From assembly GCA_030841085.1 (NCBI GenBank), contig JAVEDP010000036.1, forward strand, positions 124,001 through 188,000: DNA of 64,000 nt. Direction: 5' to 3'. The position numbers and the translations under genes were made by a program. The stretch is from Pyrinomonadaceae bacterium. GTDB lineage: Bacteria; Acidobacteriota; Blastocatellia; Pyrinomonadales; Pyrinomonadaceae. Of this stretch, positions 1 through 64,000 are shown in pieces. Numbering within the stretch: the first letter of the stretch is position 1; the number at the start of each line of letters is the position of its first letter. The notes beneath the pieces are model-generated. The model saw only the letters and a program-made list of their open reading frames with translations, was not told the DNA's origin and made no database searches.

Positions 1-87
1 CAAGCGGTAGAAACAGTGAATTGGTGACGGCTACGCGTCGCCGGCCCTTAAAAATATTTAGTTGATATAAGAAGCGGAGGAAAAGTT

Positions 88-351
88 TTGTTAGCAATTC
101 AGTTAATGCGCACCGGCGCCAAGAAACGCCCTTCTTACCGAGTGGTAGTGAAGGAAAAACAATCAAAGCGGGACGGCGCCTATCTTGAGAACGTGGGCAC
201 CTATAACCCAACGCAGCAGCCCGCCGAGATTAAACTAAAAATGGATCGTGTCCTTTACTGGCTCGGCAAAGGCGCGCAGCCGACGGATACCGTTGGTCGT
301 TTGATCAAAGCCAGCGACAAGCAACAGGCGCAAGCACAGCCTGAAGCTTAG
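88..351 (+). CDS. rpsP: 30S ribosomal protein S16
   Basis: Small-subunit ribosomal protein that binds 16S rRNA during early 30S assembly. The 87-residue product has the family's N-terminal core (IQLMRTGAKKRPSYRVVV), the NVGTYNP turn and a short Ala/Gln-rich tail, and full family length. The start is a TTG at 88, 7 nt after a GGAGG site at 76-80. It is the first gene of the rpsP-khpA-rimM-trmD-rplS series, whose order is conserved in many bacteria. Bases 1-87 show no gene and probably hold its leader or promoter. Confidence 0.97.
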   Translation: MLAIQLMRTGAKKRPSYRVVVKEKQSKRDGAYLENVGTYNPTQQPAEIKLKMDRVLYWLGKGAQPTDTVGRLIKASDKQQAQAQPEA

Positions 352-374
352 GGTCGAACGACCCGACAAAGAAT

Positions 375-605
375 ATGAAAGAAGCCGTCGAGATGATTGT
401 CAGGGCGTTGGTTGACGACGTTGAGGCGGTTGACGTGCGCGAAGTGAAGCGCGAAGGGGCAACGTTGATCGAAGTTCGCGTGGCTCCCGGGGACATGGGC
501 AAGATCATTGGCAGGCAAGGCCGCACAGTTCGCGCGTTGCGAGCGTTGGCCCACGCCGTAAGTTTGAAGAGACGGCATCGCTTCGTTCTTGAAATTGTGG
601 AATGA
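375..605 (+). CDS. khpA: KH-domain RNA-binding protein KhpA
   Basis: A 76-residue single KH domain of the KhpA/YlqC family, an RNA chaperone-like protein known from other bacteria to affect cell-envelope and division functions. The GxxG RNA-binding loop is visible as GKIIGRQGRT near residue 39, followed by the helix RALRALAHAVSLK. It lies 23 nt after rpsP. Its TGA overlaps the ATG of rimM (ATGA), which suggests translational coupling. Family assignment rests on the motif, the length and the conserved position between rpsP and rimM. Confidence 0.94.
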   Translation: MKEAVEMIVRALVDDVEAVDVREVKREGATLIEVRVAPGDMGKIIGRQGRTVRALRALAHAVSLKRRHRFVLEIVE

Positions 606-1138
606 AATTGGCACGCGAGCAGACTGATGCTGACCTGATCGTCGTGGCGCGCGCCGTTCGGACGCGAGGACTGAAGGGCGAGATTGTTGCCGAACTTTTG
701 TCCGATTTTCCTGAAAGATTCGAGCGCATCTCCGCAGTATTTGCAGTTGGTTCCGGAGAAAAGAAGGCGCTCCAACTTGAAAATCATTGGTTTCAAAATA
801 ATCGGATAGTTTTGAAGTTTGCAGGATACGACGACGTCGAAGCTGCAAAGTCGCTGATCGGATTTGATTTTGCGCTGCCGGAATCGGAACGCATGAAGCT
901 CTCTGAAAATGAGTATTACGACTGGGAACTCGAGGGTTGTTCAGTCGTAATCAAAGATGGTCCAACCCTGGGCATCGTGCGTGGAGTGCTGCGGACTGGC
1001 GGAGTCGAGTTGCTTGCGATCGAAGACGACAGCGCGCGGGAACACCTGGTGCCGATGGTCGAGTCGTTCGTGATCAAGATCGATATCTCGCGCCGTGAGA
1101 TTTTGATCGATCCGCCCGAAGGATTGTTGGAGCTTTAG
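602..1138 (+). CDS. rimM: 16S rRNA maturation factor RimM
   Basis: Assembly factor that binds ribosomal protein S19 and helps mature the 30S head. The N-terminal RimM barrel (about residues 12-95, VVARAVRTRGLKGEIVAELL) is followed by a PRC-barrel domain (about 100-175, containing EYYDWELEGCSVV and LGIVRG). The length of 178 residues is normal. The ATG overlaps the khpA stop by 4 nt. It belongs to the ribosome-maturation operon between khpA and trmD. Confidence 0.95.
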   Translation: MKLAREQTDADLIVVARAVRTRGLKGEIVAELLSDFPERFERISAVFAVGSGEKKALQLENHWFQNNRIVLKFAGYDDVEAAKSLIGFDFALPESERMKLSENEYYDWELEGCSVVIKDGPTLGIVRGVLRTGGVELLAIEDDSAREHLVPMVESFVIKIDISRREILIDPPEGLLEL

Positions 1139-1157
1139 CTAGTCTTGAAAGTCTAAC

Positions 1158-1856
1158 GTGCTGCGTTGCGACATCATCACCATCTTCCCGGATTTCTTTC
1201 GCGAGACGTTTGCTTACGGGATTATTCGCAGAGCGCGCGCGGCTGGACTGGTTGAACTGGAGGCGCACGATCTGCGCCGCTGGACCAGCGACAAGCACCG
1301 CATCGTCGACGATCGGCCATTTGGCGGCGGCGAAGGAATGGTACTAAAGCCGGAACCGATCTTTGCAGCAGTGAGGGAATTAACAGGCGCTGCCAGCCGC
1401 AAAGATTATGCGTCGCAAACGCGCGTAATTCTTTTGTCGCCGCAAGGGCGAGTGTTTACTCAGGCGATGGCCCAGGATCTTTCCCAGCAAACGTCGCACA
1501 TTGTTTTGATTTGCGGTCGTTACGAAGGTGTCGACGAACGAGTTGCCGACGAGTTGGTAACTGACGAAGTCTCAATTGGAGATTATGTGCTATCGGGTGG
1601 CGAGCCGGCCGCTTTGGTCGTCATTGATGCCTTGATTCGTTTGTTGCCGGGTGCGGTCGGGAACGAGAGTTCGACAACCAACGAATCATTTACCGAGAGT
1701 TTGTTGGATTGTCCGCAATACACTCGGCCGCCGGAGTTCTCAGGATTGAAAGTTCCGGAAGTGTTATTAAACGGGCATCATGCAGAAATTGCGCGTTGGC
1801 GGCGTGAGGCGGCATTAAAGAAAACAGAACGCAACCGCCCGGATCTATTGAAATAA
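1158..1856 (+). CDS. trmD: tRNA (guanine-N1)-methyltransferase TrmD
   Basis: SPOUT-class enzyme that transfers a methyl group from S-adenosylmethionine to G37 of tRNA, which prevents +1 frameshifting. The 232-residue product has the N-terminal FPDFF motif, [10 protein letters not shown] and the knotted SAM site ([24 protein letters not shown]). The start is GTG at 1158, giving [14 protein letters not shown], the usual family beginning; no ATG fits. It lies 19 nt after rimM and before rplS, the conserved order. Confidence 0.97.
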
Positions 1857-1880
1857 GTTTCGCGAAAATGGAGTGATGAG

Positions 1881-2276
1881 ATGAACCGACTAGACAGCAT
1901 TGAACAAACACAGTTGCGCAGCAACATTCCTGATTTTCAAGCGGGTGACACGGTCCGCGTGCATGTGCGCATTAAAGAGTCGGAAACGAAAGAGCGTTTG
2001 CAGGCTTTTGAGGGAGTTGTCATAGCTCGCAAACACGGCGGAGCTCGCGAAACAATCACAGTGCGGAAAACCAGTTTTGGCGTCGGCGTCGAACGAATTT
2101 TTCCTTTGCACGCGACCATCCTCGACCACATTGATGTCGTCAAAAGAGGCCGCGTTCGCCGCGCCAAACTTTACTATCTGCGTGGCCTGCGCGGAAAAGC
2201 GGCACGCATCCGCGAGCGCGACACACGTGGCCAGCAGGGCGGCGAGCCCAAGGCCACTGCGGCAGGCAAGAAATAA
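1881..2276 (+). CDS. rplS: 50S ribosomal protein L19
   Basis: Large-subunit protein at the 30S-50S interface. The 131 residues include the typical [24 protein letters not shown] and [12 protein letters not shown] segments and the basic [20 protein letters not shown]. The C-terminal tail (about 15 residues, Gly/Glu/Lys rich) is a lineage extension. The ATG at 1881 has GGAGTGATGAG just upstream. It is the last gene of the operon. The palindromic repeat directly downstream may serve as its transcription end. Confidence 0.97.
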
Positions 2277-2286
2277 CGCTCCGTTT

Positions 2287-2343
2287 GTGGCATAGACTTC
2301 AGTCTGTGCTCCTGGAGCCCGCACAGACTGAACTCTGTGCTAC
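2287..2343. repeat. Dispersed palindromic repeat, family P1, copy 1
   Basis: Two facing arms, each nearly self-palindromic around AGACTTCAGTCT, with the outer sequences GTGGCATAGACTTCAGTC and GACTGAACTCTGTGCTAC. The same design occurs at 16751-16851 and 36585-36642, always between genes. It looks like a REP-type intergenic element. It sits 10 nt after rplS and could fold in the transcript as an attenuating hairpin. Confidence 0.8.
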
Positions 2344-2395
2344 TTTCCGGAACTAGAATCCTTGCCCGTCAACTTTGCCGAGGAGTCTAGAGCGC

Positions 2396-3529
2396 TTGCG
2401 CATAGCAATTGATGCCCACTCAGTTGGGACCGGCCTTGGCGGTAACGAGAGTTATGCGACGAACCTGATCGAGGCGTTGGCCGAAGTCGACAGAATCAAT
2501 CAGTACACAATCTTTGTCACCAAGCGCGAAGCCCGCGACCGCTTCAGCAATCGTTGGCCCAACTTTCAGGTTCGTGCGACCTTGCCGCACACGCCCTTCG
2601 TTCGCATTCCACTGACATTAAGCGCTGAACTTCGCCGCAACCGGGTTGACGTTCTGCACGTTCAATTTACCGCGCCACCACTTTCTCCTTGCCCGGTCGT
2701 TGTCAGTATTCACGACTTATCATTTGAACATCTGCCGCAGACTTTCAAACGCCGCAGTCGCATGCAGCTGCGCCTGACTGTTCGGCGGTCGGCGCGTAAC
2801 GCCGCTCAAGTCATCGCCCTGTCCCAGCACGCTCGAACAGATCTAATTAATACTTATCATTTGCGGCCCGAGCTGGTTAGCGTCGTTCCTTTGGCAGCGC
2901 CGGCGGCGTTTGCGCCGGTCCACGATGACAATGAACTTCAACGAGTTAAACAAACTTACGGTATTGAACGGGATTACATACTGTCGGTCGGCTCGATACA
3001 ACCACGTAAGAACCTGCGCCGCCTTATCGAAGCGTATTCACTCTTGCACCGCGAACGTACTGGAGGTAAGCTCCCCCAACTCGTTTTAGTTGGGAAAAAT
3101 GCATGGTTGTACGATGAAACGCTGCGGTCGCTCAAGGACAGCGATATTAGTGAGTCGATAGTGCTGACCGGATATGTTCCCGAATCCGATTTGCCCGCAT
3201 TATATTCAGGAGCACTTTGTTTCATCTACCCGTCATACTTCGAAGGCTTCGGCTTGCCGCCGCTCGAAGCGATGAAGTGCGGCGCCCCCGTCATCGTGGG
3301 CAACAAAACAAGCTTGCCTGAAGTCGTCGGTGATGCTGCGTTGATGATCGATCCGTTTGACGTCAACGACATGGCTGCCGGGATTAAGAGGGTAATAACC
3401 GACGCAGACTTTCGCGCGGATCTCCGCGTCAAAGGATTGGAACGCGCGAAACAGTTCGACTGGAAAGAGACTGCGAGACAGACTCTTGCGGTGTATGAGA
3501 AGGCATTCTCTTTAAGACGGGTCACTTAG
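2396..3529 (+). CDS. Glycosyltransferase family 4 protein
   Basis: GT-B fold retaining glycosyltransferase that moves a sugar from a nucleotide-sugar to a glycan or lipid acceptor; the substrate cannot be told from sequence. The N-terminal domain begins IDAHSVGTGLGGNESYATNL. The C-terminal nucleotide-sugar domain has ILSVGSIQPRKNLRRLIEAY, the PSYFEGFGLPPLEAMKCG donor-site motif and a conserved E. TTG at 2396 is preferred because AGGAG (2381-2385) lies 10 nt upstream and MRIAIDAH is the usual family beginning. A TTG at 2375 in the same frame is the alternative. It is 28 nt from the next glycosyltransferase, so probably co-transcribed. Confidence 0.9.
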   Translation: MRIAIDAHSVGTGLGGNESYATNLIEALAEVDRINQYTIFVTKREARDRFSNRWPNFQVRATLPHTPFVRIPLTLSAELRRNRVDVLHVQFTAPPLSPCPVVVSIHDLSFEHLPQTFKRRSRMQLRLTVRRSARNAAQVIALSQHARTDLINTYHLRPELVSVVPLAAPAAFAPVHDDNELQRVKQTYGIERDYILSVGSIQPRKNLRRLIEAYSLLHRERTGGKLPQLVLVGKNAWLYDETLRSLKDSDISESIVLTGYVPESDLPALYSGALCFIYPSYFEGFGLPPLEAMKCGAPVIVGNKTSLPEVVGDAALMIDPFDVNDMAAGIKRVITDADFRADLRVKGLERAKQFDWKETARQTLAVYEKAFSLRRVT

Positions 3530-3556
3530 TAGACAAGGAACTACGCAAATCGTTTT

Positions 3557-4720
3557 ATGCGCATCGCCATACTTGGAACACGCGGCATACCGGCAAGCTA
3601 TGGAGGCTTCGAGACATTCGCCGAGCACTTGTCAACCCGCTTGGTTGAGCGCGGCCATGAAGTCACTGTTTATGGTCGGGCGCACTACGTCTCACCCCGA
3701 CAACTTGAATACCATGGCGTCCGCCTCAAAGTCCTGCCGACCATTCGCCACAAGTATTTCGATACTGTGGTCCATTCGTTTCTTTCCGCGGTCCATGCCG
3801 TGTCAGCCAGATTTGATGTGGCGCTGATATGCAACGCGGCCAACGCACCCTTCGCACCCATTCTGCGGTTCACCGGTACTCCAGTTGTCCTGAATGTTGA
3901 TGGTCTTGAACACAAACGGAAAAAATGGGGGTGGCTGGGACGTCGCTATTATTTGTTAGCCGAACGTCTGGCAACAATCCTCCCAAACGCAACCGTAACA
4001 GACGCGCAAGTCATTCACGATTACTACCTGGCGCGTTACAACGCACCATCAACAATGATTGCCTACGGCTCAGAAGTTGAGCGCCGGCCCGATCGTACCG
4101 CCGTACGCCGTTGGCGAGCCGAGCCAAACCGGTATGTTTTGTATGTGTCTCGCCTTGAGCCAGAGAATAATGCCCGTTTGGTCATAGAAGCTTTTAAGAA
4201 AGTTCGCACTGCCTATCGTTTGCTGATCGTAGGCGACGCGCCATATGCACGCGATTACATTCAGGACTTGAAAGCGCGTGCCCGCGGGGACAAGCGAATT
4301 ATTTTTACCGGGTTTGTTTTTGGACAGGATTATCGGGCGCTGCAACAAAATGCTTATTGCTACGTGCATGCCACTGAAGTAGGCGGCACGCATCCGGCTT
4401 TGCTTGAAGCGATGGGCTATGGCAACTGTGTGTTGACGTTGGCTACACCGGAAAACATCGAGGCCATCGGCGACGCTGGTATTGCTTATGCGGACGAGGC
4501 TGATTTGACTGAGAAGTTACAAAAGGTTTTGCGAGATGGCTCGCTGGTGCAGAGTTATCGTCACCGGGCACAACAGCGCGTGCAGAAATTCTATGACTGG
4601 GAGCGCGTCGTCGATGAGTATGAACAACTTTTTAGCAAAATAACTGGCATCAATGGCTCTTTGGATCCCGGCGTCGTTGCGGCAAGCGAAACCGCAAACG
4701 TTGCCGTCATGCCAAAGTAG
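3557..4720 (+). CDS. Glycosyltransferase with DUF1972 N-terminal domain
   Basis: The 387-residue GT-B protein opens with MRIAILGTRGIPASYGGFET, the mark of DUF1972 glycosyltransferases (many are rhamnosyltransferases of capsule or O-antigen pathways, known from the family). The C-terminal GT1/GT4 domain shows YVLYVSRLEPENNARLVIEA and the donor-site stretch EVGGTHPALLEAMGYGNC. With the preceding gene it forms a two-gene surface-polysaccharide unit, although no other polysaccharide genes lie nearby. The acceptor is unknown. The final ~25 residues (after LFSKITG) are low-conservation tail. Confidence 0.9.
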   Translation: MRIAILGTRGIPASYGGFETFAEHLSTRLVERGHEVTVYGRAHYVSPRQLEYHGVRLKVLPTIRHKYFDTVVHSFLSAVHAVSARFDVALICNAANAPFAPILRFTGTPVVLNVDGLEHKRKKWGWLGRRYYLLAERLATILPNATVTDAQVIHDYYLARYNAPSTMIAYGSEVERRPDRTAVRRWRAEPNRYVLYVSRLEPENNARLVIEAFKKVRTAYRLLIVGDAPYARDYIQDLKARARGDKRIIFTGFVFGQDYRALQQNAYCYVHATEVGGTHPALLEAMGYGNCVLTLATPENIEAIGDAGIAYADEADLTEKLQKVLRDGSLVQSYRHRAQQRVQKFYDWERVVDEYEQLFSKITGINGSLDPGVVAASETANVAVMPK

Positions 4721-5096
4721 CAAAATTTCAGCACGCAAAATCAGCAACGCAAAAGAGGACGCCCCGCTCAATCAATTAAGATTGGCGGGGCAAAATTTTC
4801 CGGCAGGTTCGGGTAAATACAGGTGGCGTTGGCAAAGAACTGAGAATCGTCACTTACGGCCGATCCCGTCAAGTAGGCAGTGCGTCTTGCGGGTGAGATA
4901 AAGCCCTTGCGGCCAGAAATAAACTTAAAAAGCCGCTTTCTTCGAAACCCGGCGCGTGAAACTTCGTCTGGGTCAAAAACTAATGTCAATTAACAGTGTG
5001 AAATTACACTGAAACTTCGTGACATGTCAAGCACAATATCAAATCTTTTGTAACAATTTCACTAAAGCGGCTATTTTGTTGAGCGCCGCTGAATGG
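4721..5096. other. Intergenic region without a recognised gene
   Basis: These 376 bases lie between the convergent ends of the glycosyltransferase gene and the minus-strand gene at 5097. A strong hairpin occupies 4761-4791 (separate entry). The remainder shows no open frame with a ribosome site, no tRNA-like cloverleaf and no match to the repeat families seen elsewhere in the window. Confidence 0.6.
4761..4799 (+). terminator. Hairpin terminator after the glycosyltransferases
   Basis: GCCCCGC at 4761 pairs with GCGGGGC ending at 4791, with an inner CAATC/GATTG stem around AATTAA. AAAATTTT follows. The stem is long, but the T run is only four, so it is likely a factor-independent terminator of moderate strength between convergent genes. 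Confidence 0.6.
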
Positions 5097-6329
5097 TTAA
5101 TGACCTTCTCGCGCCTGCAACAGTCGTACGGCTTGGCGTCGCACGGCTTCAGATACGTTGCGATTCTGCGAGAGATTTTGTAGGTCCTTAGTGCGGATTC
5201 GTGGCAGTGTGCTAATGACCGCAGGAATCGGCGTACGCGGATTGCGCACCAGGTTATGAATGATGCTATAGGATCGCGCCCACGCGCGATTCATTCCAAT
5301 CAATCGCAACACTTCCTCGGCCACGGTTCGCATGGTGGCAATGTTTTCTACTTCTTGATCGGTGACTCGAGGGTTATTGATTACAGCAGTCGCGACTACT
5401 TTGTTTGAGTCTCGAATCAGAATGCTGCGCGCCTCGCGATCGCCCTTCATGGCCAGCTTCATTCGATCCTTAACATTCATAAACATGATGCGACGAATTA
5501 ATGTGACTCGCTCAGCAGGCACTTCGCCCATCTCAACACGTTCATATTCAACGACTCGCTTAAAGTTTGCGGCATGCTCCTCGGGGGTCTCATCCGCCAA
5601 CTCTTCATAGCGCTCAGCCGGGAGCCACGAGTGATCGAGATCGGCATCAGAAACTTCGATATGTTCTGCAATCAACCACGCGTCGTCGGCGCTTAACCCA
5701 CGCAGTTCCGCGCTTTCAAAAAATTCAGCCGCCGCATTCTTGCCGCGCGCACGCAACTCCTGAGCGATCTGTTGAGCGCCGCGTTCCTTTTCAAAGAACT
5801 CGCGTCTGGTTTCCTGAGCGCGGCGTTCAGCTTCGGTGGAACGAGCTGAATTCGCAAGGATCGCGTCAATAATTTCCGGAAACCGTACGAGTCGCTGTTG
5901 ATTGACTGCGATCAATTCCAAGATTGCGGCGTCAGTAGTCAGGGACGCGACATTGGCTACCGCGCGATCCGGCGTACGGTTGTTAAGCACGATCGCTTCC
6001 TGAAGTGGCCGCTGGGCGACGGCGACAGTGGCCAGGTAATCAAGAACTAACGGCGCCGTATCGGCCGCTTTGGCCGCGATCAGAATGTCGTCTGCTGTTT
6101 GCGACTGCAGAGTCTCCTCGGCTGCGGCGGCGACCTCGGCGTCGTCCGATTGCCTGAGCGCTACCAGAACTTCAAACAAATCCGCCTGCGGTAAAGGCAG
6201 CAGTCCCGAAGCCGCAGCCAGGCGCGCAGTCTGAGGCGCAGTGCCGCCAATGATTGCGCGAACGGTCGGATTTGTGGATGTTATTTCAGTGCTCAAGGCG
6301 AGTAAGGCTGCAAGAAAGCTAGCCCTCAA
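5097..6329 (-). CDS. Alpha-helical repeat (HEAT / DUF2336-like) protein
   Basis: Function not recognised. The 410 residues are almost entirely helical. Solenoid-like segments spaced about 35 residues apart (for example NRTPDRAVANVASLTTDAAI, then NNPRVTDQEVENIATMRTVA and NPRTPIPAVISTLPRI) resemble HEAT or DUF2336 repeats. The middle (about 175-260) is charged, with EEFF-type and Glu-rich stretches. No signal peptide or catalytic motif is visible, so a cytoplasmic scaffold is the likeliest reading. The longest frame starts at a TTG (6329). Another in-frame TTG lies at 6296 and neither has a good ribosome site, so the start is uncertain. The protein encoded at 19322-19930 has a similar composition but no clear homology. 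Confidence 0.7.
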   Translation of the reverse strand: MRASFLAALLALSTEITSTNPTVRAIIGGTAPQTARLAAASGLLPLPQADLFEVLVALRQSDDAEVAAAAEETLQSQTADDILIAAKAADTAPLVLDYLATVAVAQRPLQEAIVLNNRTPDRAVANVASLTTDAAILELIAVNQQRLVRFPEIIDAILANSARSTEAERRAQETRREFFEKERGAQQIAQELRARGKNAAAEFFESAELRGLSADDAWLIAEHIEVSDADLDHSWLPAERYEELADETPEEHAANFKRVVEYERVEMGEVPAERVTLIRRIMFMNVKDRMKLAMKGDREARSILIRDSNKVVATAVINNPRVTDQEVENIATMRTVAEEVLRLIGMNRAWARSYSIIHNLVRNPRTPIPAVISTLPRIRTKDLQNLSQNRNVSEAVRRQAVRLLQAREGH

Positions 6330-6440
6330 CGAAAGTATCTAATTCACCGAGTGATTGTCTATAGAATTTTCAGCGTTCCGGGGAGCCGAATTTCTGGAGT
6401 TTCAATCAGGCAGGTTGCGGGCGCTGTACATAATCATAGA

Positions 6441-9218
6441 TTAGGCAGCAGCGCCGTGGCACTTCTTGTATTTCTTTCCTGAACCGCAGGGGCACGGCTC
6501 ATTCCGTCCGACCTTGGGTTGATCTCGCACCACCGTCTTCACTTTGCCGGCTTCCTCTCCAGCCGCAGCCGCACCCTGATTTGGGCCGGTAAAAGTCATC
6601 GATGTTGAGCGTGCCGGCCGTCGCTGGCGAATCGCTTCGGGTGGCTGTTCAGCTACGACCTGCAGATTGAACAACGATCGAATGGTGCTGGTGTCGATGC
6701 GGTCGAGCATTTCCTGAAACATGTCAAAACTCTGTTTCTTGTACTCAACCAGCGGATCCTTCTGACCGTATCCAACCAAACCAATTCCCTGTTTCAGGTG
6801 GTCCAACGACAGCAAGTGATCTTTCCATTGCGCGTCGATAATGTTGAGCATGATGATGCGTTCATAGGTGCGCATCGCCTCTGGCCCAATCTGTTGTTCC
6901 TTTTCGGCGTATTTGACCTTCAGTTTTTCCCAGATGGCATCCGTGACTTCTTCCGAAGTCATATTCGGTATGTCGATGCCTTCTGCATCCGCGTCAAAAT
7001 CGTAAATAGTTTTGATTTGGATCTTATAGTTCTCAATTTCCCAGTCATCCGGCGAAACATTTGGGTTGAGATACTGCTTAGTCAGATCAGACAAGAGATC
7101 ATACGCCACGCCGGCCTGCGGCGGATCACCCATTAAGTATTCGCGCTGATCGGGCTCTTCCATCAACTGCCGGCGCAAGCCATAGATCGTCTCGCGCTGC
7201 TTGTTCATGACGTCGTCGTACTCAAGCAGGTGTTTGCGCTGTTCGAAGTTGCGGCCTTCCACCGATTTTTGCGCCGACTCTATTCGCTTCGAAACCATCT
7301 TGGATTCGATGGCGACACCCTCTTCCATTCCCAGCCGCTGCATCAATGCCTTAACTTTGTCGCCGGCAAAGATGCGCATCAAGTCGTCTTCAAGCGATAG
7401 GAAAAAGCGCGACGAGCCTGGATCGCCCTGGCGACCGGCGCGCCCGCGAAGCTGATTGTCGATGCGCCGCGACTCATGTCGCTCCGTGCCCAGGATATGT
7501 AGCCCGCCGATGTTCACTACCTCTTTGTGCTCTGCTTCGACAATTCGTTTGGCGCGTTCGAACGCTTGCGCCCATTCCTGTTCACTCGCCTCATCCGGAT
7601 CGACTTCTTCCTGTTTGAGAAACTCGCGCGCCATAAAATCCGGATTGCCGCCGAGCAGAATGTCCGTACCGCGGCCCGCCATGTTGGTGGCAATCGTCAC
7701 TGCGCCTTTGCGACCTGCCTGCGCCACAATTTCCGCTTCGCGCTCGTGAAATTTCGCATTCAAAACGTTATGCGGCACCGCTTCGCGTTGCAGCCGGCGC
7801 GCAATGAGTTCGGAGTTTTCAACAGAAACAGTACCAACCAGCGTGGGTTGGCCACGATCGTGGCACTCCTTAATCTCCTCAACGACAGCGTTCCACTTAT
7901 CCGGCAGCGTACGATAAATCACGTCGGAAAAATCTTTACGCACCATCGGCATGTGCGTCGGGATAACAATTACGTCGAGTTTATAAGTTGACTGGAACTC
8001 CCCCGCCTCAGTTTCAGCGGTACCGGTCATCCCGGAAAGTTTTTCGTAAAGACGGAAGTAATTTTGCAGCGTGATCGTCGCGAGCGTCTGGTTTTCCTTT
8101 TCAATCTTGACGCCTTCTTTTGCTTCGACAGCCTGGTGCAGCCCGTCCGACCAGCGACGGCCCTTCATCAGCCGGCCGGTAAAGTCGTCGACGATAATTA
8201 CCTCGCCGTCCTGGACCACGTACTGATGATCGAGCCGGTAGAGCGTGTGCGCCTTGAGAGCCTGCTCAACGCAATGCAGCAACTCCATGTTCGAAGGCTC
8301 GTAAAGATTTCCCACTCCCAACAGCCGCTCTGCTTTGTCAACGCCTTCCTCAGTCAGCACCGCGGTGTGTTGCCGTTCGTCGACCAGGTATTCGCCGGTT
8401 TTTACGCCGTCGACTTCTTCGCCTTTGCGAAGCTGCGGAATAATCGCGTCGGCTTTGTAGTACTTGTCCGTCGCCTCATCCGAGGGACCGGAAATAATCA
8501 GCGGCGTGCGCGCTTCGTCGATCAGGATCGAATCCACTTCGTCAACGATCGCAAAGTAATGACCGCGCTGGACACAGGTCGCGAGGTCAAATTTCATATT
8601 GTCGCGCAGATAGTCGAAACCAAACTCATTATTGGTGCCGTAAGTAATGTCTGCCGCATAAGCTGCCTGCCGTTCGAAGTCGTCCATGTCGTTCTGGATG
8701 CAACCGACTTCCAGCCCGAGAAAGCGATGTATCTGGCCCATCCACTCGGCGTCGCGCGAAGCCAGATAATCATTCACGGTAATGACATGAACGCCGCCAC
8801 GACCGGTCAGCGCGTTCAGATAAGCAGGCAACGTAGCGACCAGTGTCTTGCCTTCGCCGGTGCGCATCTCGGCAATTTTGCCCTGATGCAAAACGATGCC
8901 GCCGATCAACTGCACGTCGAAGTGACGCATGCCGGTACTGCGCACACTTGCTTCCCTGACCAGGGCAAAGGCTTCCGGCAGAATCTCATCGAGGGCCTCT
9001 CGTTCAAGGCGCTTGCGGTCCTCGGCGTCGCGAGCGCCAGCCACGGCGGTTTGCAATTGTTGTTTGAATTCAACGGTGCGATTGCGAAGATGTTCGTCTG
9101 AAAGTTTCTTAACGGCAGGCTCCAGCGCGTTGATTTGCGCCACCAGAGGCTCGACTGACTTGAGAAAGCGCTGATTGCTGCTACCAAAAACCTTAGTTAG
9201 TAATTTATCGACAGTCAT
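6441..9218 (-). CDS. secA: Preprotein translocase ATPase SecA
   Basis: Motor ATPase that pushes unfolded preproteins through SecYEG. The 925 residues have all family parts. These are nucleotide domain 1 with [20 protein letters not shown] (Walker A) and [17 protein letters not shown] (Walker B), the preprotein cross-linking domain, nucleotide domain 2 ([26 protein letters not shown]), the helical scaffold (about 620-830), and a C-terminal Cys/His zinc motif [14 protein letters not shown] that binds SecB or ribosomes. The ATG is at 9218. The gene for a TonB-like membrane protein lies 118 nt upstream on the same strand. Confidence 0.98.
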
Positions 9219-9336
9219 AATAGTTATCTGTAATCCAGGCGTCTTAAGAACGCGGCCATTAGTCAGTTTTATGCTTTCGGTTCAATTTTAGTTGAGCGTG
9301 AAGAGGCTAGGCAAGCGGAGCGTCTAAGGTGAACCT

Positions 9337-10410
9337 CTACGATGCCAGCTGTTTCTTGATGAGATCAACGACTGCCTGACGCGGCATTGTAAAATTGAAA
9401 ATAATCTTTTTTCCGTTGGGCGAGGCAGTAGTGTTTTTAAGTAGTATTTCTTCATCTTTTCCCGCGCGTGATTGCGCGCCAATCATTAGAGCGGCGTTGA
9501 AACCCCTCGCCAACACGCGCGCGCTGTCTTCCGAGGATGCTTCTGATTCGACTGAGGCTAGCACTTCCGATTCGCCTTGCTTGATGGTGAACACAACTTT
9601 GGTCCCCGGGTTGTCCTTATCGATTGGCTTAAGGTAAACCAGAAAACCACTGTCGTTTAGCGCGGCGATCATGCGTCCAAACAGATCGATCAGATTTTGG
9701 TCGCCTTCCTTCTTGGTAAACTTGGGATCCTTCAACTTGCCGTCCTTATCAAGTTCAGCCTCAATTACAATCTCGAACGGCTTGTTCAAATCGAGCTGGC
9801 CTTTGTTCTTCAGATCGTTCGCATAGATCGCGAAATCCTTTAGGGCCTTCTTGTTGATTTCGTTTTCTTTCGGCAACTCGAGATTGTTCTTTGCCGCCGT
9901 CTTTTCCAACTCTTTCTGAGCTTCTTCCGGCGTCAGCGTTGCGGGGCTCGGACTCGCAGACGGCTTGGGGCTCGCTTTCGCAATTCCGGCTGACGAAGGT
10001 GAAGCGAGCGGATTCGGCGACGCGGTGAAGTCGGGCGAAGGACTCGGCGACGGTTCGGGAGTGCTGACCTTAATCGCCGGCGCTTGCGAAACGAACTGTG
10101 GTGGCGCAACCGGCGGAAACTGCTGCGGTTGTTGATCGAGCGCGAAGTAGCCCTCGGGGTAATGAAACTTCTCGCCCGTCAATTCCACGATCTGTACCTC
10201 GTCGCCAATGTCGGTCCGCGCGTACGGCTTGTCGACAAAGTTCGTATCGGCGATCAAGCTCGCCAAATTGAAAGCGTCCCGAAACGCGGGCACATACATC
10301 AGACAGGCAATCCCGAGCAGGTGCGCGACCAGTGAACCACCCAGCAGCCGCAAAATAATGGGCCAGCGGAGTTCGTCGTTAACTTCAAAATTTGCGAATA
10401 GCTCTGCCAT
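9337..10410 (-). CDS. Membrane-anchored protein with Pro/Ser-rich linker, TonB-like layout
   Basis: Not assigned to a named family. The 357 residues comprise a short cytoplasmic tail, one membrane segment (about 22-45, LLGGSLVAHLLGIACLMYVP), a Pro/Ser/Ala-rich linker (about 110-165, with PEPSPSPSP and PKPSASPSP), a charged helix, and a soluble domain from about 190 containing FEIVIEAELDKDGKLKDPKF. That pattern (one N-terminal anchor, extended linker, small C-terminal domain with a conserved partial beta-hairpin) matches TonB/TolA-type periplasm-spanning proteins, but the classical TonB YP box is absent. It lies just upstream of secA on the same strand. Confidence 0.7.
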   Translation of the reverse strand: MAELFANFEVNDELRWPIILRLLGGSLVAHLLGIACLMYVPAFRDAFNLASLIADTNFVDKPYARTDIGDEVQIVELTGEKFHYPEGYFALDQQPQQFPPVAPPQFVSQAPAIKVSTPEPSPSPSPDFTASPNPLASPSSAGIAKASPKPSASPSPATLTPEEAQKELEKTAAKNNLELPKENEINKKALKDFAIYANDLKNKGQLDLNKPFEIVIEAELDKDGKLKDPKFTKKEGDQNLIDLFGRMIAALNDSGFLVYLKPIDKDNPGTKVVFTIKQGESEVLASVESEASSEDSARVLARGFNAALMIGAQSRAGKDEEILLKNTTASPNGKKIIFNFTMPRQAVVDLIKKQLAS

Positions 10411-10567
10411 TTTCCAATAGAAACGTCGTTGTCCGGCGTCCAGTTCCTTTTAGACGGGCCGCCGGAGCAATCAGTTGCGAGTCGCGTCCACAATTGAAAC
10501 GTATACGGTAGCACTTTGGCCCGCAAGTGCCCAAAGTGTGCGATTTTCATGTGGTGGGCAAGTTTGA

Positions 10568-10625
10568 TGTCCGATAAGCTTTTAGCTGTCGTAACGCCGC
10601 GACAAACCCAAAAGTTTATTGGACA
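10568..10625. repeat. Dispersed palindromic repeat, family P2, copy 1
   Basis: TGTCCGATAAGCTTTTAGCT and the facing AAAGTTTATTGGACA form a long hairpin with TAACGCCG-type loop sequence. A better-matched copy lies at 23603-23658. It is placed in the divergent gap between the TonB-like gene and the helicase. The rest of the 10411-10703 gap shows only a plain AT-poor leader. Confidence 0.75.
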
Positions 10626-10703
10626 GATGGAATGAAACTTAACGCACCGCCGATTTCGTCGCGGCGGCGTAGTGACTAAAAGACAGCATCGTGTTGGAGT
10701 AGA

Positions 10704-11576
10704 ATGCGCGCAATGCGACCAGGCGACAATTCAAGAGGCGGCCGACGCAGCAAGCGATTCGCGGACAAGGACAACAATCGCCGGCGTCAGGCGCGCGAAG
10801 ACCCGGCACAACAGTCCGGCGCGTCCGACGACAACAAGGCCCAAGCCCGTTTGCGTGAAGCGCGCCAACTGCTGGCCGGTATTGGCACGCCGCCCGTTCA
10901 ACCTTTTAGGCCGGATCGTTTTCAGCTCGACGCTTTGGCCGCCCTCGAATTTGAAGATGTGCTGGTGACGGCGCCGACAGGCAGCGGCAAAACGTGGATT
11001 GCACGCGAAGAAATTCGGCGCTTGCTCGCGGCTGGACGGCGCGCCTGGTACACGACGCCGCTGAAAGCATTGACTAACTCGAAGTACCAGGAGTTCAGCG
11101 AGGAGTTTGGCGCGGCGCAGGTAGGAATTCTTACGGGCGATCGCAAAGAAAATACTGACGCGCCTTTGATCGTGGGCACGACCGAGATTTTTCGCAATCA
11201 GTTGTTTGACTCTTTGCGCGGTGGCAACGATGTCGATGCGGATCTGGTCGTGCTCGATGAAGCGCACTATCTCGCTGATGAAGATCGCGGGCATGTTTGG
11301 GAAGAGGCGATCATTCTGACGCCGCCGCGCATTCGTTTGCTGTTGTTGTCGGCGACGATCGGCAACGCGGAACAATTTGCGGCTTGGATTGAAGAGGTGC
11401 GCGGCGTGCGCTGCGGAGTGATAACACGTCCGGGCGCGCGTCCGGTGCCGTTGCGTGCGGCGATGCTGCTACCGGACAAGCGACTGCTGGCGCTGGTGAA
11501 TGAACACGGAAAGTTGAATCCGGAGATAGCGGCGCTGATGGGAAGTCAAAAGGAAAAAGGAAAAAGGCAAAGGTGA
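10704..11576 (+). CDS. Ski2-like DEAD/DEAH helicase, N-terminal half (split gene)
   Basis: First RecA-like domain of a superfamily 2 helicase. Motif I is TAPTGSGKTWIARE, motif Ia TTPLKALTNSKY, motif II DEAHYLADEDRGHVWEE (the Ski2/Mtr4 style) and motif III LLSATIGNAEQF. A basic, low-complexity N-terminal 45 residues precedes it. The helicase sequence runs to about residue 280 (IAALMG). The last ten codons (SQKEKGKRQR) come from the left arm of a repeat element, then TGA. The second RecA domain continues in the same frame at 12084. It is known from the family that both RecA domains are needed for activity, so this half alone is probably inactive. Confidence 0.85.
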   Translation: MRAMRPGDNSRGGRRSKRFADKDNNRRRQAREDPAQQSGASDDNKAQARLREARQLLAGIGTPPVQPFRPDRFQLDALAALEFEDVLVTAPTGSGKTWIAREEIRRLLAAGRRAWYTTPLKALTNSKYQEFSEEFGAAQVGILTGDRKENTDAPLIVGTTEIFRNQLFDSLRGGNDVDADLVVLDEAHYLADEDRGHVWEEAIILTPPRIRLLLLSATIGNAEQFAAWIEEVRGVRCGVITRPGARPVPLRAAMLLPDKRLLALVNEHGKLNPEIAALMGSQKEKGKRQR

Positions 11577-12083
11577 GGAAAGCAAGGAATAGAGAGCGGC
11601 TTGGGAAATGAAGAGATAGAGCTACGCATAGGATAGAAGAAGAAGTATGGGAAGGGCGGAACGACATGAAAGACATTAGAGAGCGCACTTTCGACTTTGC
11701 CCTCAGAATAATTAAGTTGTGTCAGCAATTGGAGGAAGAAGGTGGGGTAAGTCGAACGCTTGGCTGGCAACTGTTGCGGTCCGGAACATCGATCGGGGCA
11801 AATGTTGAGGAGGCGCAAGCGGGCCAAAGTAAGCTGGACTTCATTAGTAAGAACGCGATCGCGTTAAAAGAGGCACGCGAGACAATTTACTGGTTGCGGT
11901 TAGTGGGGGCTTCAAATGCAATTCGAAAAGAGCGTTTATCTCCACTTCTAGGCGAGGCAGACGAACTTGCTCGAATAATCGGTGCCATCATTGTCTCGGC
12001 GAAGAGAGGAAAAAAATAAACGCGGAATAGGGGAAAGCGTTCGTGTCCTATCCTTTTGCCTTTTTCCTTTTGCCATTTTCCTT
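11546..12083 (+). mobile_element. Intervening-sequence-like element inside the helicase gene
   Basis: The element is bounded by facing purine/pyrimidine arms: AAAAGGAAAAAGGAAAAAGG near 11549-11568, and TTTTGCCTTTTTCCTTTTGC near 12053-12072. Between them lies the four-helix-bundle gene 11666-12019. The helicase frame is the same on both sides. The interval 11544-12083 is 540 nt, a multiple of three, so exact removal would rejoin residues 1-280 with the C-terminal half. This layout (stem enclosing a TIGR02436-type gene) is that of 23S rRNA intervening sequences, here in a protein gene. Confidence 0.75.
11666..12019 (+). CDS. Four-helix-bundle protein, 23S rRNA intervening-sequence (IVS) family
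   Basis: The 117 residues match the IVS/S23 (TIGR02436) pattern: an N-terminal FDFALRIIKLCQQLEEEGG, then LLRSGTSIGANVEEAQAGQS (the family hallmark), then ALKEARETIYWLRLV. These proteins form pentameric four-helix bundles related to the Avd accessory protein of diversity-generating retroelements and are often encoded inside rRNA insertions. No molecular function is established. Here the gene sits between inverted repeat arms within a helicase gene. No reverse transcriptase is present in the window. The ATG is preceded by GGAAGGGCGGAACGAC. Its reading frame differs from that of the helicase halves. Confidence 0.9.
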   Translation: MKDIRERTFDFALRIIKLCQQLEEEGGVSRTLGWQLLRSGTSIGANVEEAQAGQSKLDFISKNAIALKEARETIYWLRLVGASNAIRKERLSPLLGEADELARIIGAIIVSAKRGKK

Positions 12084-13949
12084 ATGAAACTCAGCATGCC
12101 AGAGATGCCGCCCGCAACTTTGCTAACGGCACTCGGAAGTTACAACCTCTTGCCTGCGATCGTGTTCTTGCCGACGCGACGCCGTTGCGATCAAGCGGCG
12201 TCAGAAGCAGCCTTCCTGCGCCGCGACCCAAGCGATCCGCGGCGCGAGCAACGGCGCGACCTGCTGCGCAGCTTTGTCGAACAGTATCCCGAGATTCGCA
12301 GCCATCGCCATTGGGAAACAATCGTGCGAGGTGGTGTCGCCGCCCATCACGCGGGCCATATGCCTGCGTGGAAGTTAGTTATCGAAAAGATGATGAGCGC
12401 GGGATTCCTTGATGCCATCTTCGCGACCGCCACCGTTGCCGCGGGAGTTGATTTTCCGGCACGCACGGTCGTGCTAAGCGGCGCCGAAGCGCGCACTGGA
12501 AACGGGTGGCGACAATTGACCGCTTCCGAGCTGCAGCAGATGACCGGACGCGCCGGCCGGCGTGGACGCGACAATGTCGGTTTCATCGTTGCGGCTCCGG
12601 GTCTGCATCAGGATCCGGAAAGAATCGCGACGCTGTTGCGATCGCCGCCCGATCCGTTGGTCAGTCAGTTTCGCGCGACTTACAACACGCTGCTCAATCT
12701 GCTGGATGCTTACGGAAACTTTGCGCAGGTGCGCGAGATCGCCGAGAAGAGCTTTGCGCATCGCGAAGCCGCGGGCCAAATTATCGCGCTGGAAAAAGTA
12801 ATCGTCGAAACGGGCCAGCGGATCGAGTTGAAATTGCGCGAAGCGAATTGCGAGCTGTCCGTTAACGACGTGAGGGGATTTGAAAGATTGGTGAGCGCTC
12901 GCACGCAATTGCTCGATTCGAAACCACAATCTCGCGCGGAAGTCCTTCATCGCTGGCTGGACGAAGTGGTCCAGTCGGGACGGGTCGTTGCGATTGGGCG
13001 AAGTGGCAAACGGCTGGTAATGGTGACTGAGAAGCGCGACGGAAATGTGCGCGGGTTGCGCGAAGACGGACGCAGCGCGAGTTTTGCTCTCGAACGCATC
13101 GGCCGTGTCTATTCGCCATTTTATCGTCTGAAAGAAGAACTGATCGAAGAAGCGTTTGAAGAAATTCGCCGCCGCGGAAAAGAGCTTGTGATTGCTGAAC
13201 CGCGTTTGCGCGATGCACAGGACGAAGAAAGCGGCGCGCTCAACCTGCTGGACGAGTTGATCGACAAAATCATTCCGCCCGAAATCATAGAGCAGAAGCG
13301 GCAGAGTTGCGCCGAGGCGCTTTGGGGACTGCTCAGCGCCGCAGAAGATCTCGAGCGGGCGACTCGTCGTACCGAGAACATTCGAGAACAAGTTTGGCAG
13401 CCATTCGCTCAACGGGCGCGCGTTTTGTCGTCATTTGGTTATCTCGACTTCGAAGCGGAAAAAGTAACGGAGCGCGGAAGTTGGCTGGCGGATTTGCATA
13501 TCGATCGGCCATTGATAATCGGCGAGGCCCTGCAAGCTGGGCTGTTCACCTCGCTCGATTTTGTCCGCACCGCTGCAATCGTCGCTGCGCTGACGGCCGA
13601 TGATGACCGGGATTATGGCGCGCTGGAATTGGAAGACGCATTGGTGAATAGTCTGGCGCAGTTTGAGGAAATCGGGTTTCGCGTTTCTTCGGAAGAGTGG
13701 AAGGCCGGCGTTGAGCCTACGCCGGAACTAAATTTTTCTGCTGCAGCGACTGCCGCGCGTTGGGCCAGTGGGACCGAATGGACCACGTTGGTGCGGGAGA
13801 CGCGCGCCGAAGAAGGCGATCTGTTTCGCATGCTGTCGCGCACCGGCGAGGCACTATTGCAGGTTGCCGGCCTGCGGAAAGCGCATCCTGAAGCCGCGCG
13901 CATCTCCGCGATTGCCGCGGATGCAATTCTGCGCGAGCCGGTGAGATAG
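12084..13949 (+). CDS. Ski2-like helicase, C-terminal half (split gene)
   Basis: Second RecA domain and accessory region of the helicase begun at 10704. It contains NLLPAIVFLPTRRRCDQAA, VAAHHAGHMPAWK (motif IV/Va region), TATVAAGVDFPARTVVL and motif VI QMTGRAGRRGRD, then a long helical C-terminal part (about residues 200-620) with the Ski2-type arch/ratchet composition. The ATG at 12084 is the first codon after the repeat arm and has no clear ribosome site. The open frame reaches back to 11982, but those codons are element sequence. It may be made by re-initiation or be a remnant. Joined to the first half it would give about 901 residues. Confidence 0.8.
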   Translation: MKLSMPEMPPATLLTALGSYNLLPAIVFLPTRRRCDQAASEAAFLRRDPSDPRREQRRDLLRSFVEQYPEIRSHRHWETIVRGGVAAHHAGHMPAWKLVIEKMMSAGFLDAIFATATVAAGVDFPARTVVLSGAEARTGNGWRQLTASELQQMTGRAGRRGRDNVGFIVAAPGLHQDPERIATLLRSPPDPLVSQFRATYNTLLNLLDAYGNFAQVREIAEKSFAHREAAGQIIALEKVIVETGQRIELKLREANCELSVNDVRGFERLVSARTQLLDSKPQSRAEVLHRWLDEVVQSGRVVAIGRSGKRLVMVTEKRDGNVRGLREDGRSASFALERIGRVYSPFYRLKEELIEEAFEEIRRRGKELVIAEPRLRDAQDEESGALNLLDELIDKIIPPEIIEQKRQSCAEALWGLLSAAEDLERATRRTENIREQVWQPFAQRARVLSSFGYLDFEAEKVTERGSWLADLHIDRPLIIGEALQAGLFTSLDFVRTAAIVAALTADDDRDYGALELEDALVNSLAQFEEIGFRVSSEEWKAGVEPTPELNFSAAATAARWASGTEWTTLVRETRAEEGDLFRMLSRTGEALLQVAGLRKAHPEAARISAIAADAILREPVR

Positions 13950-13964
13950 AAGTGGAAGTGCAGC

Positions 13965-14162
13965 TTCGGCTTTGCCGTCTGATGTGCGGCGGTGGCTATG
14001 CCCCGCCGTAGAGGTGCCTTGTACAATTTGGGCTATGCCCTGGTGCGGCCTTTGGCCTAATAAGTCCGAATGCCAAGTCGGGATCAAGGGCATAGCCCGG
14101 GAATAACCTAGCCGCTGTCGGCGGGGCATAGCCACCGCCGCACATCAGACGGCAAAGCCGAA
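13965..14162. repeat. 198-bp element with 44-bp perfect inverted arms
   Basis: Bases 13965-14008 are the exact reverse complement of 14119-14162 (44 of 44). Nested inside, GGGCTATGCCCT (14030) faces AGGGCATAGCCC (14087), so the whole would fold as a two-tier hairpin. It lies between the helicase stop and an MFS gene and carries no open frame of note. The perfect arms suggest recent insertion or active correction. Confidence 0.9.
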
Positions 14163-14212
14163 CTTGACGTGGCCAGCGACTCTTGAGGGAACGCTGGTAG
14201 CTCGCTAACTAT

Positions 14213-15823
14213 ATGGCGAATGTGATCAAAGGGCCCTGCGACGAAGCAATCATCCTGTCGCGTAAATCTGCCGCGCCCTGCGCCAAAGGCCAGGAGCGTT
14301 GGATTCTGGCGGCAACCATTCTGGCCTCAAGCATGGCCTTCATCGACGGCACAGTCGTCAACGTCGCGCTGCCATCTCTACAACAAAATCTACAAGCGAC
14401 CGCGATTGGCGTGCAGTGGGTCGTCGAAGCCTATTCACTATTTCTTTCGGCGCTGTTGTTGGTTGGCGGATCGCTGGGTGATCACTACGGGCGCAAACGA
14501 ATCTTCTTGATTGGAGTTGTAGTCTTTGCGATCGCCTCGGCCTGGTGCGGCATCGCGCCGGACATCAACCACTTGATTATCGCACGCGCCGTGCAGGGTA
14601 TCGGCGGCGCGTTGTTGGTTCCGGGCAGTCTTGCGATCATTAGCGCCTCATTTTCAGAAGAGAAACGAGGGAAGGCGATTGGTACCTGGTCAGGCTTTTC
14701 CGCGATTACGACGGCCATTGGTCCCGTGCTGGGCGGCTGGCTGGTCCAACATGTTTCCTGGCGCGCGGTGTTCTATCTCAATCTTCCAATAGCCGCGGCG
14801 GTCGTCCTGATTTCGTTGTGGCATGTTCCGGAAAGCCGCGACCGAGAGACGACCGGGCGAATTGATTTGAAGGGCGCATTGCTCGCAACGATCGGATTGG
14901 GCGGCGTGGTCTTCGGCTTGATCGAATCGTCACGCGCCGGCTTTTTCGAATGGCGAGTTCTTGTCGCGACCGGCGCGGGCCTGCTTTCGTTAGCGGGGTT
15001 CGTGTTTGTCGAAACGCGCGTGAAGTCGCCGATGCTGCCGTTGAAGCTGTTTCGTTCGCGAAACTTTTCCGGCACTAACATCCTCACGCTTTTACTTTAC
15101 TTTGCGCTGGGGGGCGCGCTTTTTTTCCTGACTCTCAACCTGATTCAGGTGCAGGGCTTTTCGCCTACGGCTGCGGGCGCGGCCTTTTTGCCGTTCGTAT
15201 TCATCATGTTTGGGCTTTCGCGTTGGTCCGGGGGATTGGTCGCGCGGTTCGGTCCGCGACTGCCGTTGTTGGTTGGACCAACAATCGCGGCCGCGGGCTT
15301 TGCGCTTTTTTCAATTCCGGGTACTGGCGCACATTACTGGTCAGGTTTTTTTCCGGGCGTGGTGGTGTTGGGCCTCGGCATGGCAATCAGCGTGGCGCCG
15401 CTGACTACGACCATCATGAGCTCGGTGCCCCAGTCACAGGCGGGCGTAGCTTCCGGAATAAATAACGCTGTCTCTCGCACCGCCGGCTTGCTCGCGATCG
15501 CTGTGCTCGGCGTCGTCATGCTGCAAGTGTTTAGCAGTGGACTTAAAAATCGCCTGGCTTCGCTCAATATTTCAGATCAAACCCGCAATGGGATTTACGA
15601 GCAGCGTATCAAGCTGGGCGGCATTAATGTCGAGGAAGCCACAGCCCATCCTTCAGGGCAAGCACCAACGAATGAAGAAGCGAACAGGCAAGCTATTGAA
15701 CAGGCAATCAAAGACTCGTTCGTTTCGGGCTTCCGGACCATTATGTTGATCGCCGCAGCCATGGCCCTGGCCAGCACATTCAGCACCTGGCTATTGCTCG
15801 AAAAATCTTCCACAAAACACTAG
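14213..15823 (+). CDS. MFS drug exporter, DHA2 (EmrB/QacA) family
   Basis: Proton-driven multidrug efflux protein of the inner membrane. The 536 residues carry about 14 hydrophobic segments. Signature parts are MAFIDGTVVNVALPSLQQNL in segment 1, the loop 2-3 motif A GDHYGRKRIF, motif B-like ARAVQGIGGALLVPGSLAII and motif C AIGPVLGGWLVQ in segment 5. A hydrophilic stretch near the end (about 440-500, with HPSGQAPTNEEAN) lies between the last two segments. The ATG is at 14213. The transcript starts 50 nt after the large palindrome; there is no partner membrane-fusion gene. Confidence 0.92.
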   Translation: MANVIKGPCDEAIILSRKSAAPCAKGQERWILAATILASSMAFIDGTVVNVALPSLQQNLQATAIGVQWVVEAYSLFLSALLLVGGSLGDHYGRKRIFLIGVVVFAIASAWCGIAPDINHLIIARAVQGIGGALLVPGSLAIISASFSEEKRGKAIGTWSGFSAITTAIGPVLGGWLVQHVSWRAVFYLNLPIAAAVVLISLWHVPESRDRETTGRIDLKGALLATIGLGGVVFGLIESSRAGFFEWRVLVATGAGLLSLAGFVFVETRVKSPMLPLKLFRSRNFSGTNILTLLLYFALGGALFFLTLNLIQVQGFSPTAAGAAFLPFVFIMFGLSRWSGGLVARFGPRLPLLVGPTIAAAGFALFSIPGTGAHYWSGFFPGVVVLGLGMAISVAPLTTTIMSSVPQSQAGVASGINNAVSRTAGLLAIAVLGVVMLQVFSSGLKNRLASLNISDQTRNGIYEQRIKLGGINVEEATAHPSGQAPTNEEANRQAIEQAIKDSFVSGFRTIMLIAAAMALASTFSTWLLLEKSSTKH

Positions 15824-16036
15824 AAGTCACCCTTCAAGATGAACGATCATCCGTACCCCTTTGCAACAAAAATGTGCTCGTTTTAGTACGTCACATCGAC
15901 GTGTCATAGACGCAATCGAATAGCAACTTCCGTAACTAAATCCCCATCTTACTCACGGTTTCCATTTCAAGTGCGTTGCAAAGTTCTTTGAAATTGGTTC
16001 CACCATGCGCAGCCCGATGTTTTAGTTATTAACCCT

Positions 16037-16054
16037 GATGGTCGTTGGACCATC
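16037..16054 (+). promoter_or_regulatory. Leader hairpin before the lytic transglycosylase
   Basis: GATGGTC-GTTG-GACCATC forms a perfect 7-bp stem with a 4-base loop, ending 8 nt before the GGAG ribosome site of the next gene. It could modulate translation. No known riboswitch pattern was recognised in the 250-nt leader (15824-16074). Confidence 0.4.
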
Positions 16055-16074
16055 GCTCACATGGAGAATCACAA

Positions 16075-16740
16075 ATGAAGTTTCCCCAACAGTTTCCCCG
16101 TTTGCGTACTGCGCGAGTTCAGACTTTTCGCCTGGCCAAGTTTGCATCGTTTGCCATGATTTCTCTTTTCTTTCTGTCAAACTTCGCCGGCTTCCTTTTC
16201 AGTCCAGTATTCGCACCCGTAGTGAACGCCGTTACGCCGCAGGTCGAGACGATTCCTGAAGATATCCCGTTATCAGGTGATTGCGATCTTGATTGGATCA
16301 TCTATCGCGCCGGCGACCGCCAGGGTGTTGACCCTCGCTTTATTCATGCAGTGATCAAACAGGAGTCGCGCTACAACCCGAAAGCTGTTTCCGGTGTGGG
16401 CGCGCAGGGCCTGATGCAGATGATGCCCGCGACCGCCAAAAGATTTGGTCTGAAAGACCCATTCGATGCGGCTGCGAATGTCGAGGCCGGCACCAAGTAT
16501 TTGAAATTTCTTTTGAAGAGATTCAACGGCGATGTTTCGCTGGCGCTCGCCGGCTACAACGCTGGAGAAGGTTCAGTGGACAAGTACAAGGGCGTGCCGC
16601 CGTACAGTGAAACACAAAATTATGTGAAGAAAATCAGCGCAACTTACGGCAAAAGCTATCATCCGGTTTTGACACCTAACGATGCGCGGCTGGCGTTTGG
16701 TCTTTCGAATGAGAATGCGTACAGCAGCTCAGCGCTTTAA
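16075..16740 (+). CDS. Lytic transglycosylase (SLT domain)
   Basis: Cleaves the MurNAc-GlcNAc bond of peptidoglycan, leaving 1,6-anhydro ends. The 221-residue product has an N-terminal signal/anchor (about residues 18-45), then an SLT domain. The catalytic Glu is in HAVIKQESRYNPKAVS, followed by GAQGLMQMMPATAKRFG and ALAGYNAGEGSVDKY, the three classical blocks. The ATG at 16075 follows GGAG by 9 nt; an in-frame TTG at 16045 is less likely. It is periplasmic or outer-membrane facing. The last 25 residues are a poorly conserved tail. Confidence 0.92.
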   Translation: MKFPQQFPRLRTARVQTFRLAKFASFAMISLFFLSNFAGFLFSPVFAPVVNAVTPQVETIPEDIPLSGDCDLDWIIYRAGDRQGVDPRFIHAVIKQESRYNPKAVSGVGAQGLMQMMPATAKRFGLKDPFDAAANVEAGTKYLKFLLKRFNGDVSLALAGYNAGEGSVDKYKGVPPYSETQNYVKKISATYGKSYHPVLTPNDARLAFGLSNENAYSSSAL

Positions 16741-16750
16741 TTCGGCTTAT

Positions 16751-16851
16751 GTAGCATAGACTTTCAGTCTGTGCCGGCGCGGCATCATGGAAGCAAGGCG
16801 GTAAGCGAGGTTTCACTTAGCCAACAAAGCACTGACTAAAGTCCGTGCTAC
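16751..16851. repeat. Dispersed palindromic repeat, family P1, copy 2
   Basis: GTAGCATAGACTTTCAGTCT faces GACTAAAGTCCGTGCTAC across a ~55-nt centre. Same family as 2287-2343 and 36585-36642. It fills the gap between convergent genes ending at 16740 and 16856. Confidence 0.8.
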
Positions 16852-16855
16852 TTCC

Positions 16856-17458
16856 TCACTTGATTTCATCGAGCCGCGCTTTCGCTTCAACGATGTGTGC
16901 TCGCAAACGATCCATTTCGTCGATGGTGAACATCCCGGTTACACGATCGCAGATACCGATCGTTATCGACGCGGCTGTGCCACTGGCACGACTCTGGCGA
17001 AACACTTTGACCTCAAGGTCGCCCACGGTTCGGTAACGTGCCTCAAATCCCACCAGCTTGGTGACAGATTCATTTACCTTTGCCACAGACTCTAACGCCC
17101 GTAGCAGCCGATCAATCTCTTCATAGTCAACGAACGCCCGGTTGTCGCGAGGCGTTTCACCTTGCTCGCGTAACGCTATCACCAAACCCAGCGCTCGATC
17201 CCCGCCTGGCCGAGCTTCCTTGATCTCAACCGCATCGACGCGGATATCTGCGCCGCGCAGGTTGAAGGAGGCCACCTGGGTGAAGCCTTTGATTAAGACC
17301 TGTTCAAAGCGCGACTCAATAGCTTCCAGTTTTGTGCGGGGCTCGGCAGGCTCGCAGGCAACTTGATGCCGAAATTCGGGTCCTGGACGCTGGGCCAGAA
17401 CCGAACCGTAAGACGTCAGCAGTAACAAAATGAGAATGCCTGAACGCAGGAAGAACAT
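16856..17458 (-). CDS. Secreted protein of unknown function
   Basis: Not recognised. The 200 residues begin with a clear signal peptide (FFLRSGILILLLLTSYGSVL, cleavage near AQR). The mature part is mixed alpha/beta with two Cys far apart, a YEEIDRLLRALESVAKVNES helix, and a regular second half containing YRTVGDLEVKVFRQ and a closing amphipathic helix (DEMDRLRAHIVEAKARL). The ATG at 17458 is preferred because it starts the signal peptide and follows GGAGTTCGTTT; the frame is open further upstream. It is expected to be periplasmic. Confidence 0.75.
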   Translation of the reverse strand: MFFLRSGILILLLLTSYGSVLAQRPGPEFRHQVACEPAEPRTKLEAIESRFEQVLIKGFTQVASFNLRGADIRVDAVEIKEARPGGDRALGLVIALREQGETPRDNRAFVDYEEIDRLLRALESVAKVNESVTKLVGFEARYRTVGDLEVKVFRQSRASGTAASITIGICDRVTGMFTIDEMDRLRAHIVEAKARLDEIK

Positions 17459-17575
17459 AAACGAACTCCTTTTTTCGAAGTGCTGCCAACCTTCGTACAC
17501 TCAGCGCCGCCAACTCAGTTGCATTAGTTTGCGGTCGGATATTACAAACTATCGCGGCACATTCGCCAACTTTTC

Positions 17576-17699
17576 ACTGGGACCGCGCGCGTCTCGCCCG
17601 CAATGAGCGCGAAGCGCGAAAAGAGCTTGGGTACTCGTCTGCGTTCCTGGAAGGTGGCACCCGCCGCGCGCCGGCGGGCGAGACGCCAGCGGTCCCAGT
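17576..17699. repeat. Palindromic element, family P4
   Basis: The 26-nt arms 17576-17601 and 17674-17699 (ACTGGGACCGC...GTCTCGCCCGC against its complement) differ at two positions and enclose 72 nt with a smaller GCGCGAAGCGC hairpin. It lies in the gap 17459-17851, which holds nothing else recognised. Confidence 0.75.
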
Positions 17700-17851
17700 A
17701 AAGCGTCCAATAAAACCTTTGCGCCTAAGAATTCCGCGTTCCGAGCCGTTACTTTGGGAACGAACAGCGCCGTGCGGTCGTACTTGAGTGATGTTAAGAT
17801 AGCCTCGCCGTCGGAATAATCTGCGGTTTGGCGTTTGATAAGGAGTACATC

Positions 17852-18130
17852 ATGGAAGAAACAACAGAGTCGGCCGGCAAGAACGTAGTAAACGAGCTTT
17901 GCGACGCTATGCGCTACATTGGCGACGTTTCGTACGCAGTTTTGCCGAGAGACATTGCGCACAATCTCGGGGATTTGAAAAAGTCTTTTTTGAAAAACCT
18001 GCGAACCTTGATCGACAAGGACATTGAGTGGGTTGATGCGCGCGTGGCTGGCGGAGATCGGGTGCGCGAAGAATGGCAGCAGAAATGTAATCAGCAAAAA
18101 TCTGCAGGCGCACCAGAGCCGGTCAACTAA
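17852..18130 (+). CDS. Small acidic/basic helical protein, unknown
   Basis: The 92 residues are not recognised. They are charged and helical (NVVNELCDAMRYIGDVSYAV, then LGDLKKSFLKNLRTLIDKDI), with no signal peptide or membrane segment and one Cys near the start and another near the end. ATG 17852 is chosen because AAGGAG lies 8 nt upstream. The frame is open from 17828. It could be a small adaptor or binding protein. A GCAAACTTTTAGTTTGC hairpin follows the stop. Confidence 0.7.
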   Translation: MEETTESAGKNVVNELCDAMRYIGDVSYAVLPRDIAHNLGDLKKSFLKNLRTLIDKDIEWVDARVAGGDRVREEWQQKCNQQKSAGAPEPVN

Positions 18131-18136
18131 TGTAAA

Positions 18137-18226
18137 GCAAACTTTTAGTTTGCGGACGGTGGAGTAATGCCGTTTGAGACGTAACCCACAAGTTGCGTTA
18201 CAGCACTCGCAATCCAACAGATTGCG
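18137..18226. repeat. Three short hairpins between the small gene and ispH
   Basis: GCAAACTTTTAGTTTGC (18137-18153), GTAACCCACAAGTTGCGTTAC-type arms (18181-18201) and CGCAATC/GATTGCG (18208-18226) follow one another. The first may end the upstream transcript. The others lie in the ispH leader, ending 10 nt before its ATG, and might affect its expression. Confidence 0.5.
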
Positions 18227-18236
18227 CCAACCAAAG

Positions 18237-19094
18237 ATGGAAGTCTTACTAGCAGACGAATACGGTTTCTGTTTCGGCGTTGAACGTGCCGTCGAAATGG
18301 TTGAGGACGCGCTTGACGAAGGCGTGCGTCCCATCCGTTCGCTTGGGCCGTTGATTCATAACGCGCAGGAGATGGAGCGGCTGGGCGAGTTGGGAGTTTC
18401 AACGATCGATGTTCCTGACGAAGCTGACGCCGACACCATCGCCGTAATTCGCGCGCATGGTGTTACGCCGCAAGTGCAGCGCGACCTGGAAGGCCGGGCC
18501 GCGAAAGTCATCGATGCGACGTGTCCTTTTGTAACGAGAGTCCAACACCTGGCCGAACGCGCCGCGCTGGATGGCCGTGACGTAGTGGTTGCCGGCAATC
18601 CGGATCATCCTGAGATGATTGGCGTGGTAGGTTACGCGCCTGCGAATACTTATGTGGTCCGCGATGCGAGCGAGGTTGCGGCCTTGCCCCAGTTGCGCTC
18701 GCCGTTAGTCGTTTCGCAAACGACGATAAAGTTGAAAACGTTTTTGGAAGTTGCCGAGGCCGTTCGTGCCAAGACTGATGCTGAGCCGCAAGTCGTCAAC
18801 ACAATCTGTTCAGCGACGCGCGATCGACAGGACGCGGCGCGCGCTCTGGCAGGGCAGGTCGATGTGTTTTACGTAATTGGAGGCCGCCATTCCTCAAACA
18901 GCGTCAAGCTGCTGGCGGTTTGTCAGGAACAATGCGACAAGAGTTTTTTGATTGAAACACCCGCCGAAATAAATCCAGCAGATGTCGAAAACACTCAACG
19001 TGTTGGCGTGACCGCCGGCGCATCAACACCAAACTGGCTGATCGACCAGGTTGTTTCCCGCCTGCATGAATTGGGTAAACAAGCCGCTGCCTAA
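18237..19094 (+). CDS. ispH: 4-hydroxy-3-methylbut-2-enyl diphosphate reductase
   Basis: Last enzyme of the MEP isoprenoid pathway: reduces HMBPP to IPP and DMAPP with a [4Fe-4S] cluster. The three cluster cysteines are visible in YGFCFGVERAV, DATCPFVTRVQ and NTICSATRDRQ, along with the RAHGVTP, AGNPDHPE and GGRHSSNSVKL signatures and the closing VTAGASTPNWLI. The 285-residue length is normal for the shorter family. ATG 18237 (MEVLLADEYGFCFG) fits the family. The open frame extends 63 nt upstream over hairpin repeats, so that start is rejected. Confidence 0.96.
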   Translation: MEVLLADEYGFCFGVERAVEMVEDALDEGVRPIRSLGPLIHNAQEMERLGELGVSTIDVPDEADADTIAVIRAHGVTPQVQRDLEGRAAKVIDATCPFVTRVQHLAERAALDGRDVVVAGNPDHPEMIGVVGYAPANTYVVRDASEVAALPQLRSPLVVSQTTIKLKTFLEVAEAVRAKTDAEPQVVNTICSATRDRQDAARALAGQVDVFYVIGGRHSSNSVKLLAVCQEQCDKSFLIETPAEINPADVENTQRVGVTAGASTPNWLIDQVVSRLHELGKQAAA

Positions 19095-19120
19095 GTTCCG
19101 CTTCGACTTACTCCAAGCAG

Positions 19121-19312
19121 TCAATCAATCAGATTTCCCATTTTCATTTGACAGTTCTCATTTGTCATTGAGAACCGGTGTGTCTTCGAGGGGAGCTGTC
19201 AGAGTTGACGGTAGTCGCCGCTGGAAGTTTCTATAATCAAATGGTGCGGGATTGCTCGGAAATGGAAAATGAGAAATGGTAAATGATGAATGGTAAATCT
19301 GACTGCTTCACT
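19121..19312. repeat. Short-tandem-repeat inverted arms, locus B
   Basis: The left arm (TCAGATTTCCCATTTTCATT and onward, 19129-19172) faces a right arm (GGAAATGGAAAATGAGAAAT and onward, 19257-19305) built from the word AAATGGTAAATG. GCAGTC/GACTGC closes the outer ends. The 85-nt centre has no gene. This is the same style of arm as at 21389-21634. Confidence 0.7.
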
Positions 19313-19321
19313 CCGGCCAGC

Positions 19322-19930
19322 CTAAAGATCGTCAGAACCGAGATTCATCTGGTCCAACGCACCGACAATTTGCCGCGCCTCTTCCGAGCCGTAGTCGTCG
19401 GCCTGGCGCCGCAAAGCGTCGCGAGCAATTTCGGCATCGACCGGGTCACTCAACAGTCCAATTAAAACTGAAGTTGGCAGTTGGGCCAATGACTCGCTTG
19501 ATAGGGCGCGCACTACTACTTCCGGCGAGCGTGCCAGCTCGCAAACCTCGCTGGGCGCAAAACGCGTGAGTGCATCGGCCAGCGCATCGATACGCTTGTA
19601 GTCGCGCTTTTTGTCGGCACGCCGCACGAGTTGGGTGAAGACCTCAGCGGATCGTGTTTTTTCCTGCAACACGGCGGCGCAAGTATTTGCGATGTGACGA
19701 AGCTGATTGCCTTTTTCAGTCTCTAAATTCTCTGCCTCGCGTGCTCGCTCATCAAGCGCGGTCAGCAAACGGCTGAGTTCCTGGTCGGCGCGCGCGTCGT
19801 AAGGGACGCTGCGTGCCGGAGCCGGCGGCGGATTTTGCAGCGCATGCTCGACCAGACCGCGAGTGGCCGGACGCAGTTCCGACCAAACACTGGCAAGGCG
19901 GCCGCCAAAATCTTCAATCGGTAAAGACAA
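19322..19930 (-). CDS. Helical protein of unknown function
   Basis: The 202 residues are not recognised. A Pro-rich early stretch (NPPPAPARSVPYDARADQEL) is followed by a long charged coiled-coil-like region (LLTALDERAREAENLETEKG) and then short helical repeats (SPEVVVRALSSESLAQLPTS). No signal or membrane segment, so it is cytoplasmic. TTG start at 19930 with GAGGAG about 13 nt upstream. Composition recalls the helical-repeat protein at 5097, but no common motif is clear. Confidence 0.65.
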   Translation of the reverse strand: MSLPIEDFGGRLASVWSELRPATRGLVEHALQNPPPAPARSVPYDARADQELSRLLTALDERAREAENLETEKGNQLRHIANTCAAVLQEKTRSAEVFTQLVRRADKKRDYKRIDALADALTRFAPSEVCELARSPEVVVRALSSESLAQLPTSVLIGLLSDPVDAEIARDALRRQADDYGSEEARQIVGALDQMNLGSDDL

Positions 19931-20000
19931 CGCTTAAAATTTCTCCTCAAGTCTGAAAACTAAAACGGCGTACTATACGCGAAGCGGGCCTGAAAAAAAA

Positions 20001-20130
20001 CAGCCGGTAGCCGTCAGGGAGAAGGTAGCATAAACAAGAGGTCAGCGGCCTGGCTCGAGCAGTTTCGAGTCCAACCTTTGGTTGTGCCTTGCCGCGGGCA
20101 AGCTAGAGATTGGACCCTGACTGCCGGCCG
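20001..20130. repeat. Imperfect palindrome in the 19931-20248 gap
   Basis: GCCGGTAGCCGTCAGGG (from 20003) faces CCCTGACTGCCGGC (to about 20128). Inner pairs GTCCAACCTTTGG and TTGCCGCGGGCAA add structure. No gene is seen in the gap. This may be a decayed member of the palindromic families. A GGAAATAGCAC stretch just before 20249 is the ribosome site of the next gene. Confidence 0.45.
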
Positions 20131-20248
20131 TATGCGCAGTACCAGAGCGGCGCTTGAGGCGGACCATTCCGCCGAAAACCGAAGTTATATTGGTGTTTGA
20201 GCAAATACCGAGCGGACACTACATCCTAAAAAAAATGGAAATAGCACT

Positions 20249-21304
20249 TTGAGCAAAGCTTACGATCCATTTGTTCGCGGTCGATTTCCCGTCGGTGTGC
20301 GCACGATTCAAGCGCTCGATACGGCGCGGGATCGTTTGTTCCCTTGCGAGATTTGGTACCCGGCCGCGGCGCAACATGCCGGCCAGGACTTGGCGCCTGA
20401 AACTCAGGACTGCTTCACAGCTCCACTGATTAATACCGTTCGCAGGCAATCGGCGGTGCGTGATGCCGTGGCCCAATTCGGAACCTATCCGCTGGTCATC
20501 TTCTCGCACTCGAGCGGCGCCGGCCGTCGCAGCGCCACTTTCCTTTGCACCCACTTAGCCAGCCACGGCTACATTGTCGCGTCGTTGGATCACTCGGAAG
20601 TTTTAGCACCGGAGCTGGCGCGTAAGATCGATGAGACCGCAGAGCAAAAGTCTGCGCGTTGGGAAGCCTTGATTGCGAGCCGCGTGCCTGACGTGCTCTT
20701 TCTTCTCACTTATTTACTTGGCAGAGCAAATATGTTCGGGCAAGTTGGCGAGGGGGAAGCGACAGTTGATGCAACTCAAATTGGAATCGTCGGACACAGC
20801 TTTGGTGGCTGGACCGCGCTCGCGGCAACTGAGGTCGAACCGCGTATCCGGGCCGTGGTTGCGCTCGCGCCTGGCGGAAGTTCTCACCCGCGGCCCGGCA
20901 TTCTTCCGGTAAAGCTCACCTTCAATTGGGGGCGTGAGGTCCCAACACTTTATTTAGTTGCGGAGAATGACGTGTCGCTTCCATTGGCTGGCATGTACGA
21001 ACTATTCGAAAGGACGCCGGCGACAAAACAAATGTTCATCCTGCGTCGCGCCGATCACCTGCACTTCATGGACAACGTCGAGGAAATGCATGAAGCGGTG
21101 CGAACGACGCCGTGGACCGGAGAGCTAGCATGGATGCCGAAAGAGATGCTGCCAATTGCCGAACTCTGTTCCGGAGAGCAGGCTCATTTGTTTGTGCGCG
21201 GACTGACGCTATCTCAACTTGATGCTGTTTTGAAGCGAGAAGAAAACGCGCAACAATTTTTGCAGGGTGATGTTGAGGCGGAACTCGCGCGGCGGGGCGT
21301 GGAA

Positions 21305-21319
<15 letters not shown>
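20249..21319 (+). CDS. Alpha/beta hydrolase, platelet-activating-factor acetylhydrolase-like
   Basis: The 356-residue esterase/lipase-type protein has the nucleophile elbow GIVGHSFGGWTALAA (Ser in GHSFGG). FPVGVRTIQALDTARDRLFP near the N-terminus and PLVIFSHSSGAGRRSATFLC match the PAF-AH/DLH class. An Asp in LVAENDVSLP and a His in RRADHLHFMD complete a plausible triad. No signal peptide. The start is TTG at 20249. The final residues (VESRRQ) and the stop are encoded by the first repeat unit of locus C. The substrate is unknown; a lipid or plant-type ester is possible. Confidence 0.85.
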
Positions 21320-21658
<339 letters not shown>

Positions 21659-21674
<16 letters not shown>

Positions 21675-21895
21675 TCCACCGGGTTATGGTCCTTGATCTC
21701 GGCAATGCTGGGAAATGGGATCTTAACGATCTCGCCGCCGGCGCGTTCGATCTTCACGCTCGGCGTAGTCAACGCTTGCGTGGTTTTCATGCTGCGCACA
21801 ATGCCGCGCACGCGCTCGCCGTCGAGGGTGACGATCTCAACGTTGTCTTTTCCGTATAGCGGTTGCAGCGCCGCCAGCGCTTTGGTTACTTCCAC
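21659..21895 (-). CDS. Small conserved-looking protein, unknown
   Basis: The 78 residues look like a small beta-barrel: VEIVTLDGERVRGIVRSMKT and VKIERAGGEIVKIPFPSIAE suggest an SH3- or Sm-like fold. No function recognised. GTG start at 21895, 8 nt after AAGGAGA. The last residues lie in the repeat arm of locus C. No membrane segment. It might bind nucleic acid or be a small regulator; that is only a guess from the fold pattern. Confidence 0.65.
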
Positions 21896-22192
21896 TTTGC
21901 TGTTTCTCCTTAAGATCCTGAAGCGAATTGCCGAAGGTAATGCGAATCGCGAGCCAGAGGGGGATGCTGGTTCAAAGATATTGCACCTGACGCGATTGAA
22001 AGTCTAATTTGAGCGCGGCTTGGGGTTAAAGACTGAAGGCGAACTGCAAATTCAGCATTTGCCTTAATCCAAAGCCCGCCTGATTCTTTATCTGCCGCGT
22101 CCAATGCAACCGGAAAGCTAAGTTTGGCGTATAGATTTCTGCTATCCTTAGCCTGTTTTAAAAGGCCGAATGCTCGAAACTGCGAAATTGCC

Positions 22193-23161
22193 ATGACTCC
22201 CGAAACCAACGCCTCAGTCACAAATTGCGGAAACTGCAATGCGCCCATGCCCCGAGAGCTGCGATTCTGTCGCAACTGTGGTTTTCGCCTCGGCGAAGGT
22301 ACGGCTGAGTACACTGAGACAGTTCGTTTTCAGAACGTTCCCCCCGGAACACTACCGGCAAATGGTGCAGCCCAGTTTCAACAACAACAGTATCGCGGGA
22401 TGGCAGTCTCGCCGGGTGGCCCGATGCGCAAGCGGAAGAAGCGCATGAGTGGAATGAGCTGGATGTTTATTGTCTTGATCGTATTTTTCGTTGCCGCGGC
22501 TGGCTTCACCGCGATTATCCGTCCTATCCGACAAAATGTTCATGTTCAGTTTGCGGAAAGCGCAAGGAAGTCTTACGCGGGAGTAAATTCTTTCGACACC
22601 GCGGAAAATGATGCCGGCGTCACGTTCGATAACGTTGAGCCGCCGGGCTCGCCTGCTGATAAAGCCGGATTAGTTGGCGGCGACATTATCACCAACGTGA
22701 ACGGCATGCCGATTCATTCCGACGACGAGATGACAACACTATTGGCGAGCACTCCGATCGGACAAACTTTGGACGTGATCTACCTGCGCGACGGCGAGAC
22801 GAAGAACACCAAGCTGACTACGATCTCAAAAGAAGAGTTGGACCGGCTAAACAGCGCCTATCGCAGCCGGCCGGAAGGCCGCGGGCAGTTTGGTTATGAG
22901 GATGGCGACGCCGAACGCGTGGCGATACCTGGAACGAAGATGTACGGAGTTCGCCTGGGCGGGATTTTGTCGAACCGCCCAGCGGATATGGCGGGCGTCA
23001 AAGCAGGCGACATCGTTGTTGAATTCGATGGCATTCCGATTCGCACTTCGGACGAGTTTCTTTCGCGCGTCCGGCGTGCGTTGCCTTACAGCACGGTCAA
23101 GTTGGTTGTGATGCGTGATGGGGAGCGTGTTGAGATTCCGGTTAAGATGGGGAAACAATAA
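22193..23161 (+). CDS. Zinc-ribbon, single-TM protein with two PDZ domains
   Basis: The 322-residue membrane protein has a Cys4 zinc ribbon (CGNCNAPMPRELRFCRNCG, about residues 12-30), a Gln-rich linker, and a basic stretch (RKRKKR) before one membrane segment (WMFIVLIVFFVAAAGFTAII). Two PDZ domains follow: one around GSPADKAGLVGGDIITNVNG, one around RPADMAGVKAGDIVVEFDG. Zinc ribbon inside and PDZ pair outside suggest an adaptor that binds C-termini of periplasmic proteins; no protease domain is present. ATG 22193 is preferred over an upstream start because it begins the zinc-ribbon unit. It ends one base before the locus D repeats. Confidence 0.8.
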   Translation: MTPETNASVTNCGNCNAPMPRELRFCRNCGFRLGEGTAEYTETVRFQNVPPGTLPANGAAQFQQQQYRGMAVSPGGPMRKRKKRMSGMSWMFIVLIVFFVAAAGFTAIIRPIRQNVHVQFAESARKSYAGVNSFDTAENDAGVTFDNVEPPGSPADKAGLVGGDIITNVNGMPIHSDDEMTTLLASTPIGQTLDVIYLRDGETKNTKLTTISKEELDRLNSAYRSRPEGRGQFGYEDGDAERVAIPGTKMYGVRLGGILSNRPADMAGVKAGDIVVEFDGIPIRTSDEFLSRVRRALPYSTVKLVVMRDGERVEIPVKMGKQ

Positions 23162-23162
23162 A

Positions 23163-23256
23163 AGTGATGAGTGATGAGTGATGAGTGATGAGTGATGAGT
23201 TATTGCGCATTTCGCCTTCTTCTTACTCATCACTCATAACTCATCACTCATTACTT
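23163..23256. repeat. Short-tandem-repeat hairpin, locus D
   Basis: Five units of GTGATGA (23163-23202) face ACTCATCACTCATAACTCAT (23224-23256) across a 20-nt loop. It lies between two convergent genes. The right arm encodes the last residues of the minus-strand protein at 23234, so the array is partly coding. It could act as a two-way terminator hairpin. Confidence 0.8.
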
Positions 23257-23584
23257 TTTTAGTTGAGTACTCGCGCATGCGCGCTTCCATTTCCCGCCGC
23301 ACGTTTTCGCGTTCTTCTTCCGACTCATCTGCTTCAAAAGTTTCAAACAGCGCGTAAGGGTTTTCCGCTACCAGCCGCAGTTCCCACGCTTCGCGCTGTT
23401 CATGCGACGGCCGCGAAAACCAGAGCGCGTCGAGCTCGGCGTCTTCCTGCTTAATTTCTCCCAATGCCGATATCCAGGTTTCAAGTTCGGCTCGAGATTC
23501 CGGCCGCAGCAGCACCCGGCGGAGTTCCCAGCCGTGCTTTAGATAGACGCCGACAATCTCCTTAATCAGTTCGTTCATCTTCAT
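23234..23584 (-). CDS. Small acidic protein of unknown function
   Basis: The 116 residues are highly charged (EADESEEERENVRREMEARM) with no signal peptide and no recognised domain. The helical N-terminus is NELIKEIVGVYLKHGWELRR. The last seven residues (KVMSDEL) and the stop codon are made by the locus D repeat word, so the original C-terminus may have been different. ATG at 23584; a second ATG at 23578 is possible. Probably cytoplasmic. Confidence 0.6.
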   Translation of the reverse strand: MKMNELIKEIVGVYLKHGWELRRVLLRPESRAELETWISALGEIKQEDAELDALWFSRPSHEQREAWELRLVAENPYALFETFEADESEEERENVRREMEARMREYSTKKVMSDEL

Positions 23585-23602
23585 CTCAAGAAAAGTATAC
23601 GG

Positions 23603-23658
23603 TGTCCGATAAGCTTTAGCTTGTCGTAACGGCTCGACAAACTAAAGTTTATCGGACA
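23603..23658. repeat. Dispersed palindromic repeat, family P2, copy 2
   Basis: The 24-nt arms starting TGTCCGATAAGCTTTAGC and ending AAAGTTTATCGGACA pair at 22 of 24 positions around an 8-nt loop. Same sequence family as 10568-10625. It lies in the divergent gap between the acidic protein gene and the peptidase gene. Confidence 0.85.
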
Positions 23659-23815
23659 TTGCGAAGGTGGCCATGTTTGACCGCCGCGCCGCCGCGCCTC
23701 TATCATCGCTGCCACGACCTGAGGTCGAATTTCGAGTTTGTGGAAAGTGCTGTTGTACCAGAACTGCTCGCGATTGCTCGGCGAATGCAAGACCAAGAAA
23801 AGGTATTTGCCTGGA

Positions 23816-24736
23816 GTGTCGCGCTACGGAAAGTTTTTGGCGCTGGTGCTTTGTATTCTGCTTGACACTTCGCTTGTGCTATCGCAAAACAATCCATATC
23901 GAATGCCGTCACACAGTTCTCCAATAACAACAATGGCGCATCAATCCGGCGACGAAGCGCCTGCTTCGTTTTATGAAGTGCTGCGCAAGGCGCTGAAGAA
24001 GCGAAAGACCGACGTGGACCGTATCTGCCCGCACACGGATTCCGTTGCGCGCCGGATACTTGAAGACTATGGCGCCATGTTTCTGGCGAAAAAAGTGACG
24101 CCGCCGCCGGTTTGTATCTTTACCAGCGAAGCTGAAGTTGCAAAATTTCAGGAGGATGCGGATTACGTTACCGAAAACATTGACGGCGCCGACATCGAAC
24201 TACAGCGGGAAGCGATGAAGCAGTTGTTGAAAGCGCGCGAAAAGGCGCTCAAGGAAGGTTTGAATATCACGCCGCGCGACGGCGCCGAGGCCGCGCGCCG
24301 CAGTTACGCAGACAGTTACGAATTGTGGAACACGCGCTTTATGCCGGCGCTTGATTACTGGTTGCAGCAGGGGCGCTTAACCGAAGCCCAGGTCGCGCGC
24401 TTGAAAGCGTTGCCGCTGCATGAACAGATCGCCGAAGTGCTGGAGCTGGAACGCAGCGGCATCTATTTCAGCAAGGACCTTTCCAAGTCGATTCTGTATT
24501 CGATCGCGGCGCCGGGAACTTCGCAACACATCGCGATGCTGGCGTTCGACGTTAACGAATTTGATAATGTGCGCGTGCGCGAGCTTCTCGCCGAACAGGG
24601 TTGGTTTCAAACGGTGCTCAGTGATTTGCCCCACTTCACTTTTCTGGGTTTGAAAGAAAAAGACTTGCCAAAGAATGGGTTGAAGAGCGTCGTGGTTGAC
24701 GGGCAAACTTTCTGGATTCCAAACGTCACTCAATAA
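23816..24736 (+). CDS. VanY-like D-Ala-D-Ala carboxypeptidase (peptidase M15)
   Basis: The 306-residue secreted or anchored protein starts with a hydrophobic signal segment (KFLALVLCILLDTSLVLSQN). The C-terminal half has the metal-binding pattern of M15 peptidases: GTSQHIAMLAFD, where the SxHxxGxAxD motif keeps Ser, His and Asp but has Met in place of Gly. It is followed by LSDLPHFTFLG, which supplies the second His. The middle (about 60-190) is a helical region with no known domain. The best start is GTG 23816, which opens the signal peptide; the frame is open to 23738. It is expected to trim peptidoglycan peptides. Activity is uncertain because of the motif change. Confidence 0.75.
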   Translation: MSRYGKFLALVLCILLDTSLVLSQNNPYRMPSHSSPITTMAHQSGDEAPASFYEVLRKALKKRKTDVDRICPHTDSVARRILEDYGAMFLAKKVTPPPVCIFTSEAEVAKFQEDADYVTENIDGADIELQREAMKQLLKAREKALKEGLNITPRDGAEAARRSYADSYELWNTRFMPALDYWLQQGRLTEAQVARLKALPLHEQIAEVLELERSGIYFSKDLSKSILYSIAAPGTSQHIAMLAFDVNEFDNVRVRELLAEQGWFQTVLSDLPHFTFLGLKEKDLPKNGLKSVVVDGQTFWIPNVTQ

Positions 24737-24738
24737 AG

Positions 24739-25362
24739 ATGAGCAGCGACTTCGATAGCGCAACGCGCACCGCCCTCACCAAATGCATCCGAGAAATCGA
24801 GAAACGTACTGACGCTGAGCTCGTGTTGGTGGTCCGCGCTCGTTCTCATTCGTACGCAGCAGCTAATTATTTGTTTGGGGCGCTGGTCGCATTTGCCGGT
24901 CTCAACTTCCTTTTGTTCTCGCCTGTTAATTTTCATCAAATCTGGGTGCCAATCGATATAGCTTTGCTGTTCGTTTTGGGGACGTACGTTTCCTCTCGCA
25001 GCAATGTGATTCGGCGCTGGTTAACGCGAACCGTTGTGCGCAACAAAGCAGCGCGCACGGGCGCGGCAGCGATGTTTTATGAAGCGGGCATCGCAAACAC
25101 AAAAGCTGAGCTGGGCGTGCTCGTTTACCTCTCGTTGCTTGAACGACGGCTGGAACTAATCGCCGATCGCGGAATTCTTAAAGCAGTTCCGGCGCTGGAA
25201 TGGAACCAGGCGCTTTTCGACTTACATCAAGCGGGAAAGCAGCCGCACCCGGAAACTTTAACGGCCAGCCTGGAGAAGCTGGGCCTTTTGTTGGCGCAAT
25301 ACCTACCCGCCAGCGCTGAAAATCCAAACGAACTTCCCGACGCGCCGCGTTTCGAATTGTGA
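24739..25362 (+). CDS. TPM-domain membrane protein (YgcG/Psb32-like)
   Basis: The 207-residue TPM fold protein has IEKRTDAELVLVVRARSHSY, then two membrane segments (YLFGALVAFAGLNFLLF and VPIDIALLFVLGTYVSS), then RTGAAAMFYEAGIANTKAEL. It lacks the usual signal peptide and Gly-rich tail, and those features occur instead in the following protein. The ATG at 24739 is 2 nt after the preceding stop. Its own stop overlaps the next start by one base (TGATG), so the two are certainly co-transcribed. A role in membrane repair or proteolysis is known only loosely for the family. Confidence 0.8.
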   Translation: MSSDFDSATRTALTKCIREIEKRTDAELVLVVRARSHSYAAANYLFGALVAFAGLNFLLFSPVNFHQIWVPIDIALLFVLGTYVSSRSNVIRRWLTRTVVRNKAARTGAAAMFYEAGIANTKAELGVLVYLSLLERRLELIADRGILKAVPALEWNQALFDLHQAGKQPHPETLTASLEKLGLLLAQYLPASAENPNELPDAPRFEL

Positions 25363-26915
25363 TGCGACCTGCAAACCGGACCAACCTGGCGATGCGGCTG
25401 TTGTGCCGCGCCTCTTTAATCGGCGGCGCATTGATCTTGTCCGTCGCACTGGCGGCGGAGGCTTTCGCGCGTGTCGGTGGCGGCGGGTCGTACAGTGGCG
25501 GCGGCGGGCATGGCAGCAGCGGCGGTGGCGGGGGCGGCGGGGGAGCACTCATTTGGCTCATCTTTCAGTTGTTTCGCATGCTCATCTATCTCACGATCGA
25601 GTATCCGGTGGTTGGCATTCCTCTCGATATCCTGGTCGCTGCCGCCGTCATTTATTATTTTGTCAGGCGCGCGCGGCGGGTTGAACCAACAACTCCGCTG
25701 GGATTGAATACGCAGCAAAGTGGTCCAGAAAATATTCCGCGCCAGTTTGACCAGTTACGGAAATTCGATCCCAACTTTTCTGAAATAGTTTTTACCGACT
25801 TTGCCTACGCGCTTTACGGCAAGGCGCACAACGCTCGCGGTCATGGAGCTGCCGCGTTGGATCAATATTCGCCCTACCTCAGCGACGGCGCGCGCGCGAA
25901 TCTGTTGCAGCGGAACCCGCCCGGACTTCGCGAAGTTAAAGGAATCATCGTCGGCGCACTAAACGTCGCCAATGTCAGCGGCCTGGAAACGCCGCTGGTA
26001 AGGATCAGTCTGGTGTTCGAAGCCAACTACACCGAGGTGGTCCAGGCCAATCAGAAGCAGACGGAGATGAGCTACTACGTTCGCGAGCGTTGGGAGCTCG
26101 AGCGCAAGCGCGACGTATTGTCGCCACCACCGGCGCAGGCAACGGCGCTGCATTGTCCGCGCTGCGGCGGTGCGCTGCAAAAGAACACGGCTGGCGCCTG
26201 CGCGTTCTGTGGTACGAAAATCGAGAGTGGTGAATTTCAATGGTATGTGCGCGAGGTTGCGCTGCTGACAAGTGAAGCGAAAGGGCCACTGCTCACTTCG
26301 GACGTGCCGGAGGTTGGCACTGATTACCGTAGCGTTGTTCAGCCCGGCTTGGATAACATTCGCGTCGCGTTCGAGAAAAACAATCCTGATTTTTCCTGGG
26401 GCGCATTTCAGGCCCGCGCGCGGCTGATTTTTGACGAGCTGCAAGCCGCCTGGTCCACGCTTAATTGGGACCGCGCCCGCCCACATGAAACGGACAGCCT
26501 TTTCCAGATGCATCAATATTGGATTGATGCCTACCGGCGACAGCACCTGCAAAATAAGTTGGATCAGTGCAGCATTACCGCGATGCAACCAGTAAAAATC
26601 ACGGAAGACAAATTTTACAACGCGATCACCATGCGCATTGGCGCACAGGGTTACGACTACACGGCCGATGCGAACGGGCACGTTGTTGCCGGGTCCACAA
26701 CCAACCTGCGGCGTTGGAGCGAATACTGGACGTTTATCCGAAACCGCAGCGCCAAGCCGGCGGCCGCGCGCGCGGATCTAAACTGTCCCAACTGTGGAGC
26801 GCCGCTGAAAGTCAATGCTGCGGGCATTTGTGAATTCTGCGGCGGAAAGATAACCTCAGGAGAGTTTGATTGGGTCCTTTCGCGGATTGAACAGGACGAA
26901 TCGTACCAGGGCTAA
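25362..26915 (+). CDS. Gly-rich, Tim44-like protein with two zinc ribbons
   Basis: The 517-residue protein has a signal peptide (LCRASLIGGALILSVALAAE), a very Gly-rich segment (VGGGGSYSGGGGHGS, then a run of Gly), a membrane segment (LILSV-like at IPLDILVAAAVIYYFV), then two tandem Tim44-like domains (first around FDPNFSEIVFTDFAYALYGK, second from about residue 315). Each domain is followed by a zinc ribbon: CPRCGGALQKNTAGACAFCG and CPNCGAPLKVNAAGICEFCG. The ribbons are similar, as are the sequences after them (IESGEFQWYVREV / ITSGEFDWVLSRI), so the domain unit is duplicated. Its partner is the TPM protein encoded immediately before it. Confidence 0.8.
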   Translation: MRPANRTNLAMRLLCRASLIGGALILSVALAAEAFARVGGGGSYSGGGGHGSSGGGGGGGGALIWLIFQLFRMLIYLTIEYPVVGIPLDILVAAAVIYYFVRRARRVEPTTPLGLNTQQSGPENIPRQFDQLRKFDPNFSEIVFTDFAYALYGKAHNARGHGAAALDQYSPYLSDGARANLLQRNPPGLREVKGIIVGALNVANVSGLETPLVRISLVFEANYTEVVQANQKQTEMSYYVRERWELERKRDVLSPPPAQATALHCPRCGGALQKNTAGACAFCGTKIESGEFQWYVREVALLTSEAKGPLLTSDVPEVGTDYRSVVQPGLDNIRVAFEKNNPDFSWGAFQARARLIFDELQAAWSTLNWDRARPHETDSLFQMHQYWIDAYRRQHLQNKLDQCSITAMQPVKITEDKFYNAITMRIGAQGYDYTADANGHVVAGSTTNLRRWSEYWTFIRNRSAKPAAARADLNCPNCGAPLKVNAAGICEFCGGKITSGEFDWVLSRIEQDESYQG

Positions 26916-27019
26916 TAAGTGGCTGACATCTTATTCCGGCGGCGCGACATCGAAATAAACCGGCAAATCGGGAAGCGACTTTTAAGAAAACGCGACGAAC
27001 CTTTTCGTGGGAGATTTTT

Positions 27020-28453
27020 GTGAAACGTAGTCTATTGCTACTCCTTCTGCTTTCATCTTTTCTGTTGAATCCTGCGGTCTTTGCGGCGCCCCAACTTGCG
27101 CAACATTCAGCAACTGCAACTGCGCCGCAAAAGGCAACGGTTCCGGCGCGGCCGCAGCAGGCACAGCTTGTCAATCACACACTCGCGAACGGTCTTGAGA
27201 TCATCGTACTCGAAGATCATTCGGTGCCGTTGGTGACGCTGGAGTTGGCAGTGAAGAACGGTTCCTACACCGAGCCGCCTGAACTGAACGGCCTATCGCA
27301 TCTTTACGAACACATGTTTTTCAAAGCGAACCGCGCGGTGGCTAATGCGGAAGACTATTTGCGCACGATTGGCCAGTTGGGGATTGCTTACAACGGCACC
27401 ACGCGCGAAGAGGTAGTTGATTATTACTTCACTACGACCACGCCGAACCTGCGGATCGCGATGCAGTTCATGCGCGACTCCGTGCGCTATCCGTTATTCG
27501 AGCAGGGCGAGTTTGAACGCGAGCGCGAAGTGGTAATCGGCGAGATTGATCGCAACGAGTCGAACCCCTTCTTTTATCTCAACAAAGAGATGACGGCGCG
27601 GATGTTTTCAAAGTACACCAGCCGTAAAAACCCGCTCGGCAACCGGCAAACGGTTTCTACGGCGACCACGGATATGATGCGAACGATACAGGGCCGTTAC
27701 TACGTGCCAAACAATTCGGCGCTGGTGATTACCGGTGATGTGAGCCCGGAAGAAATTTTCAAGATGGCCCAGGACCTTTATGGCGATTGGCCGCGGCGCG
27801 AAAAAGATCCCTTCGTCGAATTCCCGTTGGTTGAACATCCGCCCCTGGCAAAAAGCGAAGGCGCGGTTATCACACAGCCGGTCCAGAACGTAATCATAAA
27901 CATTGGCTGGCATGGACCATCGATCGGGAAAGACAATCCCTCGACTTATGCTGCGGATGTTTTTTCTTTCATCCTGACGCAGCCCAACTCGCGCTTTCAA
28001 CGCGCGCTGGTTGATACCGGCCTGGTGAATGGCGTCAGCATTGGCTACTACACTCAGCGCAACGTCGGCCCGATTCAAATCTTTGCGCAAACGTCGCCGG
28101 AGAAAGCGCACGCCGCGATCAAGGCGATTTACAACGAAGTGTCCCACTTTAACGACAAGGATTACTTCACTGACGATCAACTTGAAAGCGCGAAAGCACT
28201 TTTGGAAGCCGACGATCTTTATTCGCGCGAAAAGCTGAGTGATTATTCGCACACCTTGAGTTTCTGGTGGGCATCGACAGGGCTCGATTACTTTCGAGGT
28301 TATTTGGGCCGCCTGCGCGCCACTTCGCGCGCCGACATCAGCCGTTACGTCACGACGTATATTCAGGGCAAGCCGCATGTCGGATTAGCGCTGGTGTCAC
28401 CGGATGCGCAGCAAAAGATCAAAATTGAACCGGCAGAACTAATAGGTCAATGA
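27020..28453 (+). CDS. Zinc peptidase of family M16 (catalytic subunit)
   Basis: The 477-residue secreted protease of the insulysin/processing-peptidase family starts with a signal peptide (KRSLLLLLLLSSFLLNPAVF). The catalytic HxxEH is HLYEH at about residues 94-98, and the distal Glu region is VVIGEIDRNESNPFF. The C-terminal M16C half contains LVDTGLVNGVSIGYYTQRN. The start is GTG at 27020 after GGGAGATTTTT. Its stop overlaps the ATG of the next gene, also M16-like, so the two form an alpha/beta type pair as in other bacteria. It is expected in the periplasm. Confidence 0.92.
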   Translation: MKRSLLLLLLLSSFLLNPAVFAAPQLAQHSATATAPQKATVPARPQQAQLVNHTLANGLEIIVLEDHSVPLVTLELAVKNGSYTEPPELNGLSHLYEHMFFKANRAVANAEDYLRTIGQLGIAYNGTTREEVVDYYFTTTTPNLRIAMQFMRDSVRYPLFEQGEFEREREVVIGEIDRNESNPFFYLNKEMTARMFSKYTSRKNPLGNRQTVSTATTDMMRTIQGRYYVPNNSALVITGDVSPEEIFKMAQDLYGDWPRREKDPFVEFPLVEHPPLAKSEGAVITQPVQNVIINIGWHGPSIGKDNPSTYAADVFSFILTQPNSRFQRALVDTGLVNGVSIGYYTQRNVGPIQIFAQTSPEKAHAAIKAIYNEVSHFNDKDYFTDDQLESAKALLEADDLYSREKLSDYSHTLSFWWASTGLDYFRGYLGRLRATSRADISRYVTTYIQGKPHVGLALVSPDAQQKIKIEPAELIGQ

Positions 28454-30087
28454 GTAAAAATAATTTTCGCAATTACAACCAGTTCCATTCTGGAATGACG
28501 AACCCGGACTGTGGAATCTTGAATTTGAAGTCTGGAATTATGAATCCGGAGTCTGGAATTATGAATCCGGAGTCTGGAATGACGAATCCGGAATCTGGAA
28601 TTATGAATCTTGAAGCTGGAATCTGGAATCGGGAATTGGAGAGCACGCAGCCTGACTCTCGCTCGCTGCCCGCAGTCCTACCAAGACGTTTCGCCGAACT
28701 GCTGCGAAATCTCGTGCTGCTCGTTTCCTTGTTTCTGCTGCCGCTGCCTGGGCTTATGCCTTCAGTTACCGCGCAGAAACCAACCGAACCCGCGAACGCG
28801 ACTGCGCTTCAGGGAGCGCAAAGCGTTGTCGCAAAACAAGCGGCCCTGGTTACAGAGTTTGACGTCAACGGGCTAAAGGTTTTGGTCAAACGTCGTGAAG
28901 GCAGCTTGACGGTCGCCGCTGGCCTTTTCATCCGTGGCGGTTCGCGAAACATTACAGCCAAGGACGCAGGCATCGAGGCCTTGATGCTCGACGTAGCCAC
29001 GGACGCCAGCGTCTCCTACCCGCGCGCGCGCATGCGCAACGAACTGGCGCGCATGGGTACGGTGCTCGGCTCCAACGAGAATTACGATTACTCGGCGCTG
29101 TCGTTGACTTCTACCCGTGTAAATTTCGATCGCTCGTGGGACATTTTTGCCGACGTCGTGCTTCATCCCGCATTTACCAAAGACGATTTTGACCTGGAAA
29201 AGGAACGCGCGCTTTCGTCTCTGCGCGACGATTCGGACGATCCCGATACCTACCTGCAACGATTGCAGGAACGCGTCGCCTATGCCGGCCATCCCTATTT
29301 GAATCGGCCGCAGGGAACTGTCGAATCGGTGACCAGCTTAACGTTGGAAGACTTGCGCCGTTACCACCGGCAAACGATGGAAACATCGCGACTGCTGCTC
29401 GTGATTGTTGGCGACTTGGATCCGGTTCAACTCAAGCAGCGCATTGCCGCGACGCTGGGAAAACTGCCGCGGGGCACCTATCGCGATCAGGCGACGCCGG
29501 TCCTTTCTTTTCCTGCCTCGACGGTGGAAATAACGGATCGCACTTTGCCAACGAATTACGTGCAGGGCATTTTCAGCGCGCCGACGCTGACGTCCGCGGA
29601 CATTTATCCGATGATGGTTGGTTCTTCAATTCTCAGGGATCGCGTGTTTCAGGAGGTGCGCGTCAAACGAAATCTTTCTTATGCGCCGAATGCGTTTCTC
29701 GGGAGCCAGGCTGCAAACGTTGGCGGTATTTATGTAACTGCGGTTGATGCGAACCAGGCAGTCGGCCTCATGCTGGACGAAATCCGTCGCTTGCAATCAC
29801 AGCCGATCGATAACGACGACATCAACGGTGTCATCTCGCAATACCTGACCACGTATTACATGGAACAGGAAACGAATGCCGCGCAGGCTGCGAACCTGGC
29901 TGAGTATGAATTAATAGGCGGCGGCTGGCACAACTCATTTGAGCTTATCGCGCGGCTGCATGCGGTGACGCCCGCCGACGTTCAGCGCGTCGCGCAAAAG
30001 TACATGCACAACCTGCGTTTTGTCGTGCTGGGAAATCCTAAGAGCGTGGACACGAAGATCTTTATGGGCCAGGCGGAAAAGGGATAA
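28450..30087 (+). CDS. M16-like protein without the metal motif (partner subunit)
   Basis: The 545-residue homologue of the preceding peptidase has lost HxxEH: the equivalent place reads AKDAGIEALMLDVATD. It keeps the fold landmarks (VKRREGSLTVAAGLFIRGGS, ILRDRVFQEVRVKRNLSYAP) and so probably forms the partner half of a two-chain protease. A signal-like segment lies at about residues 85-105 (LLRNLVLLVSLFLLPLPGL). Upstream of it are about 60 extra residues, most built of seven 21-bp repeat units giving a 7-residue peptide (NPESGIM and variants). ATG 28450 overlaps the previous stop (ATGA). A start nearer the signal segment cannot be excluded. Confidence 0.87.
   Translation: MSKNNFRNYNQFHSGMTNPDCGILNLKSGIMNPESGIMNPESGMTNPESGIMNLEAGIWNRELESTQPDSRSLPAVLPRRFAELLRNLVLLVSLFLLPLPGLMPSVTAQKPTEPANATALQGAQSVVAKQAALVTEFDVNGLKVLVKRREGSLTVAAGLFIRGGSRNITAKDAGIEALMLDVATDASVSYPRARMRNELARMGTVLGSNENYDYSALSLTSTRVNFDRSWDIFADVVLHPAFTKDDFDLEKERALSSLRDDSDDPDTYLQRLQERVAYAGHPYLNRPQGTVESVTSLTLEDLRRYHRQTMETSRLLLVIVGDLDPVQLKQRIAATLGKLPRGTYRDQATPVLSFPASTVEITDRTLPTNYVQGIFSAPTLTSADIYPMMVGSSILRDRVFQEVRVKRNLSYAPNAFLGSQAANVGGIYVTAVDANQAVGLMLDEIRRLQSQPIDNDDINGVISQYLTTYYMEQETNAAQAANLAEYELIGGGWHNSFELIARLHAVTPADVQRVAQKYMHNLRFVVLGNPKSVDTKIFMGQAEKG
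28489..28635 (+). repeat. In-frame 21-bp tandem repeat, locus E
   Basis: Seven units of 21 bp, with consensus TCTGGAATTATGAATCCGGA plus a final G. Units 3 and 4 are identical; the others differ at up to about ten positions. Because the unit is 21 bp, the reading frame of the M16-like gene stays open. Unlike the other loci, only one orientation is present. Confidence 0.9.
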
Positions 30088-30089
30088 GG

Positions 30090-30312
30090 CGGTCGGCAGA
30101 CGGCAGGAGCAGACGGCAGGAGCAGACGGCAGAAGCAGAACGAATAGCGCCGCGCGACATTTAGATCGCGCGGCGTTTTTAGTTTTCAAAGTTCCTGGCG
30201 AACGTTTTATGCCTTCAGCCGACTGCTTCTGCCGTCTGCTCCTGCCGACTAGCGACTTCTGGTTCCTTCTACTTGCCTACTGCCGACTGCTCCTGCCGTC
30301 TGCCGACTGTTA
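30090..30312. repeat. Short-tandem-repeat arms, locus F
   Basis: The left arm (GGTCGGCAGACGGCAGGAGC and further AGACGGCAGGAGC units, 30090-30138) faces two right-arm blocks (CTGCTTCTGCCGTCTGCTCC at 30221-30245, and CTGCTCCTGCCGTCTGCCGAC-type at 30286-30308). A strong terminator hairpin sits in the middle. The right end touches the stop of the minus-strand gene at 30313. Confidence 0.8.
30148..30180 (+). terminator. Rho-independent terminator after the M16 pair
   Basis: CGCCGCGCGA (30148-30157) pairs perfectly with TCGCGCGGCG (30166-30175) around an 8-nt loop, then TTTTT. It ends the M16 operon and lies inside the locus F repeat arms. Confidence 0.88.
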
Positions 30313-31449
30313 CTACTGCTCCAGCCGAGTTTCATTCACTAGTTTCTCGTAAAGTTTCCCGTCAAGCAGTCGCAATTTTTTTGCTTCATTCAGCGCCAGC
30401 CGCTGGTTGCCACTTTCGAAATAAGCGACCGCAAGATTGTAATGAGCGTCAGCGAAAGCCGGTTGCAAGTCGATCGCGCGCGAGTAAGAAGCGATCGCCT
30501 GCGACATAAGCCCGGCATAGTAATAGGCGTCTCCAAGCTTATTATGTATTTCTTCCGACTCGGGCTTTAGCTGGAGTGCGTGCTGGTAGGCGCGAATGGC
30601 TTCCGCATTTTTTCCCTGCTTGACCTTGCAATAACCAACCTGCACCCAGGCATCGGCCCGGCGTGGATTGCGGTTCGCCGCCGTCTCGAAATAACCAAGC
30701 GCATTGTCGTAGTTGCCAAGCCACAGCGAATCCAGGCCCGTGCGATATGACGAATCTGCACTGTCGCCAACACGGTCGCGCTGCGGCAGCGCGGACAACG
30801 CACGCAACGGTCCCGGCTTTAGTTCTGCGAGTCGCGCCACGCCGATTGCAAGGTTTATGTTTTGGCCATTCGTCACTTTAACGGTGACTATACCGATGAC
30901 CTGGCCTTTAAGATTAAATACCGGACTGCCACTGTTCCCGTGCGAAATTGGCGCGGTGATTTGAATGATCTTACCGACGTTTGGGACTTCGCGTACGGCC
31001 GAGACAATGCCATCCGTAACTGACCCCTCGAGTTTCAACGGATTGCCAATCACAAAAATAGATTCACCTTCGTCAGGCAAGACGCTGGCGATCTCGCTGG
31101 CGCGCGGACGTTCGCGTGGCATGTCGACGCTAAGCAGCGCCAGGTCGCCCTCTTCGTCAACGGCCAGCATCCCGGTAACGGCGAACACTTTTCCTTTGCC
31201 GTCAAGCGTCTTTACTTCACACCGATTCGCGCCGCGAATGACATGAAGGTTGGTGACGACCTCGCCGGGCCGCAGAAAAAATCCGCTGCCGGTCATCACC
31301 GGTTCGTCGTCCGCATCGTAAGTTGCGATCGCAACCACGGCGGGCTTAACGCGTTTGACCAGATCGGGAAGGCTTTCCTGCGCGTGTACTTGTGGGAAAG
31401 AGAAAAGACCTACAGCTAGCAGCAGCAACTGGGGGAAGATGCGTTTCAT
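30313..31449 (-). CDS. Trypsin-like serine protease fused to TPR repeats
   Basis: The 378-residue secreted protein starts with signal peptide KRIFPQLLLLAVGLFSFPQV. The DegP/HtrA-type protease domain (about 28-200) has its triad in VVTNLHVIRG (His), DEEGDLALLSVD (Asp) and ISHGNSGSPVFNL (Ser). No PDZ domain follows; instead there are four TPR units (from about 235: YRTGLDSLWLGNYDNALGYF, ADAWVQVGYCKVKQGKNAEA, EEIHNKLGDAYYYAGLMSQA, ADAHYNLAVAYFESGNQRLA). The TPR part likely binds partners. It is encoded opposite the M16 pair, ends convergent with it, and may act in envelope quality control. Confidence 0.9.
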   Translation of the reverse strand: MKRIFPQLLLLAVGLFSFPQVHAQESLPDLVKRVKPAVVAIATYDADDEPVMTGSGFFLRPGEVVTNLHVIRGANRCEVKTLDGKGKVFAVTGMLAVDEEGDLALLSVDMPRERPRASEIASVLPDEGESIFVIGNPLKLEGSVTDGIVSAVREVPNVGKIIQITAPISHGNSGSPVFNLKGQVIGIVTVKVTNGQNINLAIGVARLAELKPGPLRALSALPQRDRVGDSADSSYRTGLDSLWLGNYDNALGYFETAANRNPRRADAWVQVGYCKVKQGKNAEAIRAYQHALQLKPESEEIHNKLGDAYYYAGLMSQAIASYSRAIDLQPAFADAHYNLAVAYFESGNQRLALNEAKKLRLLDGKLYEKLVNETRLEQ

Positions 31450-31640
31450 AGCTTTCAGTTGTAACTAACCAAATCCTGCGGTTGATAGGGTGCCAAACCA
31501 AGTGGTTCAACGTTGACTGCGGACGAGGCCGGGGGGCTCGACGGGGCGGGGCTTACGGACAGCCTGCCCGTAAGGTCGATATTAGCCCAATGGCCGGATG
31601 GGGACAACTTAATTCCGAGGTTAACGTGAAGTCAGCGGTG

Positions 31641-31725
31641 CATTGGCAATTGTCGATTTCCGATTGCCAATTGCGTGTTTCGCAACCGGCTAATCGGCAA
31701 TCGGCATTTGGCAATCGGCAATTAC
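31641..31725. repeat. Short-tandem-repeat arms, locus G
   Basis: CATTGGCAATTGTCGATTTC (31641) with GATTGCCAATTGCG faces AATCGGCAATCGGCATTTGG (31692) with CAATCGGCAATTACG. It lies in the gap 31450-31831 between two minus-strand genes. The left part of that gap has a small GCTTACGG/CCGTAAG hairpin near 31550, and no gene is seen. Confidence 0.75.
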
Positions 31726-31831
31726 GACACCGACCCGCTATCGCGAGGTCGTACTCACCTCATATACAAACAATAAGGCCGCCATTACTGACGACCTTAA
31801 CAGGAGTTTCTCCTCAGTTTTTGTTGTTTGC

Positions 31832-32800
31832 TTAGCGAATGATTTCAATTACGCCAAGTCGCGGACCTGCGGGTACCAGAACGGTACTCTTTACTACTCC
31901 TATGTCTTCCTGCGTTACCAGCAATCCGAAATCAGGAAAAGTCGTGGTAGCTTTAACCTCAGCCTCGTTTTTGTTTTTCAGGTTAAGGATCTGGCCTAGT
32001 TTCTGGAACTGATTGTCCGGCGAAACCGCCCACACGATAAACGACTGTCCGGCGGGAGCGTCTTTCAATTCATGAAAGACCATCTTCACTTCAGTCGCTT
32101 TGCCACGGTGCGGCTCGATGAATACATTCGCGCGCGTACCTGACATTGCGCCGGTAAAGTTAACTTTGATTTTAGTGTCATCTCCCCTTTTGAACGCTGG
32201 GATATTCAGCATCGGGACTGTATAAGCGCTGGCCTCGGTTGTCGCCATCCCTGTCGCGCCTACGTTTTCACCAACCGGTACCACGCTATGCGGAATAACC
32301 GCAAAGCCTTCCGGCGCTGCACTACGGAAAAACACTTTAGTGTTTGGATCGTAGGTGGTCAGCGTGGCCTCGGGCGAAGCAACCAGCATGAACCGATTCA
32401 ACGGCGTGGTTGTTTCGAACGTGCCTAGTCCATTGGTAACTACTATTGGGCCAAGCGAAGTAACTACGCCGGCGGGATCGACGGCATAAAGATTCAGGCC
32501 GCTGACATCATTCGGCACTCCCGTCAAATTTAATTTGATTCTGGTGCCATTGTCGTCGCGCAAAACTGTGGCGACACCCTTGGCGCCGGTGATTGTGACT
32601 GGAGTCAAGTTGACGATGGTTTCTTTACCTACCGGATATTCGACTACCGTGTAGGTGCCATCAGCATTCTGAGTGGTCTTGGTCACGGTGGTTGGGGTAG
32701 TGACTGTGGTTGTTGTCGTGGTTCCTGTTTGCGCGGCGGCCAACGCGGCAGTTGAAAGAATCAACAGCGCACCAGCCAGCAGAGAAGTAAATTTATTCAT
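31832..32800 (-). CDS. Secreted Thr-rich protein of unknown function
   Basis: The 322-residue exported protein starts with signal peptide KFTSLLAGALLILSTAALAA, then a Thr/Val-rich stretch (TTTTTTVTTPTTVTKTT), then beta-rich sequence. Segments such as FIVWAVSPDNQFQKLGQILN resemble the anti-sigma-K/DUF-type beta domain seen in other secreted acidobacterial proteins, and ANVFIEPHRGKATEVKMVFH precedes it. No catalytic motif. ATG at 32800, with AAGGAGC upstream. It is likely a cell-surface or periplasmic protein. The 33-nt stretch just after its stop holds no recognised terminator. Confidence 0.75.
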   Translation of the reverse strand: MNKFTSLLAGALLILSTAALAAAQTGTTTTTTVTTPTTVTKTTQNADGTYTVVEYPVGKETIVNLTPVTITGAKGVATVLRDDNGTRIKLNLTGVPNDVSGLNLYAVDPAGVVTSLGPIVVTNGLGTFETTTPLNRFMLVASPEATLTTYDPNTKVFFRSAAPEGFAVIPHSVVPVGENVGATGMATTEASAYTVPMLNIPAFKRGDDTKIKVNFTGAMSGTRANVFIEPHRGKATEVKMVFHELKDAPAGQSFIVWAVSPDNQFQKLGQILNLKNKNEAEVKATTTFPDFGLLVTQEDIGVVKSTVLVPAGPRLGVIEIIR

Positions 32801-33022
32801 AGTTGGTCTTGCTCCTTAAGGTTAATAGAACTTAATCGCGATTCAGTCGGGCGTGGGGGAAGATTCGGTAAATGCTCTATCTGAGCGTCGCAAGCGTTGT
32901 GCCTAGCTGCCTAGAGCGAAAATTTGCCGATTTGTTCAGGTTTCTGAAGGATTTGTGGGGTGTAATGCGATGCACAACAATACACGAGTGTATCGCATCT
33001 CTTCGGCCGGTTTCGTTGTCGA

Positions 33023-33601
33023 TCACTTCGTCCGCCGCGTAAATTGAGGAATGGTTTGACCGGCAGCGGAGAGCGAGATGAGCTTTTCGAGACGTCTAAG
33101 TCGCGTCTCTTCCTGCTTAGCGCTAATCACCCACCAGTTAGCCGCTTTGCGATATGACGCTGGTTGGGAGGCGAAGAATTTCGCGGCCGCCTTATTTCGA
33201 CGAAGCTTGCCGGCATACGGTTCAATAAGGTCAGCGCTTCGTTGTTCGTACGAATAGATTCCGGAACGATTTTCTTTGCGGGCTGCGAACGCCTTTTCTC
33301 CGGCTGGGAACATACGGCCTTCACGACTTAATTCTGTTGCGCGCGCGATGTTGACCGCGCTCCAGGTGCTGGAAGTTTTGCGTGGTGTGAAGCGAATTGA
33401 GTAACTGTCGTCATCAATGCGCCGGCGGATGCCGTCAATCCAACCAAAGCAAAGAGCTTCGTCAACTGACTCCGGCCAGGTAATGCTTTGTTTGCCGGTG
33501 CCCTTTTTGTAAAAGCCGACCAGTAACTCTTTTGCGTTTGCGTGGTGAGCCGCGAGCCACTTACGAAAGTCGGAAGGTGATTTGAAGAATTTTGGGATCA
33601 C
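33023..33601 (-). CDS. YdeI/OmdA family protein
   Basis: The 192-residue cytoplasmic protein of the YdeI (bacteriocin-protection / OmdA) family has the marks WPESVDEALCFGWIDG near residues 42-57, RFTPRKTSSTWSAVNIAR and the basic C-terminal helix region. The C-terminus (SLSAAGQTIPQFTR) is also typical. The family is linked by name to resistance against peptides, but the reaction is unknown. ATG 33601 after a GGGATCACGG context. It sits alone between the Thr-rich protein and the toxin-antitoxin pair. Confidence 0.87.
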   Translation of the reverse strand: MIPKFFKSPSDFRKWLAAHHANAKELLVGFYKKGTGKQSITWPESVDEALCFGWIDGIRRRIDDDSYSIRFTPRKTSSTWSAVNIARATELSREGRMFPAGEKAFAARKENRSGIYSYEQRSADLIEPYAGKLRRNKAAAKFFASQPASYRKAANWWVISAKQEETRLRRLEKLISLSAAGQTIPQFTRRTK

Positions 33602-33613
33602 GGGTTGATCTTA

Positions 33614-33997
33614 CTAACGAGTATATGGCCGTAGAGTCAAAGGTAGGATCCGCATTCGTGAGCGCGCTTCATCGAGGACAATCAAGCATCCAGCTTCAAG
33701 CTCCGCCTGGTTCTTTTCCAAAGCATCAATAAGGACGAGCTCCAAATGTTCTGGTGTCACATCGTGAGCGCGGACTTGAATAACGCTAGGGCCTTCCGCG
33801 TCAGTCAACGCCAATACGCCACCGAAGTCGAGATCACTGGTGAATACGATGTAATTGTTCGTGCGCGCCCAATCCATTATCACAGAGTCCTCCGCACGTG
33901 GGTCACCCACCGTTGACCAGTGAACCGCTGTAATCTCGTGGTTAGTTAAGACAGTCACCCACTCGGGCGAAAGATTCATGTCGACCAGGATCTTCAT
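33614..33997 (-). CDS. DUF5615 PIN-like toxin of a toxin-antitoxin pair
   Basis: The 127-residue PIN-like (Mut7-C-type) nuclease has acidic residues in KILVDMNLSPEWV (Asp6), AEDSVIMDWA and NYIVFTSDLDFG, the usual metal-binding set. Such proteins pair with DUF433 antitoxins and are thought to cut RNA. The start overlaps the upstream DUF433 stop by four bases (ATGA), so the antitoxin is made first. The length is normal, and no inactivating change is seen. Confidence 0.88.
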   Translation of the reverse strand: MKILVDMNLSPEWVTVLTNHEITAVHWSTVGDPRAEDSVIMDWARTNNYIVFTSDLDFGGVLALTDAEGPSVIQVRAHDVTPEHLELVLIDALEKNQAELEAGCLIVLDEARSRMRILPLTLRPYTR

Positions 33998-34224
33998 CCT
34001 GTCATTAACGGGAGCTCAACTTCCTCAGCACGCCAAGCGGCATAGGCAAGCGCCTCACGTATGTCTGCTGCTTCCAGGTAGGGGTAAAGCTTCAGAATCT
34101 CATCTGGTGAATGGTCAGATGCAATGAGGCCAACAATAGTGCCAACCGTGACCCGAAGGCCACGAATGCACGGCTTGCCGCCCATGACGTTGGGATCGAA
34201 TGTGATTCGCGTGAGCTGATTCAT
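33994..34224 (-). CDS. DUF433 antitoxin
   Basis: The 76-residue DUF433 (helix-turn-helix) protein: ITFDPNVMGGKPCIRGLRVT near the start and SPDEILKLYPYLEAADIREA are the family hallmarks. It is expected to neutralise the DUF5615 toxin and repress its own promoter. ATG at 34224. It overlaps the toxin gene by four bases. An AT-rich promoter area (34225-34281) follows in the short gap before the dehydrogenase gene. Confidence 0.9.
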   Translation of the reverse strand: MNQLTRITFDPNVMGGKPCIRGLRVTVGTIVGLIASDHSPDEILKLYPYLEAADIREALAYAAWRAEEVELPLMTG

Positions 34225-34281
34225 GTCGTGGATTATACCACCTGCCCATGGTCAGAGACTTTTTTACCAGATCGCCGAAGA

Positions 34282-36573
34282 CTAATATGAATGGAGGTCC
34301 GTAATCGCCGCAAACACATCACTCGCTTGCGGCAGGATCGCTTCTTCCAATTGCGGCGCATAGCCGACGAACGTGTCCATGGCGGCAACGCGCCCAACGG
34401 GTGCGTCGAGGTATTCGAATAGTTCGCCGGAAATCCGCGCGGCGATCTCGGCGCCGTAACCGAACGAGAGTGAGTCTTCGTGGGCGACGATCACTTTGCT
34501 GTTCTTCTTAACCGACGTCGCGATCGCATCCCAGTCGTAAGGCGCCAGGCTGCGCAGATCGATAATCTCGACGCTGATGCCCTGCTGCTCGGCTTGTTTG
34601 GCCGCGACCACTGAGCGTTGAACCAACGCGCCGTAGGTGATGATCGAAAGGTCCGTTCCTTCGCGCACCGTTTTCGCTTTACCGAACGGGACCATAAAGT
34701 CGTCGCCCGGGTACTGGGATTTGTTGTAAGCCTGGCGATAGAGGTGCTTGTGCTCGAGAAACAGGACCGGATCGTCACAACGAATCGCGGTGCGCAGCAG
34801 GCCATTCGCATCCAGCGCGTTCGAGGGATAAATAACGCGCAGGCCGGGAATCTGAGTAAATGTAGAAACGCCAGACTGTGAATGGTAAACAGCGCCGCCT
34901 TTAAGATAACCACCGACTGGCACCCGCATGACCACCGGCGCGCTCCAGTCGCCGCCGGAACGCCAACGCATGAGCGCCAGCTCGTTGCGAATCTGGTGCA
35001 TGGCGGGCCAGATGTAATCGAAGAACTGAATTTCAACTACCGGTTTCAATCCGCGTGTGGCCATGCCGATGGCGCGACCGACGATGTTGGCCTCGGCGAG
35101 CGGGGAATTAAATACCCGCGCGCTGCCAAATTTTCGTTGCAGGTTTGCGGTCACCTTAAACACGCCGCCTTTGCCCTTAACTTTCTCGAGCGATCCTTCG
35201 CGTGAGCAATCGGCAACATCTTCGCCAAAAACAATTACGCGCGGATCGCGAGCCATTTCGGTATGGAGGCAACGGTTGATCAAATCAACCATGGTTCCCG
35301 GATTACCAGTGAACTGCGCCGCGCCTTCAGAGTCGAATTGTTTCGAGGTTGGATCGACGTTGGGCGAATAAACATAAAGCTTCGCTGTTTCCGGAGCAGG
35401 CTGCGGACTCGCGAGCGCCGCATCGGCCGCTTCGTTGACCGCAGCATCAATCTCGTCCTTGATTTTTTGCAGTGCCTCCTGATCGGCAATGCGTTCGTCG
35501 ATCAAGAGTGCGCCGAAACGTTTTACCGGATCGCGTTCAGCATCGGCAGTTCGTTCTTCATCCGACCGATAGAGCCGTTCATCGTCGGAAAGCGAATGTG
35601 AGTAAGGACGAATCACCTTCGCGTGAATGAAGGCAGGACCTTTTCGCGCGCGACAGTAGGCTACAGCCTGTTGCATCGCCTCAAGCGATTCGATTGGATC
35701 CGTGCCGTCGCAGCGCTGCAAATAAAGGTTGGGAAAGTTTTCCACGAGTCGCGAAACGTCGCCGCCGGCAGTTTGCACTTCTACCGGAACGCTGATCGCG
35801 TAGCCGTTGTCTTCCAGCAAGAACAGCACCGGCAACTTTAGATTGCAGGCGGTGTTCAATGCTTCCCAAAACTCGCCCTCGCTGCTGGTGCCGTCGCCAA
35901 GCGAAACGTAAACCACTTCATCCTTTTGAAAGTTTGAAGCGCGCTTATTTAGTTCCTTGATCAACTGAAAGCGATAACCTGCTTCGGCGCAACCAACTGC
36001 CTGAAGCAACTGCGTTCCGGTAGGTGACGACTGCGAAACGATGTTGAGTTTTTTGTGGCCCCAATGCGAAGGCATCTGGCGGCCGTGCGAGTTTGGATCC
36101 TTCTCGGCGCCCACCGCCGACAACAACTGTTCCAGCGGCGTCATGCCGAGCTGCAAACAAAGCGCGCGATCGCGATAGTAAGGATAGAACCAATCGTAAG
36201 CAGGCTTGAGCGCAATGCCCGCCGCAACCAGCACCGCTTCGTGCCCGGCGCCGCTAATCTGAAAAAAGATCTTGTTCTGGTTCTTCAGTTGAATCTCTTT
36301 GTCATCGAGACGGCGCGATAGATACATCGTGCGATATATCTTCAGCATTTCTTCCGCTGACAGCTTTGGACGAGTGGCGGGCTGAGGCGCGGCGACAGGT
36401 TTAGCCGCAGGTTTCTCGGCTTGCACGGGCGCGGCTTGTGGCACAGGTCGGACTGCCGCTGCGGCCTTTTGTTCCACAGGCTTTTGTTCAGCGCGCGCCT
36501 CAACGGGCTTTGCAGCTTCTGCGTTTGTCGTCTTTGTCTTCGGGACGAGTTTTAATACTTTGGTATCAGGCAT
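34282..36573 (-). CDS. Fused E1 alpha-beta subunit of 2-oxoacid dehydrogenase
   Basis: The 763-residue thiamin-diphosphate enzyme of the pyruvate / branched-chain 2-oxoacid dehydrogenase class carries in one chain what is usually two. An Ala/Pro/Lys-rich N-terminal tail (1-70) is followed by the alpha domain (about 72-400) with the ThDP motif [19 protein letters not shown]...EDNGYAIS. The beta domain (about 425-763) contains [40 protein letters not shown] and [13 protein letters not shown]. It decarboxylates the oxoacid and loads lipoyl-E2. No E2 or E3 gene is nearby, so the partners must be elsewhere. Substrate preference (pyruvate, branched-chain) is not resolved. Confidence 0.92.
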
Positions 36574-36584
36574 GATTTGTTATT

Positions 36585-36642
36585 AGTGGCACAGACTTTA
36601 GTCTGTGGTTCGCAAGCTACACAGAATGAAGTCTGTGCCACT
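36585..36642. repeat. Dispersed palindromic repeat, family P1, copy 3
   Basis: AGTGGCACAGACTTTAGTCT (from 36585) faces GAATGAAGTCTGTGCCACT (to 36642) with only 8 nt between. The most compact copy of the family. It lies between the dehydrogenase start and the TPR gene stop. Confidence 0.85.
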
Positions 36643-36663
36643 GGACGCCGGCGGTTTCGGTGA

Positions 36664-36978
36664 TTACAACTCGCTTTCCAAAATTGTTCGATACTCTTCC
36701 GCCATCGAGGGATGGCCGTGTTTCCTTGCAGCATCGATTCCGCGTTGATATGTCTCGCGCGCCTTCGGCAGCTGATCCGCTTTCTGGTAGGCGCGGGCCA
36801 ACATTCCAAACCCGTTGCCTTCATCGTCCGAAATTGCGAGATAACGTTCGAGCGTTTCGATCATCTCCTGATTTTGACCTGCCTTCTCATACTCTTTAGC
36901 CAGCCCAAAAAGAATGCTGCTGTTGATCGGATCGCTCACCAGCATTTGCTTGAAGATGTCGATTCGTGACGTGGTCAT
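36664..36978 (-). CDS. Small TPR protein
   Basis: The 104-residue protein is built of about 2.5 tetratricopeptide units (INSSILFGLAKEYEKAGQNQ, GNGFGMLARAYQKADQLPKA, MAEEYRTILESEL); known TPR proteins act as protein-protein adaptors. The best start is ATG 36978. The frame is open 30 nt further, but those codons belong to the repeat arm of locus H. No signal peptide, hence cytoplasmic. It lies on the same strand after the acyl-CoA dehydrogenase gene but is separated from it by the repeat. Confidence 0.82.
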   Translation of the reverse strand: MTTSRIDIFKQMLVSDPINSSILFGLAKEYEKAGQNQEMIETLERYLAISDDEGNGFGMLARAYQKADQLPKARETYQRGIDAARKHGHPSMAEEYRTILESEL

Positions 36979-36989
36979 AGACTCAACCG

Positions 36990-37096
36990 AGCAAACAGTA
37001 AACAGCAAACAGTAAACAGCAAGAAAAAGAAAGCAAATTTGTGTACGGGGAAAGCGCAGACCATCCGGCTGTTTGCTGTCTGCTGTTTGCTGTTCA
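36990..37096. repeat. Short-tandem-repeat arms, locus H
   Basis: GCAAACAGTAAACAGCAAAC (36991) with further units faces CTGTTTGCTGTCTGCTGTTT (37068) across 45 nt with no gene. It sits between two minus-strand genes, 6 nt from the dehydrogenase stop, so it may end that transcript. Confidence 0.8.
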
Positions 37097-37102
37097 CTCG
37101 CC

Positions 37103-38299
37103 TCACTTTCCGATTAACAGCTTCGCAATCGTCTGCAACTGCATGTTCGACGTCCCCTCGTAAATCGCGCCAATCTTCGAGTCGCGCCAATACTTCTCAA
37201 CCGGATAGTCCTTAACGTAACCGTAACCGCCAAACAGTTCGATCGCCTTTGAAGCAATTCGTTCGGCGGCGCGCGATGAATAAAGTTTCGCCATCGCCGC
37301 TTCCTTCACAAAATTCATGCCCGCATCTTTCATGCGCGCCGCGTTGTAGACCATCAAACGCGCGGCTTCCAGGTCAGTAGCCATTTCCGCCAGTTGAAAC
37401 TGCACGCCCTGAAATTGATTAATCGATTTGCCAAACTGCTGGCGCTCGCTCGTGTAGTTAACTGCAGCTTCCAGGGCACCGCGCGCGATGCCGATCATCT
37501 GCGCGCCAATGCCGATGCGGCCTTCGTTCAAAGTTTCAATCGAAGTCTTGTAACCCTTGCCAACTTCGCCCAGCACATTCTCTTTCGGAACCTGGCAATC
37601 TTCGAGAATCAATTCGGTGGTTGAGGACGCGCGAATGCCGAGCTTGTCTTCCTTCTTGCCAACTGCGAAGCCGGCGAAATTCTTTTCGATGATGAAGGCG
37701 GTGATGCCGCGATAGCCCGCTTCCGGGTTCGCGTTCGCAAACAGAATGAAAATCTCGGCTTCATTGCCATTCGTGATCCAAAGTTTTTGCCCGTTGAGAA
37801 GATAGTGATCGCCCTTATCGACCGCCCGCGTCTGCATAGCAAATGCGTCCGAACCCGAACCCGCTTCGCTTAGCGCGTAGGCCCCGACTTTTTCGCCGGC
37901 CAGCTGCGTTAGATATTTTTCTTTCTGCGCCTGAGTGCCCCAGCGAATCAAGGCGTTGTTGACTAACGTGTTCTGGACGTCAACAAAGACACCGACCGAG
38001 GCATCGATGCGCGAAAGTTCTTCGACAGCGATGATCGCCGTAAAGAAAGAAGAGCCTGCGCCGCCAAATTCTTCGGGCGTCTCAATCCCCATCAAACCCA
38101 AATCGAAACACTGCTTGATGAGAGCCGGATCGAGCTTGCCGTGCGCGTCCATTTCCTCGACGCGCGGCCGCAGTTCGCCCTCGGCAAACTCATGCACACT
38201 GGCGCGAAACATCTGCTCGTCTTCGGACAGCGTCGTCAGAACGCGATCTCCGGCCTGATCATTTCCGCCGATGGCTGTTTGAGATTGGCTCATCTTCAC
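37103..38299 (-). CDS. Acyl-CoA dehydrogenase
   Basis: The 398-residue flavoenzyme makes the alpha-beta double bond in fatty or branched-chain acyl-CoA and hands electrons to electron-transfer flavoprotein. The family marks are GAYALSEAGSGSDAFAMQTR, NGNEAEIFILFANAN, and the C-terminal AIYEGTSNMQLQTIAKLLIG, whose Glu is the catalytic base. The length is normal for the short-chain/medium-chain type. The longest start is GTG 38299; an ATG two codons later (38293) is equally plausible. No beta-oxidation partner genes are next to it. Confidence 0.93.
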   Translation of the reverse strand: MKMSQSQTAIGGNDQAGDRVLTTLSEDEQMFRASVHEFAEGELRPRVEEMDAHGKLDPALIKQCFDLGLMGIETPEEFGGAGSSFFTAIIAVEELSRIDASVGVFVDVQNTLVNNALIRWGTQAQKEKYLTQLAGEKVGAYALSEAGSGSDAFAMQTRAVDKGDHYLLNGQKLWITNGNEAEIFILFANANPEAGYRGITAFIIEKNFAGFAVGKKEDKLGIRASSTTELILEDCQVPKENVLGEVGKGYKTSIETLNEGRIGIGAQMIGIARGALEAAVNYTSERQQFGKSINQFQGVQFQLAEMATDLEAARLMVYNAARMKDAGMNFVKEAAMAKLYSSRAAERIASKAIELFGGYGYVKDYPVEKYWRDSKIGAIYEGTSNMQLQTIAKLLIGK

Positions 38300-38360
38300 C
38301 TGACCTTAAGGGATTTGTAACTTGAACTCCAGCATCATAATCAACGCAAAACTAAAAAGG

Positions 38361-38616
38361 CAAAAGCCGTGTACTGGTTCAGTTTGATTTCTTAGGTCCG
38401 CAGGACCGCCAGTTAGTAGCCCCGTCCGTGAGGGCGGGGTCGGTTCCAGGGTTGTTCCTGAGCGCCGAAGGTGCGACAGGATTTCTATCGGCCCTTCGGG
38501 CCTTTGAGTTTTCAAGAGGTTGAGCTCCCGCCCTCACGGACGGGGCTATTGACTGCTGGTCCTTCGGACCTAATGTAGGAATGATGAGTGAAACTGAACC
38601 AGTAACAAAAGCTGTG
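38361..38616. mobile_element. MITE-like element with terminal inverted repeats
   Basis: Perfect 14-bp inverted ends TACTGGTTCAGTTT (38372-38385) and AAACTGAACCAGTA (38591-38604) enclose long inner arms. These include CCCCGTCCGTGAGGGCGG (38419 region) against CCGCCCTCACGGACGGGG (38528 region) and GGTCCGCAGGACC against GGTCCTTCGGACC. The ends are flanked by the imperfect direct repeat CAAAAGCCGTG (38361-38371) / CAAAAGCTGTG (38606-38616), as expected of a target duplication. No transposase inside. A non-autonomous element, about 233 bp. The remaining gap (38300-38360 and 38617-38698) shows no gene. Confidence 0.8.
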
Positions 38617-38698
38617 GTTGGGTTGGCTTATTGCCATAATGAATTGGCCTTATGATACCGTGCACATCGTGCAAGTACAGGCAGGGGAATAATCAACT

Positions 38699-39796
38699 TT
38701 GGAAGATTCGCAACCATCAATTTTTGAACCTCGCGAGGCGCGGAACAACCAGGCAAGAAACCGAAAGCTTGCGCGGTTTGGCCTCGTGTTCGCCTTTCTC
38801 GGCCTGTTGCTGTTCGCTTATTTCGTACGCAAAGCCGGCGTGGCGCAAATTATCGAAGGCATTAAGCGGCTGGGCTTTGGCTTTCTGCTCGTCCTCGCGA
38901 TTTCAGCCGTGCGGCAGGTTGTTCGTTCACTCGCCTGGACCAAATGTTTTGAGGCGCCGTACTTCATTCGTTTTCGCGATGCGTTTGCGGCCAGGATAAT
39001 GGGCGATGCGTTGGGCAATATTATTCCGCTGGCCAGCGTGGCTATAGCGGAACCTTCGAAAGCTGCGTTTGTTTCTGACCGCGTACCCTTGATGGCCGGC
39101 CTCTCGGCGATTGCACTAGAAAATATTTTTTACAGTTTGTCGGTGGCGCTCTTTATTTTTTCCGGCACGGCGGCGTTGCTGTTGAGTTTCTCTTTGCCCA
39201 AGGCCCTGCGTTACGCCAGCATCGGCGCGTTGATCGCCGTCGTGGTCATCGTGCCGCTCGGCTATTTGGTCATCCGCAGGCAGTGGAAATTTCTGAGTGG
39301 ACCAATGGGATTGGTTCAGCGCCGCGGCATTGCACCTGGCTGGATGGAAAAAACCATTCCGCGCGCACAGACGCTTGAAGATCGCATCTATGGTTTCTAT
39401 TCGCGTAATCGCAGCCGGCTGCTGATTATTTTTTTATTGGAAGTGTGTTTCCACTTTGCCGGCGTGCTTGAGATTTACACGACTCTTTGGTTCATCAGCC
39501 CCATCGCGCCGACTTTTCTGACGGCGTTCATCCTGGAATCAGTCAACCGGATCATCAACGTGGTCTTTAAGTTTGTGCCCATGCGCACCGGCGTGGACGA
39601 AGCCGGCACCGGCATGCTGGCGAAGGTGCTGGGGTTTACGACCGCGATTGGCGTGACGTTGGCAATCGTGCGTAAGGCTCGCGATATTTTTTGGAGCGCA
39701 GTTGGCGTAACACTGATCGCGCGCCGCGGGTTGTCAATTAGAAGCTTGAACAGAGCGACCGAGGCAGCAGCGAAGGTTGAAGACGCAACGCTCTAA
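38699..39796 (+). CDS. Flippase-like / lysylphosphatidylglycerol synthase TM family protein
   Basis: The 365-residue integral membrane protein of the UPF0104/AglD family has about seven or eight hydrophobic segments (first: FGLVFAFLGLLLFAYFV). It contains the ARIMGDALGNIIPLASVAIA and VFKFVPMRTGVDEAGTGMLA stretches typical of the family, which is thought to move lipid-linked molecules across membranes. It has an N-terminal cytoplasmic tail (EDSQPSIFEPREARNNQARN) and a hydrophilic C-terminus. The start at 38699 follows GGGGAATAATCAAC weakly. No glycosyltransferase is adjacent, so its substrate is not known. Confidence 0.82.
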   Translation: MEDSQPSIFEPREARNNQARNRKLARFGLVFAFLGLLLFAYFVRKAGVAQIIEGIKRLGFGFLLVLAISAVRQVVRSLAWTKCFEAPYFIRFRDAFAARIMGDALGNIIPLASVAIAEPSKAAFVSDRVPLMAGLSAIALENIFYSLSVALFIFSGTAALLLSFSLPKALRYASIGALIAVVVIVPLGYLVIRRQWKFLSGPMGLVQRRGIAPGWMEKTIPRAQTLEDRIYGFYSRNRSRLLIIFLLEVCFHFAGVLEIYTTLWFISPIAPTFLTAFILESVNRIINVVFKFVPMRTGVDEAGTGMLAKVLGFTTAIGVTLAIVRKARDIFWSAVGVTLIARRGLSIRSLNRATEAAAKVEDATL

Positions 39797-40020
39797 CCGC
39801 GACTGAGGGCCTCTTTCGACGGTTTCTCGCCACATTGAATTTTGAGGGACGATCTCCGACGGGACTTAAGCTCGGAATCGTTGTTAAGGGACAACTCAGA
39901 TGCTAAATACTTACCCGAAGAATGGTGTCACGGTTTTCGCGCAGCTCTGCAGTGATAGGCATTGCGCTGGTTTTGCTTACTTGGAGTATAAGGCAAAGTA
40001 AGGAGATTATTAGTTACTCT

Positions 40021-40893
40021 ATGCGTTATTTTGCTTTGCTCAAAAAATCCTCTAAGACACGGGTCATCGGGCTGGTTTGTCTTGCTGTCGTCGCATCCTG
40101 TATTGCGATAATTGCGTTTTTCCTAACAATGCGCACAATCCCAGTTTCCACATCTGTGCTCGCACAACAAGAACCCATTGAACCCGGATCAATTGACGAT
40201 CTCGTTCAAAACGCAAACGCGAGCGGCCAACTCTTAGTAACGGTTCCCGTCGATATCGTGCATGAAGACGTGGCGGGTTTCGATGATGCAAGGACTCATT
40301 ACAGTATTGTAGTAGCCCAAGCAGTTTCGAAGCAAAGTTATGCTGTTAGTGCTTACAGCGCTGAAACCTGGTTCAAGTTCACGGTCACAGAAACACTATT
40401 AACTAACGCGCCACACATTTGTGTCGACGGTGCGTGTACCTTACCAGCCGACTTGCCTGGCGCTGGTGCTAATGAAATGTGGCTAGCGAAGTCAGGCGGC
40501 GCCATTGTTCGAAACGGTGTTACTGTTGACTTTCAGTGGAATGATTTTCCCGATTTCAATATTGGCCAAAAATACCTACTTTTTATCGATTTCAATCAAG
40601 GTACCAGGGTTGGTGTCTCCGCAATAGGCCCGGTGGGAGTTTTCACCGTGAACAGCAATGATACGCTGGCACCTATCTTAAGCGACGATACAAATCTTAA
40701 GACGGACCTCTCTTCCCGTTTTGGAAATTCACTGAGTCAGATTAGGAACGCAATCAATCCTCCTCCACCATCCTCGTGTGATCCGGTCCAACAGCAAGCC
40801 TGCGTAGATGATGGTGGACGTTGGAATAGCGTCACTTGTGTTTGCACGCCATCGCGAGATCCGTGTAGCCAGAGGCCTTGGCTTTGCTACTAA
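40021..40893 (+). CDS. Exported paralogue 1 of the GNS-L-R cluster
   Basis: Not a recognised family. The 290-residue product has an N-terminal membrane/signal segment (GLVCLAVVASCIAIIAFFLT). The mature part shares with the next three genes HYSIVVAQAVSKQSYAV, a TWFKFTVTETL motif, YLLFIDFNQG and the closing FGNSLSQIRNA. A Cys-rich tail ends CVDDGGRWNSVTCVC plus CSQRPWLCY. ATG 40021 is preferred. The frame is open back to 39922, which would add a second hydrophobic stretch. It is likely surface-exposed or periplasmic, and first of a tandem series of divergent copies. Confidence 0.75.
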   Translation: MRYFALLKKSSKTRVIGLVCLAVVASCIAIIAFFLTMRTIPVSTSVLAQQEPIEPGSIDDLVQNANASGQLLVTVPVDIVHEDVAGFDDARTHYSIVVAQAVSKQSYAVSAYSAETWFKFTVTETLLTNAPHICVDGACTLPADLPGAGANEMWLAKSGGAIVRNGVTVDFQWNDFPDFNIGQKYLLFIDFNQGTRVGVSAIGPVGVFTVNSNDTLAPILSDDTNLKTDLSSRFGNSLSQIRNAINPPPPSSCDPVQQQACVDDGGRWNSVTCVCTPSRDPCSQRPWLCY

Positions 40894-40913
40894 ACTTTTG
40901 GAAATGAGTCCCG

Positions 40914-41125
40914 ATGAAGTTTCTGGGTAGAAACCTGACGAAGACCCTACCGCTCTGCTTAATCCTGGTCTTATCCGGCTTGGCGCGGGCGGTCGATTGT
41001 CCTAAATGCCAAAAAATAAGATACCGATGGCTGGCCACGGACCGGCGGTCGATGGATTTGGTCGGCTAAACGTCAACGTTCAGATTGCCTATGACAGGAC
41101 CCTCAATTTCGTATTTGACAAATAA
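40914..41125 (+). pseudogene. Decayed N-terminus of a metzincin-type gene
   Basis: From ATG 40914 the frame gives a signal peptide (TLPLCLILVLSGLARA) and VDCPKCQK, then stops early at 41069. With one A added in the run of six A's near 41010, the frame continues NKIPMAGHGPAVDGFGRLNV, NVQIAYDRTLNFVFDK and stops at 41123. This matches the start of the protease at 44119 (CPQCYQTN..., then [15 protein letters not shown]). The remainder of the gene is missing. The 41126-41329 stretch carries no gene and is the leader of the next one. Confidence 0.7.
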
Positions 41126-41329
41126 AATCTGTTGGTAGGAAAATCCGCGCGTTACAACTCAACCTCTTGGGTTTTATCAAGTATGAGTTCTGGTCAAATA
41201 TCTTCACGTTTTCTAAATCGGACCTTGCTTCCCTGTCACGGTCTGCATTGTTTGAGTCTAGTTCCCTGGAATTTGAGTCGAGCTCCAGCGAACAAAGGAC
41301 GCGTGTGCGTGTGTGCAAAGGTGCCGTAA

Positions 41330-42082
41330 ATGAAAATTAAGCCTAGGTTTAGTTTAGCGCTCCTGGCGCTGCTTCTGGTTGGCTTAGTAACCATCTGGCT
41401 GGCAAGATCGCGCGTTACGGCTGGCATTTCCACTATGCCTGCGGCTGAAGCTCAAGCTTCATCTCCAGACCCGGGAAGCCTGAGGTGGTATGCGCAAAAA
41501 GCTTTCGCCGCTGGAGACACGAACTTTCAATTGATACTTTCGCCACGGACGCCTCGTGCGTCGGATCTGAATCAGGCCATATCAAATTATTCAATCGTTG
41601 TCGGGCAATTAATTACTCAAAAGTCTGTTTGGTATGATCCTCCGGACGCGATTTATACATGGTACAAATTCAGCGTCTCTGAAACTCTAACTCAAAAGCC
41701 TTACACGCCATGCGCCAGTTGTACTTTCACGCCGACTCCGCCCGCCGATCTGCTACCTCTTCAAGCGGGTCAGATTTTGCTGCCGTTACCTGGAGGCTCG
41801 GCCATGATTGACAACGTAGTAGTCGAAACGAACATAGAAGATTTTGGCGGAATGGTGCAGGGCGAGAAGTATCTTTTGTTTCTTAATCTAGATACTAACC
41901 AGCAAGGCGTCGTCCCTATTGGACCTCAGGGAGTTTTACACGTTAATTCTGACGGTACGTTTGCCCCGGTAATGATGCTCGCGCAGGGTGAATTTGAGCC
42001 GGTGAGCAGCGGGCTCACAACGCAGTATGGTAATTCGCTCATACAATTGCGGGCAGCTTCACAATTGCGGGGGTATAACTAA
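41330..42082 (+). CDS. Exported paralogue 2 of the GNS-L-R cluster
   Basis: The 250-residue product has a signal/anchor (SLALLALLLVGLVTIWLARS) and the family blocks SLRWYAQKAFAAGDTNFQLI, NYSIVVGQLITQKSVWY, TWYKFSVSETLTQKP, PPADLLPLQ, YLLFLNLDTN and the end motif YGNSLIQLRAA. It has a CASC pair in the middle but no Cys-rich tail. ATG 41330 follows AAAGGTGCCGTAA. Its last codons (LRGYN) and the DNA after the stop recur at 45788, next to the permease gene. Unknown function. Confidence 0.72.
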   Translation: MKIKPRFSLALLALLLVGLVTIWLARSRVTAGISTMPAAEAQASSPDPGSLRWYAQKAFAAGDTNFQLILSPRTPRASDLNQAISNYSIVVGQLITQKSVWYDPPDAIYTWYKFSVSETLTQKPYTPCASCTFTPTPPADLLPLQAGQILLPLPGGSAMIDNVVVETNIEDFGGMVQGEKYLLFLNLDTNQQGVVPIGPQGVLHVNSDGTFAPVMMLAQGEFEPVSSGLTTQYGNSLIQLRAASQLRGYN

Positions 42083-42212
42083 GAGAACGTAGTCCGGTTT
42101 ATGCGCTTGTTTTGATTTCTATTCGTAGGCGAGCGCACTAACGGCGTCGAGGTTTGAAGCGCGCCAAGCGGGATAGAACGCGCCAATTGCGCCACCAAGA
42201 ATTCCGATACCG
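42060..42212 (-). pseudogene. Duplicated 3' fragment of the MacB-like permease gene
   Basis: About 150 bases that match 45788-45940 at close to nine in ten positions: the end of an exported-paralogue gene (CACAATTGCGGGG), its TAACTAAGAGAA spacer, and then the reverse-complement of the last ~30 codons of the permease gene (CGAGCGCACTAACGG against CGAGCGCGCTGACCG). The permease similarity stops near 42212. This copy has no promoter or remaining gene, so it is a fragment left by duplication or insertion. Bases 42213-42377 carry nothing else recognised. Confidence 0.8.
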
Positions 42213-42377
42213 CGAGTGATTAAGTGAAGCCGAGTCATTAAATGTGAACGAAAAATAGTGTACTTGACATTCTGCGAGGCCAGGCGTATCGCTGGGCTTG
42301 TTAGTTTCTCCCAATGGTATCCGATGTCGATGGAGATCTCGGTAATGCGGCCTCGGCACTAAGTAAGGGGGTGCAAG

Positions 42378-43178
42378 TTGAAATACATCAGCAAACTCTC
42401 TGTGTTTGTTGTCTTACCTCTCGCAATTGGCGCGTCTCTTATTGTTGCTCCGATTAGGGCATACCTGCGCCCACAGGAGCCGAATCCTCAGTCTGGCACG
42501 CTTGAATGGTATGCACAGTTAGCTCAATCTCAAGGCTTGTCCGAGTATCATTTCAGTGACGGAATTTCCGAATACCCTGCACCATCCCTAGATGTTGCTA
42601 TCTCCAACTCTAATGTTGCTGTAGTACAACTGATCGCTGCTAAGAGCTATGCCGTTGAGGACGATAGCATTGTTACCTGGTCGAAGTTCAAGATACTGGA
42701 ATCGTGGCGTCAGGTTGCGGCGTGTAATGCGTGCATAAGGGACGGACTGGCCCCTCCTGCTGATATGTTACCGCTCAATCCGGACGAAATACTTGTGCTT
42801 AGAGGTGGCGGATCGCTTGCAGTGAACGGGGTACTGCTGAAGAGTATTGTGTACGACTTCCCGCAGTTCTCTTTCGATCATAATTATGTGCTTTTTTTTC
42901 AGCGCGATCCGTCGCAACCGCAGGTCGGTTCTCTTTGGCTGGGCGGTAATGGCGTTCTTCCTATTGTCTCTGGCAATCAATTAGCGACAGTGGATATTCT
43001 CGACACCACCGGAACCACGCAGCAATACAATCCCTTTACGGATGAGCTACAAAATCGTCATGGCAATTCGTTGGATCAATTACGGGTTGCTTGCAAGGTA
43101 CCGTCTCGCGAGGTTGAATCTGACAAGATGAGAGCAAGGCCTATTATTGGCGAACACCAATCATGGGAGTCTAATTAA
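42378..43178 (+). CDS. Exported paralogue 3 of the GNS-L-R cluster
   Basis: The 266-residue product has signal/anchor KLSVFVVLPLAIGASLIVAP and family blocks GTLEWYAQLAQSQGLSEYHF, NSNVAVVQLIAAKSYAVEDD, VTWSKFKILESWRQ, PPADMLPLNPDE and the end motif HGNSLDQLRVA. A CNAC pair lies in the middle, as in copy 2. A tail of about 25 charged residues follows. TTG start at 42378 with AAGGGGGTG 5 nt upstream. The stop is one base before the TTG of the next paralogue, so these two are one transcript. Confidence 0.72.
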   Translation: MKYISKLSVFVVLPLAIGASLIVAPIRAYLRPQEPNPQSGTLEWYAQLAQSQGLSEYHFSDGISEYPAPSLDVAISNSNVAVVQLIAAKSYAVEDDSIVTWSKFKILESWRQVAACNACIRDGLAPPADMLPLNPDEILVLRGGGSLAVNGVLLKSIVYDFPQFSFDHNYVLFFQRDPSQPQVGSLWLGGNGVLPIVSGNQLATVDILDTTGTTQQYNPFTDELQNRHGNSLDQLRVACKVPSREVESDKMRARPIIGEHQSWESN

Positions 43179-43179
43179 T

Positions 43180-44028
43180 TTGAAGTCAAAGCTCACACGA
43201 CCACTCCTTATCGGTTTATTGGCCGCCTCTCTCATAATTGTGGGGGCTTTCATGATTCCGTCCGTTCGAGCATACTTGCCTTTCCCGCAGGCCGGCTCGC
43301 ATCCTGGAACGCTCGACTTCTACGCCGAGCAAGCTCAGGCTCAGGGTCTATCGCAGTACACGTTTCCTGCTGGAATTACGGAATATAGCGTTTCCAGATC
43401 ATGGGACGATGCGCTGAGCAGATTTAGCATCATATTGGCCGAACCTCTCGAAGTAAGAAGTTACCCGCGCGGAGCGGCGGACTTAGGCGATAGCAACATT
43501 GAAAGCTGGTATCGATTCAGAGTACTAGAAACACTCTCTTCCAAACCCAATCCCTTTCCTATAAATGGCTTTCCTGCCGACATGGCTCCGCCGCAATCAG
43601 ATCAGCTTTTGGTCTGGAAGGCGGGAGGCCGGCTGACGCGGAATGGCGTGCAGCTTTTCGGCGAAGAACCGGCGTTCCCCGAATTTGTGTTCGGCCAGAG
43701 ATATTTGCTGATTCTTTACCTAGATCCAATCAGTAGGGGCGGTGACATAACGATGGGATCGTATGGGGTCTATTATGTTAATGCGTCAGGCGTTATCTCT
43801 TCTGTGGATCCCGGTGGCAGTGTTTTTGATACAGATTTAGTCAGTCGCTATGGTAATTCAATAAACAACTTAAGGGCCGCATTGGGCGGCTCGCCTAACC
43901 CTACACCGACGCCAATCCCGACTCCGTCGCCCTGCAATGCTACATCTGCTCTCATAAGCAGGTGCACAAGATTAGGCGGGATGTGGAATGACGAAGATTG
44001 CGCATGCGATTACTCGGGTGGCCATTAG
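43180..44028 (+). CDS. Exported paralogue 4 of the GNS-L-R cluster
   Basis: The 282-residue product has a signal/anchor segment (PLLIGLLAASLIIVGAFMIP), then GTLDFYAEQAQAQGLSQYTF, RFSIILAEPLEVRSYPR, ESWYRFRVLETLSSKP, YLLILYLDPIS and YGNSINNLRAALG. A Pro-rich linker (PNPTPTPIPTPSP) leads to a Cys-rich end CTRLGGMWNDEDCACD, spaced exactly like that of copy 1. TTG 43180 is preferred: GGGAG lies about 10 nt upstream and the signal segment starts there, whereas the longer frame starts at 43147 inside the previous gene. No known function. Confidence 0.72.
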   Translation: MKSKLTRPLLIGLLAASLIIVGAFMIPSVRAYLPFPQAGSHPGTLDFYAEQAQAQGLSQYTFPAGITEYSVSRSWDDALSRFSIILAEPLEVRSYPRGAADLGDSNIESWYRFRVLETLSSKPNPFPINGFPADMAPPQSDQLLVWKAGGRLTRNGVQLFGEEPAFPEFVFGQRYLLILYLDPISRGGDITMGSYGVYYVNASGVISSVDPGGSVFDTDLVSRYGNSINNLRAALGGSPNPTPTPIPTPSPCNATSALISRCTRLGGMWNDEDCACDYSGGH

Positions 44029-44118
44029 GGTTTCGGTTCCACATTTCGCTATGTCGCAGGCCCACGCTCTCAAGCGAACCGCGGACTGATATGGCCTAGA
44101 CTGTTTTCCTATTATCAG

Positions 44119-45672
44119 ATGAGAATCCTGGTCGGCGCATCCCTACTGTTTTTGGTGCTAGTCTTCAGTTCCCTGTCCGTGCATGCTCAAGCTTGCCCAC
44201 AGTGTTACCAAACAAATATGAATGTGCCGGATACCAATGGCAGGTCAGCCAATGGTCGGCCGATTATCACTCTGCAAATCACTGGAAGTTGGGACGATCC
44301 ACCCGGATCTCATAACACAAACGCCAACATGTTCAATGCGGTGACATCGGCCGTTAGTGGCTGGAATGGCGCTACGAACGCTGCCGGCAACGGCGCCTAT
44401 TATGAGATCAGATTCGATAATTCAACGCAGCAGGCGGATACCAGAAACATAAATATTTTGGTAGTGAGGGACAATGCTCTGAACGGGCCGCGTGGTGAAC
44501 GAAAATACACCGAGTACGCAGACGGTGACCCACCCGGACCTTATGTCATACATCTCCGTCCTGATGACGTCAGTTCATGTAGCCTCGACGCTCTCAGCGA
44601 AATAATCGAGCATGAGATCGGACATGTCTTTGGTCTCGCACACAAACACACGAAAGACAACAACTGTCACCTTGATGATGCAACAATAATGGACGCGCCC
44701 AGTGAGGGAGACAGTGCTTGCGATCACATTCCAGGCAGATATATTTCTCAGAAGGACATTCAAACAATCCTCGATCGGCAATACGACACAATGTTTCGAA
44801 CAGGTAATTGCCGAGTGATTTATAAAGGGCATGAAGGTAACTCCGGTGGGGGTGGCGGCGGCCCCACGCCCACACCACCGCCTCCAACACCGGATCCAAC
44901 GCCCTTCTGCGAAGACTTCGATCAAGATGGGTGGTGCGCAAGCAGTGACTGCAACGATTACGATTCGAATGTGTATCCAGGTGCGCCGCTGAACCCGTAC
45001 ACTGAAGGAGACGAGGACAGAAACTGTAATGGTTTGGACGACTATCAAGAACAATACAATACTTGCAATCTTAATGAGAGCAGTTGCGAATGGGGAACCA
45101 CTTTCGATCCAGGGTCCTGCCGCTGCATGCCCCCTTCGCCGATCTTGATTGATGTTATGGGCAATGGTTTTGAGCTTACCGATGGAGCGGGCGGTGTTCT
45201 TTTTGATTTGACCAATAGTGGTTTCAAAAGAAAAGTTTCATGGACCGCAGCTAACAGCGACGACGCATGGCTAGTCCTCGACCGCAATCACAACGGCATG
45301 ATTGATAGTGGCGGCGAAATGTTTGGTAACTTTACTCAACAACTCCATTCGACTTCACCCAACGGATTCCTTGCGCTTGCTGAATTTGACAAGACGGGTT
45401 TCGGTGGAAATAGCGATGGGGCCATAGACGCTCGCGATGCTGTGTTTAGCCATCTCCGGCTCTGGCAAGACGTCAACCACAATGGCGTTTCCGAACCGGG
45501 CGAATTGCATCCCTTATTGTCTCTTGAGGTGGCGTCCATAGATCTCAAATATAAAGAATCCAAGCGAATGGATGTTTACGGGAATCAATTCAAGTACAGA
45601 TCCAAAGTGGAAGATGCCAGGAAGGCAAAGGTCGGGCGTTGGGCTTGGGATGTTTTCCTTGTTACGCCGTAG
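44119..45672 (+). CDS. Secreted metzincin metalloprotease with MopE-like and EF-hand-like repeats
   Basis: The 517-residue protein starts with signal peptide [16 protein letters not shown], then CPQCYQTN. The catalytic zinc motif [13 protein letters not shown] (HExxHxxGxxH, metzincin/matrixin type) lies near residue 173. A Gly-rich and a Pro/Thr-rich linker ([14 protein letters not shown]) follow. The [20 protein letters not shown] unit resembles the Asp/Cys-rich MopE-type repeat. Then come a Cys motif ([14 protein letters not shown]) and calcium-site-like segments [13 protein letters not shown] and [15 protein letters not shown]. It is likely an exported or surface protease whose Ca-binding C-terminus aids folding. 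It closes the cluster. Family known: matrixin-like; target unknown. Confidence 0.85.
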
Positions 45673-45787
45673 TAAAGCCATAACGTTCTTCTCGTTACCG
45701 GTTGCTTCTGCGTCGTCCGCCAATGAAAACGCCGGCGCCAGTTACTGTTGTTCAATGAAGCACCCATGGGAAGGTTGCTGGACAGTC

Positions 45788-45940
45788 ACAATTGCGGGGA
45801 TATAACTAAGAGAAGTAGTCCGGTTTATGCGCCTGCTTTGATTTCTATTCGTAAGCGAGCGCGCTGACCGCATCGAGATTTGAAGCGCGCCAGGCCGGAT
45901 AGAGCGCGCCAATCGCGCCACCAAGGATTCCAATCGCGGC
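45788..45940. repeat. Right copy of the ~150-bp direct repeat
   Basis: Matches 42060-42212, including the tail end of a paralogue gene and the 3' end of the functional permease gene (45845 on). The two copies bracket three genes (42.2-45.8 kb). Confidence 0.8.
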
Positions 45941-46942
45941 AGCCGTAAGCGCCCAGCCCCAACTGAATTCAAAAAACAACCCATAGAACCGGTAAATCGC
46001 GAAGCCGGCGACGAACGACAAGATAAATCCTGCAACCAATCCCACCGCGCTGATCAGGATCGCTTCCGATTCAATGATCATAACGATGTACCGTCGCGAG
46101 GCGCCCATAGCTTTCAGAATACCAATCTCGCGCGTGCGTTCGGTGATGGTTGTATACATTGCCAGCATCACGACCATCGCGCTGACAAACGCTGCCAGCG
46201 CCACCAACACGCGCAGAAAAATTCCGAGGTAAGGAATACTTTTCTCAAGACTGGTAAACAACTCGCGCGTGAACTGAATCTTATTTCCCGGCAATTGCGT
46301 GTCGATACGTTTGGCTACTGCTACCTGATCGTTTGGATCGCGCAACTTGATCAGCATGTAGGTGGAACGGCCGGGCGACTCGAGTGCTTCCTGCATGGCC
46401 GCCAGCGACATCTTCACCCGCGCGCCTGACTCGGGAGCGTAGATGCCTACAATCCGATAAGGCTTGTCGCCGAAAAGTTTTATTGAGTTCCCGATCGAAA
46501 GTTTGTTGTTGCGCGCCTTTGTCTCGTCAATCACGATCTCGTCGGCCGCTTGCGGGGCTCTGCCGCTTTCAATATGAATTTGATTGACGCGCGCCCACGG
46601 TTCCCACTCGATGCCTTCGATCTGTTCGAAGCCAAAACCCTTCCCGCCCTGGGAGACGTAACGAATAACAGGCAGCACTTCTTCCACGCCCTCGATCTGC
46701 TTCAAACTGTCGACGTACTTCGTGCTAAGGTTGGCGGTCGAGGCTGTCAACTGCATCGAACCGGGGCGGGTGAAAATAATTTCCGCGCGGACGTTCGAAG
46801 CGCGCCGCTGCAGGTCGTTGGACATACCGCGCGCCAGGCCGGTAAAAAGCATTATCAAACAGACGCCCAGCGCTACGCCGGCGACGCTGACCAGCGTGCG
46901 AATGGGACGCTGTCTAATATTGGAAGCGACTAGATTGTCCAT
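45845..46942 (-). CDS. MacB/FtsX-type ABC transporter permease
   Basis: The 365-residue protein has four membrane segments: one near the N-terminus (TLVSVAGVALGVCLIMLFTG), a large periplasmic MacB core (about 55-225), and three near the end (VLVALAAFVSAMVVMLAMYT, SAVGLVAGFILSFVAGFAIY, TAAAIGILGGAIGALYPA). TTITERTREIGILKAMGAS is the family's conserved loop. The usual partner ATPase is not adjacent. ATG 46942 is chosen because the frame to 47206 contains only low-quality sequence before MDNLVASNIRQRPIRT. It may export lipoproteins or peptides. The 3' end has a second copy at 42060. Confidence 0.88.
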   Translation of the reverse strand: MDNLVASNIRQRPIRTLVSVAGVALGVCLIMLFTGLARGMSNDLQRRASNVRAEIIFTRPGSMQLTASTANLSTKYVDSLKQIEGVEEVLPVIRYVSQGGKGFGFEQIEGIEWEPWARVNQIHIESGRAPQAADEIVIDETKARNNKLSIGNSIKLFGDKPYRIVGIYAPESGARVKMSLAAMQEALESPGRSTYMLIKLRDPNDQVAVAKRIDTQLPGNKIQFTRELFTSLEKSIPYLGIFLRVLVALAAFVSAMVVMLAMYTTITERTREIGILKAMGASRRYIVMIIESEAILISAVGLVAGFILSFVAGFAIYRFYGLFFEFSWGWALTAAAIGILGGAIGALYPAWRASNLDAVSALAYE

Positions 46943-47196
46943 GTGGGTTGTTTTTCTACCGGCGTAAAATTTTGCGCTAGCTCTCGCGACAAACAATAAG
47001 ACATTTTGTTCGCCCCGCCAAAAGCAAATCAATCGAAATGAGTGAAACTGTTGTGACAGCTTCTGCTTAGGATGGCGCTTCAAAGAGCGGCTATTGAAGT
47101 GGAGGTCAATGGGATCGTCGCCGCCGAGATGTTTGCGAATCAAAACTAAAACAGTAGGACAGGCATTCCTGCCTGTCCAATGACAGGACATGGACC

Positions 47197-48849
47197 ATGA
47201 AGTCAATTAGAACAACTGCCCCGGCTTTCTTCATTCTTTTCATTACGTTGCTCGCCGCGAGTTTTCCGCCGTCTGGATTCACCGTCGCAGGAAAGCGTGT
47301 GCAAATTGTCATTCTGGGCACAACCGACTTGCATGGAAACCTTTACCCGACGGATTATTACACCAACAAACCGGACAACCGCGGGCTCGCCAAAATCGCG
47401 ACGTTGATCCGCCAGATTCGCAAAGACAACGCAAACGTCATGCTGATTGATTCCGGCGATACGATTCAGGGAACGCCGCTCGAGTATTACCACAACAAGA
47501 AAAACAATACGCCGCCGGATCCGATGATGCTGGCCATGAACGCGCTTGCGTATGACTCCATGACCGTCGGCAATCATGAATACAACTTTGGTCTGAAGGT
47601 GCTGGAAAAGGCGCGCAGCGAAGCAAAGTTTCCCTGGTTGTCGGCGAATACTTACGATAAAGGCACCAGCCAAACCCACTACCAACCCTACATCGTTAAG
47701 GAAATCGCGGGCGTTCGTATCGCGGTTTTGGGATTGACGACGCCCGGAATTCCAAATTGGGAAAACGCGCCAAACTATGCGGGCCTGGAATTCAAAGAGC
47801 CGCTAAACGAAGCAAGGAAGTGGGTGCCGTTGTTGCGCGGCAAAGAGCGCGCGGACGTGGTAATCATTGCGATGCACATGGGGCTCGAGGAAGATTTGCG
47901 CACTGGCGAACTTAATCCCGGACAAGTGCAAAATGAAAATGAAGCGATAGCGATTGCGAAACAAGTTCCCGGTGTCGATCTGATTTTTATGGGCCACACG
48001 CATCGCGACGTGCCTTCGGTAGTTATTAATGGCGTGCAGTTGTTGCAGGCGAATTATTGGGGACGCCACCTGGCTCGGACGGATCTTTATTTGGAAAACG
48101 ACGGATCTCGCTGGCGTGTCTACGCAAGATCAGCGCGCACGATTGCGGTTGACGACAAAATCCAGGCCGACGCCGAGTTGTTGAAAATTGGAGAGCCTTA
48201 CGATCGCGAAACCCAGGCGTGGTTATCGCGGCCTATTGGCGAGTCGCCCGCGGAGTTGACGGCGACAGAAGCTACGTTCCGCGATACGGCTCTGCTGGAT
48301 TTGGTCCAACAAGTGCAGATGGAAGCAGGTAACGCGGACGTATCGATGGTCGCGAGCTTCAATGAGAAAGCGCGCATCGCTAAAGGGCCAGTAACGGTGC
48401 GCGATATTGCCGGATTGTACATTTATGAAAACACGCTTGTTGTGCTCGAGGTTACCGGTCAGCAACTAAGGGATGCATTGGAACATTCAGCGAAATATTT
48501 TCGCCCTTACGAGCCGGGAAAATCAGCACGCGATCTCGTGGATGAAAATATTCCCAGTTACAATTTTGATATTGCCGAAGGCGTTACCTACGAACTGAAC
48601 CTTGCTAAACCGTTCGGCCAGCGCATCGAAAATCTGAAGTTCCATGGTCAACCACTTCGTCCTGAGCAGAAACTGCGTTTGGCGACGAACAATTATCGCG
48701 TGAATGGCGGCGGCGGCTATGTGATGTACAAAGGCGCGCCGGTTGTTTATCGCTCAAGTCAGGAAATTCGTGAATTAATTATCGATTGGGTTGAGCGCCA
48801 CAAGACGATTCCAACTGAGCCTACAAACAATTGGAAGATTGCGCCGTAG
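47197..48849 (+). CDS. 5'-nucleotidase / 2',3'-cyclic phosphodiesterase family
   Basis: The 550-residue secreted phosphohydrolase has signal peptide TAPAFFILFITLLAASFPPS. Metal sites of the calcineurin-like domain: ILGTTDLHGNL, MLIDSGDTIQGTPLE, MTVGNHEYNFG, IAMHMGL and FMGHTHRDVP. The C-terminal 5'-nucleotidase domain (about 350-535) contains DVSMVASFNEKARI and LRLATNNYRVNGGGGYVMYK. It splits nucleotide monophosphates outside the cytoplasm, allowing nucleoside and phosphate uptake. ATG 47197 lies 9 nt after ACAGG. It is divergent from the permease gene; the gap 46943-47196 holds no other gene. The stop lies one base before the locus I repeats. Confidence 0.94.
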   Translation: MKSIRTTAPAFFILFITLLAASFPPSGFTVAGKRVQIVILGTTDLHGNLYPTDYYTNKPDNRGLAKIATLIRQIRKDNANVMLIDSGDTIQGTPLEYYHNKKNNTPPDPMMLAMNALAYDSMTVGNHEYNFGLKVLEKARSEAKFPWLSANTYDKGTSQTHYQPYIVKEIAGVRIAVLGLTTPGIPNWENAPNYAGLEFKEPLNEARKWVPLLRGKERADVVIIAMHMGLEEDLRTGELNPGQVQNENEAIAIAKQVPGVDLIFMGHTHRDVPSVVINGVQLLQANYWGRHLARTDLYLENDGSRWRVYARSARTIAVDDKIQADAELLKIGEPYDRETQAWLSRPIGESPAELTATEATFRDTALLDLVQQVQMEAGNADVSMVASFNEKARIAKGPVTVRDIAGLYIYENTLVVLEVTGQQLRDALEHSAKYFRPYEPGKSARDLVDENIPSYNFDIAEGVTYELNLAKPFGQRIENLKFHGQPLRPEQKLRLATNNYRVNGGGGYVMYKGAPVVYRSSQEIRELIIDWVERHKTIPTEPTNNWKIAP

Positions 48850-49044
48850 TAGTCCAAATTCCAAATTCCAAATTCCAAAAGTCAAACTTCAAACTTCAAA
48901 GTCCAAAGTCCAAAGTCCAAAGTCCAACGTCGGCAACAGTCCAGTAGTTCAGAGTACAAGCTTCAGCTTGCGTCTGTTCTCACGCCACGCAACCTAAACG
49001 TTGTACTCCGAACTGCTTGAATGACTTTGGACTTTGGATTTCGG
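48850..49044. repeat. Short-tandem-repeat arms, locus I
   Basis: The left arm has the words CCAAATT (48853-48879) and CCAAAGT (48890-48928). The right arm ATGACTTTGGACTTTGGATT (49021-49040) is its complement. A different palindrome (P8, 48944-49018) sits in the loop. No gene in the interval. Confidence 0.75.
48944..49018. repeat. Palindromic element, family P8, inside locus I
   Basis: GTAGTTCAGAGTACAAGC (48944) faces TTGTACTCCGAACTGCT (49001-49017), with GCTTGCGT / ACGCAACC as inner arms. It is a nested insertion within, or the core of, the locus I repeat. Confidence 0.65.
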
Positions 49045-49056
49045 ACCGGTATCAGA

Positions 49057-49103
49057 AAACCAAAACGGCAACCCGGGGGCATTGGGTTGCCATTTGGTTT
49101 GCG
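49057..49103 (-). terminator. Terminator for the 44-residue peptide gene
   Basis: AAACCAAAACGGCAACCC (49057-49074) pairs with GGGTTGCCATTTGGTTT (49084-49100). On the minus strand the stem is followed by TTTTC. It lies about 60 nt after the stop of the gene at 49164. Confidence 0.7.
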
Positions 49104-49163
49104 GCATTCAGCGGGGGAGTGAGGGTCCGCCAGCCGTTTGCGTGGGGAAATCAGGGTCGTTAT

Positions 49164-49298
49164 TCAGCGCGCGAGCGCGGCGTAGCTTTCGTCTTCGCTC
49201 GCCGGCACGTTTGCACTAACTGAAGCCACCGCCGTCATCAACGCCAGCACGATTATCATGGCCAGCAACGAGAATCCTTTTAGAAGTTCCTTTTTCAT
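49164..49298 (-). CDS. 44-residue membrane or signal-peptide protein
   Basis: A short open frame: basic start KKELLKGFSLLA, hydrophobic segment MIIVLALMTAVASVSA, then a short acidic tail (NVPASEDESYAALAR). This is the layout of a small secreted or membrane peptide with a leader: cleavage after SVSA would leave about 15 residues. ATG at 49298. The likely ribosome site is GAAAAGAG, 5-6 nt upstream. A terminator hairpin follows. No family recognised. Confidence 0.65.
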   Translation of the reverse strand: MKKELLKGFSLLAMIIVLALMTAVASVSANVPASEDESYAALAR

Positions 49299-49444
49299 TT
49301 GCTCTTTTCTAATGCCAATCGCGTGCCACTCTCGCCCGGGGGCTGCTCAGTTTGTTTGCGCTTCTCAAACGTCAATGATTCCGTCGTTTGGTTGCGACTA
49401 TCCCTCAACGGTTCTTTGCAAAAGAAAATAGAACACCTCGAGAA

Positions 49445-49462
49445 CCTATCCGGTTAGATAGG
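49445..49462. promoter_or_regulatory. Palindrome upstream of the FHA-sigma54 activator gene
   Basis: CCTATC-CGGTTA-GATAGG is a perfect 6-bp inverted repeat 110 nt before the activator start, in the divergent gap (49299-49571) to the small peptide gene. A candidate operator; no promoter boxes are clear. Confidence 0.35.
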
Positions 49463-49571
49463 CGTAGGTGTTGTTCAGATAGAGTGGCCCGGCTTAGCCT
49501 GACCATTGCCCCTGCAGCCACCGTACGCGTAAACTGGCCCAGCTCAAACTTCCAAGGCTCACCAAAATTCG

Positions 49572-51455
49572 ATGAACCCTCGACTTACAGCAATCGCCGG
49601 GAGACTTAAAGGAGCCGTCTTCTCAATCGAAGACTTTCCGGTAGTCATTGGTCGCGAAACGGCCGCCACGCTCTGCCTGGCGGATGCCTCAGTTTCACGC
49701 CGTCACACGCAAATCGAAAAAGAGAATGACCAGTTTGTGATTATGGATTTGGAGAGTCTGAACGGCACTTTCATCAACGACGTTCCGATCAAACGACGCA
49801 CGCTGCAACACGGCGATCGAGTTCGCATTGGCGATTCTCAGTTTTTGTTTCTGCTGCACGAGAGCGATACCGCTGCACTATCAACCAGCATCCAGTTTGA
49901 CGAGGAAGCGCATGCCGTCAGCGGCTCGACCTTGCAGATTAAGTTTAATGACGCCCTTTACCTGATGGCGCGCGACCTTAGCGCGTTGATGAAAATCAGC
50001 ACGACCGTCAATGCAATCAGGGGTGTCGAAGAACTTAGAAAAACATTGATCGACCTGTTGTTTGAAGTTGTGCCCGCCGAACGAGGCGCGATTTTGCTCA
50101 CGGCTGAGCACGCTAATGACGACGAGTTGGAATTCGCTTCCGTTTTCGCATTGCACCGGCATCGCGGCCCGGATCAATCGATCAAGATCAGCCGCACCAT
50201 AACCAAAGCAGTTTTGCAGAAACGCGAGTCTGTCCTGATTGCGAACCAATCGGGTGGGCCCAGTTTAGAGTCCGAAAGCCTGGTGCGCGATCGGCCGCAT
50301 TCGATTTTGTGTGTGCCCTTAATCATGCTCGATCGTCCGCTAGGGGTAATTTATCTCGACACGCGTGAGCCCGACGTTGATTTCGACAAAGACCATCTGC
50401 AATTGGTGACCGCGATAGCCGCGATCAGCGCGGTGGCCGTTGAAAATGCGCGGCACATCGAATGGCTGGTAAGTGAAAATCAAAGACTGATCGCCGATTT
50501 CGATATTGAACACAACCTCGTCGGTGAAAGCGAAGCCGTTCGCGAGGTGCTGCAGTTTATTTCAAAGGTTGCGCCTACCGATTCAACCGTGCTGCTGTTC
50601 GGCGAAAGTGGAACAGGCAAGGAGCTGGCGGCGCGCGCCATTCATCAGAACAGCAAGCGCGCAAGTAAACCTTTCATGGCGGTCAACTGCGCGGCGCTTG
50701 CGGAATCGCTTCTGGAGAGCGAACTCTTCGGCCATGAAAAAGGTTCATTCACTGGCGCCCTGGCCCAGAAGAAAGGACGGTTGGAAGTTGCCGAGGGAGG
50801 CACAGTTTTTCTCGACGAGATTGGCGAACTGTCGCCGGCGCTGCAGGTTAAACTGCTGCGCGTTTTGCAAGAGCGAGAGTTCGAGCGCGTGGGTGGCACG
50901 AAGACAATCAAGCTTGACATCCGTGTTATCACTGCCACAAACAGAAATCTTCAAGAGGCAGTCAGCCAGGGAACTTTCCGGCAGGATCTTTACTACCGTC
51001 TTAACGTCGTCAGCCTCGAGATGCCGCCGCTCAGAAAACGGCCGGAAGACATTCCCTTGCTGGCCAATTATTTTGCGGCGAAGTATGGCAAGAAGTGCAA
51101 TCGTCGCGTGCTGGGAATCTCGCCGCAGGCACAAGCGCGGTTAGTCGGGTACGATTGGCCGGGGAATGTGCGCGAGTTGGAAAACGCGATTGAGCGGGCA
51201 GTGGTCCTGGGAACTACCGAAAGAATTCTGCCCGAGGACCTGCCTGAATCCATCCTTGAAGCAGCTTCAATTGTTTCTGAGCCGGCGACGAAATACCATG
51301 AAGCCGTGGTGCAAACCAAGAAGCAGATCATTCTCAGCGCTATGGCCCAGGCGAGCGGCAGCTTTACGGAGGCCGCAAAAATATTGGGAGTGCATCCAAA
51401 TTACCTGCACCGGTTAATTCGCAACCTTGATTTGAAGGAACAGTTAAAGAAATAG
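49572..51455 (+). CDS. Sigma-54 activator with FHA and GAF sensor domains
   Basis: The 627-residue enhancer-binding protein has an FHA phosphothreonine-reading domain (about 1-95, [29 protein letters not shown]) and a GAF domain (about 130-300). The AAA+ sigma-54 domain (about 318-550) has Walker [19 protein letters not shown], the loop [20 protein letters not shown] (GxFTGA variant GSFTGA) that contacts sigma-54, and Walker [17 protein letters not shown]. It ends with a Fis-type helix-turn-helix ([20 protein letters not shown]). FHA input suggests control by a Ser/Thr kinase, none of which is nearby. The genes it controls are unknown. Confidence 0.95.
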
Positions 51456-51484
51456 AGGCGTGCCAGCCGAATCGGTATAATCGT

Positions 51485-51970
51485 TTGAATATTAATGAGC
51501 TGAACTCTGTTACTCCGGATGCGTTTGGCGACGTGTTTGAATTGCTGGAAAGGTTTAGCGCCCCCTATGTGATTGTTAGCGGCATGGCCGTCCTGCTGCA
51601 CGGTCACAAACGTCCTGTATTCGACTTAGACATAGTCATAGCTGCCACGCCCGACGAACAGAATCGGGCTCAGCACGCATTGATGATGGCCGGCTTTGTG
51701 TCAACCATTCCAATACCAATTAATCTGGTGACAGTCTTGCGCATGTTCGATCAGTCGCAACGCGAGATAGATGTTTTCGCCAGGTACCATATCTCTTTCG
51801 ATCAGTTGTGGGCCGATTCTGTTCAGATTGTTGTCGGAGAAAGGCGAGTCCGTGTCGCATCACTCGAGCATTTGTTGCAGGCCAAGCGAATCACCGGCCG
51901 GCCGCACGGTCTTTGGACGTTGAAGGTTTGCTGGCGCTTGCCAAGGGAGACGGTGCTGCGTGACATTTGA
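51485..51970 (+). CDS. Nucleotidyltransferase-like protein, frameshifted at its end
   Basis: The 161-residue frame is of the DUF6036 / minimal nucleotidyltransferase type: SAPYVIVSGMAVLLHGHKRP followed by VFDLDIVIAATPDEQNRA (G-S-like and DxD region) and RVASLEHLLQAKRITGRPH. After residue ~145 the end (KVCWRLPRETVLRDI) is out of family. Reading one frame over gives DVEGLLALAKGDGAA and a TGA at 51962, the expected ending. So one base is missing near 51915 (TGGAC for an expected TGGGAC), or the read is wrong. TTG start 51485. Confidence 0.7.
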   Translation: MNINELNSVTPDAFGDVFELLERFSAPYVIVSGMAVLLHGHKRPVFDLDIVIAATPDEQNRAQHALMMAGFVSTIPIPINLVTVLRMFDQSQREIDVFARYHISFDQLWADSVQIVVGERRVRVASLEHLLQAKRITGRPHGLWTLKVCWRLPRETVLRDI

Positions 51971-52006
51971 AAAGCACTTACGCCGTCAGGCGATCGAATT
52001 TGACAG

Positions 52007-52507
52007 GTGAGCAGGAACTTGCCAGATTACTCCACCATCGCATTTCAGCGACGCCCGGCTACGGCCGAAGACGAAGCCTTTCTATTTCGTCTTTATGCGG
52101 CTACGCGAGCGGATCTTGACGCGATTGGTTTGCCACCGGAACAGAAAGATCTGTTAATAAGGATGCAGTTCAACGCGCAACGACAACAATATTCGTCCGC
52201 GTTTCCGGCGGCCGAGCACAAGATAATTCTGTTTGAGGATGTGCCCGCTGGTCGAACGTTGATAAACAAAGCCGCCAACGAGTATCGTCTTGTTGATATT
52301 GTCTTGTTGCCCCAGTTCCGCGGTCTCGGTGTCGGAACCCGTTTAATCCAGGAACTGCTTCGTGATGCTGGCGCCGCAAACGCGGTGGTCCGCCTCAACG
52401 TGCGGAAAGAAAACGTAGCGCTGAATTTGTACCGACGGCTGGGTTTCGTTGTCTGCGAAGATGATGGAGTTTACCTAGCAATGGAGTGGCGAGCTCAATC
52501 GGTGTAG
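52007..52507 (+). CDS. GNAT family acetyltransferase
   Basis: The 166-residue Gcn5-related N-acetyltransferase has the acetyl-CoA loop LLPQFRGLGVGTRLIQELLR (R/Q-x-x-G-x-G/A) and LNVRKENVALNLYRRLGFVV, the usual C-terminal block. The start is GTG 52007. The preceding short frame (GTG at 51959, 16 codons) ends within it and may be a leader. GNAT genes often lie beside DUF6916 and tail-collar genes, as here. The substrate is unknown; it may be a small amine or protein N-terminus. Confidence 0.88.
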   Translation: MSRNLPDYSTIAFQRRPATAEDEAFLFRLYAATRADLDAIGLPPEQKDLLIRMQFNAQRQQYSSAFPAAEHKIILFEDVPAGRTLINKAANEYRLVDIVLLPQFRGLGVGTRLIQELLRDAGAANAVVRLNVRKENVALNLYRRLGFVVCEDDGVYLAMEWRAQSV

Positions 52508-52545
52508 CACAACTGAAAAAAATAATAATAAGGAAAGTGATAACG

Positions 52546-52848
52546 ATGACGATGGCCATGACAAATACGGCTTTTTCCGAAACCCTCGATTCCGACTTCT
52601 TATTGGAGGATGAGACCCGCAGCCAAAATCTAAAGTTGATCAAAGTTTCGGAACGCAAAGCGGTACCGCCTTACGAACAGTTTTCAATAATGTTTCGCGG
52701 CGACACCGATATGGCTCTCGAGCAGGGCACGTTTCATCTCGAGCATCCATCCATGGGCGCGTTAGATATTTTCCTGGTGCCGGTCAAACGCGACGAAGAG
52801 GGAATGTATTACGAAGCCATCTTTAGCAACATTGCTGAAGCTGAATAG
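52546..52848 (+). CDS. DUF6916-like protein, cytoplasmic form
   Basis: The 100-residue product has the family's end block LEQGTFHLEHPSMGALDIFL, VPVKRDEEGMYYEAIF, shared with the secreted homologue at 57826 (LKQGTYKVEHATLGNFSMFL). No signal peptide. ATG 52546, which begins MTMAMTNTAF, follows AAGGAAAGTGATAACG. The open frame extends to 52486. A convergent terminator follows at 52973. Function is not established; the family lies near tail-collar and GNAT genes. Confidence 0.75.
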   Translation: MTMAMTNTAFSETLDSDFLLEDETRSQNLKLIKVSERKAVPPYEQFSIMFRGDTDMALEQGTFHLEHPSMGALDIFLVPVKRDEEGMYYEAIFSNIAEAE

Positions 52849-52970
52849 CTTTCGACGCCTTTAACCCGAGTCTTAAGCTTTGGTTCAACTATCGCCGAAG
52901 CATGAATGGAATTCCGCAGCGGCGCTGGAAGGTTGAGGGCACAGGCTTCAGGTTAAATTGAGTGTAAATA

Positions 52971-53008
52971 AAAAAGGGCGGCCGGATTTCTCCGGTGCCC
53001 TTTTCTAT
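52971..53008. terminator. Bidirectional terminator between convergent genes
   Basis: AAAAGGGCGGCCGG at 52973-52986 pairs with CCGGTGCCCTTTT at 52991-53004. A-tract and T-tract on both sides serve the gene ending at 52848 (+) and that ending at 53046 (-). Confidence 0.85.
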
Positions 53009-53045
53009 TTGCAATAGCGCCGTCCGCGAGGCGTGGCCGTTTTGC

Positions 53046-53432
53046 TTAATTCCCGCAGTCTGGGGTTGCTTCGTTCGTGATGGTCCACGAACTGCTCTCG
53101 CCGCACGCGACCGTCTGGTATAAGAAGCAGCCGTTTTGATCTTCGACGATAACTCTAATGCTGTTACCACCGCAGCTCATATTGTTCAGCGTATAGGTTG
53201 AACCGGCGCCGATGGCCGATCCGTTGAGCTGATCCGGTCCCCAATTATTCGCATCGCTGGAGAGATACAGGTGACGGAACTCCAGAGCGGTCGAATTGTT
53301 AGTGATCACCACCGAGGTCGCTGTCCGGCAGGCGCTGGAAAACAGCGGCGCCGAGCCGAGTACCGCAACAACCATGACGAGCATGAGAAGTACACGGTGG
53401 TTCTTGATTCGTGCGGCAAAGTTACTTGGCAT
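53046..53432 (-). CDS. Secreted Cys-containing small protein
   Basis: The 128 residues begin with a signal peptide (KNHRVLLMLVMVVAVLGSAP), then FSSACRTATSVVITNNSTAL, SSDANNWGPDQLNGSAIGAG and NNMSCGGNSIRVIVEDQNGC. This is a beta-sandwich-type secreted unit seen in other acidobacterial proteins; no enzymatic motif. ATG 53432 is preferred; the frame is open to 53465. It is close after the giant CSLREA gene, with which it shares strand and likely transcript (55 nt apart). Confidence 0.78.
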   Translation of the reverse strand: MPSNFAARIKNHRVLLMLVMVVAVLGSAPLFSSACRTATSVVITNNSTALEFRHLYLSSDANNWGPDQLNGSAIGAGSTYTLNNMSCGGNSIRVIVEDQNGCFLYQTVACGESSSWTITNEATPDCGN

Positions 53433-53487
53433 AAGAAGCCTCCAATCAGAAACGAATAATCTCAAACACGTAGAAAGCGATTACCAA

Positions 53488-56400
53488 TTACGGGCAAGTC
53501 GCCGTGGCAACAGCGTAATGCGGTCCGCTGTCAACTGCGGCTGCACCGTTCTGGTTAACCGGCACCGAAACCTTCGCAGTGGCCGTACCTACATGCCCCT
53601 GCGAATCGGTCACCGTAAAGACGATGGTGTAGACACGGCCATTTAGATTGCCATCGCGCTCCTGGCGTAACTTCACCGAATGCCGATCGCAACTAATGAC
53701 GATGTCGTTGAGGGTATTGCCGTCGCCACCGCTTGGCGCATCCTCGACTTCATCACTGGTAACCGAAGCGATAGTGACACTACTGGTGCTCAGGCTCTCG
53801 CATGAATCGGTTACGCCTGACACGAGATCGGTAGCGTTGATCGTGCGGTACTGATGGTTAGGTGGCCACAACGTGATGTTGTTGCCGTTGAGAATGATCA
53901 CCGGTGGCGAAGAGTCGACAGAGAGATTTGCACTCTGCGTTGCCATCCCGCATGCGCCAGTGGTCTCAACAGTGTAGGAACCGGCATCACCAGCCTGTAC
54001 GTTGCCGATAGTCAGCGTGCTGCTGGTGCTGGTGTTAGTGATCGTGAAACGTCCGCCGCTCACGATGGGAACTGCGCCCTTCTTCCAGACGAAGCTGAAG
54101 GGTCCCGTGCCTGAAGCGTTCGTTGTAAAGCTTGCCGTTGCGCCTTCGCAGGCAGCCACGTCAGCAGGATCACTGGTCGTAGTGTTCGCATTCACCGTCA
54201 GCGTGGCCGACTGTGATGCGCTGCCGCAGGTTCCGCTCGTCGTTACCGTCACCGTGTGATTGCCGACACTCAACGATCCAGTCGCAACGTTGATGCTGCT
54301 GGTGTCACCGCCGAATGACGTACCATCCACTGTCCATGCATAGTGGAATGGACCAGTGCCACTCGCGGTTGTTGAGAACGAAGCCATCGCACCCTGACAG
54401 ACTGTCTGATCCGGCGGATCCGTCGTACTTGTATTCGCCTGGACCGACAGCGTCGCCGATTGCGATGCACTGCCGCAGGCGCCGGTGGTTGTAACCGTAA
54501 CCGTGTGATTGCCCACGCTCAGCGATGTAGTGTCAACAGCCAGATTCGGACTGTTTGTTCCCGCCGGTGAACCATCGACGGTCCATGCATAGGTGAATGG
54601 TCCGGTGCCGCCCGCTGTCGTTGAGAACGAAGCAGTCGCACCCTGGCATACCGTCTGATCCGACGGGTCGCTGGTTGTTGCGGGCGCGTTCACCGTCAGC
54701 GTTGCGCTTTCCGAAGCAGTTCCGCAAGTGCCCGTGGTTGTGACCGCTACCGTGTGACTACCAACACTTGCCGTTACGCTAATGCTGGATGTGTCACCAC
54801 CATACGATGCACCATCAACGGTCCAGGCATAATGGAGATTAGTGCCAGTCGCCGTGGTTGAGAAGGTTGCTGCCGTTCCCTCACAAACAGTCTGATCAGC
54901 AGGGTCGCTGGTCGTCGTGCTTGCGTTCACCGTCAGCGTTGCGCTCTGCGAAGCAGTTCCGCAAGTGCCCGTGGTTGTGACCGCTACCGTGTGATTACCA
55001 ACACTTGCCGTTACGCTAATGCTGGATGTGTCCCCACCATAGGGTGAACCGTCAACGGTCCATGCATAGGTGAATGGACCAGTACCGCCCGCTGTTGTTG
55101 AGAACGTTGCTGCGGTTCCTTCACAAACAGTCTGATCAGCAGGGTCGCTGGTCGTAGTGTTTGCGTTCACCGTCAGCGTTGCGCTTTGCGAAGCAGTTCC
55201 GCAAGTGCCCGTGGTTGTGACCGCTACCGTGTGATTACCAACACTTGCCGTTACGCTAATGCTCGAGGTGTCGCCACCATATGGTGAACCGTCAACCGTC
55301 CAAGCATAATGGAGATTACTGCCAGTCGCCGTGGTTGAGAAGGTTGCTGCGGTTCCCTCACAAACAGTCTGATCAGCGGGATCGCTGGTCGTGGTGCTTG
55401 CATTCACCGTCAGCGTTGCGCTTTGCGAAGCACTACCGCAGGCGCCGGTAGTTGTTACCGTTACCGTGTGGTTGCCCACACTCGCCGTTACGCTGATGCT
55501 CGAGGTGTCGCCACCATATGGTGAACCATCCACCGTCCATGCATAAGTGAATGGACCACTGCCGCCCGCTGTTGTTGAGAACGTTGCTGCGGTACCCTCG
55601 CAAACAGTTTGATCAGCGGGGTCGCTGGTGGTCGCGCTTGCACTAACAGTCAGTGTGGCCGCTGTGGTAGTAGCGCTGCCGCAGGTGTTAGTGAATACCG
55701 CGCGGTACTGATTGCCGTTTTGTGCTGTGTTTGCTGTAAAGCTTAGGCTGGTATTTGTTGCTCCCGGAATATCGGAGAATGGACCACCGGAACTCACCTG
55801 CCATTGCACCGTCGGCGCCGGACTACCAGTTGCTGCCGCCGAGAAGGTGGCCGTAGCGCCGTCGCACACGGTTGTGTTGCTCGGGTTGGTTGTAACCGCC
55901 GGGCTGGTGTTTACCGTCAGCGTCGCTGCGGTGGTTGTATCGCTCCCGCTAGAATTGGTGAACACCGCGCGATATTGATTTCCGTTTTGCGATGCTGCGG
56001 CTGTGAATGTCAGAGTGTTGCTCGTCGCACCAGGAATGTCGGTGAACGGTCCGCCTGTGCTTACCTGCCACTGAACGGTTGGTGGCGGTAAACCGCTGGA
56101 CGCTGCTGTGAAACTGACGCTACTACCCTCGCAGGCAGTTTGGTTGCTGGGATTGACCGTTACGTTTGGTGCCTGTTCAATCGTTATATAAGCAGTGACG
56201 GTTGCAAAATCGACAGTGGCATCCGCGCTGCCGGTGCCTCCCGTGGGCCCGGCAGTAAATATCGCGTTTGCCTTCCCACCACTGATTTGCGTATCCGCCC
56301 CGGTAATTATTCCCTGCATAGCATTGCTGAAGCTAATCGCTCTTCCGTTCAGCGCTATCAAGTCGCTCGCGGGGACTGCTGATCCACTGTTAGGCGTGAA

Positions 56401-57762
56401 GAAATCGGCTTGCAGGGTCGTGGAACTATTAACCGGAATCGAATTCGGCGTCGCAACATGGCTGAGTACCAGCCATTGAAGGGAACCGAATCCAACTGCG
56501 CCGGCGATGCGGTCGCATGATCCGGAGTTAGGACCTTCGTTACAGCCCCACCAGTTGTTGGCGACAAGGTCACCACCGGTGTTGGTAGTGCTATACAAGC
56601 CGGCCCTCGTAGCATCAGACGCACCCGTCTGGTTTCCAACCACTACGTTGAGAGTGAAAGTTAGCGGGCTGACGCTCGCTGAGCTATTGCCGCTAAATAC
56701 TCCATCACCGCGGGTGGCCGAATTATTCTCAATCCGGTTCTTCGTAATTGTCTTTGCTTTCGCAGCGCTAAAACCAATCGCCGCAATCGCACCTCCATCA
56801 GCTCCGGCCGAGTTGCTGGTCAGGGTATTGCCCTGGAACGTGAAACTTGCGTTGCCGGTGGCGAACACGCCACCGCCACTACCGAAGGTTCCGTTGGGAG
56901 CTGAGTTACCTGAGATTGTGCTATTCGTTATGGAAAGAGTCTGATTGGCAGAGGCAGCTCCGGCGTCAAACATAATCGCGCCGCCTGAAGCATTAAGACT
57001 GGTGTTGCTCGATATGGTAGTGCCGGCAATATCCAGCGAACCAAAGGAGACTTTAATGGCGCCGCCGGTACCAGAAGCTTGATTCGAACTGATCACGCAA
57101 TTTGTGATCGTCAGTTTGCCTTTTGGCAGACCGCTGGTCACATCAAAGCCATCGAACTGAATCGCTCCGCCAGCGTGCTGAATACCAGGGGTGGGGGGAG
57201 TTTCAGTGGGAGAGTTGCCGTTACGTAATGTCAAATTCTGTAAGGTGACATCTATACCGATACCTGGCCCGCCTTTAGCATTATTAACGTCAAAAATACG
57301 ATCAATGCCAGTAGCAGTTGTCGCTCCGGCTTGAATGATCGTGGTTGACGCGCTGGCGCCGACAATAGTCAAGTTGCCGGCAAGAATATCCAGATCACCG
57401 CCCGATTGATTAGCGCCGGTGGACAATAGCCGTTCGCGGTCGTAAGTCGGAAGAGGTGTTACACCAGCAGGCAGCGTCAATGTATAAATGCCGGCAGGAA
57501 CCGAAATTATATCGGCGCCCGGTAAAGCATTCGCTTCCATAATCGCCGCTCGAAGGGTGCACCGGCCTAACGCATCTGCGCACACGCCATTGCCTGGTAG
57601 AGCGTCCACAGAATCGACAGGGCTATTCACGGTGAATGTCGCCATCATTAAGGCGGAGGGTGGCGTTGCCACCAGGTAGGCGAAAATAGCAATTAAAAAG
57701 ACACCGCAAACAGTTTGTGGCCTGAATAGACGCGAGGCGGAGGGCTGGACACCGTGCTTCAT
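53488..57762 (-). CDS. Giant CSLREA-domain adhesin-like protein with nine Ig-like repeats
   Basis: The 1424-residue secreted protein starts with a signal segment (VFLIAIFAYLVATPPSALMM). A CSLREA domain (CTLRAAIMEANALPGADI, near residue 66) is followed by a right-handed parallel beta-helix (about 80-450, with Asn-rich repeats). Next come an invasin-like segment and Ig-like repeats: two of one type (QWQVSTGGPFTDIPGATSN), then about seven of a second type (SDPADQTVCEGTAATFSTT). The end carries LWPPNHQYRTI and a final beta-sandwich. Known CSLREA/Ig proteins act at the cell surface. ATG 57762 follows GGAGAAGTTC. The repeats are nearly identical at DNA level, so expansion is recent. Confidence 0.88.
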   Translation of the reverse strand: MKHGVQPSASRLFRPQTVCGVFLIAIFAYLVATPPSALMMATFTVNSPVDSVDALPGNGVCADALGRCTLRAAIMEANALPGADIISVPAGIYTLTLPAGVTPLPTYDRERLLSTGANQSGGDLDILAGNLTIVGASASTTIIQAGATTATGIDRIFDVNNAKGGPGIGIDVTLQNLTLRNGNSPTETPPTPGIQHAGGAIQFDGFDVTSGLPKGKLTITNCVISSNQASGTGGAIKVSFGSLDIAGTTISSNTSLNASGGAIMFDAGAASANQTLSITNSTISGNSAPNGTFGSGGGVFATGNASFTFQGNTLTSNSAGADGGAIAAIGFSAAKAKTITKNRIENNSATRGDGVFSGNSSASVSPLTFTLNVVVGNQTGASDATRAGLYSTTNTGGDLVANNWWGCNEGPNSGSCDRIAGAVGFGSLQWLVLSHVATPNSIPVNSSTTLQADFFTPNSGSAVPASDLIALNGRAISFSNAMQGIITGADTQISGGKANAIFTAGPTGGTGSADATVDFATVTAYITIEQAPNVTVNPSNQTACEGSSVSFTAASSGLPPPTVQWQVSTGGPFTDIPGATSNTLTFTAAASQNGNQYRAVFTNSSGSDTTTAATLTVNTSPAVTTNPSNTTVCDGATATFSAAATGSPAPTVQWQVSSGGPFSDIPGATNTSLSFTANTAQNGNQYRAVFTNTCGSATTTAATLTVSASATTSDPADQTVCEGTAATFSTTAGGSGPFTYAWTVDGSPYGGDTSSISVTASVGNHTVTVTTTGACGSASQSATLTVNASTTTSDPADQTVCEGTAATFSTTATGSNLHYAWTVDGSPYGGDTSSISVTASVGNHTVAVTTTGTCGTASQSATLTVNANTTTSDPADQTVCEGTAATFSTTAGGTGPFTYAWTVDGSPYGGDTSSISVTASVGNHTVAVTTTGTCGTASQSATLTVNASTTTSDPADQTVCEGTAATFSTTATGTNLHYAWTVDGASYGGDTSSISVTASVGSHTVAVTTTGTCGTASESATLTVNAPATTSDPSDQTVCQGATASFSTTAGGTGPFTYAWTVDGSPAGTNSPNLAVDTTSLSVGNHTVTVTTTGACGSASQSATLSVQANTSTTDPPDQTVCQGAMASFSTTASGTGPFHYAWTVDGTSFGGDTSSINVATGSLSVGNHTVTVTTSGTCGSASQSATLTVNANTTTSDPADVAACEGATASFTTNASGTGPFSFVWKKGAVPIVSGGRFTITNTSTSSTLTIGNVQAGDAGSYTVETTGACGMATQSANLSVDSSPPVIILNGNNITLWPPNHQYRTINATDLVSGVTDSCESLSTSSVTIASVTSDEVEDAPSGGDGNTLNDIVISCDRHSVKLRQERDGNLNGRVYTIVFTVTDSQGHVGTATAKVSVPVNQNGAAAVDSGPHYAVATATCP
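54170..55660 (-). repeat. Tandem ~240-bp DNA repeats coding Ig-like domains
   Basis: The AAACAGTCTGATCAGC stretch recurs about every 237-240 bp (near 54886, 55124, 55364; a variant near 55604), with two more diverged copies to the left. The units alternate two length variants (GGTGPFTYAW and ATGSNLHYAW types), so expansion occurred in pairs. Confidence 0.8.
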
Positions 57763-57825
57763 GAACTTCTCCTTAATTAGGGGTCGGGAGGCTGTTAGGT
57801 AATGGGCCGGACTGACTTCGGTTTC

Positions 57826-58287
57826 CTACAGACGATTGAACACTGCTTCGTAGTAATTTCCTCGAAGGCTTTTAGCGCCGGGAACGAGGAACATTGAAAA
57901 ATTCCCGAGGGTCGCATGTTCAACCTTATAAGTGCCTTGCTTTAACTGACCGCCTGTCGGCCCGAGAAACACCGCGGAGAAGCATTCTTTTGTCGCTGTG
58001 TGTCGCGATCGTGTGGTGGCCGTCGGCTTCCAGTCGTAAACCTCAACCAGCTTTGTCCGAACTGTTCGGGCATATTCGCCCGTTATTCGAAACTCTGTCT
58101 TCAAACATTGAGACAAAGCATTTCGGTCCAAGAGCGATGCCGCCCCCGCCGAATTTCGTAGCTGACCAAGAGCGCTGAACGGCGAATTGGTTCGATGTAG
58201 CGCCCCGGCGGCAGCTTTAAGCGGGAGTCCCACTGCTAAAGCAGCCAAAGATCCTGTTCCAATAAACTTGCGTCGTGAAATTGGCAT
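57826..58287 (-). CDS. DUF6916-like protein with Tat signal
   Basis: The 153-residue product has a twin-arginine signal (ISRRKFIGTGSLAALAVGLP), so it is exported folded. The C-terminal block is LKQGTYKVEHATLGNFSMFL, VPGAKSLRGNYYEAVF, as in the cytoplasmic homologue at 52546. Between them is a linker with EFRITGEYARTVRTKLVEVY. ATG 58287 with GGAGAGGGCAA upstream. It is 63 nt from the giant CSLREA gene's start, on the same strand. Function unknown; the two homologues flank the giant gene. Confidence 0.8.
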   Translation of the reverse strand: MPISRRKFIGTGSLAALAVGLPLKAAAGALHRTNSPFSALGQLRNSAGAASLLDRNALSQCLKTEFRITGEYARTVRTKLVEVYDWKPTATTRSRHTATKECFSAVFLGPTGGQLKQGTYKVEHATLGNFSMFLVPGAKSLRGNYYEAVFNRL

Positions 58288-58407
58288 TTGCCCTCTCCTT
58301 GTGGCGGAATCGGGTTATAAAGAAGAACGCGGCGTGCGTGGAGGGCGCAGTCTACTCGTGTTGAAAAAGACTTGCAAGAGTTTTTTCATGAAATTGACAT
58401 ATTTCTC

Positions 58408-58436
58408 TTGAACCAGAAAGAACTCAGGTATAGAAT
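58408..58436 (+). promoter_or_regulatory. Sigma-70-type promoter of the tail-collar genes
   Basis: TTGAAC (58408-58413), 17-nt spacer and TAGAAT (58431-58436). It lies in the divergent gap (58288-58596) between the DUF6916 gene and the three tail-collar genes, about 160 nt before the first ATG. A TTGACA at 58394 lies nearby but lacks a good partner box. Confidence 0.5.
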
Positions 58437-58596
58437 GCCGCCCCTCGCGGTTAGACTTAACTGAATGGAAGCTTTTTTCGCGACACGCGTGCCGGCTGAG
58501 AACTGATACCGAACTTAATGATTCGAGCGGCAGGTTCGCTGTCCTACTTTCGCTAGTGAGTCCCGCCTTCGATTAATAAACTGAAAGGGAGCCGAT

Positions 58597-59109
58597 ATGA
58601 GTCAACCATTTGTTGGTGAGATCAGAATGTTTGGTGGCAATTTTGCGCCGGCTGGTTGGATGTTCTGTGACGGCCAGTTGCTACCAATCTCCGAAAACGA
58701 AACCCTGTTCAACCTACTCGGGACTATGTATGGCGGAGACGGCCAATCAACTTTTGCATTGCCAGACTTGCAAGGCCGCATACCCCTACACCAGGGGAAT
58801 GGCGTTACTATTTCGGAGACAGGAGGAAGTGAATCGGTGACGTTAACCGTTCAGCAAATACCCGGTCATAGTCACCCGGCCCTCTGCGTCTCAGGAGCCG
58901 GTGGGCAGGCCAGTCCTCTTAATAACTTCTGGGCGGGCACTCAGAGCGGGACACAAATTTACGCTGATCCCCCAAACGCCTCAGGCGCCGAGGTGCCAAT
59001 GAATGCGCAGAACATCGGTGGGGCAGGTGGAAATCAGCCTCATGAGAATATGGCCCCGTTTTTATGCGTCAACTTCATAATCTCGCTCTTTGGAATCTAC
59101 CCGAACTAA
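58597..59109 (+). CDS. Phage-tail-collar / microcystin-dependent protein family, copy 1
   Basis: The 170-residue product has a complete tail-collar (MdpB-type) domain: GEIRMFGGNFAPAGWMFCDG, QLLPISENETLFNLLGTMYG and GDGQSTFALPDLQGRIPLHQ. The Gly-rich C-terminal half contains PGHSHPALCV and ends MAPFLCVNFIISLFGIYP. Family known: adhesion tips of phage tails and many free-standing bacterial proteins of unclear role. ATG 58597 follows GGGAGCC. No signal peptide. First of three copies in one transcript. Confidence 0.9.
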   Translation: MSQPFVGEIRMFGGNFAPAGWMFCDGQLLPISENETLFNLLGTMYGGDGQSTFALPDLQGRIPLHQGNGVTISETGGSESVTLTVQQIPGHSHPALCVSGAGGQASPLNNFWAGTQSGTQIYADPPNASGAEVPMNAQNIGGAGGNQPHENMAPFLCVNFIISLFGIYPN

Positions 59110-59165
59110 TTCCCAAGGCGCCTTGGCTCTGGTCAGCGCCATAAATTCAGAAGGAGATACGAACC

Positions 59166-59666
59166 GTGCCTACACCATTCATGGGCGAAGTCAAAATGAT
59201 TTCCTGGAATTTTGCTCCACAGGGTTGGGCCTTTTGCAACGGCCAGCTCCTGCCTATCAACCAGAATCAAGCGCTGTTCTCGATTCTGGGCACGACCTAT
59301 GGCGGCAATGGGCAAACCAACTTTGCGCTGCCGGATTTGCGCGCTCGCGTTCCGATGCACATTGGTAATAGTCATACCTTGGGCGAAAGGGGCGGCGAAT
59401 CCGCGCACACTCTGACTCAATCCGAATTGCCTGGCCACAGTCATCAGGTTACTGGCAGCAGTGTCTCGGGCACCCTGCTGTCACCGGCGGACAACACATG
59501 GGGCGTTACAACACAAAACCCCTACGCGTCCGCCAATCCTAACAGTGCAATGGATCCGACGACTATTGGAAACACTGGGGGCTCGCAAGCTCATAACAAT
59601 ACGCAACCGTTCCTGGTGATTAATTTCATTATCGCGCTTAGCGGAATCTTTCCGTCACGCAATTAG
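59166..59666 (+). CDS. Phage-tail-collar / microcystin-dependent protein family, copy 2
   Basis: The 166-residue product is clearly related to the copies on either side (GEVKMISWNFAPQGWAFCNG, YGGNGQTNFALPDLRARVPM). The centre has HTLGERGGESAHTLTQSELP and PGHSHQVTGSS. The start is GTG 59166 after AAGGAGATACGAACC. It lacks a signal sequence. The C-terminus is FLVINFIIALSGIFPSRN. Sequence identity to copies 1 and 3 is moderate, so the duplication is not recent. Confidence 0.9.
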   Translation: MPTPFMGEVKMISWNFAPQGWAFCNGQLLPINQNQALFSILGTTYGGNGQTNFALPDLRARVPMHIGNSHTLGERGGESAHTLTQSELPGHSHQVTGSSVSGTLLSPADNTWGVTTQNPYASANPNSAMDPTTIGNTGGSQAHNNTQPFLVINFIIALSGIFPSRN

Positions 59667-59788
59667 GACTATGAGATAAGCGTCGCCGCGCGAAAACAAG
59701 CGAGTCTCGAATGCGAGATATAGGTCGGGCAGGGCGGGTTTCGAGATAGAGCAACAACGGCACATTCACACAAAGGAAAAGGGACAAA

Positions 59789-60307
59789 ATGAGTGATCCA
59801 TTTGTAGCGGAAATCAGAATATTTGCCGGGAATTTCGCGCCCACTGGTTGGGCTTTGTGCGATGGTCAGCTATTGCCCATTTCGCAAAACACGGCGCTGT
59901 TTTCATTGCTCGGCACCACCTACGGCGGTGACGGTAAATCCACCTTCGCGCTACCCAATATGCAAGGCAATAATCCGATGCATCCCGGAAATGGCGCCGG
60001 CCTTAGCCAGCGATTCCTGGGGGAAGAGTCAGGCGTCGAGTTTGTAACGCTGCTTCAAAGCGAAATGCCTTTGCACAACCATTCATCCAACGGCGCCGAC
60101 GTGCAAGGCAATGTGCCGGGCCCGGCACAGAATTTTTTTGCGGGCGATAGCACCGCGAGGCAATTTGTGAATAGTGCACCCAACGCTGCAATGAACCCTC
60201 TGGCACTGGGCCTGACAGGTGGTGGCCTGCCGCACAATAATCTTCAACCTTATCTCGTATTGACGTTCATCATTGCGTTGCAAGGAGTCTTCCCGCCCCG
60301 AAGTTGA
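59789..60307 (+). CDS. Phage-tail-collar / microcystin-dependent protein family, copy 3
   Basis: The 172-residue product has AEIRIFAGNFAPTGWALCDG, QLLPISQNTALFSLLGTTYG, GDGKSTFALPNMQGNNPMHP and, in the centre, LGEESGVEFVTLLQSEMPLH. The C-terminus is YLVLTFIIALQGVFPPRS. ATG 59789 after AAAGGAAAAGGGACAAA. A strong terminator follows at 60336. The three copies differ most in their central loop, where tail-collar proteins bind their ligand. Confidence 0.9.
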   Translation: MSDPFVAEIRIFAGNFAPTGWALCDGQLLPISQNTALFSLLGTTYGGDGKSTFALPNMQGNNPMHPGNGAGLSQRFLGEESGVEFVTLLQSEMPLHNHSSNGADVQGNVPGPAQNFFAGDSTARQFVNSAPNAAMNPLALGLTGGGLPHNNLQPYLVLTFIIALQGVFPPRS

Positions 60308-60335
60308 AGATCGAACAACGCGTTTGATAGAGGAA

Positions 60336-60394
60336 GCCTCTTATTAGTCGTCGAGTCGCATTAACCTCGTGACGGATAAGAGGCGCTTTCTTTT
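60336..60394 (+). terminator. Terminator of the tail-collar operon
   Basis: GCCTCTTAT (60336) pairs with ATAAGAGGC (to 60384) with an inner CGTCGAG / CTCGTGACG stem, then GCTTTCTTTT. A clear rho-independent terminator about 30 nt after the copy-3 stop. Confidence 0.85.
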
Positions 60395-60582
60395 AATAGC
60401 TTGTAAGTTTTTATCAGAGTGGAAGATCGACTGGGGTCTCTCTCTTAGCATTCTTGAAATATTTCCGAAACCACACCTGAGGGCTTTTCCCTAAATCGAG
60501 TTAACCAAAGTTCGCGCGCACGATGCCCGACTCTGCCCGATCGAGTTCAGAGGGCGAATCTTGAAAAAGTGTGGAATATCTG

Positions 60583-60612
60583 TTGACCCGCCCTCCAACT
60601 CAACAGTAAAGT
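60583..60612 (+). promoter_or_regulatory. Possible promoter of the C-terminal giant gene
   Basis: TTGACC (60583-60588), an 18-nt spacer, then TAAAGT (60607-60612). The rest of the gap 60308-60740 holds the terminator and no gene. The box fit is moderate only. Confidence 0.3.
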
Positions 60613-60740
60613 ATGGACGACCTTGAACTTTCAAGTCTAAGGGTAGGATTTACTCGGCTTTCCACTATCCCGATAGAGCACGCTCCACCCTGAAAGCTAT
60701 TGATCCCATAATCGCACTTATTTACCCCGAGGGAGAATCC

Positions 60741-63700
60741 ATGCCTCAAGCTCACGGAGAACCAATCTATTCCGGCTCTGTAACTCCTGATTCGCTCAAA
60801 CGCAGCAGAAGATCGATTCTGGTTTCGCTGCTCGTATGTTTGGCCATAGGTGCATACCTGGCGACTAACTTTGCCAGTTTAAAGAAGGCCAAGGCTGAAT
60901 CTTTAAGGGCGAGCAATCCGATAGTTGCGAATGATGTCGTTCATGCGGCAGGTCGCGGTAACCCGTGGATTAATCTTCAGGATGGTCGTGGGCTACCGAC
61001 TAGTTACAAAAATAAGAATGTTGCCGCAGCGTTGCTACAAAGTTCGGCTCAGCCTCTAACGCTCACGACGGCCGATTTCGACGAAGATGGGGTACCCGAT
61101 CTCGTTGTCGGTTATGCGGCTGGAGGTGGCGGTGCGCTTAGTATCTATCGGGGCAACGTCAACGCTTTTGCCCCCCAAACAGAGGAAGCATGGCGGGCGG
61201 TCAGCGACAAACGATATCCAGACCCTTTTTTCCCGGATGCTCGGACTCTTGAAACACTACTCCCAGTTCAATTCCTCGGCACCGGTGATTTCAATAGTGA
61301 CGGCCATAAAGACTTGATTGTTGCGACCCGGGGGAGCGACATGCTGCAACTGTTTAGCGGCGATGGTCGTGGCGGATTCACAAGCAATAACGTTCAATAC
61401 TTGCCAGGGACCGTGACCTCGCTGCTCGCAGATGACATCGGTAGAACCGATGGCTTGACCGACTTGGTGATTGGTACTACCGGCAGTACGGGACCAGCGA
61501 TCCTCTTTTTTGATGGAGCGAATCCGCTGTCATTTCAACCGAAGACTTATGCGCTTTCGCGGCCGGCATCGGCTTTGACCTCAGGGCGACTGGGTAAAGA
61601 TGGAACTGTAGACATTGTGGCAGCGACCGGAAATGAAATCGCTATTATTCATAATGCGGATCAATATGAATCGGCTCGTATGGAGCGCTCCACTCTGTCT
61701 TACAATGCCATAGCTGTGACTGTTGGTCGTTTCATTTGGGACCGCGAGGGCGAATCAAATGTCGCAGTGCTGGGAGATGACGGTGCGGTCCACCTGCTGA
61801 CCGCTGGAACTCTGGACACCAGACCGTACACCCAAAATGAAATGGAATTACTCAAACAGAAGCGGCTGGAGTTTGGAGGAGATTCAGAAGAGTTTGCGAA
61901 TTTACGAAAGAGTCTTATTCACCGTCCCGACAAGAGCAGAGACTGGATTGTTGCTCAAAGCGTGGCCACCGGCATCTCGCCTCAGAATAACGCTGCGGCG
62001 GGCACGTTGATCAAGGCAGGGGTTTCCGCCGGCTTGGTTGACGATTTGGCTGTTGTCGATGCAGGCAACAACAAACTTCACGTTGTTCGCAACCGGCAAG
62101 TCCCAATTGTCGCTGACAAATCAACTGTAACGGCCGAGACAGTTGCAGCCCAAACTCCGCTGGACATTCCTTTGGACGTCGAAGGTGCGCCAGTCGCTGT
62201 ACTTTCCACGCGATTGAACGTCGATACCCTACCCGATTTAATTGTCTTGCGTAAGGGCGAAGTGGTGCCGTCGGTGGTTTTCACTGCGCCTGAATCAATT
62301 TATGCGGTGAACAGTACGGCTGATGCGGTTGACGCGACACCAGGTAACAATGTCTGCGCGACTGCCGGTGCCGTTTGCACACTCCGTGCTGCAATCATGG
62401 AGGCAAATCACCATGTTGGTCCGGATTCCATTACCTTACCGGCAGGTACCTATCAACTCACACTCACCTCAGGAGCCACCCCGACCGGCGATAACGAGCG
62501 TCTTCTCTCGGCGGGTGGGCATGAAGAGTACGGCGACCTCGACATTATTGACTTTGATGGAGACGATACCCAGCGCAGTGATTTGACAATCAACGGCGCC
62601 GCTCCTGGTACCACGTTCATCCAGGCGGGAACGACAGCGACAAACGGCATCGACCGCGCCATTGACGTTAATAACCCAAAGGTCAGCCAGGGTGATAAGG
62701 CGATTACCGTCAACATCAACAACGTGACGGTTCGCTTTAGCGTAGGACAAATTGTCGATGTGCCGGCGACGACCAACGACATTCTCGAAAAGGGTGGCGG
62801 CATACAGTTCAATGGTTTTACCTTGATTGGCTCAGCGGGCCCGACAACCTCAGCACTGACCCTCGACAATTGCGTTGTTACCAGTAATACGGCCTCTGGA
62901 TTGGGCGGCGGTATTCATAGTGAAGCCGGCACTCTGGTGGTTCAGAACGGCAGCATCGTGTCTTTGAATGCTTGCAATGGTGGTTCGGGTGGGGGCATTG
63001 ACTATGCCGGAGGAAATACTTATATCGGCCAGGGCCTGACCATTAACAACAGCACCATTGGCGGAGCCGGAGCGGGCAATTCTGCCACGCCGATCGCAGC
63101 TCCAACGCCGTTTACGAACCAGGGTCCATTAAACGGCGGCGGCGTCGCCACCTTTGGCGGCTCAACGGTCACAATTACGAGCTCAACAATTCAGGCCAAC
63201 GTTTCTAATGATGCGACCGGAGCTGGTCCATCCCAGCAGAACACCGGCGGCGGCGGCCTGTTCCTGACCGGGAACCCGGCAGTAACTATCACCGGCTCCA
63301 CGATCACTGGTAACACCGCAAAGAACAATGCCGGCGGCCTCTTTGTGCAAGCCGTGCAGTCCGTCACCAATGCCGAGGGCACCGTCACCATTAACAACAC
63401 ACAAATCACAAGCAACACTGCCGATAGTGACAATGAAACAAACGGTAACGGCGGCGGTATCTACATCCATCGCGGTGCGCTAACGATTGGCAACGCCACC
63501 GCGTGTAACATCAACAGCAACACAGCCGCCAACGGCGGGGGCATCTACTCCACCTGGAATTTGCAGACAAACGATTTGCCTCCCACCGTTACCATGACGA
63601 ACGGCACGCTCAACAGCAACAATGCCCGCAACAACGGCGGTGGCCTGGCGGTCAATTTTGAATCGACCACCGGTGACGCTTCGAACAAGAGTGGCACAAC

Positions 63701-64000
63701 TACGTTGACTGGTGTGACGCTTCAGAGCAATACGGCCAATAGCGACAGCAGTGGCGGCGGCGATGGCGGCGGTATCTTCGATAACGGCAATGGCGGAACA
63801 TTTTCGATGCCCGTGGTCTTGAGCGGCGTCACTATCGACAGCAACGTTGCCAACAGCGGTTTCGGTGACGGCTTTCGTTTGAATGGCGGGACAATGAGTG
63901 CCGCGGGAACTATCAACGTCAACGGCGCTGACAGCATTTACATAGCCGGCGGCACCTTCACGTCTACTGCCGGCACATTCAATCTGAGCGGTAACTTTAC
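60741..64000 (+). CDS. Second giant CSLREA protein with FG-GAP repeats (runs off window)
   Basis: The open frame begins at ATG 60741 (GAGGGAG 5 nt upstream) and continues without stop to the end: at least 1086 codons. A membrane/signal segment (SLLVCLAIGAYLATNF) is followed by FG-GAP/VCBS-like Asp-rich units (TTADFDEDGVPDLVVGYAAG, GTGDFNSDGHKDLIVATRGS). A CSLREA domain (CTLRAAIMEANHHVGPDSIT, near residue 560) and beta-helix repeats (ITSSTIQANVSN, TITNNTQITSN-like) follow. Same architecture class as the 53488 protein, in opposite orientation. A surface-exposed role is likely; the C-terminus is outside the window. Confidence 0.88.
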   Translation, partial: MPQAHGEPIYSGSVTPDSLKRSRRSILVSLLVCLAIGAYLATNFASLKKAKAESLRASNPIVANDVVHAAGRGNPWINLQDGRGLPTSYKNKNVAAALLQSSAQPLTLTTADFDEDGVPDLVVGYAAGGGGALSIYRGNVNAFAPQTEEAWRAVSDKRYPDPFFPDARTLETLLPVQFLGTGDFNSDGHKDLIVATRGSDMLQLFSGDGRGGFTSNNVQYLPGTVTSLLADDIGRTDGLTDLVIGTTGSTGPAILFFDGANPLSFQPKTYALSRPASALTSGRLGKDGTVDIVAATGNEIAIIHNADQYESARMERSTLSYNAIAVTVGRFIWDREGESNVAVLGDDGAVHLLTAGTLDTRPYTQNEMELLKQKRLEFGGDSEEFANLRKSLIHRPDKSRDWIVAQSVATGISPQNNAAAGTLIKAGVSAGLVDDLAVVDAGNNKLHVVRNRQVPIVADKSTVTAETVAAQTPLDIPLDVEGAPVAVLSTRLNVDTLPDLIVLRKGEVVPSVVFTAPESIYAVNSTADAVDATPGNNVCATAGAVCTLRAAIMEANHHVGPDSITLPAGTYQLTLTSGATPTGDNERLLSAGGHEEYGDLDIIDFDGDDTQRSDLTINGAAPGTTFIQAGTTATNGIDRAIDVNNPKVSQGDKAITVNINNVTVRFSVGQIVDVPATTNDILEKGGGIQFNGFTLIGSAGPTTSALTLDNCVVTSNTASGLGGGIHSEAGTLVVQNGSIVSLNACNGGSGGGIDYAGGNTYIGQGLTINNSTIGGAGAGNSATPIAAPTPFTNQGPLNGGGVATFGGSTVTITSSTIQANVSNDATGAGPSQQNTGGGGLFLTGNPAVTITGSTITGNTAKNNAGGLFVQAVQSVTNAEGTVTINNTQITSNTADSDNETNGNGGGIYIHRGALTIGNATACNINSNTAANGGGIYSTWNLQTNDLPPTVTMTNGTLNSNNARNNGGGLAVNFESTTGDASNKSGTTTLTGVTLQSNTANSDSSGGGDGGGIFDNGNGGTFSMPVVLSGVTIDSNVANSGFGDGFRLNGGTMSAAGTINVNGADSIYIAGGTFTSTAGTFNLSGNF

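Follow-up and report, generated by a model that had tools for sequence, protein, structure and literature searches.

IVP proteins (PF05635, TIGR02436) are common and conserved and have no known function, and the heptamer repeats that abound in bacterial genomes have no agreed origin. The IVP protein family itself, the IVSs of 23S rRNA and the occurrence of heptamer repeats in several phyla are already known. The cyanobacterial STRR are dispersed heptanucleotide repeats. According to the accessible parts of the papers concerned, GGGAATC heptamers of Xanthomonas occur as convergent pairs (PMC4692102), TAACTGA heptamers of the Beggiatoaceae lie upstream of start codons and have been proposed to be regulator sites (PMC4679880), and GGACCGG heptamer repeats are found in Geobacter (PMC2700814). 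As far as these texts go, such dispersed repeats resemble the arms described below in being 7-bp tandem arrays of mostly intergenic position. Beyond the IVS of Coxiella, no link of heptamer arrays to IVP genes was found in the literature available to the search, which covered few of the subscription papers.

The closest described systems are the 23S rRNA IVSs with an S23p/IVP open reading frame, which the available sections of PMC4990558 (citing also Ralph & McClelland 1993) report from Leptospira and Coxiella. The same sections state that the IVS stem is cut by RNase III and the pieces are not rejoined, that the Coxiella IVS carries tandem GACAGAT heptamers at its arm, with the RNase III site at the first unit, that mobility has already been proposed for these IVSs and that the IVP protein XCC0516 is a homopentamer. 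IVP genes have also been reported in cas loci and read as CRISPR-Cas-associated, as in Pleurocapsa PCC 7327, where an IVP gene occupies the tight gap between cmr3 and cmr2 (accessible text of PMC3936711, which makes no mention of arms). Homology of Avd (4DWL), an accessory protein of diversity-generating retroelements, with 2GSC is stated in the accessible part of PMC10053308.

An IVP element between two helicase genes

The DNA analysed here (the window) is a stretch of 64,000 nt from a Pyrinomonadaceae bacterium (GCA_030841085.1, contig JAVEDP010000036.1, positions 124,001 to 188,000 of the forward strand). It contains an IVP element on the + strand at 11543–12083, whose left end is approximate (11543–11547) and whose right end abuts the ATG at 12084. 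The IVP gene (11666–12019, +) encodes a four-helix bundle of 117 aa and is preceded by a candidate ribosome-binding site, GGAAGGG, picked out by eye at 11650–11656 (+). Its product matched PF05635 with 73.5 bits (curated cut-off 33.8, E 1.9e-20) and TIGR02436 with 91.1 bits (curated cut-off 24, E 5e-26) in profile searches, which bore out an earlier reading made from the DNA letters without database searches (the sequence-only reading), in which the interval had been taken for an IVS-like element with a TIGR02436 gene.

The protein was predicted to fold into a four-helix bundle (pLDDT 93.5) and matched BT_0352 (2rld) with a sequence-based E of 4.3e-20 and a structural Z of 19.7, and XCC0516 (2gsc) with a Z of 16.2; by sequence and fold, it belongs to the same family as these PF05635/TIGR02436 proteins. 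Avd (4dwl, 8ub7) reached Z scores of 13.3–14.1 at 16–18% identity and a Foldseek E of 0.12, compared with a Z of 12.8 for an unrelated bundle, so that its likeness to the window IVP is one of fold, little above that of unrelated bundles. No reverse transcriptase was found beside the IVP gene; the sole weak match in the genome lay on contig 24, the window being on contig 39, and a genome of the genus with eight IVP matches (G005) had none. Across 16 genomes, a number too small to exclude a relation, the number of IVP matches was not clearly correlated with that of reverse transcriptases (rho 0.43, p 0.09) or of Y1 transposases (rho 0.41, p 0.12).

The IVP gene was the sole recognised gene of the element, in which open reading frame and profile searches detected no transposase. 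Its flanks formed inverted arms (11543–11571 and 12055–12083) of 29 nt with 86% complementarity, the best stretch of which (11547–11567 and 12052–12072) was 95% complementary over 21 nt. These arms had been described as A/G-rich and inverted. Their inversion was confirmed, and their composition proved to be more specific, as they consist of 7-bp tandem units. The left arm (11547–11571, +) reads CAAAAGG, AAAAAGG, AAAAAGG and CAAA, corresponding to units AAAAGGA/AAAAGGC, and the right arm (12052–12083, −) carries units of the same kind in inverted form, reading CCTTTTGCCTTTTTCCTTTTGCCATTTTCCTT on the + strand. In the predicted RNA, 19 of the 24 left-arm bases paired with the right arm, in keeping with the family-typical stem named in the sequence-only reading, while the fold of the whole 571 nt was no better than that of shuffled sequences (z −1.04). 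A group I or II intron was considered and gained no support from Rfam, which gave no match to such RNAs at E ≤ 0.5 within 10500–14300.

The pattern GGMAAAAGGMAAAAGG had three matches in the 4.7-Mb genome of the window (G000), all of them in the two arms of the window element, and one further match among the 15 other genomes of the genus, in G005. The unit is thus a singleton in its own genome and has no visible offspring there, which was counted against a mobile-element reading.

Compared with the 23S rRNA IVSs, as described in the accessible literature, the element is alike in having an IVP open reading frame inside a stem of terminal inverted repeats, in its sense orientation and in its sporadic distribution. 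It differs in lying between two protein genes rather than in an rRNA helix, and in belonging to a set with many copies per genome and different units. Like MITEs and REP elements, which are served by transposases in trans, IVP elements have longer and short copies that share units, but their longer copies contain no transposase and show no visible target duplication, and they end in tandem arrays whose number of units varies.

Mirrored heptamer arrays flank IVP genes across phyla

Seventeen IVP (PF05635) genes were found in the genome of the window, and IVP matches in 15 of the 16 genus genomes, 14 of which exceeded the cut-off. The elements of the window's genome spanned 457–595 nt and shared a common build: a short unit is repeated in tandem on the left and recurs in inverted form on the right, and most copies differ from one another in this unit. 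For comparison with other phyla, the best 80 of 274 relatives were taken by likeness to the window IVP, a choice that makes the comparison a test of that subtype; 77 loci were usable, three being dropped for lack of flanking sequence. They came from Acidobacteria, Cyanobacteria, Nitrospira, Chloroflexi, Planctomycetes, Verrucomicrobia, Deltaproteobacteria, Chlorobi and others. The closest named relative among the 274 belonged to a Pyrinomonadaceae MAG (72% identity). Window-like IVP genes were also detected on plasmids (25 records, mostly cyanobacterial) and in phages (2 records).

An inverted-arm score of at least 13 was obtained at 15 of the 17 own loci and at 1 of 121 control windows placed at shifted positions of these contigs; the corresponding numbers for the cross-phylum set were 57 of 77 and 5 of 692. 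A period of 7 in both arms (at least 15 of 21) was seen at 12/17 own loci versus 0/121 controls and at 45/77 cross-phylum loci versus 4/692. The genus set provided six shifted control windows, which were given no weight, and it includes shared ancestral insertions, so that its arm and orientation counts are not independent. A harder control, because units recur, was made of mismatched arm pairs: its 95th percentile was passed by 43 of 57 own-plus-genus loci (L132, at a contig end, being dropped) and by 41 of 78 cross-phylum loci (without L164 and L180). The best period was 7 in 40 of the 43 own-plus-genus loci that passed and in all 41 cross-phylum ones, and 8 in the remaining three. The loci L020, L128 and L141 have an arm period of 8 bp in place of 7 bp.

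Arms had a median length of 32 nt in the genome and the genus and of 30.5 nt in the other phyla, or about 4.5 units. In the predicted RNAs of the 15 own elements with arms, the left arm mostly paired with the right one, the lowest share being 20 of 36 bases. Matching arms were missing at two of the 17 own loci, L021 having a one-sided heptamer array and L022 none. The arm test also failed at 20 of the 77 cross-phylum loci, which was likewise counted against a mobile-element reading. The IVP proteins of L021 (G000:C9:130165) and L022 (G000:C19:259695) are longer (163 and 158 aa) and have an extra charged C-terminal tail; they are perhaps domesticated.

With neighbours taken from simple open reading frame calls, the IVP gene was in sense with its upstream gene at 16/17 own, 33/37 genus and 58/66 cross-phylum loci with a callable neighbour. 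Between co-directional genes, the ratio of sense to antisense was 11:1, 21:1 and 29:4, respectively. Because the arms are symmetric, this bias concerns the IVP gene. Either expression by read-through or an insertion step based on RNA would account for it.

Repeat units, IVP subtypes and mini-elements

Unit sequences were compared at the 96 of 138 loci that had arms. Left and right units had a similarity of 0.93 when taken from one locus and of 0.42 when taken from different loci, and the more alike the IVP proteins were, the more alike were their units (rho 0.48; none of 500 permutations was as high). This pattern shows that the arms and the IVP gene travel as one, while the agreement between them is in part, or much of it, common descent. 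When 98 of the 114 IVP matches of the genus were classified, the window IVP formed a cluster of its own.

Arrays without an IVP gene were followed through GCTGAGT, the unit of locus L014. Its pattern matched 160 times in the window's own genome, 100 times in G006, 32 times in G011, 22 times in G012 and at most 7 times in each of the other 12 genomes; as the reversed pattern also matched 14 times in G000, 4 times in G005 and once in G002, part of the GCTGAGT count may be background. Sixteen GCTGAGT loci were picked, not at random, among the matches listed, and both arms were present at 13 of them, forming mini-elements 56–428 nt across, none of which overlapped an IVP match. The terminal motifs of L014, AAAGTGCT and AGCACTTT, were both present in 2 of these 13 mini-elements; 8 had one of them and 3 had neither. 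Arrays of ATTGCC were common also in genomes in which no IVP gene of the corresponding subtype was detected, with 56 matches in G003 and 27 in G000. The idea that dispersed arrays strictly require a matching IVP protein in their own genome was rejected: the GCTGAGT distribution fits it, whereas ATTGCC fails the expectation.

Comparison of insertion sites

Two elements of the window's genome, L014 and L018, were 84% identical over 534 nt and lay at unrelated genes. The site of L014 was compared in seven genus genomes that had both flanks on one contig, and its gap measured 43–146 nt, too short for an element; it was filled by heptamer hairpins of other units in G002 and G010 and by another palindrome in G014. 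A second site lies between two genes downstream of L013 (G000:C2 near 188900). The window's genome has an AACAGCA hairpin without an IVP gene there; in G011 the site is occupied by an IVP element with another unit, and in G014 by what is left of one. The interval was short in G010, G015, G003 and G004, the last of which has a different hairpin. Because G011 and G014 share the element there, an older copy may have been lost from the window's genome at this site. A TTAAG-like repeat at the hairpin may be chance. At least 6 of the 17 own copies (L012, L016, L017, L018, L020, L025) lay at the same site in G011, so that movement is not frequent and many copies are old. The site of L025 is occupied in G014 by an IVP gene that belongs to a different cluster (L140).

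In Nostoc, a DNA cytosine methyltransferase gene was interrupted on plasmids of three strains by an IVP element whose arms consist of AATTCGC units (element at 2425–2890 of L282; also L289 and L290), and was whole on three other plasmids. At the insert, 328 bp of the target gene were missing and no target duplication was seen. The arms comprised 4+4, 3+3 and 4+4 units in the three strains, a matched change on both sides. A clean target duplication was not found for IVP elements. On plasmids of Nostoc and Anabaena, an IVP gene lies between cas2 and cas1, antisense to both (L284, L285).

Spread of IVP elements to new sites is well supported, and the window insert is probably a passenger mobile element of the 23S rRNA IVS kind, living in operon gaps. 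The arms and the IVP gene might instead form a post-transcriptional regulatory module that does not move, in which the dispersed heptamer hairpins would be the regulon and IVP would regulate operon mRNAs by binding RNA. Sense orientation and a position tight against stop and start codons would suit such a module, as would the IVP-less hairpins in gene gaps, the copies that have kept their sites in G011 and the proposal, in the accessible text of PMC4679880, that the Beggiatoaceae heptamers before start codons are regulator sites. A fixed module does not lead one to expect that relatives differ at both compared sites, with unrelated units, that similar copies lie at unrelated genes, or that the window unit is a singleton without a regulon, and we consider this explanation unlikely.

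Much less probable still is a domesticated cargo gene flanked by chance by ordinary terminators or MITEs. Short arrays are indeed abundant in these genomes; the units of IVP loci nevertheless match on both sides and follow the IVP subtype, such arms are rare in shifted windows of the same contigs, and on the Nostoc plasmids the unit number changed from 4+4 to 3+3 in concert. Tandem arrays can also mislead assembly, and an artefact may be imagined to have joined the IVP element into the helicase locus; with the same build found again at 15 of the 17 own loci and in many assemblies made independently, some of them plasmids described as complete, and with both junctions fitting the between-gene position usual for the family, this is highly improbable.

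The helicase junction in relatives

The two neighbours of the element are helN (10704–11576, +), the DEAD-domain half of a Ski2/Hel308-like helicase, and helC (12084–13949, +), its helicase-C/DSHCT half. The sequence-only reading had rightly placed helicase domains on both sides, and had them belong to one gene split by the insert. According to open reading frames, profiles and relatives, they are separate genes: helC has its own ATG at 12084, and the last ~10 codons of helN and its stop (TGA, 11574–11576) sit in the left arm of the element. The left-arm codons replace the basic tail that helN has in relatives, with which the window junction compares as a loss of the spacer and about 12–19 codons of the helN end. 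The start region of helC was near-identical in several relatives, and no Shine-Dalgarno-like sequence was seen directly before ATG 12084 in the window.

The downstream half of the helicase was searched for in 59 genomes (the window's own and relatives) and found in 42. Within the genus, the locus was present in 13 of the 15 other genomes, the two without a match being 62% and 67% complete. In all 13, helC had its own start behind a stop codon; the stop of helN was readable in 12, mostly after a short basic tail, and was hidden in G007 by a run of 27 N in the gap. No IVP gene was seen between the halves in any of them, twelve being clear cases and G007 having the run of N; of the 14 genomes in the genus that have the locus, only the window's carries the element at this site. 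In the closest genome, G011 (91% identical protein), this gap contains a repeat of another, REP-like type. The helN–helC gaps of the 13 relatives measured 197, 231, 15, 17, 15, 16, 17, −20, −4, −20, 268 (G007), 2 and 110 nt, three genomes thus having overlaps of 20, 20 and 4 nt.

Beyond the genus, the helicase was split in five genera (G017, G018, G021, G026, G029) and fused in five (G016, G024, G025, G032, G034), and in a further five (G020, G023, G027, G030, G033; loci L050–L053 and L055) helN was not directly upstream of helC, the helC loci of G020 and G030 lying near a contig end. In a tree of 28 of the 30 helicase loci, from which L049 (partial) and L054 (frameshifted) were left out, the fused and the stand-alone forms each made up one strongly supported group, and the genus of the window formed a separate group in which all loci were split. 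In G014, helC matches in two pieces with a frameshift-like break (L054, G014:C7:235828). No match to the helicase locus was found on plasmids.

Because 13 relatives of the genus are split and lack the element, the junction is old and, judged from the genomes compared, the IVP element entered it between two already separate helicase genes. The uninterrupted helicase that the sequence-only reading had looked to in related genomes was thus seen in none of the 13 with the locus. That reading had named relatives split at other places as counter-evidence; such evidence came in another form, as the same split without the insert. The interval 11544–12083 does measure 540 nt, a multiple of three (0 mod 3) as stated, but the shared frame, for which that reading had itself allowed chance (1 in 3), looks like chance, since helN and helC are in a shared frame in 3 of the 13 relatives (computed from the gaps, G007 included). 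RNA processing, re-initiation or loss of function, one of which would have been needed in an interrupted gene, ceases to be called for, as no helicase gene is interrupted. A gene-splitting intron or intein was rejected for a host gene that is not whole in relatives lacking the insert (13 split, one of them with N in the gap). That the element interrupts a once-fused gene with its frame kept by selection can hardly be upheld, for all that 540 nt is a multiple of three and fused homologues occur in the helicase family, given 13 genus relatives that are split without the element, only three of them in frame, and a fused clade that is separate on the tree.

Proposed mechanism and implications

The window insert is probably one copy of a family of small mobile elements in which an IVP gene is enclosed by two arrays of some 4–5 tandem 7-bp units in inverted orientation. 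It probably inserted in sense between the co-directional, separate helicase genes, at the cost of the spacer and the last helN codons, so that helN acquired another tail and stop codon. The element would rely on read-through transcription. In RNA, its arms would pair into a stem of ~20–30 bp that could be cut by RNase III, since the stems of 23S rRNA IVSs are cut by this enzyme and that of Coxiella contains heptamers. By the same analogy, the cut would part the host-gene mRNAs and leave the helC 5' end near its start codon. IVP may form a five-membered ring like XCC0516 and bind the heptamer arrays while the element is present as RNA or single-stranded DNA. We propose that it might do so with one unit per subunit, as the five-membered rings and the roughly five units per arm suggest. 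The joining enzyme would presumably be supplied in trans.

More generally, and as a tentative proposal that we regard as possible rather than probable, IVP/TIGR02436 proteins could be trans-acting, five-membered rings, reading one heptamer per subunit, of a widespread and hitherto unrecognised class of transposase-less mobile elements, which would move via RNA or single-stranded DNA into operon gaps, in sense, and of which the 23S IVSs and many dispersed heptamer repeats of bacteria would be offshoots. Taken together, IVP proteins and heptamer arrays, with unit and protein co-varying, would offer a shared and directly testable explanation for both. For annotation, such IVP genes should not be read as working parts of operons, for instance of cas operons, nor such elements as gene-splitting introns. 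The IVP genes of cas loci, one of which in the accessible text of PMC3936711 occupies a tight operon gap, may be passengers.

Two further repeats lie near the helicase genes of the window, outside the element. Just 5' of helN, an imperfect inverted repeat at 10564–10629 gave a sub-threshold Rfam match to mir-208, which is without meaning. On the 3' side of helC, the region 13955–14170 contains a REP-like palindromic repeat of the GCCGTCTGATGTGCGG type, and a REP-like repeat of this type also fills the helN–helC gap of the closest relative, G011 (L027).
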